Positions 1 to 59,213 of a stretch of DNA of 59,213 nt are shown in pieces. Where the stretch lies: assembly GCF_002300555.2 (NCBI RefSeq), contig NZ_NTHN02000031.1, positions 1 through 59,213 on the forward strand, given 5' to 3'. Numbering within the stretch: the stretch's first letter is position 1; each line of letters opens with the position of its first letter. Both the position numbers and the translations under genes were made by a program. The notes under the pieces are model-generated. The model searched no databases. It had not been told where the DNA came from and saw only the letters and a program-made list of their open reading frames with translations. This DNA comes from Alloyangia mangrovi (GTDB taxonomy: Bacteria; Pseudomonadota; Alphaproteobacteria; Rhodobacterales; Rhodobacteraceae).

Positions 1-225
1 CGCGGTCTGCGGCGTCTGCGATGCTCGGGGAGATGTCGGTAGACCTGCTCGGCGCGACCTTTCTTCGAAACCGCCGTCGAAGTGATTGCGCTTCAGATCG
101 CGGTAGATGGTCGAGGGGGCGCGGCCAAGGCGATCCGCGAACTCTGGGATCGGCATCTTGGCCTCACGCCACTTGGCAATCTTGATCCGTTCCTCGAAAC
201 TCAGCTGAAGGTAACAACGACCCAT
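1..225 (-). CDS. IS30-family transposase, N-terminal part (cut by window edge)
   Basis: The frame is open from an ATG at 225 to the window edge. The product begins MGRCYLQLSFEERIKIAKWR, the usual opening of IS30-type transposases. A helix-turn-helix follows with RLGRAPSTIYRDLKRN at residues 32-47, the part that binds the element's ends. A GGAG lies about 9 nt before the ATG. After residue 48 the sequence no longer looks like the family (no Gly-Tyr-Tyr region), so the copy may be frameshifted or truncated. The DDE catalytic domain lies outside the window, and no terminal inverted repeat could be recognised. IS30-type N-terminus is fairly sure; whether the element is intact is unknown. Confidence 0.6.
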   Translation of the reverse strand, partial: MGRCYLQLSFEERIKIAKWREAKMPIPEFADRLGRAPSTIYRDLKRNHFDGGFEERSRRAGLPTSPRASQTPQTA

Positions 226-403
226 CCCACATTCTCCATGCAAACTACTGTTTTAACACAGAATTTGTGCTTCGTTTGTGAATTTACCCGCTTACATGCT
301 GTCATCCTATAATCATGATTATGTAACTTAATCCATTCGACGGACCGCGAAGTCCTGTTGATATCTCTTTGACTGCGCGCCAAAGTCTTCGCATCCTGCG
401 CGC

Positions 404-736
404 ATGATGCACCCGAGAAAAGCCGTCCGCCGAGTCCTGGTCACCGTCATCATCCTCGCGCTCGTTGCCGCGACGGTTGTCGGCGTGCGCACCGTGCGGC
501 ATGCGCTCTACTGGGCCGATCCCGCGCATCGCAACGTGACGCCCGAGGCGTGGATGACGCTCGGCTATCTCGAGCGCTCGCACCATCTGCCGCAACACAG
601 CCTCGGCCCGGCGCTTGGCCTCACGCCGCAGCCCGGAGAGCCGCGCAGTCTGGAGGAGATCGCTGACCAGCGTGGCGAGCCGATCACGGCGTTGCTGTCC
701 GAGGTCTCGGCGCTCATCGAGGCGCAGAAGAAATGA
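404..736 (+). CDS. Small membrane-anchored hypothetical protein
   Basis: This 110-residue protein has a basic N-terminus and one hydrophobic helix at about residues 10-28, followed by a soluble tail. The tail contains WMTLGYLERSHHLP and ends in a helix rich in Glu and Ala. It looks like a single-pass inner-membrane protein with the tail outside the cytoplasm. Its stop overlaps the start of the DedA gene (ATGA at 733-736), so the two are translationally coupled. Two adjacent ATGs (404, 407) are possible starts and no strong Shine-Dalgarno is visible. I do not recognise the family; a role in assisting the DedA protein is inferred from coupling only. Confidence 0.6.
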   Translation: MMHPRKAVRRVLVTVIILALVAATVVGVRTVRHALYWADPAHRNVTPEAWMTLGYLERSHHLPQHSLGPALGLTPQPGEPRSLEEIADQRGEPITALLSEVSALIEAQKK

Positions 737-1335
737 TCCTCGCCGAAAGCAGTTTCAGCGATACCGTGCTGGCCTTGCTGCCGGAGCTCGGGCTGCCGAT
801 CCTTGCGAGCACGGTGATGCTCGCATCTCTGGGCGTGCCGATGCTGCCGGGCTCGCTGATGGTGCTGGTTGCCGGAACCCTTGCTGCGGCCGGCGAGTTG
901 CCGGCGCTCGCCACGATGCTCACCGTGCTCTGTGCCGCGCTCGTCGGAGACCAGCTCGGCTTCTTGATTGGCCGGCTCTTCGGCCCGCAGCTTGCCCGGC
1001 GACAGGATCCGACCATCGCACGCGCGCTGACCTTGCTTGAAACCCGCGGCCCCGTGGCGGTCTTCCTGACCCGCTGGCTGATCGCGCCGCTCGGTCCGGC
1101 GATGAACGTCGTGGCCGGCGCCGGCGGGCTCTCCTGGCCGCGATTTCTTGTCGCCGATCTCGCCGGAGAGATCGTCTGGTCGTCGGGCTACATGGCGCTC
1201 GGCGCCAGCTTCGCGCCCTTCATTCCGCAGATTTCCGAGCTGTCGAGCGACATCACCATGCTCCTCGCCGCTCTCGCCATTGCGCTTGCCGCAGGCGTCC
1301 TGCTGCGCCGGCACCGGCCGCACGGGCCTAGATGA
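733..1335 (+). CDS. DedA / SNARE-associated family membrane protein
   Basis: This is a 200-residue polytopic membrane protein. Hydrophobic segments lie near residues 8-30, 35-65, 100-125 and 165-192. The family region carries the Gly-rich stretch GDQLGFLIGR (about residue 73), an FLTRWLIAPLGPAMNVVAGAGG segment with the conserved Arg and Pro, and VVWSSGY-like C-terminal residues. DedA proteins are implicated in undecaprenyl-phosphate or lipid flipping and membrane-potential homeostasis, but the substrate of this member cannot be read from sequence. It is coupled by a 4-nt overlap to the upstream small membrane protein and lies 66 nt before aroQ. Confidence 0.8.
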   Translation: MILAESSFSDTVLALLPELGLPILASTVMLASLGVPMLPGSLMVLVAGTLAAAGELPALATMLTVLCAALVGDQLGFLIGRLFGPQLARRQDPTIARALTLLETRGPVAVFLTRWLIAPLGPAMNVVAGAGGLSWPRFLVADLAGEIVWSSGYMALGASFAPFIPQISELSSDITMLLAALAIALAAGVLLRRHRPHGPR

Positions 1336-1401
1336 GCGGGCTTTCTGGACAAGCCGGTCGCCCCTGAGCTAACTGGGCACGAACGATCTGGAGACTTTCC
1401 A

Positions 1402-1839
1402 ATGCATTCGCTGCTTATCCTCAATGGCCCCAACCTCAACCTGCTTGGCCTGCGCCAGCCCGAAGTCTACGGCCGCACCACGATCGCCGACGTCGAGGCC
1501 ATGTGCCGCGCCCATGCCGAGGACCTCGGCGTCGCGCTGGACTTCTCACAGAGCAACCACGAAGGCGCGCTGATCGATGCGATCCACGCGGCGCGCGGCA
1601 CCAAGGACGGCATCATCCTCAACGCTGGCGCCTATACCCATACCTCGGTCGCGCTGATGGACGCGATAAGCTCGGCCGAAGTGCCGACGATCGAGCTGCA
1701 CCTGTCGAACGTCCACGCCCGCGAGGAGTTTCGCCATGTGAGCTACATCGCCAAGGTCGCGCTCGGCGTGATCTGCGGCTTCGGCCCGCGCGGCTACACG
1801 CTGGCGATGGATGCAATGGTCTCGCACCTCGAGCGCTAG
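1402..1839 (+). CDS. aroQ: Type II 3-dehydroquinate dehydratase
   Basis: The enzyme converts 3-dehydroquinate to 3-dehydroshikimate in the cytosolic shikimate pathway. At 145 residues it has the normal type II length. Visible signatures are the N-terminal [11 protein letters not shown], the lid region with catalytic Arg and Tyr (LRQPEVYG), QSNHEG, the NAGAYTHTS substrate loop and the catalytic His region [20 protein letters not shown] about 8 nt upstream supports the ATG. A second shikimate-pathway gene, the class II DAHP synthase, lies 25 kb away in this window. About 780 nt without a convincing gene follow. Confidence 0.95.
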
Positions 1840-2620
1840 AAGACTCCGCCGGGGCGTCAGCTTGTCCCGGCACCGACCATGGCCCACGGCGTCGCGCCCC
1901 GCTCCGAGGGAGCGGCCACCCTGCCCTGCCTTTCGGCCGAGGTCGCGATGACCTCCGCCAACGCAACATGCCATCTGTGGGTCACAACGACGGCGATGCA
2001 GGACATTGCGCCAGCCGTGGTACGGCGCAAAGCGCGCATGCAAGGCATCCGCGTCGCGAAAAAGACACATGCGATTTCGAAAATACGGCTCAACCTGTCG
2101 CCAAGGCGACATTAATTAGTGAAATGTTCACGCGCGGTATATAGAGGGAAGCGAGTTAACTTTGTGGCGATTTCGAATCGCATGGCGAAACAATGACCGT
2201 TCAGGTTGTTGGAAACGGCCACAGATGTTGCTTTGCTGAACTGGATATTCCAGAATTGCGAATATGTGGCGGGAATTCTTCCGGATATCGATGTAAATCG
2301 TACATCCGCCGCTTCGGCCCCTTCCCCTTCGTCAATGGACGTTGCACACTCCTCTTGTTCCGTGAGTGGTGGCTTTGGCCATGGAACTCGAGACTGCCAC
2401 TCCTCGCGATTTCGAGGCTCTGCCAGTTTCCCGGTCTTCACCGGAGCCGACTCGCCTCCGGACAATTTCCGTTCGGGTGCGGCTTGGCACGCCTGCTTCG
2501 GCACCCCTGCCTCATCCCCAAATGTTTTGGGGTGCCGGCCAAAACAGGTAGCGGAGCCGTCCCCCGGGGCGGCTCCGTGACCGTTTGGACCCTGCAAGAC
2601 TTCCCGCACCGCAAAAGGAA
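1840..2620. other. Gene-free region between aroQ and tsf
   Basis: No frame here resembles a protein or has codon use like the neighbours. The stretch about 2100-2350 is visibly richer in A and T than its surroundings. Hairpins can be drawn at 2165-2180 (GCGATT, loop TCG, AATCGC), 2517-2532 (CCCCAA / TTGGGG) and 2552-2577 (CGGAGCCG / CGGCTCCG). The last could end transcription arriving from either side. A small RNA or decayed gene is possible, but nothing identifies one. Confidence 0.5.
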
Positions 2621-2646
2621 AAAGGGGCACCCGAAGGCGCCCCTTT
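2621..2646 (-). terminator. Rho-independent terminator of rpsB-tsf
   Basis: Read on the minus strand, an 11-bp stem AAAGGGGCGCC / GGTGCCCCTTT (one G-T pair) is capped by a TTCG tetraloop closed by C-G and followed by TTCCTTTT. It lies 24 nt past the tsf stop codon. Confidence 0.85.
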
Positions 2647-2669
2647 CACGTTCAGGATGCGGAGGGCGA

Positions 2670-3545
2670 TCAGCCCTGAGCGGCCTTGGCCACCTCTGCC
2701 GCAAAATCCTCTTCCACCTTCTCGATGCCTTCACCCACCTGCAGGCGGATGAAACCGGTGATGGTGGCGCCGGCTTCCTTGGCCGCCTGCTCGACGGTCA
2801 GGTCGGGGTTCACCACGAAAGGCTGGCCCAGCAGGGTGATTTCGGCGAGGAACTTGTTCATGCGGCCGACGATCATCTTCTCGATCACGGCGTCCGGCTT
2901 GCCCGACTCGCGCGCGATGTCGATCTGAACCTGGCGCTCTTTCTCGACGATCGACGGATCCAGCTCGGCTTCGTTCAGCGACGCCGGGTTCGAGGCGGCG
3001 ATGTGCATCGCAACCTGGCGGCCGAAGTCTTCGGTGCCGCCGGTCATGGCAACCAGCACACCGATCTGGCCGAGGCCCGCTGCGGCGGCGTTGTGAACGT
3101 AGGTCGAGACGACTTCGCCTTCGATCTTCGCCATCCGGCGCAGGGTCATGTTCTCGCCGATCTTGGCGATCTTGTCGGTGATGACGTCCGACACCTTCTT
3201 GCCTTCGATCGCGGCGTCGTTCAGCGCTTCCACGCTGTCCACGGTCAGGGCAGCGCCGGCGATGTCGTTCACCATGGCCTGGAATTCGGCGTTCTTGGCA
3301 ACGAAGTCGGTCTCGGCGTTCACCTCGACGGCAACGCCCACGCCACCTTCGACGCGGACGGCGACGAGGCCTTCAGCGGCGGTCCGGCCGGACTTCTTGG
3401 CAGCTTTCGCGAGGCCCTTGGTGCGCAGCCAGTCGATGGCGGCTTCCATGTCGCCGTCGGTCTCGGTCAGCGCCTTCTTGGCATCCATCATGCCTGCGCC
3501 GGTCATCTCGCGCAGTTCTTTCACCTGTGCAGCAGTGATCGCCAT
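2670..3545 (-). CDS. tsf: Translation elongation factor Ts
   Basis: EF-Ts is the guanine-nucleotide exchange factor that recycles EF-Tu-GDP in the cytosol. The 291-residue product has the N-terminal UBA-like domain ([20 protein letters not shown], residues 1-20) and the EF-Tu-contacting TDFVAKN motif at residues 79-85. Two further core subdomains follow, with a C-terminus of normal length. The frame extends 63 nt upstream, but the conserved family start [12 protein letters not shown] and a GAGG-type Shine-Dalgarno fix the ATG at 3545. It is the second gene of the rpsB-tsf operon, separated from rpsB by a 177-nt strongly structured spacer, and ends before a good terminator. Confidence 0.97.
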
Positions 3546-3625
3546 CTCGGCTCTCCTCATCTCAAATGCGGTGGGGCGGCCCTGCCCCGGGCCACCCGCT
3601 CCTGTCATGACTTCGTGACGCTTTC

Positions 3626-3673
3626 GCGACAGTGCACATCTGGGCGCCGATGCGCCGGTGCAGCCCCTGTCGC
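3626..3673 (-). promoter_or_regulatory. Large composite hairpin in the rpsB-tsf spacer
   Basis: Three stacked stems can be paired: 3626-3632 with 3667-3673 (GCGACAG / CTGTCGC), 3633-3637 with 3658-3662 (TGCAC / GTGCA), and an apical 3643-3647 with 3652-3656 (GGCGC / GCGCC). No T tract follows in the direction of transcription. It may stabilise or process the rpsB end, or attenuate tsf; both roles are inference. Confidence 0.5.
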
Positions 3674-3684
3674 AAGAGCGACCT

Positions 3685-3717
3685 TTGCGTCCGCCCCGCG
3701 ACGCGCGGCGGACGCAA
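3685..3717 (-). terminator. 11-bp hairpin just after rpsB
   Basis: TTGCGTCCGCC (3685-3695) pairs perfectly with GGCGGACGCAA (3707-3717), loop of 11 nt, starting 5 nt past the rpsB stop. It lacks a T tract, so a partial terminator or RNA-processing element is more likely than a full stop, especially as tsf lies downstream. Confidence 0.5.
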
Positions 3718-3722
3718 CCGGC

Positions 3723-4493
<771 letters not shown>

Positions 4494-4616
4494 GTCCGTT
4501 ATCCTTTCCGGTTTCATAAATCCTCAGCGGGGGCTCATCCTCTCGGACAACCGGTGGACGCTTGAGGATGTCTCCCCCAAAGGCCCGACCCCGCCTGCGG
4601 CGTTCTCGTGGGCGCG

Positions 4617-4645
4617 CCTATAGGCCGTTTTGCGCGGGGACGCAA
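4617..4645 (-). promoter_or_regulatory. Likely sigma70-type promoter of rpsB-tsf
   Basis: On the minus strand TTGCGT (4640-4645) is followed after exactly 17 nt by TATAGG (4617-4622). This would give an untranslated leader of about 115 nt before rpsB. Match to consensus is moderate, spacing ideal. Confidence 0.5.
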
Positions 4646-4739
4646 GCCCGCAGTCGCGCCTTTCCCTCAAGCGGCACTTGGCCCCGCGGCCACAGATGCC
4701 TCCGGCGGGGATGTTTTCCCCTGGACCAGACCGGCGCGC

Positions 4740-4803
4740 TTTCTCTTAGGCGAAAATATCCCGGGGGGCGAGGGCCGCAGGACCTCGCGGGGGCAGAGCC
4801 CCC
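4740..4803 (-). repeat. Dispersed hairpin repeat, copy A
   Basis: This is the inverse-oriented copy of the four-copy family. Read on the minus strand it has a GGGGGC / GCCCCC hairpin (4789-4803), a second G+C-rich stem, then CCCCCCGGGATATTTTCG and CCTAAGAGAAA. It sits in a divergent promoter region between rpsB and marR. Confidence 0.75.
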
Positions 4804-4866
4804 AAACCGGCGCATCCGCTGGCGTCTGACGCGGGGTCACTCCCTCGTGAGGCCCGCTTGCGAGAT

Positions 4867-4886
4867 TTACTTACCCTGATAAGTAA
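4867..4886. promoter_or_regulatory. Palindromic operator for the MarR regulator
   Basis: TTACTTACCCTGATAAGTAA is a near-perfect palindrome (TTACTTAnC half-sites), 32 nt before the MarR ATG. Its size and A+T-rich symmetry are typical of MarR-family operators. Autoregulation of the whole marR-MFS-HlyD operon is inferred. Confidence 0.7.
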
Positions 4887-4918
4887 TTCGCAAGATAAGC
4901 AACGTGATTCAGAGCGCC

Positions 4919-5368
4919 ATGCACGATCCACAGACACCGTCCGAAACCCCGACCCGCCTGCTCGAGGCGCTGCTCGAGGCCATGCGAGAGATCCGCACGC
5001 ATTATGACGCCAGCGCGCAAGCGGTGGGGCTGACGCTGTCCCGCGCCCGGGTGGTCTCGGAACTGGCGCGCCGCGAGGGCGCGACCCAGGCAGAGCTCGC
5101 CTGCGCGCTCGGCATCGAGGCGCCGGCGCTGAAACGCCAGATAGACGCGCTGGAGGCGACCGGCTTCATCGAACGCCGGGCGCTCGACGGCGACGCCCGC
5201 AAGCGCGCGCTGCATCTCACCGCGAAGGCCCGCTCGAGCAGGATCACCTGTTTTCTCGAACGCGTCCGCGCCGACCTGATGGAGGGCATCCCGCCCGAAG
5301 ACCAGCAGGCCGCGCAACGCACCCTCGAGCGCATCGCGCTCAACGCGACGAAGCTGACCTCCGAATGA
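4919..5368 (+). CDS. MarR-family transcriptional regulator of the efflux operon
   Basis: This is a winged-helix repressor of about 149 residues. After a dimerisation helix (LLEALLEAMREIRTHYDAS), the DNA-binding domain shows LTLSRARVVSELARREGATQAELACALGIEAPALKRQIDALEATGFIERR, the typical MarR helix-turn-helix and wing. MarR proteins are usually released from DNA by a phenolic or similar ligand. A GTG at 4904, 15 nt upstream in frame, is an alternative start; neither has a strong Shine-Dalgarno. The stop overlaps the next gene (ATGA at 5365-5368), and a palindrome at 4867-4886 is the likely operator. It therefore probably controls itself and the downstream EmrB/EmrA-like pump. Confidence 0.88.
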   Translation: MHDPQTPSETPTRLLEALLEAMREIRTHYDASAQAVGLTLSRARVVSELARREGATQAELACALGIEAPALKRQIDALEATGFIERRALDGDARKRALHLTAKARSSRITCFLERVRADLMEGIPPEDQQAAQRTLERIALNATKLTSE

Positions 5369-7014
5369 CCGAAAACGCCGACCAGACGCCTCCCGCCGCG
5401 GCGCCGTCCGAAGCGCCGAAGACGCCGCCTCCCGCCCCCGGCCTGCCGCTGGCGCGCGCCCTGCCCTATGTGCTGGCCTCGGTGATGCTGGGGCTCACCC
5501 AGGGGCTCGGCCAGGGCTTCATCTCGGCCAACATGCCGCAGATCGCCGGAGACCTCGGGATCACCACCGCCCAGGCGAGCTGGCTGATGGCCGCCTACAT
5601 GATTCCCCGCGCCTCGCTGACCATCCTGCTGATCAAGCTGCGCACGCAGTATGGGCTGCGGCGCTTCGCCGAGATCGGCATCGTCGCCTATGTGCTCGTC
5701 GCCTTGGCCTCGGTCTGGGTCGACGACCTGCGCTCGGCGGTCGTGCTGCAGTTCCTCTCGGGCGTGGCCGCGGCGCCGCTCTCGACGCTCGCCTTCCTCT
5801 ACATTCTCGAGCCGCTGGCGCAGCAGTGGAAGCTGCGGCTCGGGCTGCCGGTGGCGCTGGTGCTGCTCACTTCCGGCGCTTCCCTGGCGCGCATCGTCTC
5901 GCCGCTGTTGATCGGCGACGGCGGGCTCACCGGTATCCACCTGACCACCCTGGGCCTGTCGATGATCTGCCTGATGTTGGTCTACCTGCTACCGCTGACC
6001 GCGACGCCGCATGCCAAGGTGATTCAGCGCACTGACCTGCTCAGCTTCGGGCTGATTGCCTTTGGCCTTGGCGGGCTGGTGACCGGCTTCATCCTCGGGC
6101 CGATCCACTGGTGGACCGACCTTGGCTGGCTTGGGCTGCTCCTCGCCGCCTCGCTGGCCGCGCTCACCGCCGCCGTGGTGATCGAGTTGCACCGCGAGGC
6201 GCCGCTGATCGACATCCGCTGGCTGCTGAGCCCGGCGATGCTGCACCTTGCGTTCACGCTCTTCCTGTTCCGCCTGCTGCTCTCGGAACAGAGCAGCGGC
6301 GCGCCGGGGATGTTCCAGGCGCTGGGGCTGGCAAATGCGCAGTTGACCGGCCTCTTCACGGTGATCTGCCTTGCCACCCTCTTCGGCGCGCTGGCCTGCA
6401 TCGCCTGGATGACACCGGGGCGCGAGCCGGCCTATCACGCCGTGGCGCTGGCGCTCATTGCCCTCGGCGCCTTTATGGACAGCGGCTCCACGCTGCAGAC
6501 CCGGCCCGAGCAGATGATGGTGAGCCAGGCGCTGATTGCCTTCGCCTCGATGCTCTTCATGGCCCCGGCGATGATGAAGGGGCTGATCGCCGCGCTCAGC
6601 AAGGGGCCGAACTACCTGCTGTCCTTTGTCATCGTCTTCCTGGTGACACAGAGCGCCGGCGGCATCCTCGGCTCGGGGCTGTTCCGCACGGTGATCAACG
6701 CGCGGCAGGCCTTTCACCTGCAGGTGCTGCGCGAGGATCTGACCAGCGCGGATCCGATCACCACCCGGACCATCGCCGCAAACATGCAACAGCTCGCGCC
6801 GCAGATCTCCGACAGCGCGCAGCTGAAGGCACAGGCGGTGGCGCAGCTTGCCTCCACCGCGTCGCAGCAGGCCACCGTCATGGCCTATAACGACGCCTAT
6901 TTCCTCACCGGCCTCGTCGCGCTTCTCTCCCTCTGCGCATTGGGGCTCCACCTCTTCCGCGACTGGCTGGCGGCGCGCATTGGCCGCCCCGAGCCGCTGC
7001 CGCAGACCTCCTGA
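5365..7014 (+). CDS. MFS efflux transporter, DHA2 (EmrB-like) family
   Basis: The 549-residue polytopic membrane protein has about 14 hydrophobic segments, the count typical of DHA2 drug:proton antiporters. A Pro/Ala-rich cytoplasmic N-tail (residues 1-30) precedes the first helix. The region GFISANMPQIAGDLGITTAQASWLMAAYMI is the characteristic EmrB/FarB TM1-TM2 segment. A periplasmic loop near residues 450-490 (QVLREDLTSADPITTRTIAANMQQ) is also typical. The protein pumps toxic compounds out across the inner membrane, coupled to the HlyD-type adaptor encoded next. It overlaps the MarR gene by 4 nt and is followed 18 nt later by the adaptor gene. The substrate is unknown. Confidence 0.9.
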   Translation: MTENADQTPPAAAPSEAPKTPPPAPGLPLARALPYVLASVMLGLTQGLGQGFISANMPQIAGDLGITTAQASWLMAAYMIPRASLTILLIKLRTQYGLRRFAEIGIVAYVLVALASVWVDDLRSAVVLQFLSGVAAAPLSTLAFLYILEPLAQQWKLRLGLPVALVLLTSGASLARIVSPLLIGDGGLTGIHLTTLGLSMICLMLVYLLPLTATPHAKVIQRTDLLSFGLIAFGLGGLVTGFILGPIHWWTDLGWLGLLLAASLAALTAAVVIELHREAPLIDIRWLLSPAMLHLAFTLFLFRLLLSEQSSGAPGMFQALGLANAQLTGLFTVICLATLFGALACIAWMTPGREPAYHAVALALIALGAFMDSGSTLQTRPEQMMVSQALIAFASMLFMAPAMMKGLIAALSKGPNYLLSFVIVFLVTQSAGGILGSGLFRTVINARQAFHLQVLREDLTSADPITTRTIAANMQQLAPQISDSAQLKAQAVAQLASTASQQATVMAYNDAYFLTGLVALLSLCALGLHLFRDWLAARIGRPEPLPQTS

Positions 7015-7032
7015 CCCTCCCGAGCAAGACAC

Positions 7033-8070
7033 ATGAAGAAACTCCTCTCCCTCCCGACCCTCATCGCCACGGCCATCGGCGGCGCTGGCGTGCTGCTGCT
7101 GCTCTTTGCCTGGCACCTGCCGCCGTTTTCCGCGGCGCACCCCTCGACCGAGAACGCCTACCTGCGCGGCAAGGTCACCCAGCTCGCGCCGCAGCTCTCG
7201 GGCTATCTCTCGGAGGTCGCGGTGAGCGATTTCCAGGAGGTCCGCCAGGGCGATCTCGTCGCCCGCATCGACCCGGCGATCTATCGCCAGAAGCTCGCAC
7301 AGGCCACCGCCAGCCGCGCAGCCGCAAAGGCCGCCGTGGACGTGGCCGAGCAGAGCGTGAACTCCGCCGTTGCCACCGAGCACGCCTCCGAGGCCGCGCT
7401 GGCCTCGGCGCAATCGACGCTACAGACCGCCGGAACCGACGCCGAGCGGATGACCAAGCTGCGCGACCGCGGTGTGACCTCGCAGTCGAGCGCCGACCAG
7501 ACCGACCTCGCGCTGCGCCAGGCGCAGGCGGCGGTGCGCCAGGCCGAGGCGCAGCTGCAGGTCAGCCGCGAGGCCACCGCCAGCGCCCGGCTGCAGATCG
7601 CGGCGCGCAAGGCCGAGGTGACCAGCGCCGAAGCGGCGGTGGAGCTGGCGAAGATCGACCTCGACCACACCGAGGTGCGTGCGCCTGCCGATGGGCGGCT
7701 CGGGCAGGTCTCGGCGCACGTCGGCCAATATGTGACCGCGGGCACCACGCTGGTCAGCCATGTGGGCACTGATCTCTGGGTCATCGCCAACCTCAAGGAG
7801 ACGGCACTGGCCGGCATCCGCACCGACCAGCCGGTGCGCTTCACCGTCGATGCCCTAGGCGGGCGCGCCTTCCAGGGCCACGTGCAGGGGTTTTCTCCAG
7901 CCGCTGCCTCGGAGTTCAGCCTGCTGGCAGGCTCGAACGCCACCGGCAACTTCACCAAGATCGCGCAGCGGCTGCCGGTGCGGATCTCGATCGACCCGGG
8001 ACAGGATGCGGCGGCGCTGCGGCCGGGCTTCTCGGTGGAGGTCGAGGTGGATACCGGCAGCGCGGGCTGA
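7033..8070 (+). CDS. HlyD/EmrA-family membrane fusion protein
   Basis: This 345-residue periplasmic adaptor bridges the MFS pump to an outer-membrane channel. An uncleaved N-terminal anchor (residues 10-30) is followed by a split biotinyl-lipoyl domain (TENAYLRGKVTQLAPQLSGYL and the later LDHTEVRAPADGRLGQV). Between them lies a long Ala-rich coiled coil at about residues 85-205, then a beta-barrel domain (LWVIANLKETALAGIRTDQPVRF). Arrangement and length match EmrA. No TolC-type gene is in the window, so the outer-membrane partner must be encoded elsewhere. It is the last gene of the marR-MFS-adaptor operon and ends 14 nt before repeat copy B. Confidence 0.9.
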   Translation: MKKLLSLPTLIATAIGGAGVLLLLFAWHLPPFSAAHPSTENAYLRGKVTQLAPQLSGYLSEVAVSDFQEVRQGDLVARIDPAIYRQKLAQATASRAAAKAAVDVAEQSVNSAVATEHASEAALASAQSTLQTAGTDAERMTKLRDRGVTSQSSADQTDLALRQAQAAVRQAEAQLQVSREATASARLQIAARKAEVTSAEAAVELAKIDLDHTEVRAPADGRLGQVSAHVGQYVTAGTTLVSHVGTDLWVIANLKETALAGIRTDQPVRFTVDALGGRAFQGHVQGFSPAAASEFSLLAGSNATGNFTKIAQRLPVRISIDPGQDAAALRPGFSVEVEVDTGSAG

Positions 8071-8083
8071 GGGGCGGTGCTGA

Positions 8084-8144
8084 GGGGGCTCTGCCCCCGA
8101 CCGCCTGCGGCGGTCTCCCCCGGGATATTTTTGCCTAGAAGAAA
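8084..8144 (+). repeat. Dispersed hairpin repeat, copy B
   Basis: GGGGGCTCTGCCCCC hairpin, then GACCGCC-TGC-GGCGGTC hairpin, then CCCCCGGGATATTTTTGCC and TAGAAGAAA. It lies between the converging HlyD gene and phoB, and could itself terminate plus-strand transcription. Confidence 0.8.
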
Positions 8145-8163
8145 TCCGGGCATGGACGTTAAG

Positions 8164-8188
8164 AAGGGCGGCCTTACTGGCCGCCCTT
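8164..8188 (-). terminator. Terminator of the pst-pho operon
   Basis: A perfect 10-bp stem AAGGGCGGCC / GGCCGCCCTT with a 5-nt loop lies 9 nt past the phoB stop; the minus-strand tail is CTTAACG. It also faces the converging HlyD gene. Confidence 0.75.
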
Positions 8189-8197
8189 CTCGAGGGT

Positions 8198-8887
8198 TCA
8201 GCCGAGCGCGTAGCCAGCGCCGCGAACGGTGCGCAGCGGATCCTCGCCACCATGGGCGCCGAGCGCCTTGCGCAACCGACCGATGTGCACGTCGACGGTG
8301 CGCGTGTCGACGTAGATGTCGCGCCCCCAGACCCGGTCGAGCAGCTGCTCGCGCGACCAGACGCGGCCCGGCTTTTCCATGAAGGTCGACAGCAGGCGGA
8401 ACTCGGTCGGGCCTAGCTTCAGCTCCTGCCCGCCGCGGGTGACGCGGTGGGTCTCGGAATCGAGCACGATGTCCTCGAACTCGAGCCGCAGCCCGACGGC
8501 CGAAGGGCGCGCCCGGCGCAGTTGCGCCTTCACCCGCGCCATCAGCTCGCGCAGGCTGTAGGGCTTGACCACGTAATCGTCGGCGCCGGTGTCGAGGCCC
8601 CGGATCCGGTCCACCTCCTCGGAGCGGGCCGAGAGCATGATCACCGGCAGACCCCGCGTGTCGGAACGGGTCTTGATCTGCCGGCAGACCTCGATGCCCG
8701 AGAGGTTCGGCAGCATCCAGTCGAGCACGACCACATCGGGATTTTCCTCGTCGAGCAGCACCAGCGCCTCTTCGCCGTTGCCGGCAGCGGCGACGCGGAA
8801 GCCCTCGGCCTCGAGGTTGTAGCGCAGCACTTCGCGCTGCGCCGGCTCGTCCTCGACGACCAGCACGGTCGGTTGATCTGCAGCCAT
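8198..8887 (-). CDS. phoB: Phosphate regulon response regulator PhoB
   Basis: PhoB is the DNA-binding response regulator activated by PhoR under phosphate starvation. The 229-residue product has a receiver domain (residues 1-120) with the acidic pair EDE, the phospho-acceptor Asp in VVLDWMLP near residue 55, LSARS and the DDYVVKPYS Lys. A C-terminal OmpR-type winged helix follows (LGPTEFRLLSTFMEKPGRVWSREQLLDRVWG; RTVDVHIGRLRKAL). It is the last gene of the pstS-C-A-B-phoU-phoB block, 3 nt after phoU, and is followed by a terminator. It is expected to bind the Pho box at 14473-14505. Confidence 0.96.
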   Translation of the reverse strand: MAADQPTVLVVEDEPAQREVLRYNLEAEGFRVAAAGNGEEALVLLDEENPDVVVLDWMLPNLSGIEVCRQIKTRSDTRGLPVIMLSARSEEVDRIRGLDTGADDYVVKPYSLRELMARVKAQLRRARPSAVGLRLEFEDIVLDSETHRVTRGGQELKLGPTEFRLLSTFMEKPGRVWSREQLLDRVWGRDIYVDTRTVDVHIGRLRKALGAHGGEDPLRTVRGAGYALG

Positions 8888-8890
8888 GAC

Positions 8891-9628
8891 TTACCCCAGA
8901 TCCGCGCCGGAGCTGAGCGCCGGGTCGGAAGAGGTGCGGTCTTCCTTGATCCGGTCCTCCTTGGGCATCTGGCCGGTGGCAAGGAAGATTACCTGCTCGG
9001 CGATGGCGGTGACATGATCGCCCATCCGCTCGACGTTCTTGGCGATGAAATGCAGGTGCATGCAGGAGGTGATGTTGCGCGGGTCCTCGAGCATGAAGGT
9101 CAGGAACTCGCGGAACAGCGTGTTGTACATCTGGTCGACGTCGCGGTCGCGCTCGATCACGTCATGCGCCAGCGCCTCGTCGCGGCGGATGTAGGCATCG
9201 AGCGCGTCCTTGAGCATGAGCTCGACATCGCGAGACATGCGGCGGAGTGCGGTGGCCGACCCGTCGATCTGCGCCAGCTGCGAGAGCACCGCGGTCCGCT
9301 TGGCCATGTTCTTCGACAGATCGCCGATGCGCTCGAGGTTCGAGGCCATGCGCATGACCGAGAGCACCACGCGCAGGTCGCGCGCGGTCGGGGCGCGCAG
9401 GGCGATGACCCGGGCGGCCTCTTCGTTCAACAACTCTTCCAGCGCGTCGATCGCCTTGTCCCCGGCGCGGACCTTGTCCGCCAGCTCCTCGTCGCGGGTC
9501 TCGAGCGAGAGCGCCGCATCGTGGATCGCCGCCTCGACCAGCCCACCCATCTTGAGGATTTGCGCCTGGATGGCCTCGAGATCGCGGTCGAAGGCCGAGG
9601 CGATGTGTTTTTTCAGCTCGTCGGTCAT
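8891..9628 (-). CDS. phoU: Phosphate signalling complex protein PhoU
   Basis: PhoU (245 residues) links the Pst transporter to PhoR and keeps the Pho regulon off when phosphate is sufficient. The two repeated three-helix PhoU domains are visible, with the metal-binding E/DxxxD-type motifs in RMASNLERIGDLSKNMAKR (first half) and HFIAKNVERMGDHVTAIAEQV (second half). It is 3 nt downstream of pstB and 3 nt upstream of phoB, so expression is tightly coupled. Length is normal apart from a charged C-terminal tail of about 20 residues. Confidence 0.96.
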   Translation of the reverse strand: MTDELKKHIASAFDRDLEAIQAQILKMGGLVEAAIHDAALSLETRDEELADKVRAGDKAIDALEELLNEEAARVIALRAPTARDLRVVLSVMRMASNLERIGDLSKNMAKRTAVLSQLAQIDGSATALRRMSRDVELMLKDALDAYIRRDEALAHDVIERDRDVDQMYNTLFREFLTFMLEDPRNITSCMHLHFIAKNVERMGDHVTAIAEQVIFLATGQMPKEDRIKEDRTSSDPALSSGADLG

Positions 9629-9631
9629 GAC

Positions 9632-10429
9632 TTATCCGATCCGTCCGGTGATGTAGGATTCCGTGCGCGGGTCCACGGGGTTGGTGAAGATCTGGCTGGT
9701 GTCGCCGTATTCCACGAGGTTGCCGAGGTGGAAGAAGGCGGTCTTCTGGCTGACGCGGGCCGCCTGTTGCATCGAGTGGGTGACGATCACCACCGAGTAG
9801 TTCTCGCGCAGCTCGTCGATCAGCTCCTCGACCTGCGACGTCGCGATCGGGTCGAGCGCCGAGCAGGGCTCGTCCATCAGCAGCACCTCGGGCTCGGTGG
9901 CCACGGCGCGGGCGATGCAGAGACGCTGCTGCTGGCCGCCCGAAAGCCCGGTGCCGGGCGCGTCGAGACGGTCCTTCACCTCGTTCCAGATGGCGCCGCG
10001 ACGCAGCGCCTTTTCGACGATCTCGTCGAGCTCGGCCTTGTTGCGGGCGAGGCCGTGGATGCGCGGCCCATAGGCGACATTGTCGTAGATCGATTTCGGG
10101 AACGGATTCGGCTTCTGGAACACCATGCCGACCTTGGCGCGCAGCTGCACCGGGTCGACGCGCTTGTCGTAGATGTCCTCGCCGTCGAGCTCGATGAGTC
10201 CCTCGACGCGGCAGATGTCGATCGTGTCGTTCATCCGGTTCAGCGTGCGCAGGAAGGTGGACTTGCCGCAGCCCGACGGGCCGATGAAGGCGGTCACCGT
10301 CTTGTCGAGGATCTCGACGTTGACGTCCTTGATGGCGTGGGTGTCGCCGTAATAGACCTGCACGTCACGGGCGGAGATCTTGCTTGCGTTGGTGTCCACT
10401 TCGGTCTTCCTCAATGGCGAGTCGTACAT
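9632..10429 (-). CDS. pstB: Phosphate ABC transporter ATP-binding protein PstB
   Basis: This is the ATPase of the high-affinity phosphate importer. The 265-residue product has Walker [10 protein letters not shown] at residues 50-58, the Q-loop in [12 protein letters not shown], the ABC signature [14 protein letters not shown], Walker [14 protein letters not shown] and the switch His in [10 protein letters not shown]. The PstB-specific [17 protein letters not shown] is present. A start at 10429 gives a 20-residue N-terminal tail before the core [11 protein letters not shown]. It lies 18 nt after pstA and 3 nt before phoU. Confidence 0.97.
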
Positions 10430-10447
10430 CGTAAGTCTCCTTATACC

Positions 10448-11800
10448 TTACCAGCGGCGCTCGAACTTGCGGCGCAGCACGATGGCAATCAGGTTCATGG
10501 CGAGCAGGAACAGCAGCAGGACGATGATCCCGCCCCAGGCCCGCTCGTAATAGGCCGGATCGGCGCGCTTGGCCCATTCGTAGATCTGCGCGGGCATCGC
10601 CGAGTTCGGCGACAGGAAGCCCGAGAAGACCCCTTCGGGATAGTTGGTGGCGATATAGCCGACCATGCCGATCAGCAGCAGCGGCGCGGTTTCGCCGAGC
10701 GCCTGCGCGAGGCCGATGATGGTGCCGGTCAGGATGCCGGGCATGGCGAGCGGCAGCACGTGGTGAAAGGTGGCCTGCATCTTCGAAGCGCCCACGCCGA
10801 GCGCAGCGTCGCGGATCGACGGCGGCACTGCCTTGAGCGCGGCCCGGGTCGAGATCACGATCGTCGGCAGGGTCATCAACGTCAGCGTCAGGCCGCCTAC
10901 CAGAGGCGCGGATTGCGGCAAATGCGCGAATTGGATGAAGGCCGCGAGGCCGAGGATGCCGAAAACGATCGAGGGCACCGCGGCGAGGTTCGAGATGTTC
11001 ACCTCGATGAAGTCGGTGAAGCGGTTGGTCGGGGCGAATTCCTCGAGGTAGATCGAGGCGGCGACGCCGATCGGCAGGGCCAGCAGCAGCACGGTGATCA
11101 TCATGAAGAGCGAGCCGAGCATCGACACGCCCAGACCGGCCTGCTCGGCGCGGCTTTCCGAGGCGTCGGCGCCGGTGATGAACTCCCAGTTGAAGCTCTT
11201 GTGGATGGTGCCCCCGGCGCGCAGCACGTCGACCAGGTCGAGATGTGCGGCGTCGATGTTCTTGTCCTGGGCGATGCTCTCGCGGCTGACACGGCCCTTG
11301 AGGTAGCCGTCGACGCGGCTCGAGGCGAGGATCTGGAAGTCCACCGTCTCACCGACGCGGTCGGGGTTGGCCAGGACCCAGTCGCGCACCTTGGCGGCGG
11401 CCGAGGCCGAGATCATCTGCTTGACGTCGCCGCCATCCTCGAACTCGGTCTGCGCGCCGCTGTCGACGATGACCTTCCACAGTGAGTTCTGGATCAGCGG
11501 GCTGTAGCCGAAGGTCGAGACCTTGGCCATCTCCGCCGGGTCGCGGTTGCCGGTCTTGTCGAGCTTGGCTTCCTCCAAATAGACCGGCACCTCGATGAAG
11601 GTCTGCTGGAAGGCGCCGATGCCATTAGCAAGGATCGAACCCAGCAGCACCACGAGGAAGAACACCCCCGCTCCGATGGCGGCAAGTCCGTACAGGCGGA
11701 AGCGCTTCTCGGAGGCATTGCGCTTCTTGGTGCGCGCATCGACGGTCAGCAGGCCATGCTTGGCGGGCTCCTTGCCGCCGGTATAGGTCGCGTCGGTCAT
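10448..11800 (-). CDS. pstA: Phosphate ABC transporter permease PstA
   Basis: This inner-membrane permease of the Pst importer is 450 residues long, well over the roughly 300 of enterobacterial PstA. The extra length is an insert of about 150-170 residues between the first helix (about residues 33-55) and the permease core, as is usual in alphaproteobacteria. The core carries the cytoplasmic EAA loop SIRDAALGVGASKMQATFHHVLPLAMPGI, which contacts PstB. ATG and the pstC stop overlap by one base (TGATG), showing coupling. Confidence 0.94.
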   Translation of the reverse strand: MTDATYTGGKEPAKHGLLTVDARTKKRNASEKRFRLYGLAAIGAGVFFLVVLLGSILANGIGAFQQTFIEVPVYLEEAKLDKTGNRDPAEMAKVSTFGYSPLIQNSLWKVIVDSGAQTEFEDGGDVKQMISASAAAKVRDWVLANPDRVGETVDFQILASSRVDGYLKGRVSRESIAQDKNIDAAHLDLVDVLRAGGTIHKSFNWEFITGADASESRAEQAGLGVSMLGSLFMMITVLLLALPIGVAASIYLEEFAPTNRFTDFIEVNISNLAAVPSIVFGILGLAAFIQFAHLPQSAPLVGGLTLTLMTLPTIVISTRAALKAVPPSIRDAALGVGASKMQATFHHVLPLAMPGILTGTIIGLAQALGETAPLLLIGMVGYIATNYPEGVFSGFLSPNSAMPAQIYEWAKRADPAYYERAWGGIIVLLLFLLAMNLIAIVLRRKFERRW

Positions 11801-13263
11801 CAGTCGTACTGCTCCCGGTATTTGCGCACGATGAAGAGCGCGAAGACGTTGAGGCCGAGGGTCATGACGAAGAGCGTCATGCCGAGGGCGAAGGCCACCA
11901 GCGCCTCGGGCGAGGCGAAGTCCGCGTCGCCGGTCAGCTGGCTGACGATCTTGGCGGTGACGGTGGTCATGGCGTCGAAGGGGTTGAGCGAGAGCCGTGC
12001 GGCGGCCCCTGCCCCCATCACCACGATCATCGTCTCGCCGATGGCGCGCGAGGCAGCGAGCAGGATGGCGCCGACGATGCCCGGCAGGGCGGCGGGCAGG
12101 ATCACCTGCTTGATGGTCTCGGACTTGGTGGCGCCAAGCCCGTAGGAGCCGTCACGCAGCGACTGCGGCACGGCATTGATGATGTCATCCGACAGCGAGC
12201 TGACGAAGGGGATGAGCATGATGCCCATCACGAGGCCCGCGGTCATCACCGCGGTGCCCGCCTGCATCCACCCGAGCCCGTCGCGGCCGAAAACCGACAG
12301 CAGCAGCGGGCCGACCGTCAGCAGCGCGAAGAGGCCGTAGACGATGGTCGGGATGCCGGCCAGCAGCTCCAGCGCGGGCTTGGCCACGGCACGGAACTTC
12401 GGCCCGGCGTATTCCGACAGGTAGACGGCGGCAAACAGGCCGATCGGCACCGACACCAGCAGCGCGATGAGCGAGATGTAGAGCGTGCCCCAGAGCAGCG
12501 GCCAGATGCCGAGCTGCGAGCCGCCGCCGAAGCTCGGCGACCAGGTGAAGGAGCCGAAGAATTCCGAGGCCGGGTAGATGCGGAAGAACTCGATGGTGTT
12601 GAAGACCAGGGACAGCACAATGCCGATGGTGGTCAGGATGGCGAGCGAGGCGGCACCGACGAGGATCGCGCGGATGCCGCGCTCAACGGCGTTGCGGGCG
12701 CGGAAGTCGGGGTTGGTTTGGGCCAGCGCCAGCGCGCCGCCGATCAGCCCCAGGCCGATCACGACGATCGAGCGCAGCAGGTCGCCGGTAGCGTTGGTGC
12801 TGCGGTAGCTCTGCGCCGCGGCCAGCACCTCGGGGGTGATCTCGGTGCCCACGGCGACCCCGGCGGAGCCCAGCATGGCGCGGATGTCCGAGCCGCCGAC
12901 GGTGAGCGTGGCGGCGTCGCCAGCGCTCAGCAGCCCCTGGGCGACGGAGAGGTCGAGGCCATCGGCCACCCGCCGCACGTCGGACATGACGAGGCCGAGG
13001 GTCGACCCCTCGGGGATCGCGCTCTCGGGCAGCAGGCTGGTGGCCTTGGTGTTCACGATGAAGGGTTGCGCGATCAGCCAGACGATCAGCACAAGAAAGG
13101 CCGGCACCATCACCTTCATGGCGACGTTCCAGCCGTAGTAACTCGGCAGCGAGTGCAGTGCGCGACGATCGTCTCCGGCGCCGGATATGGCGCGCGCGCG
13201 CCCCGCGACATAGCCCGCGACGGCCAGCGCGAGGACGATCAGGATCAGCCAAAGAACAGGCAT
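11800..13263 (-). CDS. pstC: Phosphate ABC transporter permease PstC
   Basis: PstC is the second permease subunit, forming the channel with PstA. At 487 residues it is longer than the roughly 320 of E. coli, because of about 170 extra residues between N-terminal helices and the core (SLLPESAIPEGSTLGLVMSDVRR and following). The C-terminal permease domain has the EAA loop SLRDGSYGLGATKSETIKQVILPAALPGI. It starts 91 nt after pstS, beyond an intercistronic terminator hairpin, and overlaps pstA by one base. Confidence 0.94.
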   Translation of the reverse strand: MPVLWLILIVLALAVAGYVAGRARAISGAGDDRRALHSLPSYYGWNVAMKVMVPAFLVLIVWLIAQPFIVNTKATSLLPESAIPEGSTLGLVMSDVRRVADGLDLSVAQGLLSAGDAATLTVGGSDIRAMLGSAGVAVGTEITPEVLAAAQSYRSTNATGDLLRSIVVIGLGLIGGALALAQTNPDFRARNAVERGIRAILVGAASLAILTTIGIVLSLVFNTIEFFRIYPASEFFGSFTWSPSFGGGSQLGIWPLLWGTLYISLIALLVSVPIGLFAAVYLSEYAGPKFRAVAKPALELLAGIPTIVYGLFALLTVGPLLLSVFGRDGLGWMQAGTAVMTAGLVMGIMLIPFVSSLSDDIINAVPQSLRDGSYGLGATKSETIKQVILPAALPGIVGAILLAASRAIGETMIVVMGAGAAARLSLNPFDAMTTVTAKIVSQLTGDADFASPEALVAFALGMTLFVMTLGLNVFALFIVRKYREQYD

Positions 13264-13307
13264 CGGGCCCCCAGGTTAGTCCGGTGATCACTCACCAAAA
13301 AGGAAAA

Positions 13308-13334
13308 CGGAGGGCAGCACGAAGCCGCCCTCCG
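13308..13334 (-). terminator. Intercistronic terminator between pstS and pstC
   Basis: On the minus strand CGGAGGGCGGC / GCTGCCCTCCG (11 bp, one G-T) closes a TTCGT loop and is followed by TTTTCCTTTTTGG. It lies 20 nt past the pstS stop. Partial read-through would make much more PstS than permease or ATPase. Confidence 0.8.
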
Positions 13335-13354
13335 GACATTGGACCTGCGTCCAA

Positions 13355-14395
13355 TTACATGCTTTCGCCCATGGTCACTTCGTCGGCAACCTTGGCTTGG
13401 GTGTCGGCCAGCTCGGGGTCGGACACGAGGCCGTAGTTGGAGAGCGGGCCATCGGGGCCGGCGATTTCGTCGGCGACGAAGAACTCGGCGAACTCCTTCA
13501 GGCCGGGGATGACGCCGATGTGGGCCTTCTTGATGTAGAAGTACAGCGGACGCGACACCGGGTAGTCGCCCGCGGCGATGGTTTCGGTCGAGGGCTCGAC
13601 GCCGGACATGGTCGCGACCTTGAGCTTGTCGGTGTTGTTCTCGTAGAATGCCAGGCCGAAGACGCCGACACCGTTCGAGTTGCTGTCGATGCGGGCGAGG
13701 GTCTCGGTGTAGTCGCCATCGATGTCGACCGACTTGCCGTCGGTGCGGACCGAGATGCAGGCGGCTTCGGCGTCGTCTTCCGACATGCCCGAAGCGACCA
13801 TGGCTTCCAGCGCGCCGGTGGCTTCGCAGCCAGCCGCCAGCACCTTTTCTTCGAAAACTTCGCGGGTGCCGTGCTTGGTGCCCGGGATAAAGGCCGCGAT
13901 CTCGACGTCCGGCAGATCGGCGTTGAACTCGGACCACTTGGTGTAGGGGTTGTCGACCAGCTCGCCGTCTTTCACGACTTTCGGTGCGAGCGCGTTGTAC
14001 CAGTCGGCCGGCTCGAAGGCGGTGAACTCGGGGCCGGTCTTCTGCGAGGCGAAGACGATGCCGTCATAGCCGATGCGCACTTCGATGATGTCGGTCACGC
14101 CGGCGTCGGCGCAGGCCTTGATCTCTTTGTCCTTGATCGCGCGCGAGGCGTTCGCGATGTCGATGGTGTTCTCGCCAACGCCTTCGCAGAAGCGCTTCAG
14201 GCCAGCCGAGGAGCCGCCCGATTCCACGACGGGGGTCGGGAAGTCGAAGTTCTCGCCGAAGGCTTCGGCGACGATCGAGGCGTAGGGCAGCACGGTCGAC
14301 GAGCCGGCAACCTGCACGTTGTCACGTGCGGCAGCAGCGGTGGCCGAAGCAGCGGCGAGCGCGAGTGCCGAAACGGCGAGTTTCACGGATTGCAT
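13355..14395 (-). CDS. pstS: Phosphate ABC transporter substrate-binding protein PstS
   Basis: This periplasmic phosphate-binding protein has 346 residues including a Sec signal peptide (MQSVKLAVSALALAAASATAAAA, cleavage near residue 23). Family motifs are VAGSSTVLPYASIVAEAF at the mature N-terminus, ESGGSSAGLKRFCEG and IDIANASRAIK, followed by DNPYTKWSEFN and FIPGTKHGTREVFEE, which form the phosphate pocket. A three-repeat Pho box lies 78-110 nt before the ATG. The gene leads the pst operon and is separated from pstC by a terminator. Confidence 0.96.
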   Translation of the reverse strand: MQSVKLAVSALALAAASATAAAARDNVQVAGSSTVLPYASIVAEAFGENFDFPTPVVESGGSSAGLKRFCEGVGENTIDIANASRAIKDKEIKACADAGVTDIIEVRIGYDGIVFASQKTGPEFTAFEPADWYNALAPKVVKDGELVDNPYTKWSEFNADLPDVEIAAFIPGTKHGTREVFEEKVLAAGCEATGALEAMVASGMSEDDAEAACISVRTDGKSVDIDGDYTETLARIDSNSNGVGVFGLAFYENNTDKLKVATMSGVEPSTETIAAGDYPVSRPLYFYIKKAHIGVIPGLKEFAEFFVADEIAGPDGPLSNYGLVSDPELADTQAKVADEVTMGESM

Positions 14396-14472
14396 AGGAA
14401 TGCTCCTGTTGGGTCAGATACAGCCCCCCGGTCGGGGACCTCGAGGCGGTGCCTAGGCGTCGTGCGCAATGC

Positions 14473-14505
14473 TTTTGTGACATCTGCGTAACAATTTCAT
14501 GACAG
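14473..14505 (-). promoter_or_regulatory. Three-repeat Pho box upstream of pstS
   Basis: On the minus strand three direct repeats with an 11-nt period are seen: CTGTCATGAAA (14495-14505), TTGTTACGCAG (14484-14494) and ATGTCACAAAA (14473-14483). The PhoB half-site is CTGTCAT-like with 11-nt spacing, so this is an extended binding site. It could also influence the divergent ParB-like gene. Confidence 0.85.
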
Positions 14506-14632
14506 CGTGCGTTAAGCTGCATTTCAAGCCTCGAGGCACTCCACTTTGGTGCGAAGTTTAACTCCGTAACACCACCCGAAGTGTAGCCTCTGCCTGCGGA
14601 TCGCCGCTTTTTACAGCGAGGGTTTTGACTGC

Positions 14633-15326
14633 ATGACTTTGACACAACGTGATTTTTTGCAAAAGGCTGGCGAGCGGTCGGTGATTTGGCTGGATCCATC
14701 GACCGTCGCGATGACCTGCGGCAGTAAATGGCCGGTCGGAAAGAGGCGCCTGCGCAAACTCTCCAAAGTCCTGCCCGCGCCGGTCGTCGCGCTGTTCCGG
14801 CCGGCGATCAAGCGCCGCGAACCCTTCGTGATTCCCGGCGGTGTCTTTGCGCCGCCGAAGCCGATTGCCGAGACCCCGCGCTACCAGCGGGTCGCCGATG
14901 TCCTCGCGCACCGGAGCGACGTTGCTCAGAGCGCGTGGCGCCGCGAACTTCTCGGTGAGCTCGCCGAACAGGGCATCGCCCGTCACAAGCAGATCGAGAT
15001 GCACAGCGCGGCCGAGGTGGATGCATTTTTTCGCCGGATACGTTCTGCCGCTGATCGACAGTCTCGAGCGCGACGGCTACCGCGCCGAAGTCGAGCCCGG
15101 AGGCTATGTCAGCACCGCGGTGATCGGCCCCCTCGGCGAGGTCATCAAGACCGGATCCGGCAACCACAGGTTCTGCATCGCCCGGGCGCTCGGACTGCCG
15201 CGCTTTCCGCTGAAAGTGGTCGGCGCGCACGAGGCCTGGGTGGCGCGGGCGCTGGGGCGCGACACCTCGGCCGAGGCGATCGTCGCCGCCCTCGCGGCAC
15301 TGCCGGGCGCAAGCCCGTCCGCCTAA
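14633..15326 (+). pseudogene. ParB-like-domain protein, frameshifted in this sequence
   Basis: Two overlapping frames join into one protein of about 230 residues. The first runs from ATG 14633 through IPGGVFAPPKPIAETPRYQRVADVLAH to DAFF. The second continues AGYVLPLIDSLERDGYRAEVEPGGYVSTAVIG and GSGNHRFCIARALGLPRFPLKVVGAHEAW. The junction is a T6 run at 15026-15031; five Ts would restore the frame. The C-terminal half (signal to GNHRFCIARALG) resembles ParB/sulfiredoxin-like domains that bind nucleotides, but the function is unknown. It is divergent from pstS across the Pho box and converges on phoR, with stops overlapping. I think the gene is intact in the organism and the extra T is an error, without certainty. 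Confidence 0.65.
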
Positions 15327-16387
15327 CCCTCTTCGCCGCGGGGCGGCGCGGCGCGCAGCGGCAGGATCACCCGGAAGGTACTGCCCTTGCCGGGGGTGCT
15401 TTCGATGCGCAGCCGGCCACGGTGGCGGTTGACGATGTGCTTGACGATCGCCAGCCCGAGCCCCGTGCCGCCCATCTCGCGCGAGCGGTGGCTGTCGACG
15501 CGGTAGAAGCGCTCGGTCAGCCGCGGGATGTGCAGCGGATCGAAGCCGGGACCGGTGTCGATCACCTCGACCTCGACGCCATCGGCGCGCAGCCTGGGGT
15601 GATAGGCCGGGGCCGAGAGCCGCAATGTCACCTGCGCCCCCTTCCCCGAGTATTTCACCGCGTTCTCGACGAGGTTCACGAAGACCTGCCGGAGCTGGTC
15701 CGGGTCTCCGGCGATCTCGAGCGGCGCCTCCGGCAGCTCGGGGATCAGCGTCACCCCCGCCTCTGCTGCCACTGGCGCGAGGCCGCTGAGGACAGAATTC
15801 AGAAGGTCGGGCAGATCGACGGGCTGGGTGGGGCGCACACGCTCCTCGGCCTCGAGCCGGCTCAGCGACAGCAGATCGCCGACAAGGCGCTCCATCCGCC
15901 CGGCCTCGTTGCCCATGATCTCGAGGAAACGCTCGCGGGCGGCGGCATCCTCGCGCGCCGGGCCGCGCAGGGTCTCGATGAAGCCCAGAAGCGCGGTGAG
16001 CGGCGTGCGCAGCTCATGGCTGACGTTGGCGACAAAGTCGCGGCGCATCTGCCCGGCCTGCTCCATCTGCGTCACGTCGGAGAAGGTCAGCAGCACGCCC
16101 GGCCCCTTGGACAGCGCCACGGCGCGGCAGGACACATCGAAGGCCGTGTCCTGCCGCCCGTTGCTTGTCAGGTAGCGTGTCTTGCGCGGCGCACCGTCGC
16201 GCAGCGTGCCCTCAATCGCATCGAGCAGCACCGGCTGGCGCAGAACGGTGATGAAGTGGCGTTCCACGAGACCATCCCCCAAAAGGGCGACGGCCTCGGC
16301 ATTGGCGGCGTCGATCCGCTCGTCCCAGCGGATGAGCACCGCCGGGAGAGGCATGGCTGCGATCAGATCGCGCGCCTCGGCATGCAT
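15323..16387 (-). CDS. phoR: Phosphate regulon sensor histidine kinase PhoR (soluble type)
   Basis: This 354-residue kinase phosphorylates PhoB. Residues 1-110 form a PAS domain. The H-box is FVANVSHELRTPL with the phospho-acceptor His at 124, the N-box NLVENAVKY, and the nucleotide-binding G boxes DTGPGFD and GGTGLGLAIVKH. Unlike E. coli PhoR it has no N-terminal membrane helices, so localisation must depend on partners such as PhoU-PstB. Its start overlaps the stop of the upstream PLP-enzyme gene (TGATG at 16385-16389), so the two are co-transcribed. It is separated from the rest of the regulon by pstS and the ParB-like gene. Confidence 0.92.
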   Translation of the reverse strand: MHAEARDLIAAMPLPAVLIRWDERIDAANAEAVALLGDGLVERHFITVLRQPVLLDAIEGTLRDGAPRKTRYLTSNGRQDTAFDVSCRAVALSKGPGVLLTFSDVTQMEQAGQMRRDFVANVSHELRTPLTALLGFIETLRGPAREDAAARERFLEIMGNEAGRMERLVGDLLSLSRLEAEERVRPTQPVDLPDLLNSVLSGLAPVAAEAGVTLIPELPEAPLEIAGDPDQLRQVFVNLVENAVKYSGKGAQVTLRLSAPAYHPRLRADGVEVEVIDTGPGFDPLHIPRLTERFYRVDSHRSREMGGTGLGLAIVKHIVNRHRGRLRIESTPGKGSTFRVILPLRAAPPRGEEG

Positions 16388-17568
16388 CAGAGCGCGCTCG
16401 CGGCCCTGAGCCCGGCCTCGAAGACCTCGAGCAGGGCCTCGGGCTCCTCGAGGCCGACCGACACGCGGAAGAAGCCTTCGGAGATGCCGAGCGCGGCCCG
16501 GCCCTCGGGCGTCAGTGCACGGTGCGACGAGGAGGCCGGGTGCGAGAGCGTGGTCCCCACGTCGCCCAGCGTCGGGGCAAAGGCGATGCCCTGTGCCGCC
16601 TCGGTGAAGGCATTGGCCGCGGCGCGACCGCCCTCGAGCTCGAAGCTCAGCATGTTGCCGGGGTTGCCGCGCAGCACCGATTGCGCGCGCGCGGCATCGG
16701 GGTGATCGGCGCGGCCCGGGTAGAGCACCCGCTTCACGCCGGGCTTTCCGGTGAGGAAATCCGACAGGCGCTGCGCCGTCTCCTGGCTCTGGCGGAAGCG
16801 CATCGAAAAGGTCATGAGTCCGCGTTCGGCCAGCCAGCAGTCGAAGGGGCTGGCGGTCAGACCCGCGGTCACCGCGAAGACGCGGATGCGCTGGTTCACT
16901 TCGGGGTCCTTGGCGGCGACCCAGCCCAGCGTCACGTCGGCATGGCCGGCAAGCAGCTTGGTCACAGAGTGGATCACGATGTCCGCGCCGCGCTCGACCG
17001 GCTTGATCGCCGCGGGCGTGGTAAAGGTGTTGTCCACAGCCAGCAGCACGCCCTTCTCCTTGCAGAGCGCCGCGATGCCATCGAGATCGGCAATGCGCAG
17101 CGTCGGGTTCGACACCAGCTCGATCAGCACCAGCTTGGTCTCGGGGCGGATCGCGGCGGCAAAGGCGGCGATGTCGGTCGGATCGGCCAGCGAGGTCTGG
17201 ATGCCCATGCGCGGCAGGTCCTCGGCCATCATCCGCAGCGAGCGACCGTAAAGCTGGTCAGCCCCCAGCACGTGATCGCCGGCGCTGAGCAGCCCGAGAA
17301 GGACCGCCGAGACCGAGGCCATGCCCGAGCCCATGACGATGCCGCCGGTCATGCCCTCGAGCGCATCGATGCGCTGCGCAAGCATGTCGGCATTGGGGTG
17401 ACCTTCGCGCGCGTAGGTATACCCCGAGGTGACGCCATTGTACTGATCGTCGAGCGAATCCGGGCTGTCAGAAGCGTAAACCACCGCCGGCATGATCGGC
17501 GTGACAACCGCCGCGGAGACCGAGCCGGGAACGGGGATTGGGCGGATGAGCGTCTTGCGGGTATCCAT
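16387..17568 (-). CDS. Trans-sulfuration-family PLP enzyme (cystathionine gamma-synthase-like)
   Basis: This 393-residue fold-type I PLP enzyme belongs to the Cys/Met metabolism family (MetB/MetC/MetZ/MegL). Family motifs are YTYAREGHPNADMLAQRIDALEG, GSGMASVSAVLLGLL, the Tyr-Gly-Arg active-site region LYGRSLRMM and VDNTFTTPA. The PLP Lys lies in IHSVTKLLAGHADVTLGWV. The C-terminal SSSHR of the carboxylate-binding site is also present. Reactions in the family differ little in sequence, so synthase versus lyase cannot be settled. The long upstream frame is not coding; GGAGG 5 nt before ATG 17568 and homologous starts fix the N-terminus. Its stop overlaps the phoR start, an unusual partner for phoR. 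Confidence 0.85.
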   Translation of the reverse strand: MDTRKTLIRPIPVPGSVSAAVVTPIMPAVVYASDSPDSLDDQYNGVTSGYTYAREGHPNADMLAQRIDALEGMTGGIVMGSGMASVSAVLLGLLSAGDHVLGADQLYGRSLRMMAEDLPRMGIQTSLADPTDIAAFAAAIRPETKLVLIELVSNPTLRIADLDGIAALCKEKGVLLAVDNTFTTPAAIKPVERGADIVIHSVTKLLAGHADVTLGWVAAKDPEVNQRIRVFAVTAGLTASPFDCWLAERGLMTFSMRFRQSQETAQRLSDFLTGKPGVKRVLYPGRADHPDAARAQSVLRGNPGNMLSFELEGGRAAANAFTEAAQGIAFAPTLGDVGTTLSHPASSSHRALTPEGRAALGISEGFFRVSVGLEEPEALLEVFEAGLRAASAL

Positions 17569-17881
17569 GTGGCCTCCATATTTCGGCCACAGCCTTTGCA
17601 CACCGCCCCTGTCAGGACAAGAGCGAGATTTTCGGCGAATTTCCGCCCAACACACCCAGTGAACAAAACCACGGGACCACCCGATTTTCCGCAACAAATC
17701 CCTCGGTTCACCCTCCCAAGTGGCGACAGAGGCTGAATTTTTCTACCATTGTCCACTGTCGCCCGCTTTACACTCGTGTAAGGAGAAGTTTGCAAAAATT
17801 TGGGTTGCTTTTTGCCCAATTGTTAACACATCCTAAAGGTGTAGGTGGGGGCACCTACAACCCACAGGAGCGTCGATAGAG
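17569..17881. other. Divergent intergenic region with 5' leader hairpin
   Basis: It separates the PLP-enzyme gene (minus) from the zinc-ribbon gene (plus). It is relatively A+T-rich around 17680-17830, as expected for promoters, but no clean promoter could be fixed. A 7-bp perfect hairpin GTAGGTG-GGGG-CACCTAC (17841-17858) lies 23 nt before the plus-strand ATG, just upstream of its ACAGGAG Shine-Dalgarno. Confidence 0.5.
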
Positions 17882-18391
17882 ATGCAGAACGATCCTCTCG
17901 ATGTACGCTGTAGTGAGTGCGGCAAGGCTGCTCAGTTCTTCGAGCCTTTCCGGTTTACCTGTGTCGTACGGCTGCCTGAAGTTCCGGAGAACTCCCACGT
18001 CTGGGGCCGTGTCATCGTAGAAGAACTTTTTCCCGAGCAGTTCAGCTGGGAACAACCCGCCTGCGACAAGCCGAAATTCCTGCAACCGGGTGAGACCGGC
18101 GAAGGCTATCGGCTGAACGAGCGCGGGATGGTCTGGTGCAAGGCCTGCAAGACCTTCGAGGCCGCCACCATCTCCTGGCCGGAAGACGCCTTCTGGAAGC
18201 TGAACGTCAAGGGTCACGAGCTGGTCGCACGCAATCGCGAGCACGCCGAACAGATCCTCGGGTTCCTGCAGGAAACCCAGCGCGCCCCAAACCGGAAGCC
18301 CGCCCTGCGCGGCATCCCGACCGCCCTGCTCACCCGCCGGCTTCAGCAGGAAGTCAGCAGCAGGCTGGAGCGTGCGCTGGCCACCGCGTGA
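17882..18391 (+). CDS. Putative zinc-ribbon protein, function unknown
   Basis: This 169-residue soluble protein carries two CxxC pairs (C10/C13 in CSECGK and C86/C89 in WCKACKTFE), which can form one split zinc ribbon. The N-terminal half is aromatic-rich. A basic helical C-terminus (RRLQQEVSSRLERAL) follows residue 145. ACAGGAG upstream and a leader hairpin support the ATG. The gene converges on the gamma carbonic anhydrase gene with only 18 nt between stops. I do not recognise the family; nucleic-acid or protein binding is a guess from the zinc ribbon. Confidence 0.65.
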   Translation: MQNDPLDVRCSECGKAAQFFEPFRFTCVVRLPEVPENSHVWGRVIVEELFPEQFSWEQPACDKPKFLQPGETGEGYRLNERGMVWCKACKTFEAATISWPEDAFWKLNVKGHELVARNREHAEQILGFLQETQRAPNRKPALRGIPTALLTRRLQQEVSSRLERALATA

Positions 18392-18409
18392 CGGCCAGCG
18401 ACAGTCTTG

Positions 18410-18931
18410 TCAGATTGCAGAAAGCCCGGCGCGGAAGCGTCGGGCATTTTGCTGGTAGCCCTTCGCCGACTTGCGCAGCCCCTCGATAGCGGCCTCGTCG
18501 AGTTGACGCACCACCTTGCCGGGCACGCCCATCACCAGGCTGCCGTCGGGGATTTCCTTGCCCTCGGGGATCAGCGCGCCCGCGCCGATCAGGCAATTGC
18601 GACCGATCTTCGCACCGTTGAGGATCGTTGCCCCCATGCCGACCAGGGAGTTCTCGCCGATGGTGCAGCCGTGCAGCATCGCCTTGTGGCCGATGGTGCA
18701 ACCCGCGCCGATGGTCAGCGGATAGCCCATGTCGGTGTGGCACACGACGTTTTCCTGTATGTTCGAGCCAGCGCACACCCGGATTTCCTCGTTGTCGCCG
18801 CGCAGGGTGCAGCCGAACCAGACCGAGCTGCCCTCCTCCAGGACGATCCGGCCGATCAGATTGGCATCCGGCGCCACCCAGGCGCTCTCGTGCAGCTCGG
18901 GGGCGACGCCATCCAGAGCATAGAGGGTCAT
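18410..18931 (-). CDS. Gamma carbonic anhydrase family protein
   Basis: The 173-residue product folds as a left-handed beta-helix of hexapeptide repeats ([37 protein letters not shown]). The three zinc-ligand histidines of the gamma class are present at about residues 65 (VVCHTDMG), 82 (IGHKAM) and 87 (LHGCT). The family includes YrdA, PaaY and Cam-like enzymes; carbonic anhydrase activity is not assured. Its ATG overlaps the gmk stop (18928-18931), so it is the last gene of yicC-gmk-gammaCA. A terminator-like stem (18424-18445) lies in its 3' end. Confidence 0.88.
18424..18445 (+). terminator. Terminator-like hairpin inside the 3' end of the gamma-CA gene
   Basis: GCCCGGCGC (18424-18432) pairs with GCGTCGGGC (18437-18445), one G-T, loop GGAA, followed on the plus strand by ATTTTG. 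It would terminate the converging zinc-ribbon gene although it lies within antisense coding sequence. Confidence 0.5.
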
Positions 18932-19572
18932 TGATCGCCCTCCTCGAATTCCGCCTGCAGCGCGCGCACGTGGTTGAGCAGCCCCGGCTGCTGGGTGCGG
19001 CGCAGGCGTGTCGCGGTGATGATGCTCTTGAGCTGCGCCTCGGTCTGATCGAGATCCTCGTTCACCAGCACGAAATCATAAGACCCCCAGTGCGAGATCT
19101 CGTCCCAGCTCTTCTGCATCCGGCGGTCGATGACGTCCGCGCCGTCCTGGCCACGCGCCTCGAGACGGCGCTTCAGCTCGGCGATCGACGGCGGCAACAG
19201 GAAGATCGACAGCGTGTGCAGACCCAGCTCGGAGTTGGTGATCTGCTGCGCGCCCTGCCAGTCGATGTCGAAGAGCACGTCCTGCCCGTCGATGATCGCG
19301 TCACGTACCGGGCCCTTGGGAGAGCCGTAGAAATTGCCGAAGACATGCGCGTGCTCGAGCATGTCGCCATGAGACACTGCCTTCTTGAACTCGCCTTCGG
19401 TCATGAAGTGATAGTCATCGCCTTCAACCTCGCCGGGCCGCGCGTCGCGGGTGGTCGCCGAGACCGAGAAGATGATCGACGGGTCCCAGGCGCGCAGCCG
19501 CTTTGCCAAGGTCGATTTGCCCGCGCCCGAGGGCGAGGAGAGGATGATCAGGAGGCCGCGCCGTCCGTTCAT
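18928..19572 (-). CDS. gmk: Guanylate kinase
   Basis: Guanylate kinase phosphorylates GMP to GDP with ATP in the cytosol. The 214-residue product has the P-loop [11 protein letters not shown] near residue 12, the GMP-binding segment [22 protein letters not shown], the [10 protein letters not shown] Walker B region, and the lid with RRLEARGQD. The gene sits between yicC (7 nt upstream) and the gamma carbonic anhydrase gene (4-nt overlap). The yicC-gmk linkage is widespread in bacteria. Confidence 0.96.
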
Positions 19573-19579
19573 GTTGGTC

Positions 19580-20470
19580 TTACTCCACGTTCTGCACTTG
19601 CTCGCGCATCTGGTCGATGACCGTCTTGAGGGTCAGGCCGATCTGCGTCAAGGCGGCGGAGCCGGATTTCGAGCAGAGCGTGTTCGCCTCGCGGTTGAAT
19701 TCCTGCATCAGGAAGTCCAGCCGGCGGCCCACCGCCCCCTCGGCGGCCAAAAGCTCGCGCGCCGCGCCTATGTGGGCCGTCAGCCGATCGAGTTCCTCGG
19801 TGACGTCGGATTTCACCGCGATCAGCGCCAGTTCCTGTGTCAGACGGGCCTCGTCCATGCCATGGGCCGGATCCATGACGCGCGCGATCTGGGTTCGCAG
19901 CCGCTCGGACTGCTCGTCCTTGCGCGCCTCGACTGCCACCGCGGCCTGCGCGACCAGCGCCTCGATCTCATCAAGTTGCGAGGTCAGGATCTCGGCCAGC
20001 GCCGCGCCCTCGTGGCGGCGCATCTCGCCAAATTCCGCCAGCGCCTCGCCGAAGGCCACCATCAGATCGTCCCGGAGCGGTCCGACATCCGCCGGCGTGG
20101 CATTGCTGCTCAGCACGCCCCGCAAGGCGACGATCTGCGCCGACGTCGAGGGCGAGAGCACAAGCCCCTGCCCCGCGGCCGCCCCTTCGATCCGAGCCAT
20201 GGCAGAGAGAATGCGCGTCAGCACCGCCTCGTCGAGCTCGGCCGCGCCATCCTCGCCGCCGCCCTGCACCCGCAGCGAGATCTGCACGTTGCCGCGCGTC
20301 AGCGCCTTCTGCGCGGCGCTGCGCACCAGCGGCTCGAGCCCCTCGATCCAGTCCGGCAGGCGCAGCCGCAGTTCCAGCCCCTTGCCATTGACCCCGCGCA
20401 GCTCCCAGCCCCAGCGCAGCCCCGCCGTCTCGCCGCTGCGCGATGCAAAACCGGTCATCGATTGCCGCAT
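19580..20470 (-). CDS. YicC/YloC-family endoribonuclease
   Basis: The 296-residue product starts [14 protein letters not shown], the hallmark N-terminus of YicC. It has the family middle region ([35 protein letters not shown]) and the DUF1732 C-terminal region with [19 protein letters not shown]. coli YicC has been characterised as an RNA endonuclease; conservation of the C-terminal DFLxQExNREANTxxSKS motif suggests the same here. It is 7 nt upstream of gmk and heads that operon. Confidence 0.88.
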
Positions 20471-20700
20471 TTCAGCCCCTTTCGAAAATCCACCCCGGGC
20501 AAATTCAACCGCCCGCTTTTCAACCGCCTAACCGTCCGGCGGCGCGCTGTCCACCCGGCAGCTCAAAGCGAGCGTTAACCCTTCAGTCACAATTGGGGCG
20601 AAAACCGGTCGCATTTGAGGTAACTTCGTCTTCAATGCGGGTAAGACTGTTTCGGGGGATACAGCCGGGCCGCGCGGATGTTACGATTGGAGTACGCGAG

Positions 20701-21448
20701 ATGTTCGGACTGGGTGGCAGTGGCGAAGGTGTGGTATCGATGACGGAGCGTGAACAGGAGCGGCGCCTCGCCCCCCCTGCGGCAGATCGAGGCCTATTGG
20801 CGGGGTCTGCTGGGCGATGACGGCCAAGTCCCCCTGCGCAGCCAGATCGACCCGCGCAGCATCGAGGAGGCGCTTGAGTACGCTTTCCTCGGCGAGCGCA
20901 TCGCGCCGATGCTGGCCAAGGTCCGCGTTGCCGGCACCCACCTCAACGAGCTCATGGGGCTCGACATGGGCGGCATGCCGCTCTCGACTCTCATTGCCCC
21001 CGAGGACCGCGAGCAGCTTGGCGCCGCGGTAAGCAAGCTGTTCTCCGACGGGCTGGTGATCCGGCTGCATCTCGTCGCCGAGGAAGGCTTCGGCAAGGGC
21101 CGGCTGACCGGCGACATGCTGCTGCTGCCGCTGCGCTCTGACCTCGGCGATCTGAGCCGCATGATCGGCGCGCTTGTGACCCATGGGCGCATCGGTCGCA
21201 CACCGCGCCGGTTCCGCATCGAAAGCATCTCGATGCACGCGCCGGCCCAGGGCGAGGCCATCCGCAGCCCCGCGCTCTCGGACGATCCCAATCCTGCCCC
21301 GCGACCCGTCTACAAGCCGGCGCTCAAGCCCACCGACCCACTTCGCGGCCTCTCCGAAGGCGCCACCCCTTTCCGCGGGGCGCCGACGAAGGACGCGCAG
21401 CGCAAGCGTCCGCCCTACCTGCGGCTCGTCATTTCCAACGACGACTGA
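20701..21448 (+). pseudogene. PAS-domain protein (PF07310-type), frameshifted in this sequence
   Basis: Two frames make one protein of about 248 residues. The first is MFGLGGSGEGVVSMTEREQERRLAP from ATG 20701, with GGAG 9 nt upstream. The second is PLRQIEAYWRGLLGD, running through DPRSIEEALEYAFLGERIAPMLAKVRVAGTHLNELMGLDMGGMPLS to YLRLVISNDD. They meet at a C7 run (20771-20777) where six Cs would be in frame. A downstream GTG at 20750 keeps most of the protein but has no Shine-Dalgarno. The PAS_5-type domain (about residues 30-165) is common in alphaproteobacteria, often as small cell-cycle or envelope-linked regulators; its ligand here is unknown. The C-terminal 60 residues look disordered. 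Confidence 0.7.
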
Positions 21449-21506
21449 GCCGGCGCCCGGCCTTGTGCCCCCGCACAGGGCCCCCGTGAATGAAGACCCT
21501 ATGAAA

Positions 21507-21536
21507 AAGGCGCGGCACCCGTCGGGGCCGCGCCTT
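21507..21536 (-). terminator. Terminator of galU
   Basis: The minus strand reads AAGGCGCGGC, an inner CCC-GAC-GGG stem with one bulged T, then GCCGCGCCTTTTTC. It lies 37 nt past the galU stop and could also stop the converging PAS gene. Confidence 0.85.
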
Positions 21537-21572
21537 GTCACTTGTTCACCCACTTTCCCTGAACGCCTGCCG

Positions 21573-22487
21573 CTATTCCGCAGCGATCGGCAGCGGCTGC
21601 ATTTCCTGCAGCACCGGGTGGAATTCCTTCTGCGTGCCGGCATAGGCCAGCGTTGCGCGCAGCATCCCCGCCTTCGAGCCGCAATCGAAGCGATCGCCCG
21701 AGAAGCGGAAGCCACAGAGTCCGACCTTCCCTGCGCCGAGAGCAATGGCATCGGTCAGCTGGATCTCCCCGCCGAGGCCCGCCGGAAGACCGTCCAGATC
21801 GGCGAAGATCGACTCGTCGAGCACGTAGCGGCCAACCACCGCCTGCAGCGACGGCGCTTTCTCCGCCTCGGGCTTCTCGACCATGCCGGACGCGCGCAGC
21901 ATCTGGCCATCTGCCTCGCCCTCGGGGACAAGCACGCCATAGGCCGAGACCTCGTCACGCTTGACTTCCATGGTTGCGACCATGTGGCCCGGCGCGCTGG
22001 TCTCATAGGCCGCGATCATTTCCGACAGGCAGCCCGGCTCGCCGATGATCAGGTCGTCGGGCAGGATCACCGCGACCGGACCCGGCAGCGCATGCTCGGC
22101 AGCGCAGAGCACCGCGTGGCCAAGACCCAGCGGCTCGGGCTGCATGACGAAGAAGACCTGCTCCTCGTCGGGATTGATGGCCGCCTTGTGGAGCGTGTCG
22201 GCGATCTGGTGCTTGCCGCGCTCGCGCAGCGTGGCGCAGAGGTCGTGGTCCTGATGCACGTAGCGCTCGATGGCGCTCTTGCTGGGGTGCGACACGAAGA
22301 TCATGCGCTCAATCCCGGCAGCGCGCGCCTCGTCGATGGCGAACTGCAGCAGCGGCTTGTCGAGCACCGGCAGCAGCTCTTTGGGCGTGGCCTTGGTCGC
22401 GGGCAGGAAACGCGTGCCGAGGCCGGCAACGGGGAAGATCGCAGTACGGACTTTGGACTTGCTGCTCTTCATCTCGGGCGTGCTCAC
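21573..22487 (-). CDS. galU: UTP--glucose-1-phosphate uridylyltransferase
   Basis: GalU makes UDP-glucose from UTP and glucose-1-phosphate. The 304-residue product has the nucleotide-binding signature FPVAGLGTRFLPATKATPKELLPVLDKPLLQFAIDEA near residue 16. Later motifs are FVMQPEPLGLGHAV, VILPDDLI and VGRYVLDESIFADL. The GTG at 22487 is chosen because AAAGGAGA lies 8 nt upstream; ATG 22472 is an alternative, and the longer open frame to 22604 is not family-like. It is transcribed divergently from the glucosylglycerol operon. Confidence 0.93.
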   Translation of the reverse strand: MSTPEMKSSKSKVRTAIFPVAGLGTRFLPATKATPKELLPVLDKPLLQFAIDEARAAGIERMIFVSHPSKSAIERYVHQDHDLCATLRERGKHQIADTLHKAAINPDEEQVFFVMQPEPLGLGHAVLCAAEHALPGPVAVILPDDLIIGEPGCLSEMIAAYETSAPGHMVATMEVKRDEVSAYGVLVPEGEADGQMLRASGMVEKPEAEKAPSLQAVVGRYVLDESIFADLDGLPAGLGGEIQLTDAIALGAGKVGLCGFRFSGDRFDCGSKAGMLRATLAYAGTQKEFHPVLQEMQPLPIAAE

Positions 22488-22921
22488 GTCGTGGTCTCCT
22501 TTCGACAGCCTGATCGAGGCCGATGGAATATGGGCCGCATCTTCGCCCGGGCGCCGGAGGCGCATCCGCTGCGTTGCGGCGAATAGGTAAGAGCGTATGG
22601 CCATTTTTGCTCAGGTCAAATCCAGGCACTCGCACGTGAGCGGCGGACCGCCCAAGCCATTGTATTTGCGTAGGTGATGAGAACGCGCAAAGGGCTAATC
22701 TGGTTCCATGCCTAAAATTTAATCACAACCGGAAGGGGAAAACATCCCTTTGCCGACAGGGGTTTGGCTGAAATTCATCTCGCAACTGCAGAAAAAACCC
22801 GCGCCCGGCGGTGGCCATCGGGGAACAATCCCCTATTGTCAGCGTTATCACGCAAACAAAGACGGAGAGAGCCCTCAGGGCCGTCAACGGTGCCAATTTA
22901 GGCAGCGGCCCCACATGTGTC
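22488..22921. other. Divergent intergenic region galU / gpsA-ggp operon
   Basis: No gene is seen in 434 nt. It must hold promoters of galU and of the glucosylglycerol operon. Short hairpins can be drawn (GGGG-aacaat-CCCC near 22829-22842), but no regulator site could be named. An in-frame extension of the downstream gene back to 22811 is not homologous to the family. Confidence 0.45.
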
Positions 22922-24058
22922 ATGGACGGACAGAGCATGCAAACCCCGCCCGCGCAGCCACGCAGCCTCACCGGCCCGCGCCGCGCCACGCCCTACTCCC
23001 GCCTCACGGTGATCGGCATGGGGAGCTGGGGGACTGCCCTCGCTGCCACTGCAGCCCGCGCCGGGTGCGAGACCCGGATATGGGGACGCCGACCTGATCT
23101 CGCCCGCGCCATGGCCGAGACCGGCGAGAACCCCGACCACCTGCCCGGGATCAAACTACCCGCTACGCTCCGGCCCACGTCGGACTTGCGCGAGGCGCTC
23201 GACGGCGCCGAGGCGGTTCTGCTGGTCACCCCCTCCCACACGCTGCGCGACGTTGCCCGCTCGATGCGGGACTATCTCCCGGCCGGCATCCCGCTGGCGC
23301 TTTGCTGCAAGGGCATCGAACGCGGCACCGGCTACCTGCTGAGCCATGTGGTCGAGGAGGAGCTTCCCGGCCATCCGGTCGGCGCACTTTCCGGTCCGAC
23401 CTTTGCCACCGAGACCGCGCTCGGCCATCCGACCGCCGCCACTGTGGCCTTCACCTTCAGCCATCACGATCGCATTGAGCCGGAAAAGGCTCCCGCCGCC
23501 CGGCTGGCGCTGACCATGCAGACCGAGGCTTTCCGCCCCTATGTTTCCGACGATCTGGTCGGTGTCGAGGTCGGCGGCGCGGTGAAGAACGTTATCGCCA
23601 TCGCCTGTGGGATGATGACCGGCGCCGGCTTCGCCGAGAACACCCGTGCCGCGCTGATCACCCGCGGAATGGACGAGATGAAGTTCCTCGCCGAGGCGCT
23701 AGGCGGACGTCGCGAGACGGTGACCGGCCTTTCCGGGGCCGGCGATCTGACGCTCACCTGCTCGTCGACCACCTCGCGCAACATGGCGCTCGGCACCCAG
23801 CTCGGGCGCGGACTGTCCCGCGACGAATGCTTCGACGGCAAGCCGGTGGTGGTCGAAGGAGAAATCAACGCGATCTCTGTGGTCGACCTTGCGCGGCGCC
23901 TCGGCGTCAGCATGCCGATCTGCGAGGCGGTGCATGCCGTCCTGCACGAGGGCGCGCCGCTCACCGCCACGTTCCAGCAACTCTGGGCCGCCCCGATCGA
24001 GGGCGAGCCCCGCGCGCTCGATCTATTCCTGCATCCCCACGAAGGAGACCCCGCATGA
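22922..24058 (+). CDS. gpsA: NAD(P)-dependent glycerol-3-phosphate dehydrogenase, linked to glucosylglycerol synthesis
   Basis: The enzyme reduces dihydroxyacetone phosphate to sn-glycerol-3-phosphate (cytosol). The roughly 378-residue product has the NAD-binding motif TVIGMGSWGTALA near residue 31 and a C-terminal domain with the catalytic Lys region GVEVGGAVKNVIAIACG. TRGMDEMKFLAEALGG and TGLSGAGDLTLTC follow. Its N-terminal 25 residues (to TPYSRL) are extra; ATG 22937 is an alternative start. It overlaps the ggpP start by 4 nt (24055-24058) and so belongs to the gpsA-ggpP-ggpS operon. It would supply the acceptor for GgpS, and a second housekeeping gpsA elsewhere is likely (inference). Confidence 0.9.
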   Translation: MDGQSMQTPPAQPRSLTGPRRATPYSRLTVIGMGSWGTALAATAARAGCETRIWGRRPDLARAMAETGENPDHLPGIKLPATLRPTSDLREALDGAEAVLLVTPSHTLRDVARSMRDYLPAGIPLALCCKGIERGTGYLLSHVVEEELPGHPVGALSGPTFATETALGHPTAATVAFTFSHHDRIEPEKAPAARLALTMQTEAFRPYVSDDLVGVEVGGAVKNVIAIACGMMTGAGFAENTRAALITRGMDEMKFLAEALGGRRETVTGLSGAGDLTLTCSSTTSRNMALGTQLGRGLSRDECFDGKPVVVEGEINAISVVDLARRLGVSMPICEAVHAVLHEGAPLTATFQQLWAAPIEGEPRALDLFLHPHEGDPA

Positions 24059-24831
24059 GCCTCGATACCACGAAGGCCCGAGACATCGCCACCTGCCGCT
24101 TCGTGCTGGCCACCGATCTCGACGGAACCTTCCTCGGGGGCTCCGATGCGGACCGGGGAACGCTTTACAACTGGATCGAAGCTAACCGCGACACCGTGGG
24201 GCTGATCTTCGTCACCGGCCGCGACCCGCGCTTCATCCGCGAGCTCTGCGAAGGCGGCGTGCCCTGGCCCGAGTTTGTCGTCGGCGATGTCGGCACCACC
24301 ATCGCCGAGGTCGTGGACAGCGAGATCCATCCCATCGAGCCGCTCGAGGAAGAGATCGCCGCGACCTGGGGAAACGCCGGGGACAGCGTCCGCGCCGCGC
24401 TTCATGGCCATCCCGGCCTCTCGCTGCAGCCCACGGACTTCCGCTACCGCGTGAGCTACGATCTCGACGCCGATGCCTATGACGGCGCAGCCCACGACAA
24501 GGTGCGCGAAATGGGACATGACCCGCTCGTTTCGGACAACCGCTATTTCGACGTGCTGCCGCGCGGCGTCTCCAAGGGGCCGTCGCTGCGCCGCCTCGTG
24601 TCGCACCTGAAGATCGAGGAACGCCGGGTGCTGGCCGCGGGCGACACGCTGAACGATCTGTCGATGCTGCAATGCGGCCTGCCCGCCGTTGCCGTCGGCG
24701 GCGCCGAAACGGCGCTTCTCAAGGAGGTGAACGACCTGCCCCATGTCCACAAGGCCGAGCGCATCGGCGCCGCGGGCATCCTCGAGGCAATCCGCACCTT
24801 CCAAATGCACGACCTTCCGAAAGGAGCCTGA
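24055..24831 (+). CDS. HAD-family phosphatase, probable glucosylglycerol-phosphate phosphatase
   Basis: This 258-residue HAD hydrolase is of the sucrose-phosphate-phosphatase/trehalose-phosphatase type. Motif I is LATDLDGTFLGG with the nucleophile Asp near residue 22. Motif II is FVTGRDPRF, the conserved Lys lies in PRGVSKGPSLRRLV, and motif IV is VLAAGDTLNDLSML. The C2-type cap occupies about residues 85-185. It lies between gpsA (4-nt overlap) and ggpS (3-nt gap), so it most likely dephosphorylates glucosylglycerol-phosphate. A trehalose- or sucrose-phosphate phosphatase would look similar; the assignment rests on the GgpS neighbour. Confidence 0.8.
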   Translation: MSLDTTKARDIATCRFVLATDLDGTFLGGSDADRGTLYNWIEANRDTVGLIFVTGRDPRFIRELCEGGVPWPEFVVGDVGTTIAEVVDSEIHPIEPLEEEIAATWGNAGDSVRAALHGHPGLSLQPTDFRYRVSYDLDADAYDGAAHDKVREMGHDPLVSDNRYFDVLPRGVSKGPSLRRLVSHLKIEERRVLAAGDTLNDLSMLQCGLPAVAVGGAETALLKEVNDLPHVHKAERIGAAGILEAIRTFQMHDLPKGA

Positions 24832-24834
24832 CCC

Positions 24835-26352
24835 ATGCCCAGTGATCTGGTCATCGTCTACCACCGCCAGCCTTACGAAGAGGTCGAGGTGGATGGAAAG
24901 ATCGAATACCGCGAGAACAAGAGCCCGAACGGCATCGTCCCCACGCTGAAGAGCTTCTTCGGCTCGGTGGACAAGGCTGCCTGGGTCGCGTGGAAGGAGG
25001 CCGTGGATCCCTCGAACCCCGGCTTCGACCGCGTCGTCGAGATCGAGGACAGCTTCGGCAAGTACACCGTCTCGCGCCTGCCGCTTACCGCCGAGCAGGT
25101 GCGCAGCTTCTATCACATCACCTCGAAGGAGGCCTTCTGGCCGATCCTCCACGGCTTCAAGGAGAAGTACAACTACGACCCGGTGGACTGGCCGACTTTC
25201 CGCGCGGTGAACTGGGCCTTCGCCGAGGCGGCCGCGGCAGAGGCGGCGCATGGCGCGTCGGTCTGGGTGCACGACTACAACCTGTGGCTGGTGCCGGGCT
25301 ACCTGCGCCAGATGCGTCCCGACCTGCGCATCTCCTTCTACCACCACACGCCCTTCCCTGCCGCTGACATGTTCAACGTGTTGCCCTGGCGCGGCGAGAT
25401 CATCGACTCGCTCCTGGCCGCCGATGTGGTGGGTTTCCATATCCCGCGCTACGCCTCGAACTTCCTCAGCTGCGTGCGCAGCCTGCGCGACGTCGGCCAG
25501 GTACCGCGCGACAAGGTGGCCGAGGACATGATGTCCGAAGGCTCGGCCTTGTCCGACCGCACCGTGCCGACCGAAATCCATCTCGAGAGCGGCCACGTGG
25601 TGCATCTGGGCGTGACCCCGGTGGGGGTCGACGTGGACTACATCAAGGGGCTCGCTGCCACCGAGGATACCGACAAACTTGCCACCCGCTTCCGCTCGGA
25701 GATCGGCGACGGCAAGCTGCTGCTCTCGGTCGGACGCACTGATTACACCAAGGGCGGCGCCGACCAGCTCCTGGCCTTCGAGCGCCTGCTGGAACGCCGC
25801 CCCGAACTGCGCGGCCAGGTCCGCCTGTTGCATGTCTCGGTTCCGGCCAACCGCAACATGACCGTCTACGAGCCGATCCAGAAGGAGCTCGAGGAGATCG
25901 CCGGCCGGATCAACGGCCGCTTCGGCAGCTTCACCTTCCAGCCCTGCGCGTTGATCTCGCGCGCCATCCCCTTCGTCGAGTTGGTGGCCTGGTACCAGGT
26001 GGCCGACGTTGCCTGGATCACGCCGCTGGCAGACGGGATGAACCTCGTGTGCAAGGAATACGTGGCCTCGCGCAAGGATGGCGACGGCGTGCTGGTGCTC
26101 TCGGAATTCGCCGGCGCGGCAGTCGAACTGGGGGCCGCGGTGCTCACCAACCCCTGGTCGACCCGCGCCATGGATTTCGCCATCGACCTCGCGCTCGACA
26201 TGCCCGAGGAGGAGCGCCGTGCCCGCATGACCCTCCTGCGCGCTGCAGTCGAGAAGCGCGACACCCGGCACTGGGCCTCGGACCAGCTGTCGTTGCTCTC
26301 GCCCGAGGACTTCGGCAAGAGGGCGAAAAAGGGCAAGATCGAAGCCGCCTGA
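24835..26352 (+). CDS. ggpS: Glucosylglycerol-phosphate synthase
   Basis: GgpS transfers glucose from ADP-glucose to glycerol-3-phosphate, giving glucosylglycerol-phosphate, the precursor of a compatible solute. The 505-residue GT20 enzyme starts LVIVYHRQPYEE and continues SPNGIVPTLKSFFGSVDKAAWVAWKE. FYHITSKEAFWPILHGF, WVHDYNLWLVPGYLRQ and YHHTPFPAADMFNVLPWR follow, and later WITPLADGMNLVCKEYV and VLSEFAGAAVEL. HDYNLW instead of the HDYHL of trehalose-phosphate synthase, the YHRxPYxE N-terminus and HITSKEAFWP separate it from OtsA. It is the last gene of the operon, ending 16 nt before a 19-bp terminator stem. Confidence 0.92.
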   Translation: MPSDLVIVYHRQPYEEVEVDGKIEYRENKSPNGIVPTLKSFFGSVDKAAWVAWKEAVDPSNPGFDRVVEIEDSFGKYTVSRLPLTAEQVRSFYHITSKEAFWPILHGFKEKYNYDPVDWPTFRAVNWAFAEAAAAEAAHGASVWVHDYNLWLVPGYLRQMRPDLRISFYHHTPFPAADMFNVLPWRGEIIDSLLAADVVGFHIPRYASNFLSCVRSLRDVGQVPRDKVAEDMMSEGSALSDRTVPTEIHLESGHVVHLGVTPVGVDVDYIKGLAATEDTDKLATRFRSEIGDGKLLLSVGRTDYTKGGADQLLAFERLLERRPELRGQVRLLHVSVPANRNMTVYEPIQKELEEIAGRINGRFGSFTFQPCALISRAIPFVELVAWYQVADVAWITPLADGMNLVCKEYVASRKDGDGVLVLSEFAGAAVELGAAVLTNPWSTRAMDFAIDLALDMPEEERRARMTLLRAAVEKRDTRHWASDQLSLLSPEDFGKRAKKGKIEAA

Positions 26353-26367
26353 GCGCCACCACGCATC

Positions 26368-26410
26368 ACGCGAACGCCCCGCCATGACATCCATGGCGGG
26401 GCGTTCGCGT
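26368..26410. terminator. Perfect 19-bp bidirectional terminator hairpin
   Basis: ACGCGAACGCCCCGCCATG (26368-26386) pairs without mismatch with 26392-26410 around a 5-nt loop. It lies between converging ggpS and the DUF4174 gene and has no T tract on either side. Confidence 0.7.
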
Positions 26411-26432
26411 CACGGTCAAGGCGCGCTGGCCG

Positions 26433-26873
26433 TCAGTCCATCATCTCCCGCTGGCGCATCGGCATCTGGTCGATCACGGCGAAAAGCTGAGCGGGTGCCA
26501 GCACCGTATCCTCCTCGAGCTTCACACCGCCGTCCTTGCCGACGAGCACCAGCTTGAACCCGCCGGGGGAGAAGGCCTGCCGGATCGGACCGGGGTTGCG
26601 CGGTTCGAGATCGCTGAGCACGACGATGTCGCGGGCGCGCAGCTCTTCCTCGGCGTCGCGAAAAAGGGCCATCTGCCGCTCGTAGCTGTCGTCCCCCGCC
26701 GCCGGGGCAAAGAGGAGCACCGGGCGCGCCGACCAGCGGAGCTCGCCAAGGTCGCGCTGCTCGGCCGGCAGCGGGCGGAAGATATCCTGCTCGCCCGCAG
26801 CAAAGACCGGAGTGGCAAAGCTGGCAACGGCGGCAAGGCCGAAGCTCGTCAGCGGGATCGGGCGTCGTAGCAT
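26433..26873 (-). CDS. Periplasmic DUF4174-family protein
   Basis: This 146-residue secreted protein has a Sec signal peptide (SFGLAAVASFATPVFA, cleavage near residue 26). The mature part is a small alpha/beta domain (ELRWSARPVLLFAPAAGDDSYERQMALF, RDIVVLSDLEP, KLVLVGKDGGVKLEE) with a thioredoxin-like secondary-structure pattern but no CxxC. It matches the DUF4174 family, whose function is unknown. It stands alone between a bidirectional terminator and the DAHP synthase gene. Confidence 0.75.
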   Translation of the reverse strand: MLRRPIPLTSFGLAAVASFATPVFAAGEQDIFRPLPAEQRDLGELRWSARPVLLFAPAAGDDSYERQMALFRDAEEELRARDIVVLSDLEPRNPGPIRQAFSPGGFKLVLVGKDGGVKLEEDTVLAPAQLFAVIDQMPMRQREMMD

Positions 26874-26995
26874 CTGCGGTCTCCGTGTCGGTGTCCATGT
26901 CCTTCACGAAACCTACGCGCCAGCGCAGGGTTTGGTTCTCTGCCAGTTCCGCGAGCGGCGGAGCCCCGCCGGCGCGATCCGAGGCACCCAAAAGA

Positions 26996-27023
26996 AAAGA
27001 GCGGACCCCCGGGCCCGCCCTTT
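26996..27023 (-). terminator. Likely terminator of the DAHP synthase gene
   Basis: On the minus strand AAAGGGCGG pairs with CCGCTCTTT (one mismatch) around a GC-rich loop and is followed by TCTTTTGG. It lies 22 nt past the stop. Confidence 0.6.
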
Positions 27024-27044
27024 CTTGATTTCATCCGGAATGGA

Positions 27045-28415
27045 TCAGGCCGAGGCCACATCCCCCTGGGTCTCGCGCATCGCGGTCAGTTCCTGCGCGA
27101 CGAGGAAGGCCAGCTCCAGCGACTGCGAGGCATTGAGGCGCGGATCGCAGGCGGTGTGGTAGCGGTCCGAGAGATTCTCGTCGGAGACGGCATAGAGCCC
27201 GCCGGTGCATTCGGTCACGTCCTGGCCGGTCATCTCGAAATGCACACCACCGGGCACGGTGCCCTCTTCGCGGTGCACTGCGAAGAACTCGCGCACTTCG
27301 CTCAGCACCGACTCGAAGGGCCGGGTCTTGTAGCCCGAGGCCGACTTGACGGTGTTGCCGTGCATCGGATCGCAGGTCCAGAGCACCTTGGCGCCCATGT
27401 CCTTGACCGTTTTGATCAGCCGCGGCAGGTGATCACCCACCTTGCCCGCGCCGAAGCGCGCGATCAGCGTCAGCCGGCCGGCCTCGTTCTCGGGGTTCAG
27501 CTTCTCGATCAGAACCTTGAGATCCTCGGTGGTCATCGAGGGGCCGCACTTCAAGCCGATCGGGTTCAGCACGCCGCGGGCGAACTCGACATGCGCGCCG
27601 TCGGGCTGACGAGTGCGGTCGCCGATCCAGACCATGTGGCCCGAGCCCGCGAGCCACTTGCCCGAGGTCGAGTCGACCCGGGTCAGCGCCTCTTCGTATT
27701 CCAGCAACAGCGCCTCGTGGCTGGTGTAGAAGTTCACCTGGTGCAGCGCCGCCGAGCGCGAGCTGTCGATGCCCGCCGCCTTGATGAAGTCGAGCGTATC
27801 CGACAGGCGGTTGGCCATCTCGCGGTAGCGCGTGGCCTTCTCGCCCTCGACGAAGCCGAGCGTCCAGGAATGCACCTGGTGCACGTCGGCGTAACCGCCG
27901 GTCGAAAAGGCGCGCAGCAGGTTCAGCGTGGCGGCGGCCTGGGTGTAGGCCTGCAGCATCTTCTGCGGGTTCGGCTGACGCGCTTCGGGGGTGAAGGCCA
28001 GCTCGTTGATGATGTCGCCGCGGAAGCTCGGCAGCTCGACGCCGTTCACCGTCTCGGTGGGCGCGGAGCGGGGCTTGGCGAACTGGCCGGCCATCCGGCC
28101 AACCTTCACCACCGGCACCTTGGCGCCGTAGGTCAGCACCATCGCCATCTGCAGCATCACCTTGAAGGTGTCGCGGATGGAGTTGGCGGAAAACTGGTCA
28201 AATGCCTCGGCGCAATCCCCGCCCTGCAGCAGGAAGGCCTCGCCGCGCGACGCCTTGCCGAGCTCTTCTCGGAGCCGTCTTGCCTCGCCTGCAAAAACCA
28301 GCGGCGGATACTTTGCAAGCTGTGCCTCGACTGCGTTCAGCTCTGCCTGGTCCTGATAGTCCGGCATCTGAATCCGCGGCTTTGCTCTCCAGCTCGATTT
28401 GCTCCACTCGGTCAT
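27045..28415 (-). CDS. Class II 3-deoxy-7-phosphoheptulonate (DAHP) synthase
   Basis: First enzyme of the shikimate pathway: phosphoenolpyruvate plus erythrose-4-phosphate give DAHP. The 456-residue product is of the plant/Mycobacterium type II family. Motifs are [12 protein letters not shown] near residue 62, [16 protein letters not shown] and [60 protein letters not shown] and [17 protein letters not shown] follow. Metal ligands Cys (GGDCAE), His (CDPMHGN) and Glu (HFEMTGQ) are present. It is monocistronic with its own terminator and lies divergent to the GlxA-type regulator. Confidence 0.94.
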
Positions 28416-28677
28416 GGCTCTCTCCCAGCGACACTCCGTTAGCGTAAACGTCTTGGTAAAAACGTCCTGTGGCTATACCGAAGAGGCGGACTCAAAGCCA
28501 TAGGAAAAAGCTCCCGATCTGCCTTCGCGGAAAGCCCCTCTGGATGCGCAGGAAAAAAGCACTTCGGGATACAGGTTAAGTCACAAAAACGACATCTCTT
28601 GACGCTGCTTGGCTTTCCTGCCCATGTGGCGCTCGCCCGCCCCCCCGCGCGGCGGGTGCCCAGCAAGGATTTGCGCG

Positions 28678-29679
28678 ATGTCCGACCAGCGAGTGCCCGC
28701 CGCACCAGCCAGCGCCCCGAAGCCGCGCCGCTTCGTTTTTGTCCTGCTGCAGGAATTCACCCTTCTGAGCTTCTCGGCCGCCATCGAGACCCTGCGGATC
28801 GCCAACCGCATGGCCGGGCAGACGCTTTACGACTGGCGCCTCACCGGGTCCGAGGGCGACAGCGTGCGCTGCTCGGCGGGGGTCGAGTTCCGGCTCGACT
28901 GCGAACTGCCCGAGCTCAGCCGAGACGACACCATCATGGTCTGCGGCGGCATCGATGTGCATCTGGCCACCACGCGCAAACTGCTGGGATGGCTGCGCCG
29001 CGAGGCCCGGCGCTGCCAGGCGGTGGGCGGGCTCTGCACCGCGAGCTGGACGCTGGCCAAGGCCGGTCTGCTCGACGGCAAGCGCGCGACCATCCACTGG
29101 GAGAACCACGACGGTTTCTCCGAGGAGTTCGAGGCGGTCGAACTGTCGAAGCGAATCTACGTGATTGACGGCAACCGGATGACCGCTGCGGGCGGCACCG
29201 CCTCGATCGACCTCATGCTGAAGATCATCGCCGACGATCATGGCTCGGAGCTGGCAAACGCGGTTGCGGACCAGCTGATCTACAGCTCGATCCGCACCGA
29301 CCAGGACACCCAGCGGCTGTCGGTGCCCACCCGCATCGGCGTGCGCCACCCCAAGCTCAGCCAGGTCATCCACCGGATGGAGGCCAACATCGAAGAGCCG
29401 ATCAGCCCAGCCGTGCTGGCCAAGGAGGTGGGCATGTCGACCCGCCAGCTCGAGCGGCTGTTCCGCCGCTACCTCAACCGCTCGCCCAAGCGCTATTACA
29501 TGGAGCTGCGCCTTCAGAAGGCGCGCAACCTGCTGATGCAGACCGACATGAGCGTGATCAACGTGGCGCTGGCCTGCGGCTTCGCCAGCCCCTCGCATTT
29601 CTCCAAGTGCTACCGCGCGCATTACCAGACCACGCCCTATCGCGAGCGCGGCACGTCCGGCACCCGCGCCGAGGAGTGA
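28678..29679 (+). CDS. GlxA-family transcriptional regulator (DJ-1/PfpI-like + AraC HTH)
   Basis: The 333-residue regulator has an N-terminal class I glutamine-amidotransferase-like domain (FVFVLLQEFTLLSFSAAIETLRIAN to about residue 185). The nucleophile-elbow region is VGGLCTASWTLAKAGLL. The C-terminus is a double helix-turn-helix AraC domain (VIHRMEANIEEPISPAVLAKEVGMSTRQLERLFRRYLNRSP and NVALACGFASPSHFSKCYRAHYQTTPYRER). AAGGA before ATG 28678 defines the start. Relatives control carnitine, glycine-betaine, dimethylglycine or arginine use. It precedes the liv-type transporter operon and may control it; that link is inference. Confidence 0.88.
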   Translation: MSDQRVPAAPASAPKPRRFVFVLLQEFTLLSFSAAIETLRIANRMAGQTLYDWRLTGSEGDSVRCSAGVEFRLDCELPELSRDDTIMVCGGIDVHLATTRKLLGWLRREARRCQAVGGLCTASWTLAKAGLLDGKRATIHWENHDGFSEEFEAVELSKRIYVIDGNRMTAAGGTASIDLMLKIIADDHGSELANAVADQLIYSSIRTDQDTQRLSVPTRIGVRHPKLSQVIHRMEANIEEPISPAVLAKEVGMSTRQLERLFRRYLNRSPKRYYMELRLQKARNLLMQTDMSVINVALACGFASPSHFSKCYRAHYQTTPYRERGTSGTRAEE

Positions 29680-29780
29680 AGCCGCGCGCCCTCCCCGGCC
29701 CTGGATACGCACAGGCGGGAGAGTTTACTCACCGAGCGGCAGCGCGCGCTCGCGCATTCCGCTGAGGCACGCGAATTGAC

Positions 29781-29796
29781 GTTACTGGAGCGTAAC
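29781..29796. promoter_or_regulatory. Inverted repeat upstream of the liv-type operon
   Basis: GTTAC-TGGAGC-GTAAC lies just downstream of TTGACG (29776-29781), 88 nt before the binding-protein ATG. It is a candidate operator, possibly for the adjacent GlxA-type regulator; no matching -10 could be fixed. Confidence 0.35.
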
Positions 29797-29883
29797 TTTG
29801 CTGCGCTGAACGCCCTTTTCTTTTGCAAAAGGCCCGCATAGGCTCCCGACTTAATAACAAGTAACCAACTCGGGAGATACCAC

Positions 29884-31068
29884 ATGAAGAAGTGGCTTCT
29901 GGCCTCTGCGCTTCCGCTTGTCACCGCCGGTGCGGCCTATGCAGATGAGGCCAAGATCGGCGTCATCCTCGGCTTTACCGGTCCGATCGAATCCCTGACG
30001 CCCTCGATGGCGGGGAGCGCCGAACTGGCGCTGGCGGAAATCAACGAGAGCGGCAACTTCCTCGAGAACGTGACGCTGGTTCCGGTCCGCGCCGACTCCA
30101 CCTGCATCGACAGCGCCGCCGCCACCGCCGCGGCAGAGCGCCTGGTGACCACCGATGGCGTCGTCGCCATCATGGGTGCCGACTGCTCGGGCGTGACCGG
30201 CGCAGTCCTGTCGAACGTCGCCGTGCCGAACGGCGTGCCGATGATCTCGCCCTCGGCGACCTCGCCGGCGCTCTCGGCAGCCGAAGACAACGGCCTGTTC
30301 TTCCGCACCTCCCCCTCGGACGCCCGTCAGGGCGAGGTGCTTGCCGGCATCCTCGGTGAGCGCGGCATCTCCTCGGTGGCGGTGACCTACACCAACAACG
30401 ACTACGGCAAGGGCTTCGCCGATGCCTTCGAGGCGGCCTTCAAGGACGCGGGCGGCGAAATCACGCTCGCGGCCCCGCATGAAGACGGCAAGGCGGACTA
30501 CTCGGCCGAAGTCGGCGCCCTGGCCTCGGCCGGCGGCGACGCGCTGGTGGTGCTGGGCTACTCGGACCAGGGCGGCAAGGGCATGATCCAGGCCTCGCTC
30601 GACACCGGTGCCTTCGACACCTTCGCGCTGGGTGACGGCATGTATTCCGACGCGCTGCTGGCCGACCTCGGCAGCGACATCGACGGCTCCTTCGGCTCGG
30701 TGCCGTGGGCCGAAGGTGAAGGCGCCGAGAAGTTCAAGGCCGTGGCGGAAGCCGCCGGCGTGAACTCCGAAAGCTCCTACACCCGCGAGAGCTACGACGC
30801 TGCGGCACTGATCGCGCTGGCCATGGCCAAGGGCGGCGAGCCCTCCTCGGCCGCGGTTGCCGCGAACATCCTCGACGTGGCCAACGCACCCGGCGAGCCG
30901 ATCCTGCCGGGCGAGCTTGGCAAGGCGCTCGAGGTCCTCAAGGCGGGCGGCGACATCGACTACGTCGGTGCGACCAACGTCGAGTTGATCGGGCCGGGCG
31001 AAGCCGCCGGCACCTACCGCTACTACGAGATCAAGGACGGCGCCTTCGAGACCGTCTCGTTCAAGTAA
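29884..31068 (+). CDS. Branched-chain amino-acid-type ABC transporter substrate-binding protein
   Basis: This 394-residue periplasmic binding protein belongs to the Leu/Ile/Val-BP class I fold. The signal peptide is MKKWLLASALPLVTAGAAYA, cleaved near residue 20. Mature motifs are KIGVILGFTGPIESLTPSMAGSAELALAEIN, VVAIMGADCSGVTGAV, PMISPSATSPAL, FFRTSPSDARQGEVLAGIL and VAVTYTNNDYGKGFADAFE. Two Cys pairs may form disulfides. It heads an operon with two ATPase and two permease genes, and a terminator-like hairpin follows it at 31081. The substrate could be branched-chain amino acids, amides or another small polar compound. Confidence 0.88.
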   Translation: MKKWLLASALPLVTAGAAYADEAKIGVILGFTGPIESLTPSMAGSAELALAEINESGNFLENVTLVPVRADSTCIDSAAATAAAERLVTTDGVVAIMGADCSGVTGAVLSNVAVPNGVPMISPSATSPALSAAEDNGLFFRTSPSDARQGEVLAGILGERGISSVAVTYTNNDYGKGFADAFEAAFKDAGGEITLAAPHEDGKADYSAEVGALASAGGDALVVLGYSDQGGKGMIQASLDTGAFDTFALGDGMYSDALLADLGSDIDGSFGSVPWAEGEGAEKFKAVAEAAGVNSESSYTRESYDAAALIALAMAKGGEPSSAAVAANILDVANAPGEPILPGELGKALEVLKAGGDIDYVGATNVELIGPGEAAGTYRYYEIKDGAFETVSFK

Positions 31069-31080
31069 CGGACAGACCAC

Positions 31081-31108
31081 AGCGCCCGGGGCGAAAGCTC
31101 CGGGCGCT
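31081..31108 (+). terminator. Intercistronic terminator after the liv-type binding protein
   Basis: AGCGCCCGGGGC pairs with GCTCCGGGCGCT (one G-T) around a GAAA tetraloop and is followed by TCTCAAC. It lies 12 nt past the stop and before livG. It probably causes partial termination that favours the binding protein. Confidence 0.7.
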
Positions 31109-31195
31109 TCTCAACGCAAGGGCGCGGAAGAACACGCGCTGCGAAGAAACAAGCAAAAACACGGGCAAGAAACGGGCCCGCTGGGGAAACAAGAT

Positions 31196-31978
31196 TTGAT
31201 CCGCGTCGAAAACCTTCACCGCCATTTCGGCGGTTTTCGTGCCGTTGACGGGGCCAGCCTGGAGATCGCCAAGGGCTCGATCACCGGGCTCGTCGGTCCG
31301 AACGGCGCCGGCAAGACCACGCTGTTCAACGTCGTCGCCGGGGCGCTCGCGCCCACCTCGGGCCGAGTGCTCATGGATGGCGAGGACGTGAGCGGGCTGC
31401 CGCCGCACGAGCTCTTCCACAAGGGGCTGCTGCGCACTTTCCAGATCGCGCATGAGTTCAGCTCGATGAGCTGCCGCGAGAACCTGATGATGGTGCCGGG
31501 CAGCCAGTCGGGCGAAAGCCTGTGGAACGCCATATTCGGCCGCGGCCGCATCGCCCAGGAAGAGGCCGCTCTGCTGAAGAAGGCCGACGAGGTGCTCGAC
31601 TTCCTGACCATCTCGCACCTCAAGGACGAGAAGGCCGGCAACCTCTCGGGCGGGCAGAAGAAGCTGCTCGAGCTCGGCCGCACGATGATGGTCGACGCCA
31701 AGATCGTCTTCCTCGACGAGGTCGGCGCGGGGGTGAACCGCACGCTGCTGAACACCATCGGCGACGCCATCCTGCGGCTCAACCAGGAGCGCGGCTACAC
31801 CTTCTGCATGATCGAGCACGACATGGATTTCATCGGCCGCCTGTGCGACCCGGTCATCGTCATGGCCGAGGGCAAGGTGCTGGCCGAGGGCACGGTCGAG
31901 GAGATCAAGTCGAACGAGGCGGTGATCGAGGCCTATCTCGGCACCGGGCTGAAGAACAAGGAGATGATCGGCGGATGA
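31196..31978 (+). CDS. livG: ABC transporter ATP-binding protein LivG-like
   Basis: This is one of the paired ATPases of a branched-chain amino-acid-type importer, 260 residues. Walker A is GPNGAGKTT near residue 39, the Q-loop TFQIAHEFSSM, signature LSGGQKKLLELGR, Walker B IVFLDEVGAGVN and switch CMIEHDMDFIGRL. The LivG-specific C-terminus is present. The start is a TTG at 31196, giving the conserved MIRVENLHRHFGGFRAVDG; GGGGA about 11 nt upstream supports it and no upstream ATG is in frame. It comes 127 nt after the binding-protein gene. The next ATPase gene follows 101 nt later, after repeat copy C. Confidence 0.9.
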   Translation: MIRVENLHRHFGGFRAVDGASLEIAKGSITGLVGPNGAGKTTLFNVVAGALAPTSGRVLMDGEDVSGLPPHELFHKGLLRTFQIAHEFSSMSCRENLMMVPGSQSGESLWNAIFGRGRIAQEEAALLKKADEVLDFLTISHLKDEKAGNLSGGQKKLLELGRTMMVDAKIVFLDEVGAGVNRTLLNTIGDAILRLNQERGYTFCMIEHDMDFIGRLCDPVIVMAEGKVLAEGTVEEIKSNEAVIEAYLGTGLKNKEMIGG

Positions 31979-31997
31979 TCTGCTTGCTGAGGAAAGC

Positions 31998-32060
31998 GGG
32001 GGGGCGCTGCCCCCACCGCGCTGCGCGCGGCTCCCCCGGGATATTTTGGCCTAGAAGAAA
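31998..32060 (+). repeat. Dispersed hairpin repeat, copy C (inside the liv operon)
   Basis: A GGGGGCGCTGCCCCC-type hairpin is followed by CCGCGC-TGC-GCGCGG, then CTCCCCCGGGATATTTTGG and CCTAGAAGAAA. It fills most of the livG-livF spacer, so transcripts reaching livF must read through it. Confidence 0.8.
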
Positions 32061-32079
32061 GACACGAGGGGAGCGCGGC

Positions 32080-32904
32080 ATGAGTGGCGAGACCTACGGC
32101 GATCGCGGCAACAAGGACCGCTCGATCACCAACCCTGCGGGCATGGGCACCGCCATGCCGGTGAAACCCGGCGGGCACGCGCATCCCGCGCCGGGCGGGC
32201 CCTTCCTCATCGGCGAGGCGATGACCGGCGGCTATGGCAAGGGCGCGGACATCCTGCATGGCTGCACCATCGCCGTCGAGCGCGGCGAGATCGCCGTCAT
32301 CGTCGGCCCGAACGGCGCCGGCAAGTCCACCGCCATGAAGGCGGTCTTCGGCATGCTCGATTTGCGCTCGGGCTCGGTGCGACTGGATGGCGAGGACATC
32401 ACTGCGCTGTCGCCGCAGGACCGGGTGAAGCGCGGCATGGGCTTTGTGCCGCAGGTGCGCAACATCTTCCCCTCGATGACGGTGGAAGAGAACCTCGAGA
32501 TGGGCGCCTTCATCCGCAAGGATGATTTCCGCCAGACCATGGAGCAGGTCTACACGCTCTTCCCGATCCTTCGCGACAAGCGCAAGCAGGCCGCGGGCGA
32601 GCTCTCGGGCGGGCAGCGTCAGCAGGTGGCCGTGGGCCGCGCGCTGATGACCAGGCCCAAGGTGCTGATGCTCGACGAGCCGACCGCGGGCGTCTCGCCC
32701 ATCGTCATGGACGAGCTCTTCGACCGTATCCTCGAGGTGGCGCGGACCGGCATCCCTATCCTGATGGTCGAGCAGAATGCCCGGCAGGCGCTGGAGATTG
32801 CCGACAAGGGCTACGTCCTGGTGCAGGGTGGCAATGCCTTCACCGGCACCGGCAAGGAGCTGCTGGCCGATCCCGACGTGCGGCGGAGCTTCCTCGGTGG
32901 CTGA
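32080..32904 (+). CDS. livF: ABC transporter ATP-binding protein LivF-like, with N-terminal extension
   Basis: This is the second ATPase of the importer, 274 residues. Walker A is GPNGAGKST near residue 82, Q-loop FVPQVRNIFPSM, signature LSGGQRQQVAVGRAL, Walker B VLMLDEPTAGVSP and switch LMVEQNARQAL. The first 45 or so residues (MSGETYGDRGNKDRSITNPAG then a Gly/His/Pro-rich stretch) precede the normal LivF start at FLIGEAMTGGYGKGADILHG. GAGGGGAG before ATG 32080 makes the extension likely real. Repeat copy C lies just upstream. The stop overlaps the possible GTG start of the secreted protein gene. Confidence 0.9.
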   Translation: MSGETYGDRGNKDRSITNPAGMGTAMPVKPGGHAHPAPGGPFLIGEAMTGGYGKGADILHGCTIAVERGEIAVIVGPNGAGKSTAMKAVFGMLDLRSGSVRLDGEDITALSPQDRVKRGMGFVPQVRNIFPSMTVEENLEMGAFIRKDDFRQTMEQVYTLFPILRDKRKQAAGELSGGQRQQVAVGRALMTRPKVLMLDEPTAGVSPIVMDELFDRILEVARTGIPILMVEQNARQALEIADKGYVLVQGGNAFTGTGKELLADPDVRRSFLGG

Positions 32905-33319
32905 TCTGCGGGACCTGATGACAGGCGCGGCGCTTGGCGGGGCACTTTCCCTCGCGGCGCTGCCCGCCGCAGCGGAAGGCGCGCGGACCTCACTCGAGTG
33001 CGATCACGTCACCGCCTGCTCCGAGGCGGGGACTTGCGCCGCGGCGAATGGCCGGGTGAGCTTCGTGCTGGCGCCGGTCGATACTGACGCCACCGGCGCG
33101 GGCGCCTACGAGCTTTCCGTCGACGGCGGTGCTTCGATGCCGGCGCAGGCGATGAGCTTTGCCGGCCCTTTCCTCTGGGCCCCGGCGCTCGGCGCCCGCG
33201 AGACGCTGACCTTCACCAGTGAAACCTCCGCGCTCTGGCTGCGCCAGACCATCGAGAGCGGCACCGGCGCGCCGCCCTCTGCGGATATCGACTTTCTGAC
33301 CTGCAGGATCCTGCCCTGA
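32897..33319 (+). CDS. Small secreted hypothetical protein inside the liv operon
   Basis: This product of about 140 residues has a Sec signal peptide (MTGAALGGALSLAALPAAAEG from ATG 32918; GTG 32897 is the longer start). The mature domain has three or four Cys (LECDHVTACSEAGTCAAANG; DFLTCRILP) and beta-strand-like segments. It overlaps livF at its start and livH at its stop (TGATG at 33317-33321), so it is co-translated with the transporter. I do not recognise the family. A periplasmic accessory role in transport is inferred from position only. Confidence 0.7.
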   Translation: MADLRDLMTGAALGGALSLAALPAAAEGARTSLECDHVTACSEAGTCAAANGRVSFVLAPVDTDATGAGAYELSVDGGASMPAQAMSFAGPFLWAPALGARETLTFTSETSALWLRQTIESGTGAPPSADIDFLTCRILP

Positions 33320-34329
33320 TGGACTTCCTCAACGCATTCGTGGCCCTGGCCAATTTCGTCATCGTCCCGGCCCTCGCCTACGGCAGCCAGCTGGCGCTCG
33401 GCGCGCTCGGCGTGACGCTGATCTACGCAATCCTGCGTTTCTCCAACTTCGCCCATGGCGACACCATGGCCTGGGGCACCATGTGCGCCGTGCTGGCCAC
33501 CTGGGGCCTGCAGGCCGCCGGTGTGAGCCTCGGGCCGCTTCCGACCGCCCTGCTCGCCATCCCCGTGGGCATTGCCGGGGCCGCCGTGCTGGTGCTGGCG
33601 ACCGACCGCGTGGTCTATCGCTTCTACCGCGCGCAGAAGGCCAAGCCGGTGATCCTGGTGATCGTCTCGATGGGCATCATGTTCGTCTACAACGGGCTGA
33701 CCCGCTTCGTCATCGGGCCCGACGACCAGAACTTCGCCGACGGCGAGCGCTTCCTGATCTCGGCCCGCGACTTCAAGGCGATGACCGGGCTCGACGAAGG
33801 GCTGGCGATCAAGACCACCCAGGCGCTGACCGTGGTGGTGGCGCTGATCACCGTCTCGCTGCTGTTCTGGTTCCTCAACCGCACCCGAACCGGCAAGTCG
33901 ATGCGCGCCTATTCCGACAACGAGGATCTGGCGCTGCTCTCGGGCATCAACCCCGAGCGCGTGGTGACCGTGACTTGGCTGATCGTGGCGGCGCTGGCGA
34001 CCATCGCCGGCGTGCTCTACGGGCTCGACAAGAGCTTCAAGCCCTTCACCTACTTCCAGCTGCTGCTGCCGATCTTCGCGGCGGCCATTGTCGGCGGCAT
34101 CGGCAATCCGCTCGGCGCCATCGCCGGCGGCTTCGTCATCGCCTTCTCCGAGGTCGGCATCACCTACGCCTGGAAGAAGTTCCTGACCTATTTCCTGCCG
34201 GAGAGCATGGCGCCCGACGGGCTCGTGCAGCTGCTTTCCACTGACTACAAATTCGCGGTCAGCTTCGTGATCCTGGTGATCGTGCTGCTGTTCCGCCCGA
34301 CCGGACTGTTCAAGGGGCAGACCATATGA
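33319..34329 (+). CDS. livH: Branched-chain amino-acid-type ABC transporter permease LivH-like
   Basis: This 336-residue polytopic permease is one half of the channel. It has about eight hydrophobic segments, the LivH region LGALGVTLIYAILRFSNFAHGDTMAWGTM near residue 30, and the cytoplasmic coupling region RTGKSMRAYSDNEDLALLSGINPERVVTVTWLIVAALATIAGVLYG. The conserved IFAAAIVGGIGNPLGAIAGG follows. It overlaps the secreted-protein gene by 1-2 nt and livM by 4 nt (34326-34329), so it is tightly coupled. Confidence 0.9.
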   Translation: MDFLNAFVALANFVIVPALAYGSQLALGALGVTLIYAILRFSNFAHGDTMAWGTMCAVLATWGLQAAGVSLGPLPTALLAIPVGIAGAAVLVLATDRVVYRFYRAQKAKPVILVIVSMGIMFVYNGLTRFVIGPDDQNFADGERFLISARDFKAMTGLDEGLAIKTTQALTVVVALITVSLLFWFLNRTRTGKSMRAYSDNEDLALLSGINPERVVTVTWLIVAALATIAGVLYGLDKSFKPFTYFQLLLPIFAAAIVGGIGNPLGAIAGGFVIAFSEVGITYAWKKFLTYFLPESMAPDGLVQLLSTDYKFAVSFVILVIVLLFRPTGLFKGQTI

Positions 34330-35618
34330 CCCGCACCATTGGTCTCTTCGCGCTGGTTGCAGCGCTGATCCTCGGCACCGGCTTCCTGCAGAGCTGGAAC
34401 TCGGCGCTGATCATCCTCAACATGGGCCTCGTGAGCGCGATCATGGCGCTCGGGGTGAACCTGCAATGGGGCCTTGCCGGGCTCTTCAACGTCGGCGTCA
34501 TGGGCTTTGTCGCCGTCGGCGGTCTGGCCGTGGTCCTGGTCTCGATGGCGCCGGTCCCCGAGGCCTGGGACGCCGGCGGGCCGCGCGTCATCGGCGCCAT
34601 CCTCTTCGGCATCGCCGTTGTCGTTGCGGCCGTGCTGGCCTGGAAGAAGCTCGGCACCGGTGTGCGCGGCTGGGCCGTGGCGGCGATCACCCTGGTGGGC
34701 TTCTTCCTCTACCGTGCGCTGCTCGACCCGGCGGTCGATGCCATCGAGGCGGTGAACCCCGCAGCCACTGGCTATCTTGGCGGTCTTGGCCTGCCGGTGC
34801 TGCTGGCCTGGCCGGTGGGCGGCGTTATGGCGGCGGGCGTCGCCTGGGCGATCGGCAAGACCGCGCTCGGTTTGCGCTCGGATTACCTGGCCATCGCGAC
34901 GCTTGGCATCGCCGAGATCATCATCGCGGTGCTGAAGAACGAGGACTGGCTGGCGCGCGGCGTGAAGAACGTCATCGGCCTGCCCCGCCCCGTTCCCTAC
35001 GAGATCGACCTGCAGGCCGATCCGGGCTTCGTCGAAACGGCCGGGTCTTTGGGCCTCGACGCCACCACCGCATCGACCCTGGCGGTGAAGCTCGGCTACT
35101 CGCTGCTCTTCACCGCGGTTCTGGTGGTGCTGCTGATCCTTGCCCAGCTGGCGCTGAAGTCGCCCTGGGGCCGGATGATGCGCGCCATCCGCGACAACGA
35201 GACCGCCGCCGAGGCCATGGGCAAGGACGTCACGCGCCGCCACCTGCAGATCTTCGTGCTCGGCTGCGCGCTCTGCGGCATGGCGGGGGCGATGATGACC
35301 ACGCTCGACGGCCAGCTCACCCCCGGAACCTACCAGCCGCTGCGCTACACCTTCCTGGTCTGGGTGATGGTGATCGTCGGCGGTTCGGGCAACAACCTCG
35401 GCGCGGTGCTCGGCGGGTTCCTGATCTGGTTCCTCTGGGTGCAGGTCGAGCCGATGGGCCAGTTCGCGATGAACCTGATCACCTCGGGCATGTCCGAGGG
35501 CTCGGCGGTCAAGGCGCACCTTCAGGACAGCGTGCAGCACATGCGGTTGCTCACCATGGGGGTGATCCTGCTTCTGGTGCTGCGCTTCGCGCCGCGCGGT
35601 CTGCTCCCTGAAAAATGA
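34326..35618 (+). CDS. livM: Branched-chain amino-acid-type ABC transporter permease LivM-like
   Basis: This second permease has 430 residues and about ten hydrophobic segments. LivM signatures are LGVNLQWGLAGLFNVGVMGFVAVGG near residue 40, the coupling segment SPWGRMMRAIRDNETAAEAMGKDVTRRHLQIFVLGCALCGMAGAM, and VMVIVGGSGNNLGAVLGGFL. It is longer than the usual LivM of roughly 320-420 because of a periplasmic stretch at about residues 215-245. It is the last gene of the operon; a 12-bp terminator stem begins 9 nt later. Confidence 0.9.
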   Translation: MTRTIGLFALVAALILGTGFLQSWNSALIILNMGLVSAIMALGVNLQWGLAGLFNVGVMGFVAVGGLAVVLVSMAPVPEAWDAGGPRVIGAILFGIAVVVAAVLAWKKLGTGVRGWAVAAITLVGFFLYRALLDPAVDAIEAVNPAATGYLGGLGLPVLLAWPVGGVMAAGVAWAIGKTALGLRSDYLAIATLGIAEIIIAVLKNEDWLARGVKNVIGLPRPVPYEIDLQADPGFVETAGSLGLDATTASTLAVKLGYSLLFTAVLVVLLILAQLALKSPWGRMMRAIRDNETAAEAMGKDVTRRHLQIFVLGCALCGMAGAMMTTLDGQLTPGTYQPLRYTFLVWVMVIVGGSGNNLGAVLGGFLIWFLWVQVEPMGQFAMNLITSGMSEGSAVKAHLQDSVQHMRLLTMGVILLLVLRFAPRGLLPEK

Positions 35619-35626
35619 GGCCCGAC

Positions 35627-35653
35627 GCTGACCCCGCCCCTGGCGGGGTCAGC
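35627..35653 (+). terminator. Terminator of the liv-type operon
   Basis: GCTGACCCCGCC pairs perfectly with GGCGGGGTCAGC around CCT, followed by AACCTTT. Confidence 0.85.
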
Positions 35654-35853
35654 AACCTTTGGCCGAGAGCTGCCCGGGCTGCGCGGGCTTTGGCCGAACG
35701 GACAGCGTGTCGCAGCCTAATGCTATGGTAATCTGCCAGTCTCATCTTAGGTGGACGTCACCGGCGACGAACCTGTCCCGCCACCAGCCCCCGCCAGTGC
35801 GCAAGAGGCCGGGAACATCGTCCGGGCGCATTCGTTCAGGAGTCATGAGACAC

Positions 35854-36084
35854 ATGAATTGGCAAGACATCACCCGCAACTGGGGCCTCACCGCCGAACG
35901 CCTGTCGCAGCGTTTCCCGCAACTCGACAGCAAAGAGCTGCGCGCCCACCGTCAGAGCCGCGAGGAACTGACCGCCGAGATCGCGCGGCGTCACGACCTG
36001 ACCCTGCACGAGGCAGACCGCGAACTGGATGACTGGGCCTTTGCGCTCGGCACCGCTCAGAAGCTGGACCGACTGGCCGGGTAA
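35854..36084 (+). CDS. Small conserved hypothetical protein
   Basis: The 76-residue soluble, charged, helical protein starts MNWQDITRNWGLTAERLSQRFPQLDSKELRAHRQSREELTAEIA. The composition resembles small stress-type proteins (CsbD-like N-terminus with NWxxxxxxxKxRFPxL), but the match is weak. CAGGAG lies 10 nt before ATG 35854. An ATG at 35845 gives three extra residues but is too close to the Shine-Dalgarno. It stands alone between the liv terminator and the converging cupin regulator. Confidence 0.65.
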   Translation: MNWQDITRNWGLTAERLSQRFPQLDSKELRAHRQSREELTAEIARRHDLTLHEADRELDDWAFALGTAQKLDRLAG

Positions 36085-36147
36085 GCACCTGCGCCCTGCG
36101 CATGCCCGGGCCGTGTGAGCCCACCTGCATGCCGTATCGGCGAGGCA

Positions 36148-36780
36148 TCAGCCCAGCGAGGTCACCCAAAGGATGGTCGCATCCTCGGCGCTGACCGACA
36201 CCACGTTATGCCCCATCGAGGCGTCGTAATAGGCGGAGTCGCCGCGGCGCATCTCGATGGGTTCGTAGAACTCGGTGTAAAGCGTCACCACGCCCGTGAG
36301 CACGTAGAGGAACTCCTCGCCGTCGTGCCGCACCCAGCCGTCGAATTCATCCATCGACCGGGCGCGCACCCGCGCGCGATAGGGCAGCATCTTCTTGCGG
36401 GTCAGAGTCTCGGCCAGCAGCTCGTGCTCGTAGGTCGTGGTGACCTGCCGAAGCCCCTCGCCGTCCTTCACATGCACCATGCGACCCGAGACCTGCTCGC
36501 GCTTGGGCGGAGTGAAGAGTTGCGGAACCGAGATGCCGAGCCCCACGGCCAGCTTCTTCAGCGCCTCGTAGGTGGGCGACATCTGGCCGTTCTCGATCTT
36601 CGAAAGCGTTGATCGCGCCAGCCCGGCCTGCTTGGCGGCCTGTTCCAGCGTCCAGTCCCGTTCCTTGCGCAGCTCCCGCACGCGAACGCCCAGATCGAGC
36701 GGCTCGGCGGAATGTTCCTGCCCGGACTCGCGGGCAATTCGGATGAGGGTACGGGGATCGCGCGACATGCCAAACGCCAT
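36148..36780 (-). CDS. XRE-family regulator with C-terminal cupin domain
   Basis: This 210-residue repressor type has an XRE helix-turn-helix at about residues 28-85 (LGVRVRELRKERDWTLEQAAKQAGLARSTLSKIENGQMSPTYEALKKLAVGL). A cupin_2 sensor domain occupies about 105-205 (GEEFLYVLTGVVTLYTEFYEPIEMRRGDSAYYDASMGHNVVS). Relatives (PuuR-, SutR-like) sense amines, sulfur compounds or amino acids; the ligand here is unknown. The start at 36780 follows the family-like MAFGMSRDPRTLIRIARESG; the long upstream frame is low-complexity. Confidence 0.88.
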   Translation of the reverse strand: MAFGMSRDPRTLIRIARESGQEHSAEPLDLGVRVRELRKERDWTLEQAAKQAGLARSTLSKIENGQMSPTYEALKKLAVGLGISVPQLFTPPKREQVSGRMVHVKDGEGLRQVTTTYEHELLAETLTRKKMLPYRARVRARSMDEFDGWVRHDGEEFLYVLTGVVTLYTEFYEPIEMRRGDSAYYDASMGHNVVSVSAEDATILWVTSLG

Positions 36781-36901
36781 AGCCTTCCCCCGCGGCGCTT
36801 GCAATGGCGCTTGCGGTCGGGGTTGTGCAAGTGCCTTGCTCGCCTGAACCTCTTGCTCCCCAGGGGGCATATCGGGCGTTTCGGCCCCTCGGCAGGGCCA
36901 G

Positions 36902-36924
36902 GGGCCGGGCATGGCACCCGGCCC
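36902..36924 (-). terminator. Possible terminator of nrdJ
   Basis: GGGCCGGG pairs with CCCGGCCC around a 7-nt loop, 8 nt past the nrdJ stop; no T tract follows. Confidence 0.45.
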
Positions 36925-36932
36925 GTGTATGC

Positions 36933-40535
<3,603 letters not shown>

Positions 40536-40664
40536 GGTCTCTGCCCTTGCCTGCTGGCCCAAATCAAAATCCGGACTGCAGGGCACAGAAGGCCCGCCGG
40601 CAGACACGCCTTCGCGCGTCAGCCCCCTTTTTCTGGCGTTCCCGTAATCTGTCCCTGCGGAAGG

Positions 40665-40711
40665 CCACTACATATTGTGGCTCTTGGTCCGTTAGCCACA
40701 AACTGTCTCAC
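40665..40711 (-). promoter_or_regulatory. Candidate NrdR box pair in the nrdJ promoter
   Basis: CCACTACATATTGTGG (40665-40680) is a palindrome matching about 13 of 16 positions of the NrdR consensus as I remember it. A weaker half-site CCACAA begins exactly 31 nt further upstream of nrdJ (40696), the three-turn spacing typical of NrdR box pairs. The second box is poor in its right half. Confidence 0.5.
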
Positions 40712-40865
40712 AACCGCGTCATCGGTCAACGAAAAATTCCGGCCTGACCCATATATTTGGCGATACGCCGACAATAAGGCACTAGACCTATGCGACCTCG
40801 GAAGTTTGGCATATTTTTGGCACTTCCGTCGCAGAAGGGCCTTTGGGCATCCGTCGAACGAAACC

Positions 40866-40897
40866 GACACAGTTTGTGTCAGCCTGACACAAGATGT
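40866..40897. promoter_or_regulatory. Orphan cluster of inverted half-sites
   Basis: GACACA, TGTGTC, GACACA and a degenerate ATGTGG alternate within 32 nt. The core TTGTGTCAGCCTGACACAA (40874-40892) is a perfect 9-bp-arm palindrome. It looks like an operator, but no protein gene starts near it on either strand. Confidence 0.45.
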
Positions 40898-41096
40898 GGT
40901 GGATTGTCTCCTCGGGCTCCACAGTGAGCCTATCCACGCCGATCGTGCCGTGATGCAGAAAGGACACGCCTCTCCGCCGCAGCGCGCGGCAAGACGCAAC
41001 GTCACAGTCAGGCCCCCGGCGCGCAACCGAACGGCCGGCCTGAAAGTCTCGATTCTGGAGAACTCTATGTATGGGAGGGTGTGCGCGCGTTGCGCA

Positions 41097-41174
<78 letters not shown>

Positions 41175-41222
41175 ACGAGAGAGCCAATACAAGGCTCTCC
41201 CGGAATTGAAAAGCCGAAAATC

Positions 41223-41693
41223 CTAGTCGCAGGGCCAAGCCGCTTCGGTGATCGCCGGGTGTTGCATCTGGCTCCCCGCAGCGATGCCGAGACGGGCCGC
41301 CATGCCGCCGTTGATCTCGAGCACGTATTGCGTCGGCGCGCCGCTGTCGATGCTGGTGAGATCGCCCGGGATGGCATTCTCATGCACCAAGGTGACGACC
41401 CCCTGCGCATCGGCGAAGACCATGTCGAGCGGAATCAGCGTGTTCTTCATCCAGAAGGACACCGGATGCGCCTCGTCATAGACGAAGAGCATCCCGGCCG
41501 CGGACGGCATCTGCTCGACGAACATCAACCCGCGGGCTCGTTCCTCGACGCTGTCGGCCACGGCCACGGCGAAACGGGCGCTGCCCCAGTCGCCACGAAG
41601 CTGCAGCTCGTTGACGTCGCAGGCGGCCTGCGCCGCCTGCCCGCCGACCACAAGCGCCGCCACGAGGCTCAGTGTTCCACCGCGGTTTCCCAT
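41223..41693 (-). CDS. Secreted DUF192-family protein
   Basis: The 156-residue product has a signal peptide ([23 protein letters not shown]) followed by a compact DUF192 domain. Conserved residues are visible in [49 protein letters not shown], and [21 protein letters not shown] near the C-terminus. The family is widespread and of uncertain function. The start lies within the 3' end of the upstream cold-shock gene (overlap 41669-41693), so the two are probably co-transcribed. tRNA-Pro follows 48 nt later on the same strand. Confidence 0.82.
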
Positions 41694-42208
41694 GCGCAGA
41701 CCTCCGTGGCCATCTGGCCTCGCTTGCCCTGAATCACCCGGATGGCCAGCGCCTCGCCGGGCTGCAGATCCGCGAGCCCCGAGCGCCGCAGCACCTCGAT
41801 GTGGATGAAGACGTCCTGATCGCGGCCGAAGACATTGGCAAAGCCGAAGCCCTTGGCCTTGTCGAACCATTTCACCCGGGCCGGCTCGAGCGGTGCCGAC
41901 CTGATGATCTCGGGATCTATCTCCTCGAAATCCGCCAAGGGGACGCCCGCGGGCGCCTCGGGCGGCTCAATCCTGAACACCTCGGTGGCCTGAATGCCAC
42001 GTTCGGTGCTCTGGACACTCACTTCAATGCGGGCGGCGTCAGCCACGGAACTCTGGCCGAAATTGCGCAGCACGTTCGCATGCAGCAATATGTCGGGTCC
42101 TCCCTCGTCCGAGATGACGAAGCCGAAACCCTTCACGGGATCGAACCACTTCACCCGGCCAAGAACGCGCCGCGTTTCACTCTCTTCTTGTGTCAAATGC
42201 GTTTCCAC
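41669..42208 (-). CDS. Double cold-shock-domain protein
   Basis: This 179-residue cytosolic protein has two cold-shock domains: residues 16-78 (LGRVKWFDPVKGFGFVISDEGGPDILLHANVLRNFG) and residues 110-172 (PARVKWFDKAKGFGFANVFGRDQDVFIHIEVLRRSG). Both keep the RNP1 core (KGFGF) and an RNP2-like segment (DILLH, DVFIH). A linker rich in Glu and Pro joins them. Such two-domain proteins bind single-stranded nucleic acid in many alphaproteobacteria. It overlaps the DUF192 gene by 25 nt. Confidence 0.88.
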   Translation of the reverse strand: METHLTQEESETRRVLGRVKWFDPVKGFGFVISDEGGPDILLHANVLRNFGQSSVADAARIEVSVQSTERGIQATEVFRIEPPEAPAGVPLADFEEIDPEIIRSAPLEPARVKWFDKAKGFGFANVFGRDQDVFIHIEVLRRSGLADLQPGEALAIRVIQGKRGQMATEVCAWETAVEH

Positions 42209-42314
42209 TGGTCGTCTTGCGTATCCCCGCCCCCAATTGCGTTAGGGTGACGTTAAATTGCAAGTCATTGAAACCTATATTTTCTACCAAATTGCATTTC
42301 GCGTAACATGATTT

Positions 42315-42921
42315 TTACGGATTTAGCCTGGTCACTGTCCACTCATCCGAAACACTTGTGCGCCTCCAGACGAACCGGTCATGCAACCGGAACGCGCCAT
42401 CGGCCCAAAATTCAATTTCTACGGGAGTGATGCGAAATCCCCCCCCAAAAATCGGGCCGCGGCGGGTTCGGCCCCTTGGTCGCCGTAATCTTGGCAACCT
42501 CCGCCATAAGCGATGCCCGCGACGCTAGAGGCCTGGACTGTTTGGACGCCCATGCCCCTAAACGAGATTTCAGCGAGCGCGACGCGTAATATGCGTCTGC
42601 CTGCGGGCCATCCTCCTTTAAAACATGTCCACGAACCCGGACCTGACGCCGCAGTGTTTTCGAGTGTAGCACAAAGGCTGCCTTACTGCTGCCCAAAATT
42701 TCCTCTGCCTTGGCACTTTCATAATTGGTGTAGAAAACAAAGGCATTTGCCTCGATTTCCTTCAGCAGGACCATGCGAACGTTGGGCATCCCCTGCCCAT
42801 CCACCGTTGCCAGCGCGATCGCATTGGGATCGTTGGGCTCGGTCTCCTCGGCCTCGGTCAGCCAGCGCTGCGCGATGATGAAAGGGTCGTCACCTGCAAA
42901 AATTCCACCGCGATCGCTCAT
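42315..42921 (-). pseudogene. pdxH: Pyridoxamine 5'-phosphate oxidase, frameshifted in this sequence
   Basis: PdxH oxidises pyridoxamine/pyridoxine phosphate to pyridoxal phosphate with FMN. Frame one runs from ATG 42921 ([56 protein letters not shown]) to [10 protein letters not shown]. Frame two continues [26 protein letters not shown] to the family C-terminus VTRLNP. They join at a C8 run (42439-42446); seven would restore a 201-residue enzyme. FMN and substrate residues ([38 protein letters not shown]) are all present, so a consensus error is more likely than a dead gene. It lies divergent to fabI. Confidence 0.8.
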
Positions 42922-43036
42922 CTGCCGTCTCCTTTTCCCGCCCGCCCTTGCCCGGAACAGACGTCCAAACTCTTGATGCCTCCGGGCCAATCGCCTAAAG
43001 GACACAAACAAAATCAATGCCGGGTAGAGGTCAGGT

Positions 43037-43844
43037 ATGTCAAACACTCTGATGGCCGGGAAGCGCGGCCTGATCATGGGTCTCGCCAACGACAAGTCGA
43101 TTGCCTGGGGCATCGCGAAGAAATTGCATGAGGCGGGGGCGGAGCTTGCCTTCTCCTACCAGGGCGAGGCGCTGAAAAAAACGCGTCGATCCGCTGGCCG
43201 AACAGCTGGGCTCGGACATCGTGCTGCCCTGCGACGTCTCCGACGAGGCCTCGATCGACGCGCTGTTCGACGGGCTCAAGGAGCGCTGGGACAACCTCGA
43301 TTTCGTCGTCCATGCCATCGGCTTCTCGGACAAGAACGAGCTGCGCGGACGCTACGTCGACACCAGCCGCTCGAACTTCAACCTGACCATGGATATCTCG
43401 GTCTACAGCTTCACCGCGGTGATGCAGCGCGCCGAGAAGATGATGAACAACGGCGGCTCCGCCCTGACGCTCACCTACTACGGCGCCGAGCGCATCATGC
43501 CCCATTACAACGTGATGGGCGTGGCCAAGGCGGCGCTCGAGGCGTCGGTGCGCTACCTCGCCGAGGATCTCGGCAAGGACGGCATCCGGGTCAACGCCAT
43601 CTCGGCCGGCCCGATCAAGACGCTGGCCGCCTCCGGCATCGGCGATTTCCGCTACATCATGAAGTGGAACGAGTACAACTCGCCGCTGCGCCGCAACGTG
43701 ACCATTGACGATGTCGGCGGATCGGCGCTCTACCTGCTGTCCGAGCTCGGCGCAGGCGTGACCGGCGAGACGCATCACGTCGACGCGGGCTATCATGTCG
43801 TCGGCATGAAGGCCGTCGACGCGCCCGACATTTCCAAGGGCTGA
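43037..43844 (+). pseudogene. fabI: Enoyl-ACP reductase FabI, frameshifted in this sequence
   Basis: FabI performs the last reduction of fatty-acid elongation with NAD(P)H. Frame one gives [48 protein letters not shown]. Frame two gives [26 protein letters not shown] through to the C-terminus. The catalytic Tyr and Lys sit in [26 protein letters not shown], and HHVDAGYHVVGM ends the product. The junction is an A7 run (43175-43181); six As give a normal enzyme of about 268 residues. FabI is usually essential and the rest is perfectly conserved, so an extra A in the sequence is the best explanation. gpt follows 61 nt later. Confidence 0.82.
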
Positions 43845-43905
43845 GCCCTTTCACCTCCAAGGGCCTCGCCCTTCCGACCGACAGACATCCGACAGGGAGA
43901 GCCCT

Positions 43906-44424
43906 ATGCCCGAGATGACCGACCGCCTGCCCCATGAAAAGGGCTTCCACGTCAGCTGGGACCAGCTGCACCGCGACAGCCGCGCCCTGGCCTGGCGCCT
44001 GCAGAGCCACAAGCCCGAGGGTGGTGGCGAGTGGCGCGCCGTCGTCGCGATCACCCGCGGCGGCATGGCCCCGGCAATGATCGTGGCGCGCGAGCTCAAC
44101 GTCCGGATCGTCGACACCATCTCGGTCAAAAGCTACAACCACCAGGCGCAATCCGAGCCCAAGGTCATCAAGTTCCCCGACATGGAAGTCATGGGCGATG
44201 GCGAGGGCGTGCTGATCATCGACGATCTGGTTGACACCGGCCGCACCCTGGAAGTGGTCCGCAAGCACCTGCCCAAGGCGCATGTGGCCACCGTCTACGC
44301 CAAGCCGATGGGCCGCCCGCAGGTCGACAGCTTCATCACCGAGGTAAGCCAGGACACCTGGATCTTCTTCCCCTGGGACATGGCGCTGCAATACGTGAAG
44401 CCGTTCCACGGCACCGCGGACTGA
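43906..44424 (+). CDS. gpt: Xanthine phosphoribosyltransferase
   Basis: Gpt salvages xanthine and guanine by transfer to PRPP. The 172-residue product has the PRPP-binding motif [17 protein letters not shown] near residue 105, the N-terminal substrate region [33 protein letters not shown], and the C-terminal purine-specificity segment DTWIFFPWD. It follows fabI and ends 21 nt before a strong bidirectional terminator. Confidence 0.93.
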
Positions 44425-44445
44425 TCCTCGGTCTAAGTGAATTGC

Positions 44446-44478
44446 AAAGGGGCGCGGTCGGGATGGCCGCGCCCCTTT
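44446..44478. terminator. 12-bp bidirectional terminator
   Basis: AAAGGGGCGCGG (44446-44457) pairs perfectly with CCGCGCCCCTTT (44467-44478). It serves gpt on the plus strand and the oxidoreductase gene on the minus strand. Confidence 0.85.
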
Positions 44479-44507
44479 CGTTCTTGCGTAAGCCGTTTTC
44501 GCCGGGC

Positions 44508-45389
44508 TTACACCTTGACCGAGACACCGGCCGCCAGTGTTTGCGTCCACGGGGTCGTCGGATGACCGATCAGCGTCGAAAGCGTCTTGTCCTCGCTGTA
44601 GAGCCCACCCTGCGCCGCGCCATTGTCGCTGTCGGCCAGCATCTGCGCCACCGGCACTGGCAGCCCCGCGCCTTCGAGCGCCGCGGCATAGTCGGCCTCG
44701 CTCATGTTCACATAGGGGATCTCCTTGCCCCCGAGTTCCGACAGAGCCGCAGCGAAGTCGGCCAGCGTGTAGCTCTGATCCCCGGCCAACTCGTAAACCG
44801 TGCCGCGCGGTGGCGTCTTGCCGGTCAGCACCGCCACGGCTGCCGCTGCGTAGTCTGCCCGCGCCGCCGAGGAAATGCGTCCGTCACCCGCGGCCCCGAT
44901 CAGCGCGCCGTGCTCCAGCGCCGCGCTTGCGCCCATCACGTAGTTTTCGCTGTACCAGCCATTGCGCAGCAGCGCGTAGTCGAGGCCCGAGGCCGCAAGC
45001 GCCTGTTCGGTGGCCACGTGCTCTCCCGGCAGCAAGGTCAGTGGCGAGCTGTCGGCCTTGAGGATCGAGGTGTAAGCCACGAATTTCACGCCCGCTTTCT
45101 TGGCCGTATTGACCACGTTGTCATGCTGCGCCGCGCGCTTGCCGACCTCGCTCGAGGAGATGAGCAGCAGCTTCTCGACCCCGGTGAAAGCCGCGTCCAG
45201 CGCCGCCGGATCGTCGTAGGAGGCGACCCGCACCGCAAAACCCTGCGCTTCAAGGGCGCCAGCCGCTTCGGGCCGCCGCACTAGCGCGCCGATCGTCGCG
45301 CCAGGGGCCGCCGCCTTCAGTTGCTTCAGGACAAGCGCGCCGAGCTGTCCGGTTGCGCCGGTGATCAGATAGTCGAGTGTGTCTGACAT
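44508..45389 (-). CDS. NmrA/QorB-like NAD(P)-binding oxidoreductase
   Basis: This 293-residue atypical short-chain dehydrogenase starts YLITGATGQLGALVLKQLKAAAPG, the dinucleotide-binding motif. It contains VRRPEAA, LLISSSEVGKRAAQHDNVVNTAKKAGVKFVAYTSIL and YALLRNGWYSENYVMGA. The pattern matches QorB (NADPH:quinone oxidoreductase 2) and NmrA relatives; the classical YxxxK pair is absent, as in that group. It is divergent from an HxlR regulator gene with a palindrome between them, the usual qorB-qorR arrangement. Confidence 0.85.
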   Translation of the reverse strand: MSDTLDYLITGATGQLGALVLKQLKAAAPGATIGALVRRPEAAGALEAQGFAVRVASYDDPAALDAAFTGVEKLLLISSSEVGKRAAQHDNVVNTAKKAGVKFVAYTSILKADSSPLTLLPGEHVATEQALAASGLDYALLRNGWYSENYVMGASAALEHGALIGAAGDGRISSAARADYAAAAVAVLTGKTPPRGTVYELAGDQSYTLADFAAALSELGGKEIPYVNMSEADYAAALEGAGLPVPVAQMLADSDNGAAQGGLYSEDKTLSTLIGHPTTPWTQTLAAGVSVKV

Positions 45390-45442
45390 GGTCTTTCCTT
45401 TCCGAGGCCCCTGCCCTGGCGCAGAGTTCCGATTCGAGATAT

Positions 45443-45459
45443 GGTCTCATAAATAGACC
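45443..45459. promoter_or_regulatory. Operator candidate between oxidoreductase and HxlR genes
   Basis: GGTCT-N7-AGACC (TATGGTCTCATAAATAGACC context) lies 33 nt before the HxlR ATG and 53 nt before the oxidoreductase start, at the A+T-rich centre of the divergent promoter. Confidence 0.6.
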
Positions 45460-45492
45460 GACTATCCCGACCTCGTAAGGAGGCACTTTCAC

Positions 45493-45936
45493 ATGACAAG
45501 GTTACATTCAGGGAACCCTCTCCCGGAGATCTCCGATCCCGTGCGGGCGATGCTCGACAGCATGGCGGCCTGGACCGGCGCGCCCGAGGACGAGGCGCAA
45601 TGCCCCGTGCGCGACGTGCTCGATCGGGTCGGCCAGAAGTGGACGCTGCTGATCCTCGTCGCGCTCGAACCCTCACCAAAGAGATTTTCCCAGTTGCAGC
45701 GGCAGGTTGGCGACATTTCCAAACGCATGCTTACGCAGACTCTGCGGCAGCTCGAGCGCGACGGTATGGTCTCGCGGCAGGTCTTCCCGACGAAGCCGCC
45801 CTCGGTGGAATACGCGCTCACCGACCTCGGCCGCTCGGCGCTGGCGCCCATCGGCGCGCTGCTGGTCTGGGCCGACAGCAACCACGAGACGATCCGCGCC
45901 TCGCGCGAAGCCTTTGACGCCGAGGAAGTTTCCTGA
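45493..45936 (+). CDS. HxlR-family transcriptional regulator
   Basis: This 147-residue winged-helix regulator has the HxlR signature [78 protein letters not shown] single Cys (residue 37) lies just before the helix-turn-helix; in QorR/YodB-type members this Cys senses quinones or diamide. AAGGAGG 9 nt upstream is an ideal Shine-Dalgarno. It probably represses the divergent oxidoreductase gene and itself through 45443-45459. Confidence 0.88.
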
Positions 45937-45999
45937 GCCCTCTTCCCCCTGACTTGGGCCGCTGATAGCGTCCGGCCAACACTCAGGGAGAGACCGAAA

Positions 46000-47226
46000 A
46001 TGACCAGCAAGAGCCGCACGCAAACCACCTTCGCCCCGCCGGTGATGGAGGCGCGGCGCTGGCTCGACGGCATCGAGTTTCCCGAAGATCGCCCGCTCAT
46101 CAACGTGAGCCAGGCGGCTCCCATCGACCCGCCGCCCGCGCCGCTGATCGCCGCCATGGGCGAGGCGCTGGCCGATCCGGCCACCCACCTCTACGGCCCG
46201 GTGCTCGGCATGCCCGAGCTGCGCGAGGAACTGGCGCGCCACTGGTCGGCCCATTATGGCGCAAATGTGTCAAGCGAAAACGTAGCAATTACATCCGGTT
46301 GCAACCAAGCCTTCGCAGCTTGCATCAGCGCGCTCTGTAGGGAAGGCGACGAGATTCTGCTGCCGACACCCTGGTACTTCAATCACAAGATGTGGCTCGA
46401 CATGTCCGGCGTCACCACCGTGCCGCTGCCGACCGACGCCGAGTTGCTTCCGCAGGTGGCCACCGCAGCCTCGCTCATCACTTCAAGAACGCGCGCCATC
46501 GTTCTTGTTTCGCCCAATAATCCCGGCGGCAAGGAATACCCCGCAGAGACCCTCAAGGCCTTCTTCGACCTCGCGCACGAGAACGGGATCAGGCTGATCA
46601 TTGATGAGACCTACAAGGATTTCGACAGCCGCAACGGTGCGCCCCACGACCTCCTGAACGCCCCCGAGGGCCGTGACACGCTGATCCAACTCTACAGCTT
46701 CTCCAAGGCCTACCGTCTTACCGGCCACCGCGTCGGCGCAATCATCGCCGGCGAGAACCTCCTGCCAGAGGTCGAGAAATTCCTAGATACAATAACCATT
46801 TGCGCGACGCAGCTCGGGCAGCGTGCGGCGCTCTGGGGGTTGCAGAACCTTGGCCCATGGGTCGCCGGCGAGCGCGAGGAGATCCTCGACCGCCGCGCAG
46901 CCATCGCCGACAACATGCCCCGGCTCGAAGCCAGGGGCTGGAAGCTGCTCGGCCTCGGCGCCTATTTCGCCTATCTCGAGCACCCCTTCACGGATAGCTC
47001 GGCGCAGCTCGCGCCGAAGCTGGTGAAGGAAGCCGGCGTGCTGACCCTTCCGGGCACCATGTTCATGCCCGAGACCGACCCGCGCGGCGCCCGGCAATTC
47101 CGCTTTGCATTCGCCAATGTGAACCGCGCAGAGATCGGCGAACTCTTCGAACGGCTCGAGGTGCTGGACTGGCCCGTCCAGCAGCAGGGTGCAACAGCCC
47201 TTGCGAGCAAGGACTTGGCCCAGTAA
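46000..47226 (+). CDS. Class I/II PLP-dependent aminotransferase
   Basis: This 408-residue fold-type I aminotransferase shows the domain order YGPVLGMPELREELARHWSAHYG, AITSGCNQAFAACISALCREGDEILLPTPWYFNHKMWLDMSG and VLVSPNNPGGKEY. The PLP phosphate and ring residues lie in LIIDETYKDF, and the Schiff-base Lys in LYSFSKAYRLTGHRVGAI. The C-terminal Arg that holds the alpha-carboxylate is in ARQFRFAFANVNR. The substrate cannot be fixed; it is nearer to aspartate/kynurenine-type than to histidinol-phosphate enzymes. It precedes the PpiD-like gene by 37 nt. Confidence 0.87.
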   Translation: MTSKSRTQTTFAPPVMEARRWLDGIEFPEDRPLINVSQAAPIDPPPAPLIAAMGEALADPATHLYGPVLGMPELREELARHWSAHYGANVSSENVAITSGCNQAFAACISALCREGDEILLPTPWYFNHKMWLDMSGVTTVPLPTDAELLPQVATAASLITSRTRAIVLVSPNNPGGKEYPAETLKAFFDLAHENGIRLIIDETYKDFDSRNGAPHDLLNAPEGRDTLIQLYSFSKAYRLTGHRVGAIIAGENLLPEVEKFLDTITICATQLGQRAALWGLQNLGPWVAGEREEILDRRAAIADNMPRLEARGWKLLGLGAYFAYLEHPFTDSSAQLAPKLVKEAGVLTLPGTMFMPETDPRGARQFRFAFANVNRAEIGELFERLEVLDWPVQQQGATALASKDLAQ

Positions 47227-47263
47227 ACCCCGACGCCAGAAACACACGATCAAGAGGCAGCGC

Positions 47264-49111
47264 ATGGCACGCGGCAAGAGCAGCATCGGCAAGACTCTCG
47301 TATGGGGTCTCCTGATCCTCGTGGTGATGGGCTTCGGCGCCTTCGGCACGGTGAACTTCAGCGGCGGCCTGCGTGGCATCGGCTCCGTCGGCGATACCGA
47401 GATTTCGGTGAACGACTATTCCCGCGCGCTGCAGAACGAGATGCGCGCCTTCGAAGCGCAGACCGGCCAGCCGATGACCCTCGAGCAGGCACAGCAATTG
47501 GGCATCGACCGCCAGGTGCTGGCGCAGGTGGTGACCAACGCCGCGCTCGATGACGAGGCCGCCCGCATCGGCCTGTCGGTCGGCGACGACCAGGTGGCCG
47601 AGGCGCTCGGCCAGGTCAACGCCTTCCAGGGCCCCGACGGCAAATTCAGCCGCGAGAGCTATTCCTACGCGCTGCGCAACGCCGGTCTTACCGAGGCCGA
47701 GTTCGAAGCCAGCCTCCGCAACGAAAGCGCGCGCAACCTGCTGAACTCCGCGATCTATTCCGGCACCACGCTGCCCGACACCTATGTCGACACGCTGCTT
47801 GGCTGGGCTGGCGAGACCCGCGATTTCACCTGGGCCCGCCTGAGCGCCGACGCACTGGAAACCGGCCTGCCGGTAGCCACCGACGAGGAGCTTCAGGCCT
47901 GGTACGACGCCCATCTCGAGCAGTTCACCCTGCCCGAGACCAAGGTCATCACCTACGCCTGGATCACCCCCGACATGATCGTCGACAGCGTCGAGCTGGA
48001 CGAGGCGACCCTGCGCGCCGCCTACGAAGAGCGCAGCGCCGAGTTCAACCTGCCCGAGCGCCGCCTGGTCGAGCGCCTGGTCTTCGGCAACGAGGCCGAG
48101 GCACAGCAGGCGATGGACCGGATCACCTCGGGCGAGATCGGCTTCGAGGGGCTGGTCGAAGAGCGCGGCCTTCAGCTTGCCGACACCGACCTCGGCGACG
48201 TGACAAAGGGCGAGCTCGGCGAGGCTGGTGACGGCGTCTACGCGCTCGACACCGGCGAAGTCGCGGGCCCGCTGCCCTCGAACCTCGGACCGGCGCTCTA
48301 CCGCGTCAACGCCATCCTGCACGCGCAGGAAACCCCCTTCGAGGAAGCCGTGCCGTCGTTGCGCGACGAACTGGCGCTCGACCGCGCCCGCCGGGTGATC
48401 GAGGGCATGGCGCAGAGCCTCGACGACGAGCTGGCCGGCGGCGCGACGCTGGAAGAGCTGGCAAGCGACACCGAGATGGAGCTTGGCACCATCGCGTGGA
48501 ACGAGCAGAGCGACGAGACCATCGCCGGCTATGACGCCTTCCGCGAGGCCGCGCAGGCAGTGACCGAGGAGGACTACCCCTCGATCTCCGATCTGGGGGA
48601 CGGCGGCGTCTTCGCCCTGCGCCTCGACGAGATCCGCCCGCCCGCGCCGCGCCCCTTCGAGGAAGTGCGCGACGAGGTTGCCGCGGGCTGGGACAAGGAC
48701 AAGACCACCGAGATGCTGGTCGCGCAGGCCGAAGACCTGGCGCAACAGATCGCCGGCGGTGCCAGCTTTGTCGACCTTGGGCTCGAGCCGATGCAGGAAA
48801 AGACCCTGACCCGCGACGCGCAGATCTCCGACCTGCCGGGTGGCCTGCTGGAAGCGGCCTTTGAGATGCAGCCGGGCGAAACCCGCGCCCTTCCCGGCGA
48901 CGGTGCGGCACTCATCATGCAGCTCGACGCGGTGACCCCGGTCGACCGCGAGAGCGATGCCTCCAAGCAGCTCGAAGGGCTGCTGCAGGACCGCGCCGCA
49001 AGCAGTGTGGCGCAGGACCTCTTCCGCGCCTTCGTCACCGACATTCAGGAGCGCGCCGGGGTCAACATCGACCAGCAGGCGGTGAATGCCGTCCACACCA
49101 ACTTCCGGTAA
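47264..49111 (+). CDS. PpiD-like membrane-anchored peptidyl-prolyl isomerase / chaperone
   Basis: This 615-residue protein has one N-terminal transmembrane anchor (LVWGLLILVVMGFGAFG, about residues 11-28) and a periplasmic SurA_N-type chaperone region (residues 45-200). A parvulin-like region occupies the middle (LPERRLVERLVFGNEAEAQQAMDRITSGEIGFEGLVEERG to LPSNLGPALYRVNAIL, about 260-350). A second parvulin-like region and coiled segments follow. PpiD assists folding of secreted proteins at the SecYEG exit. ATG 47264 is the family start (MARGKSSIGKTLVWG). It ends 4 nt before the trpE ATG, which places chaperone and tryptophan gene in one transcript. Confidence 0.85.
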   Translation: MARGKSSIGKTLVWGLLILVVMGFGAFGTVNFSGGLRGIGSVGDTEISVNDYSRALQNEMRAFEAQTGQPMTLEQAQQLGIDRQVLAQVVTNAALDDEAARIGLSVGDDQVAEALGQVNAFQGPDGKFSRESYSYALRNAGLTEAEFEASLRNESARNLLNSAIYSGTTLPDTYVDTLLGWAGETRDFTWARLSADALETGLPVATDEELQAWYDAHLEQFTLPETKVITYAWITPDMIVDSVELDEATLRAAYEERSAEFNLPERRLVERLVFGNEAEAQQAMDRITSGEIGFEGLVEERGLQLADTDLGDVTKGELGEAGDGVYALDTGEVAGPLPSNLGPALYRVNAILHAQETPFEEAVPSLRDELALDRARRVIEGMAQSLDDELAGGATLEELASDTEMELGTIAWNEQSDETIAGYDAFREAAQAVTEEDYPSISDLGDGGVFALRLDEIRPPAPRPFEEVRDEVAAGWDKDKTTEMLVAQAEDLAQQIAGGASFVDLGLEPMQEKTLTRDAQISDLPGGLLEAAFEMQPGETRALPGDGAALIMQLDAVTPVDRESDASKQLEGLLQDRAASSVAQDLFRAFVTDIQERAGVNIDQQAVNAVHTNFR

Positions 49112-49115
49112 GACC

Positions 49116-50630
49116 ATGGCATCCCTGACCCCCTCCTACGACGACTTCGCCCGCGCCTACGAGGCGGGCGAGAACCAGGTCGTCTACACGCGGCTCGCGG
49201 CCGACCTCGACACGCCGGTGTCGCTGATGCTTAAGCTGACGGGGGCGGCAAAGGACGCCTTCATGCTCGAGTCGGTGACCGGCGGCGAAGTGCGCGGGCG
49301 CTACTCGATCATCGGCATGAAGCCGGACCTCGTGTGGAAGTGCCACGGCAAAGAGGCGCGGCTGAACCGCCAGGCACGCTTCGATCCCGAGGCCTTCGAG
49401 GAGGAAACCCTCGATCCGCTCGCCTCCCTGCGGGCGCTGATCGCGGAAAGCAAAATCGACCTGCCCGAGGATCTGCCGCAGGCCGCGGCGGGCCTCTTCG
49501 GCTACCTTGGCTATGACATGATCCGGCTGGTCGAACGCCTGCCCAACGTCAACCCCGACCCGCTCGGCCTGCCCGACGCGGTGATGCTGCGCCCCTCGGT
49601 GGTCGCTGTTCTTGACGGGGTGAAGGGCGAGGTGACGGTGGTGGCCCCTGCCTGGGTGCAGTCGGGCCAATCCGCCCGTGCCGCCTATGCGCAGGCCGCT
49701 GAGCGGGTGATGGATGCCGTGCGCGATCTGGAGCGTGCCCTGCCGCAGGCGGGCCGCGAGCTGGGCGAGGCGCGCGAGATCGGCGAGCCGGTCTCGAACT
49801 TCACCCGCGAGAGCTACAAGGCCGCGGTCGAGAAGGCCAAGGACTACATTCGCGCCGGCGACATCTTCCAGGTGGTCCCGGCGCAGCGCTGGACGCAGGA
49901 TTTCCCGCTGCCGCCCTTCTCGCTCTATCGCAGCCTGCGGCGCACCAACCCGTCGCCCTTCATGTTTTATTTCAACTTCGGCGGCTTCCAGGTGATCGGC
50001 GCATCCCCCGAGATCCTCGTGCGGGTCTTCGGCCGCGAGGTCACCATCCGCCCAATCGCCGGCACCCGCCCGCGCGGCGCGACCCCAGAGGAAGACCGGG
50101 CGCTCGAGGCCGACCTGCTGGCGGACAAGAAGGAACTGGCCGAGCACCTCATGCTGCTCGATCTCGGGCGCAACGACACCGGCAAGGTCTCGAAGATCGG
50201 CACCGTGCGTCCGACCGAGCAGTTCACCATCGAGCGCTACAGCCACGTCATGCACATTGTGTCGAACGTGGTGGGCGAGCTGGCAGAGGATCAGGACGCG
50301 CTCTCGGCCTTCTTCGCCGGCATGCCAGCGGGCACCGTCTCGGGCGCGCCGAAAGTGCGCGCGATGGAGATCATCGACGAGCTCGAGCCCGAGAAGCGCG
50401 GCGTCTACGCCGGGGGCGTCGGCTACTTCAGCGCCGGTGGCGATATGGACATGTGCATCGCGCTGCGCACCGCCATCGTGAAGGATGAAAAGCTCTACAT
50501 CCAGGCGGGCGGCGGCGTGGTCTACGACAGCGACCCCGAAGCCGAGTACATGGAGACCGTGCACAAGTCGAACGCCATCCGGCGCGCGGCGGCGGACGCG
50601 GCGCGCTTCACGGGCTCGGGAAATGGCTGA
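49116..50630 (+). CDS. trpE: Anthranilate synthase component I
   Basis: TrpE makes anthranilate from chorismate, with ammonia supplied by TrpG. The 504-residue product has the N-terminal regulatory domain including the LLES-type tryptophan site (AFMLESVTGGEVRGRYSIIG near residue 50). The chorismate-binding catalytic domain carries GDIFQVVPAQRWTQDF, IGASPEILVRVFGREVTIRPIAGTRPRG, LLDLGRNDTGKVSK, FFAGMPAGTVSGAPKVRAMEII and GGVVYDSDPEAEYMET. No trpG is in the window. The 30-nt upstream frame is not conserved, so ATG 49116 is used. The stop overlaps the acetyltransferase gene by 8 nt. Confidence 0.95.
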   Translation: MASLTPSYDDFARAYEAGENQVVYTRLAADLDTPVSLMLKLTGAAKDAFMLESVTGGEVRGRYSIIGMKPDLVWKCHGKEARLNRQARFDPEAFEEETLDPLASLRALIAESKIDLPEDLPQAAAGLFGYLGYDMIRLVERLPNVNPDPLGLPDAVMLRPSVVAVLDGVKGEVTVVAPAWVQSGQSARAAYAQAAERVMDAVRDLERALPQAGRELGEAREIGEPVSNFTRESYKAAVEKAKDYIRAGDIFQVVPAQRWTQDFPLPPFSLYRSLRRTNPSPFMFYFNFGGFQVIGASPEILVRVFGREVTIRPIAGTRPRGATPEEDRALEADLLADKKELAEHLMLLDLGRNDTGKVSKIGTVRPTEQFTIERYSHVMHIVSNVVGELAEDQDALSAFFAGMPAGTVSGAPKVRAMEIIDELEPEKRGVYAGGVGYFSAGGDMDMCIALRTAIVKDEKLYIQAGGGVVYDSDPEAEYMETVHKSNAIRRAAADAARFTGSGNG

Positions 50631-51105
50631 GACGGCGCTCGTGAGCATCCGCCGGGCCGTCCCGGCGGATGCTCCGGCGCTGTCGCGCCTGCTGCAGGAC
50701 CTGGTGGCCGCTGGCAAGCGCAGCGTGCGGTCGGATGAGGAGTTCGTGCTCACGCACTACGTGCAGAACCCAGAGGGCGTGTGCTGCTTCGTCGCCGAGG
50801 ATGCGGACGGCACGCTGCTCGGTCTGCAATCGATGAAGCGGACGCTCGAGGGCAATGCATATGGCACGCCCGGTGGCTGGGGTTTCATCGGCACCCATGT
50901 CTCGCCCAAGGCGGCGCGGCGCGGCGTTGGAGCGGGGCTCTTCCGCGCCACGCGCGAGGCGGCGCTGCGCGCCGGTGTCCCCGCCATCGAAGCCTATATC
51001 GGCGCCGCCAATTCCGAGGGTCAGGGCTATTACGAGGCGATGGGCTTCCGCACCTGGCGCACGCCCGACGGCTCTGTCTGCAAGCGATACGATCTGGACC
51101 TTTGA
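50623..51105 (+). CDS. GNAT-family N-acetyltransferase
   Basis: This 160-residue acetyltransferase has beta-strand and helix order IRRAVPADAPALSRLLQDL and ADGTLLGLQSM. The acetyl-CoA loop is GTHVSPKAARRGVGAGLFRATREAAL (RRGVGAG). EAYIGAANSEGQGYYEAMGFRTW lies near the C-terminus. The substrate is unknown. It overlaps the trpE stop and is therefore co-translated; such insertions after trpE occur in this order of bacteria. Confidence 0.87.
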   Translation: MAETALVSIRRAVPADAPALSRLLQDLVAAGKRSVRSDEEFVLTHYVQNPEGVCCFVAEDADGTLLGLQSMKRTLEGNAYGTPGGWGFIGTHVSPKAARRGVGAGLFRATREAALRAGVPAIEAYIGAANSEGQGYYEAMGFRTWRTPDGSVCKRYDLDL

Positions 51106-51174
51106 TCCCCGGCTGAGCCAGTGGGGCGCTTTTCGCACCGGAATTTGCTAGTCTCCCCACAAAGGGGATTGGGC

Positions 51175-51768
51175 ATGACCAACATCGACTTCTGGTATTC
51201 CATCGGAAGCACCTACAGCTGCCTCACGGTGATGCGCCTGCCACGGGTGGCGCAGGACGCGGGCATCACCTTCACCTGGCGACCCTTCAACGTGCGCCAC
51301 GTGATGACCGCGCAGAACAACATCCCCTTCAAGGACAAGCCTGCAAAGACCGCCTACATGTGGCGCGACATCGCCCGGCGCGCGGCGAAATACGGGCTGA
51401 GCCCGGTCCTGCCCGCTCCCTATCCGCTGGCCGGGCTGGTCTCTGCCAATGAGGTCGCGGTACTGGGCATGCGCGAGGGTTGGGGCATCGACTATACCCG
51501 GGCCACCTACCGCCGCTGGTTCGAACTCGGAGAGCCCGCCGGTGAAGACCCCAACCTCTCGGAAAGCCTGCGCGAAATCGGCCAGGACCCGGAGCGCGTG
51601 ATGGAGCGCGCCGGCTCCGAGGAAATCGTCCATGCGCTGGCCAGCGCCACCGCCGACGCGATGACGCTGGGGATCTTCGGCTCGCCGACATTCGCCGTGG
51701 GTCACGAGCTGTTCTGGGGCGACGACCGGCTCGAGGATGCGATCGCCTGGGCCCGGCGCAAGGGCTGA
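51175..51768 (+). CDS. DsbA-fold 2-hydroxychromene-2-carboxylate isomerase-like protein
   Basis: This 197-residue cytosolic thioredoxin-fold protein has the kappa-GST/HCCA isomerase start IDFWYSIGSTYSCLTVMRLPRVAQDAGITFTWRPFNVRHVM. The active-site Ser lies in SIGSTYS, where DsbA would have CxxC. The C-terminus TLGIFGSPTFAVGHELFWGDDRLEDAI is typical of glutathione-dependent isomerases. The physiological substrate is unknown; naphthalene-type catabolism genes are absent nearby. AAAGGGG upstream supports ATG 51175. Confidence 0.85.
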   Translation: MTNIDFWYSIGSTYSCLTVMRLPRVAQDAGITFTWRPFNVRHVMTAQNNIPFKDKPAKTAYMWRDIARRAAKYGLSPVLPAPYPLAGLVSANEVAVLGMREGWGIDYTRATYRRWFELGEPAGEDPNLSESLREIGQDPERVMERAGSEEIVHALASATADAMTLGIFGSPTFAVGHELFWGDDRLEDAIAWARRKG

Positions 51769-51794
51769 GGCACCGGAGCGCCGGGCCCGGTGCA

Positions 51795-52295
51795 TCACTT
51801 GCCCTCGAAGACCCCGCAGGCCAGGCGGCTGCCCGCGTCGCCCGAGGGCTGGCTCTCGTAGTCATCCGCGCCGGCATGCACGATGAAGGCCGAGCCGTCG
51901 TCGTCCATCATCAATTCGGCCACGTCGAAATCGGGCAGGAAGGCCTCGACCGTTACCGAGCCATCCGGCGCGATATGGGCATTGGGCAGGTCCCCCGGAT
52001 GCGGGCCGTTCTCGACCATCACCCCATGCTGGGCCTCCCCCGCGAGATGGCCTCCGGCCGAAGTGAAGTCACTTGCCGAGCAGTCGCCGGTCTCGTGGAT
52101 GTGTATGCCGTGCACGCCCTCTGGCAGCCCCTGCAGCTCGGCCGTGACATGGGCCATGCCCGAGGGCGTGTCGGTGACGGTGACGGTTCCGATGTTGCTG
52201 CCATCGGTCCCCGCGAGCTGCGCCGTCGCGGTGGCGGCGATCGCCGGGGCACCGGCGAGCCCGAAAAGAGCGGTGGCAATGGCAATGGTTTTCAT
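51795..52295 (-). CDS. sodC: Periplasmic Cu/Zn superoxide dismutase
   Basis: SodC dismutates superoxide in the periplasm. The 166-residue product has a signal peptide (MKTIAIATALFGLAGAPAIA) and the metal ligands in GVHGIHIHETGDC, GGHLAGEAQHGVM, GPHPGDLPNAHIAPDG and FIVHAGADDYESQPSGDAGSRLACGVF. These give the copper His residues, the bridging His, the zinc His and Asp, and the two Cys of the disulfide. An in-frame upstream ATG (52313) would place six residues before the signal peptide, so 52295 is preferred. The start is divergent from the site-2 protease gene. Confidence 0.94.
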   Translation of the reverse strand: MKTIAIATALFGLAGAPAIAATATAQLAGTDGSNIGTVTVTDTPSGMAHVTAELQGLPEGVHGIHIHETGDCSASDFTSAGGHLAGEAQHGVMVENGPHPGDLPNAHIAPDGSVTVEAFLPDFDVAELMMDDDGSAFIVHAGADDYESQPSGDAGSRLACGVFEGK

Positions 52296-52512
52296 GACAT
52301 CCTCCGTTGGCAAAGGGCGCGGCGACGCGGTCAGCCCGCCTTCTGCCCTGCAGGCTCAACGCGGTGCGAGAGCCGGGGTTGCGCGGGAATGCAGAAAAGA
52401 CCTCCGCGGCAGGACGCCGCTGCACTGCCCCCTTACGTGACGCCGGGATTTGCCTATTTTCGTGGACGAGGCCTGAACGCGCTTCGCAACATCCCCGGCA
52501 AGGAGACGCCCC

Positions 52513-53586
52513 ATGCACTGGTCCTTTCCCATCGGCCGCCTTTTCGGATCGGAGCTGCGCGTCCATGCGACCTTCTTCCTGCTGCTGCTCTGGATCGGCG
52601 TCGCCGCCTGGTCGACGGGCGGCATGGCGGCGGCGGTGCAGAACGTGCTCTTCATCATCGCCCTCTTCGCCTGCGTCGTGGCGCATGAGTTCGGCCACGC
52701 GCTGACCGCGCGGCGCTTCGGCATCAAGACCCCCGACATCACCCTCTTGCCCATCGGCGGCCTCGCCCGGCTCGAGCGCATGCCCGAGAAACCCGCGCAG
52801 GAGATCGCCGTCGCCATCGCCGGCCCGCTGGTCAACGTGGCGATCTGGCTTGTGCTGCTGCTGCTCGGCGCGAACTCGGACATGGGCGCGCTGTCGCGCC
52901 TTGGCGAGGGAACCGGGGCCTTTCTCAGCCAACTCGCCTCGATCAACCTCGCGCTGGCGCTCTTCAACATGCTCCCGGCCTTCCCGATGGACGGCGGGCG
53001 GGTCCTGCGCGCGGTTCTCGCGCTGCGCACTGACCGGGTGAGAGCGACCCGCGCGGCAGCGGTGACCGGCCAGATTCTCGCCTTTGGTCTGGCCTTCTGG
53101 GGGCTGAGCTCGGGCAATTTCATCCTGATCCTCATCGCCATCTTCGTCTTCTTCGCCGGCCAGGCCGAGAGCCAGGACGTGGCCAGCCGCGCCGTAGCGC
53201 ATGATCTGTTGGCGCGGGACGCGATGATCACCAGCTTCGAGACGCTGCGGCCCGAGGACACGCTGGCCACCGCCGGGCAGACCCTGATCCGCACGACGCA
53301 GCACGAGTTCCCCGTCCTTGCCCCGGACGGCCAGCTTGCCGGCTTCCTGACCCGCGACGCGCTCTTTCGCGGCATCGCCGAGGACCACGCCACCAGGCAG
53401 GTCTCGGAATTCATGACAGACGTGCCGCAACTCCCGCTGGCGGCCCCGCTGCAATCGGTGCTCGACGCGCTGGCTCAGGCGCCCGCGGTGGCGGTGATCG
53501 ACGCAGGGAGCCACGTGCTCGGCTATGTCACCCGCGAGAACGTCGGCGAGCTCATGGTGCTGCGCGGCCCCGGCATGGCCGGCTGA
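52513..53586 (+). CDS. Site-2-protease-type M50 metalloprotease with CBS pair
   Basis: This 357-residue integral-membrane zinc protease has the metal-binding HEFGH at residues 58-62 in a transmembrane helix and a second ligand region NMLPAFPMDGGR near 152-163. About six hydrophobic segments fill residues 15-215. A C-terminal pair of CBS domains follows (MITSFETLRPEDTLATAGQTL, EFPVLAPDGQLAGFLTRDALF, PAVAVIDAGSHVLGYVTRENVGEL), which may sense adenine nucleotides. Relatives cleave membrane-bound regulators; the substrate is unknown. AAGGAGA upstream supports ATG 52513. Confidence 0.9.
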   Translation: MHWSFPIGRLFGSELRVHATFFLLLLWIGVAAWSTGGMAAAVQNVLFIIALFACVVAHEFGHALTARRFGIKTPDITLLPIGGLARLERMPEKPAQEIAVAIAGPLVNVAIWLVLLLLGANSDMGALSRLGEGTGAFLSQLASINLALALFNMLPAFPMDGGRVLRAVLALRTDRVRATRAAAVTGQILAFGLAFWGLSSGNFILILIAIFVFFAGQAESQDVASRAVAHDLLARDAMITSFETLRPEDTLATAGQTLIRTTQHEFPVLAPDGQLAGFLTRDALFRGIAEDHATRQVSEFMTDVPQLPLAAPLQSVLDALAQAPAVAVIDAGSHVLGYVTRENVGELMVLRGPGMAG

Positions 53587-53694
53587 GACACGCCGCTCAT
53601 GAGCGCCCCGCCGCTGCCGCCGCGCAAGGGATTGCGGCGCGCGGCGGGATGTGGAATTTCCCGCCCCGGAGGAGACTTTTTCAAGAGGCATTTC

Positions 53695-54708
<1,014 letters not shown>

Positions 54709-54767
54709 GGCGGCTCGCCGCGATCACCCTTCACTGCCCGTTAACCAAGGGGGCGGCAGGTTTCGGC

Positions 54768-55172
54768 ATGTCCGAGCTGCCGCTTCCGCTTCGATCCAAA
54801 AACCGGCTGCGCCACGTCTTCCTCAGCCGCGCCGCGTCGCAGGGCGGCGTGGTCCGGCGCAAGACCCGCGGCATCGAGCGCATCGTCGGGCGCGAGCGTT
54901 TGCTGGCGAAGCCTGACCGGCGGGGAGTCCGGGCGGTCCAGAACGCGGAACAGACCGTCATCTTCTGCAATCGCGAACCCGTTCGGAGCGTGCGCCTGGC
55001 AACTTCCATCGAAGGAAGGTGCAGATCTCGTCGAAAAGATCTGCCTTCGCTCAGAACAGCGACAGCTGATCCCCCACCCGCTGCGGCGCGCGGAAGAGAT
55101 CGCTGCGCAACGCCGGCTGTTCCGCATCCAGCCCGAGCCGCCGCACCGCCTTGTCGAAGCGCTGCGCGATGA
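54768..55172 (+). CDS. Small conserved-looking protein, C-terminus uncertain
   Basis: The first 75 or so residues (MSELPLPLRSKNRLRHVFLS then a basic stretch, with VQNAEQTVIFCNREPVRSVR) read like a genuine basic protein with a short beta-rich end. From about residue 80 the sequence is arginine-rich nonsense because it is antisense to the radical SAM gene (55051 on). No stop occurs near the expected end, and a hairpin lies at 55016-55047, so the natural stop may be missing. Similar small proteins in Rhodobacteraceae have sometimes been labelled phosphoribosylanthranilate isomerase, without support visible here. Function unknown. Confidence 0.45.
   Translation: MSELPLPLRSKNRLRHVFLSRAASQGGVVRRKTRGIERIVGRERLLAKPDRRGVRAVQNAEQTVIFCNREPVRSVRLATSIEGRCRSRRKDLPSLRTATADPPPAAARGRDRCATPAVPHPARAAAPPCRSAAR
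55016..55047. terminator. Inverted repeat at the convergent junction
   Basis: GCAGATCT (55021-55028) pairs perfectly with AGATCTGC (55037-55044), extended by AAG/CTT past a bulged T. It lies 4 nt past the radical SAM stop; no T tract on either strand. Confidence 0.45.
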
Positions 55173-56137
55173 GCTGCGCATAGGTGCCCTCGCCGCGCAT
55201 CCGCCTGTGCCACTGCGCCGAGTAGTCCTGGCCGCCATGCATCTCGCGCAGCCGCGCCATGACCCGCGCTGCGCGGCCCGGGTAATGCTCCTCGAGCCAG
55301 GCACGCCAGAGCGGCGCGACTTCCAGCGGCAGGCGCAGCATGATCCAGCTCGCCGAGACAGCCCCTGCCTCGGCCCCGGCCTGCAGGATGTGTTCGAGCT
55401 CGGGATCGGTCAGCGCGGGCACCATGGGAGAGGCCATGACCCGCACCGGGATGTCGGCCTCGCTCAACCGCCGGATCGTCAGCAGCCGCCGCGCCGGCGA
55501 CGGCACGCGTGGCTCCATCCGGCGCGCGAGATCGGCGTCAAGCGTGGTGACCGAGATGCCCACCCGCACCAGCCCCTGCGCCGCCATTTCCGAAAGGATG
55601 TCGATGTCGCGCTCGATCAGCGTGCCCTTGGTGACAATGGCCACCGGATGCCGGAAGTCGCGCAGCACCTCGAGACAGGCGCGCATGATGCCCCGGTCCC
55701 GCTCGATCGGCTGGTAGGGGTCGGTGTTGGTGCCGATCGCCAGCGGCGCGGGCACATAGCGCTTCGCCCGCAGCTCGCGCGCCAGCACCTCGGGCGCGTC
55801 CGGCCGGGCCACTAGCTTCGTCTCGAAATCCAGCCCCGGCGAGAGCCCGAGGTAGGCGTGGCTGGGCCGGGCGAAGCAGTAGATGCATCCGTGCTCGCAG
55901 CCTCGGTACGGGTTGATGGTCCGATCGAAGGGCAGATCGGGCGAGCGCACGTAGTTGATCAGGCTGCGCGGGCGCTCTTCGCTGACCTCGGTGCGAAGGG
56001 GGGGGCAGTTCCTCGGGGATTTCCCAGCCGTCATGGGCATCCTCATAGGCAAGCCGCTCGAACCGCCCGCTGTCGCGGGAGGCGGCGCCGCGCCCCTTGC
56101 GGCGCTCCCTCTCGACGGATCGGCTGGCGGCGCACAT
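55051..56137 (-). pseudogene. PA0069-family radical SAM protein, frameshifted in this sequence
   Basis: Two minus-strand frames make one protein of about 361 residues. The N-terminus is MCAASRSVERERRKGRGAAS, then SGRFERLAYEDAHDGWEIPEELPP. The second frame gives LRTEVSEERPRSLINYVRSPDLPFDRTINPYRGCEHGCIYCFARP and the rest. The 4Fe-4S motif is CEHGCIYC (Cx3Cx2C); IGTNTDPYQPIERD and VAIVTKGTLIERDIDIL are family hallmarks. The junction is a G8 run (55998-56005) where seven would be in frame. The KGRGA start region also fits the family. A start at 56155 is possible. Its reaction is unknown. It is divergent from the corrinoid-protein gene. Confidence 0.75.
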
Positions 56138-56275
56138 GCTCCAGATATGGAACATATCGCGAACATGCGCAAGCCCCGCCGGCTCCGCGTCGCCTGCGGT
56201 CCCGGCCATGTCGCAATCGGCCATGTGGCGCGCGATCCCGAGGCGCAGGCTGGAGGCAGCGCAAGGGAGGTGCCC

Positions 56276-56986
<711 letters not shown>

Positions 56987-57130
56987 GCGCGCGCCACCCG
57001 GGCTCCGCCGCCGCCGACGACGAGCGGAAAATTGCAGGGTGTTTCCGGGGCAATGTGACGGAAATGCGGATTTCTCTTTGCTTTCGGGCAGTCTGGCCCC
57101 TATCTTCAGAAGAAGGGAAAGGAGACCCCG

Positions 57131-57304
57131 ATGCCGGTGACCACTCTCGTAACGCTTCTGATCGCGGTGATCGCCTCCGCGGGCTTCACGGTCTGGGCGC
57201 TGTTTGCCTGGGGCGCGAGCAAGGTCATCCCGCTGTTGCTCGGCGTCGCCCTGCTGATCCGCTGGGGCATGGCTTCGGTGCCTGCGGATGACACCCGCGC
57301 CTGA
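57131..57304 (+). CDS. Small membrane protein coupled to the DUF1638 gene
   Basis: This 57-residue protein carries two hydrophobic helices (TLVTLLIAVIASAGFTVWALFAWG and VIPLLLGVALLIRWG) and a short charged tail. AAAGGAGA lies 8 nt before the ATG, a strong Shine-Dalgarno. The gene overlaps the DUF1638 start by 17 nt, so translation is coupled. The spacing and overlap argue for a real gene although it is short. No family recognised. Confidence 0.6.
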   Translation: MPVTTLVTLLIAVIASAGFTVWALFAWGASKVIPLLLGVALLIRWGMASVPADDTRA

Positions 57305-58022
57305 CGGCGCCACAGCCGCCGACCGCCTTCCGAACTCCGAAACCGCGTCCTCTGACCAGGCGCTGGCCGAACAGGGCTATGACCTGTGCCCGGCCGCTGC
57401 TGCCCCCGGGCGCATCCTGCTCATTGCCTGCGGCGCGCTGGCCCGCGAGATCCTCGCGGTGACGCGGCAGAGCGGGCTGGAACATCTCGACCTCATCTGC
57501 CTGCCCGCCAAGCTGCACAATACACCCGAACACATCCCGGACGCCGTGCGCGCCGCCGTCACCCGACATCGGGCGTCCTATCCCGAGATCAAGCTGCTCT
57601 ACGCCGATTGCGGCACCGGGGGACGGCTTGCGGCGCTCTGCGACGCGCTCGGAATAGAGATGCTGCCCGGCGCCCATTGCTACGCCCTGTTCGATGGCAT
57701 CGGGCGCTTTGCCGCCCGCGGCGAGATGACCAGCTTCTACCTCACCGATTTTCTCGTACGCCAGTTCGACGCCTTCGTCTGGCGCCCGCTTGGGCTCGAC
57801 CGACACCCCGAACTGCGGGATCTCTATTTCGGGAATTACCGAAGCCTCGTGCACCTCGCGCAGGTGGAGGACGCGGCGACCGCGGATCTGGCCGCGGAGC
57901 ACGCCGCAAGGCTCGGGCTCGCCTTCGAGCGGCGGCTCACCGGCTACGGCGATCTGGGCGCTTCCCTCGAAACCTGGGCGAGACCAGGCGGCGAGAGGGG
58001 CTCCGCCTCCCGAGATATTTGA
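57288..58022 (+). CDS. DUF1638 domain protein, methionine-synthase-linked
   Basis: This 244-residue soluble protein matches DUF1638: ILLIACGALAREILAVTRQSGLEHLDLICLPAKLHNTPEHIPDAVRAAV, IKLLYADCGTGGRLAALCDALGIEMLPGAHCYALFDG and the C-terminal GNYRSLVHLAQ. Cys residues at the CGALA and DCGTGG turns and the His in GAHCY are conserved-looking ligand candidates. DUF1638 genes often accompany corrinoid methyltransferase genes, and my recollection is that one is needed for the split methionine synthase of Roseobacters (not checkable here). The last residues GERGSASRDI and the stop are encoded by repeat copy D. Confidence 0.82.
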   Translation: MTPAPDGATAADRLPNSETASSDQALAEQGYDLCPAAAAPGRILLIACGALAREILAVTRQSGLEHLDLICLPAKLHNTPEHIPDAVRAAVTRHRASYPEIKLLYADCGTGGRLAALCDALGIEMLPGAHCYALFDGIGRFAARGEMTSFYLTDFLVRQFDAFVWRPLGLDRHPELRDLYFGNYRSLVHLAQVEDAATADLAAEHAARLGLAFERRLTGYGDLGASLETWARPGGERGSASRDI

Positions 58023-58034
58023 CCCTAGAAGAAA
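57994..58034 (+). repeat. Dispersed hairpin repeat, copy D (supplies a stop codon)
   Basis: GAGGGGCTCCGCCTC hairpin-like core, then CCCGAGATATTTGACC and CTAGAAGAAA. The TGA inside the conserved ATATTTGA ends the DUF1638 gene. It is more diverged than copies A-C. Confidence 0.7.
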
Positions 58035-58041
58035 GCGCCGG

Positions 58042-59213
58042 TCAGCCGTCGTCCTCCTGCCGGAGCAGCAGCGCCGAGACCGGGACCAGGGCGACGCTGC
58101 TCGCGCGGTCCTGTAGTCCCCAAAGCAGCAGCGCCGAGACCGTGTCGGCCCGCAGCCGGCCCAGCATCACCACGTTCTCGTCCTGCCGCGCCCGGAACGC
58201 CGCCTGGTCGAGGAAGCGGCGCATCACCCGCGGCTCCTGCCCCTTGCCATCGAAATCGCGGAAGACCGTCAGGCTTGGCACGCCGGCGCGGCGGGCCAGC
58301 GCTTCGGCGGTGTTGAGCCCGTTCGGCATCATCACCAGCCCATGGCCCGAGGCAGCGAGGAATTCCGCCGCCTGCTCCGAGATCGCCCGGTTGTGCTGCA
58401 GCGCCAGATCGTCGCTTTCCAGCACGGCGACGGCACCAGGCACGGTGCTGAGGGCGCCTTCGAGCGCGATTTCCGTGTCGGCGGGGGTGGCATTCTCGGG
58501 CAGTGCAGCCAGTGCCAGAACCTCGAAACCGCGCGCGCGGTAGGCATCGGCGGCGGCCGCGGGATCGGGATGGGTCGGCGCGATGGCAAAGCTCACAGGG
58601 AAAGGGAAGGCCTCGACCGTCTCCGGGCCGAGCGGGCCGGCGCCATCGTCGATGAGCAGGATGGACATGGCGGCCGCGCCGGGCGCGAGGTCGGAGGCGG
58701 CGGCGTAGCGGCGCAGCGGCGAGACCGCGGTCTCTGGAGTCGCCGCGGGAGCGTCTTCGGTGATCACCGGCAGGCGGCTCTCGGGGGCGGCGCCTATGCC
58801 CGGCGAGGTCGGCGCATCCGGCGCGGGCTCAGCCGCCTGGTCCTCCGTCGCTTCCGCTCCGCGGTTGATCAGCGATGTCGCCGGCTTGCCGATGGCCGGT
58901 CCCTCGGAGGGGAGCGGCTCCGCCGGGCGCTCGGGCACAAGGGCGGTGACGCGAGGCGGCGCGGCCTCTGACGGCGGCCCCTCTTCAGGCTCGATGACAG
59001 GCATTTCGGGATTTTCCGAAATGACTTCCCCGGGGGGTGCCTGCACAGCCGCCTCGGGCTCGGCCTGCGGCTCGGGCTCGGGCGCGAGGCCGCTGTCCTG
59101 GGCCGGAGCCGGCGGCTGCGCGGGATCGGTGGAGAGCGCCGGCTGGGCCTCGGCAAGGGGCGCCTTCGGCGGAAGCGCGGGCAGGCCGGGCTGCACCGGG
59201 GCATCGCCGCCAA
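58042..59213 (-). CDS. Divergent polysaccharide deacetylase (YibQ/DUF610-like), N-terminus outside window
   Basis: About 390 residues are visible and the frame runs off the right edge, so the N-terminal part (probably a membrane anchor) is missing. The first 175 visible residues are a Pro/Glu/Ala-rich linker. The C-terminal 215 residues are the deacetylase-like domain: AAMSILLIDDGAGPLGPETVEAFPFPVSFAIAPTHPDPAAAADAYRARGFEVLAL, then LVMMPNGLNTAEALARRAGVPSLTVFRDFDGKG. Catalytic His-His metal ligands of true NodB enzymes are not obvious, as in this divergent group. Envelope-associated; substrate unknown. GTG 59196 is not taken as the start because the frame is open before it. Confidence 0.8.
   Translation of the reverse strand, partial: GGDAPVQPGLPALPPKAPLAEAQPALSTDPAQPPAPAQDSGLAPEPEPQAEPEAAVQAPPGEVISENPEMPVIEPEEGPPSEAAPPRVTALVPERPAEPLPSEGPAIGKPATSLINRGAEATEDQAAEPAPDAPTSPGIGAAPESRLPVITEDAPAATPETAVSPLRRYAAASDLAPGAAAMSILLIDDGAGPLGPETVEAFPFPVSFAIAPTHPDPAAAADAYRARGFEVLALAALPENATPADTEIALEGALSTVPGAVAVLESDDLALQHNRAISEQAAEFLAASGHGLVMMPNGLNTAEALARRAGVPSLTVFRDFDGKGQEPRVMRRFLDQAAFRARQDENVVMLGRLRADTVSALLLWGLQDRASSVALVPVSALLLRQEDDG

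Follow-up and report, generated by a model that had tools for sequence, protein, structure and literature searches.

The window analysed here, a 59,213-nucleotide stretch of contig NZ_NTHN02000031.1 from the marine bacterium Alloyangia mangrovi, carries three genes on the forward strand between positions 22922 and 26352, in the order 5' to 3' gpsA, an S6PP-type HAD phosphatase gene and the GT20 gene ggpS. The first gene (22922..24058) overlaps the second (24055..24831) by 4 nt (24055-24058), and a 3-nt gap (24832-24834) precedes ggpS (24835..26352); checked on the sequence, the ORFs, their strand and their spacing are as an earlier note on this DNA had described them. A stop codon and the gap keep phosphatase and synthase as separate ORFs, not the single polypeptide of a fused GgpPS. 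An Rfam scan of positions 22300-26900 gave no match at gathering scores, and a sigma-70 promoter scan found none on the operon strand. The most likely product of the operon is glucosylglycerol, a salt protectant, and one of its genes encodes an enzyme for the glycerol phosphate required. The pathway is already known; the three-gene arrangement and its control appear to have been little noticed in this bacterial group.

Downstream of ggpS, between convergent genes, lies a perfect hairpin (26368..26410) with 19-nt arms (26368-26386 and 26392-26410, 100% complementary) and a 5-nt loop, and the predicted folding energy of positions 26350-26430 is -52.5 kcal/mol (z = -6.2 relative to shuffled sequences). 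The inverted repeat of the proposed 19-bp terminator is thus real, although the canonical form is not: no T run follows the hairpin, and it is absent from the output of the terminator scan. Given these two points and the convergent genes around it, a role as a probable (bidirectional) terminator is plausible but non-canonical.

The 505-aa GT20 protein scores 643.2 bits against the curated GgpS model TIGR02398 (cut-off 569), as expected for a glucosylglycerol-phosphate synthase. A different reading takes the locus as an OtsBA-like operon, in which the GT20 enzyme makes trehalose-6-phosphate, the phosphatase makes trehalose and gpsA is an unrelated passenger. The GT20 family is shared, the best matches among solved structures are trehalose-phosphate synthases, and the OtsA model TIGR02400 does match at 400.3 bits, but this is below its cut-off of 564.85, and all OtsA models stay below their cut-offs. 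In the tree, which contains no cyanobacterial GgpS rows, a branch with 100/100 support divides 30 GgpS-type rows (fused GgpPS included) from 11 OtsA rows, and the synthase groups with GgpS/GgpPS and away from OtsA; the earlier note had staked its assignment beforehand on this placement. The YHRQPYEE and HDYNLW features that it had cited are both present, and the N of HDYN recurs in 24/24 other non-fused GgpS and 5/5 fused GgpS, and in 0/11 OtsA rows. Trehalose synthesis was rejected on the OtsA cut-off and the tree position. It is made hardly credible as well by a phosphatase that matches S6PP, with no trehalose-phosphatase model among its listed matches, and by the retention of gpsA alongside in most of the loci described below. 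The GgpS identity is therefore supported by cut-offs and tree together. No further GT20 gene was found in a search of the organism's own genome, and a single search for TreY there gave nothing above the cut-off.

The 258-aa product of the middle gene is a predicted glucosylglycerol-phosphate phosphatase of the S6PP-type HAD-IIB group. It scores 132.5 bits against PF05116 (cut-off 20.3), its Pfam matches are S6PP and Hydrolase_3, and it carries the HAD motifs DLDGT at residue 21 and GDTLND at residue 196. The sucrose-phosphate phosphatase models remain below their cut-offs (TIGR01485, 59.4 vs 183.65 bits; TIGR02471, 72.6 vs 209.75 bits). Five fused GgpPS share 34-44% identity with the protein in their N-terminal domains, and judged by these matches it belongs to one family with that domain of the gammaproteobacterial enzyme. 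The claim of a separate S6PP-type HAD phosphatase gene is borne out by PF05116 and by its own ORF.

GgpS is found in 41 of the 248 sampled genomes of the family. The loci examined by name are the best 80 of 546 confirmed and are for that reason skewed to close relatives; among them, the phosphatase gene lies directly upstream of ggpS in all 80, and gpsA directly upstream of the phosphatase gene in 73. The other seven have no gpsA match beside the phosphatase gene; one (L082) is at a contig end, and in the remaining six (L052, L062, L074, L080, L089, L097) the nine ORFs upstream of the phosphatase gene hold no common substitute in Pfam. The three genes recur together in two further families of the class (L201, L202), and plasmids of Tistrella, Dinoroseobacter and Falsirhodobacter carry them as well. 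Outside the class, one GgpS (L203) lacks a gpsA match, and upstream of it there is only a phosphatase fragment (53 bits, 111 aa). The operon is widespread in Alphaproteobacteria, and the window is therefore no isolated find. Mutual exclusion of ggpS and otsA was not seen in the family, where a second, sub-cut-off GT20 match turns up in 6 of the 41 genomes with ggpS, at about chance level.

The gpsA paralogue encodes a predicted NAD(P)H-dependent glycerol-3-phosphate dehydrogenase of 378 aa, which would supply the acceptor. It scores 369 bits against NF000942 (cut-off 257), and both PF01210 and PF07479 are above cut-off. In the GpsA tree the operon GpsAs, including that of the window, form a separate branch, and the genome search that the earlier note had called for recovered a second gpsA, which is distant and falls on another branch. 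In the family sample, 27 of the 41 genomes with ggpS have two gpsA copies, whereas 2 of the remaining 207 have two or more (raw counts read by hand from match tables and recounted, kinship ignored). Those two are G047, where gpsA and ggpS are broken, and G049. Since 21 of the 248 genomes showed no gpsA match at all, the initial search may have missed some copies.

The distant second copy, its tracking of ggpS, the tight gene overlap and the conserved linkage all argue against the view that glucosylglycerol is made while the operon GpsA serves mainly general glycerol-3-phosphate supply (phospholipids) and is merely co-located. That view draws on genomes with one copy. Fourteen ggpS-positive genomes have a single gpsA match, which lies in the operon in seven (G048, G066, G083, G150, G170, G183, G211) and apart from ggpS in four (G002, G037, G179, G196); for G072 and G125 its location is not listed, and a contig end truncates G233. 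The sole PF07479 gene is an operon-type GpsA in 6 of the 18 chosen genomes behind the named loci (G640, G643, G646, G647, G648, G650; G646 and G170 share coordinates and are probably one assembly), in G640 it is unlinked to ggpS, and G094 carries the operon type as a single copy with no GgpS match. Because it is the sole GpsA in several genomes, the operon type need not be a pure pathway enzyme, and it is not strictly pathway-dedicated everywhere. General supply as its main role nevertheless seems unlikely in the window, and we favor acceptor supply for glucosylglycerol.

Divergent from the operon, as the earlier note had seen, is a galU-like gene for a UTP-glucose-1-phosphate uridylyltransferase (21573..22604, reverse strand), whose product scores 261.9 bits against TIGR01099, under the cut-off of 326.8, with PF00483 above cut-off. 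The GalU model match starts at residue 52, so that the listed start is probably too far upstream. Of the best 80 of 546 loci, 35 have a galU homolog next to the operon (in two of them downstream and not divergent; shared ancestry ignored), often with an EcfG-type promoter motif, and both points weigh against ADP-glucose as the donor with galU incidental or devoted to exopolysaccharide. A GlgC homolog, by comparison, is in the flanks of just 1 of these 80 loci (L048). The organism's own genome does encode GlgC above cut-off within a glg gene cluster, and the Synechocystis GgpS requires ADP-glucose, as a section of PMC6004087 states; we give ADP-glucose an even chance.

What is new here is the presence of sigma-EcfG-type (general stress) promoter motifs before both gpsA (GGAAC-N16-CGTT, 22822..22846, forward strand) and the divergent galU (GGAAC-N17-CGTT, 22682..22707, reverse strand), recurring in relatives, mostly close ones. 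Of 76 loci, 12 have the exact motif before gpsA, compared with a mean of 0.13 and a maximum of 2 for 300 permuted motifs, and 27 have it with at most one mismatch; its exact form is missing from 64, Dinoroseobacter shibae among them. The 12 matches are not independent, because nine are from close relatives (Salipiger, Alloyangia, Citreicella). In the near relatives, 9 of 11 have the exact motif at -93 to -102, a conserved place, and beyond them support before gpsA is weak. An earlier, wider count over 500 nt before the domain start gave 15 of 83 loci, one of them too short and loci lacking gpsA included. On the galU side, 16 of 33 relatives with a divergent galU have the exact motif (200 permuted motifs: mean 0.09, maximum 2). 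Genome-wide, the motif count of 83 is barely above the reversed control of 66. The genome encodes NepR next to proteins related to the sigma factor (70%) and the response regulator (66%) of D. shibae, and the motif also precedes the response-regulator gene of this cluster. The operon is most likely driven by general stress, with EcfG control predicted from the motif.

Family membership, gene order, conservation, the separate GpsA branch and the recurring motifs, all read from sequence, make a glucosylglycerol biosynthesis operon very probably the best explanation of the locus as a whole. From these we infer the reactions, the direction of flux, the transcription and the accumulation of the solute. 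GpsA would convert dihydroxyacetone phosphate to glycerol-3-phosphate, GgpS would join this to glucose from a nucleotide sugar, and the S6PP-type phosphatase would release the compatible solute glucosylglycerol from glucosylglycerol-phosphate. EcfG, the general stress sigma factor of the PhyR-NepR-EcfG system, would transcribe the operon and galU, and glucosylglycerol would accumulate under stress. The portions of the literature covered report no enzyme activity or solute for this clade. More tentatively, galU and gpsA-phosphatase-ggpS may form a divergent general-stress regulon that turns UDP-glucose and de novo glycerol-3-phosphate into glucosylglycerol. It would then parallel, in roseobacters, the trehalose synthesis by OtsBA under EcfG and would represent the unfused state of the gammaproteobacterial GgpPS.

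No gene could be assigned confidently to glucosylglycerol degradation. The best sucrose-phosphorylase-type match (C99), tried as a glucosylglycerol phosphorylase, is below cut-off; it adjoins glucosyl-3-phosphoglycerate-synthase-like and mannosyl-3-phosphoglycerate-phosphatase-like genes, both under their equivalog cut-offs, and because of these neighbors it more likely belongs to a glucosylglycerate locus. A separate candidate for glucosylglycerol breakdown is a GH13 gene found close to the operon in Tistrella and in 6 of the best 80 of 546 loci; the organism's own genome has a 63% relative of it (C103). The crude neighbor clustering was spoiled by shadow ORFs of the high-GC DNA and was useful only as a pointer to this GH13 cluster.

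The window resembles the GgpS/GgpP system of cyanobacteria (Synechocystis) in a synthase above the TIGR02398 cut-off and a separate phosphatase gene. The cyanobacterial GgpP has its own Pfam family. Unlike GgpP, the phosphatase of the window matches S6PP and Hydrolase_3, and the GgpP family is not among its matches. A figure legend on cyanobacterial ggpS-gghA gene order names gpsA, glpD, glpK and gghA (PMC6753628). Fused GgpPS is known from the gammaproteobacteria Pseudomonas, Marinobacter, Stenotrophomonas and Azotobacter, and many cyanobacteria are described as using glucosylglycerol as a solute, along with a few heterotrophs that have the fused enzyme (passages of PMC10873239). The likeness to the five fused genes, all outside the class, extends to the synthase (45-47% identity) and to the phosphatase-then-synthase order, whereas the window has separate genes for the two functions and gpsA before them; no gpsA match was seen in the 12 kb around each of four fused genes (L204-L207). 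If our reading is true, glucosylglycerol would be a common solute of marine alphaproteobacteria, made by a split three-gene version. As a naturally occurring set of genes, the operon would tie the supply of the acceptor to synthesis, in line with a statement in PMC8168540 that engineered production is limited by how much glycerol-3-phosphate is supplied. The alphaproteobacterial general stress response would also gain a link to a second sugar-type solute. This is similar to OtsBA of Bradyrhizobium, which part of PMC8092242 places under sigma-EcfG control: both systems pair a synthase and a phosphatase for a sugar-type solute, but acceptor and product differ, and the EcfG control reported there is a motif-based prediction here.

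The earlier note had proposed an operon of gpsA (22922-24058), a phosphatase gene (24055-24831) and ggpS (24835-26352), all on the + strand, and its three open reading frames, overlap, gap and hairpin (26368-26410) were all confirmed on re-examination. Its reading of the GT20 enzyme as GgpS rather than a trehalose synthase also held, as the enzyme scores 643.2 against the GgpS equivalog cut-off of 569 and OtsA models fall under their own cut-offs. In a tree of 41 rows, made up of alphaproteobacterial GgpS, fused GgpS and 11 OtsA and containing no cyanobacterial rows, the synthase groups with the alphaproteobacterial and fused GgpS, and a 100/100 branch separates the OtsA rows. The gene is the sole GT20 gene detected in its genome (5.53 Mb, 169 contigs, 99% complete), and the closest named relative of the synthase among the matches listed is from Alloyangia pacifica (96%), followed by Salipiger. 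The hairpin was also taken to be a terminator; it is present, and a terminator is plausible though of non-canonical form, since no T run follows and the genes on either side converge.

The GgpS cut-off is passed by 41 of the 248 Rhodobacteraceae genomes sampled. Among the named loci, the best 80 of 546 confirmed, the phosphatase gene lies immediately 5' of ggpS in 80 and gpsA immediately 5' of the phosphatase gene in 73. The same gene order is found in two further alphaproteobacterial families (L201, L202) and on plasmids of Tistrella, Dinoroseobacter shibae and Falsirhodobacter. In one genome (L208, G047:C16, 3311-5868) gpsA and ggpS are each split over two reading frames, with the phosphatase gene open and the ggpS match covering the first half only; this is a decaying copy. 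A record labelled Enemella evansiae (L062) carries an alphaproteobacterial operon at 70% identity; its genome, G636, has its gpsA place in common with G002, a Rhodobacteraceae genome, and is probably mislabelled. The accessible part of the literature on glucosylglycerol (GgpPS, gpsA, Rhodobacteraceae, roseobacter, alphaproteobacteria) does not describe the three-gene operon, a weak negative since subscription journals are thinly covered; in the available portion of one paper, glucosylglycerol-phosphate synthase appears among the tabulated high-pressure adaptation genes of Paraoceanicella profunda (PMC7002103).

A search for a second gpsA, suggested in the earlier note, found one in this genome at 41% identity. 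In a 41-row, midpoint-rooted GpsA tree, the 17 operon copies group in a single branch (99/99) together with two unlinked copies (L177, L140), and the second GpsA of the genome falls in a different branch (100/98). Within the family sample, 27 of the 41 ggpS-positive genomes have two gpsA copies, against 2 of the 207 others with at least two (kinship ignored), and this difference supports a tie between the extra copy and the glucosylglycerol pathway. Eighteen genomes hand-picked from the named loci (six for an operon without gpsA, one for gpsA non-adjacent or absent) divide into six with both GpsA types, six with the operon type alone (unlinked to the operon in one) and six with the other type alone. 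Seven genomes from the family sample have their single gpsA match inside the operon; two of these 13 genomes with the operon type alone are probably one assembly. In G094 (L140) the operon-type GpsA is the only GpsA found and a GgpS match is absent, so that this type can apparently stand in for the housekeeping one. Because operon-type GpsA stands alone in these genomes, including G094, it is not strictly a pathway enzyme everywhere.

Synechocystis GgpS requires ADP-glucose, according to the part of the source available (PMC6004087), and GlgC is encoded in the A. mangrovi genome within a glg cluster. A galU homologue, here the divergent neighbour of gpsA (21573-22604, - strand), adjoins the operon in 35 of the best 80 loci versus 1 with a GlgC homologue in its flanks, so that gene neighbourhood points away from ADP-glucose, and either nucleotide sugar may be the donor. 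On contig C103 of this genome (L195, 3223-4851) the GlgA match within its ORF stops after the first half of the profile, possibly because of a frameshift, either a real one in glgA or an assembly error. A GH13 alpha-glucosidase-like gene lies close to the operon at seven loci (L097, L086, L100, L101, L103, L108, L216) and has a relative at L195 (18006-19667); it is a candidate enzyme for glucosylglycerol breakdown. On contig C99 (L193), GpgS-like (10757-12526), mannosyl-3-phosphoglycerate-phosphatase-like (12561-13790) and sucrose-phosphorylase-like GH13 (13794-14582) genes are grouped, possibly a glucosylglycerate locus for a second sugar-type solute.

Predicted EcfG promoters, of a type published as GGAAC-N16/17-CGTT (PMC7083833, seen in part), lie 5' of gpsA (N16, 22822-22846, + strand) and 5' of galU (N17, 22707-22682, - strand). 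Genome-wide the motif occurs 83 times versus 66 for its reversed control, so that by itself it carries little meaning, and the argument for EcfG control draws on its place and recurrence rather than its occurrence. Eleven near relatives belong to Salipiger, Alloyangia and Citreicella; 9 of them keep the exact gpsA-side motif at -93 to -102 relative to where the GpsA domain starts, although spacer and flanks differ, a tenth shows one mismatch at that place and the last has no motif there. With kinship ignored, exact motifs occur on the gpsA side in 12 of 76 loci (maximum 2 for 300 permuted motifs), or 27 of 76 with at most one mismatch (permuted mean 3.5, maximum 13), and on the galU side in 16 of 33 (maximum 2 for 200 permuted motifs). 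The genome encodes NepR, and next to it a sigma factor and a response regulator related to those of D. shibae, which we take to be EcfG and PhyR; an EcfG-type motif stands 5' of the response-regulator gene. D. shibae plasmid pDSHI02 carries, about 1.5 to 4.9 kb 3' of ggpS and beyond a phospholipase D gene, genes for a histidine kinase, a sigma factor, NepR and a response regulator (L129, 11998-15400); an EcfG motif was not found 5' of gpsA there. No publications joining glucosylglycerol with EcfG were found, which is weak given the thin coverage of subscription journals.

The separate phosphatase is S6PP-type and scores under the cut-offs of sucrose-phosphate phosphatase proper. In the phylum sample, 12 of 398 genomes pass the GgpS cut-off, five with fused GgpPS, six with split genes within Alphaproteobacteria and one with split genes outside (L203), which has only a short phosphatase fragment upstream and no gpsA match. 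With the N-terminal domains of these five fusions the phosphatase shares 34-44% identity. In the fusions the homologous phosphatase and synthase form one polypeptide, whereas here they are two separate genes; because of this homology, the split genes and the fusion, either of which may be the older, are two states of one phosphatase-synthase pair.
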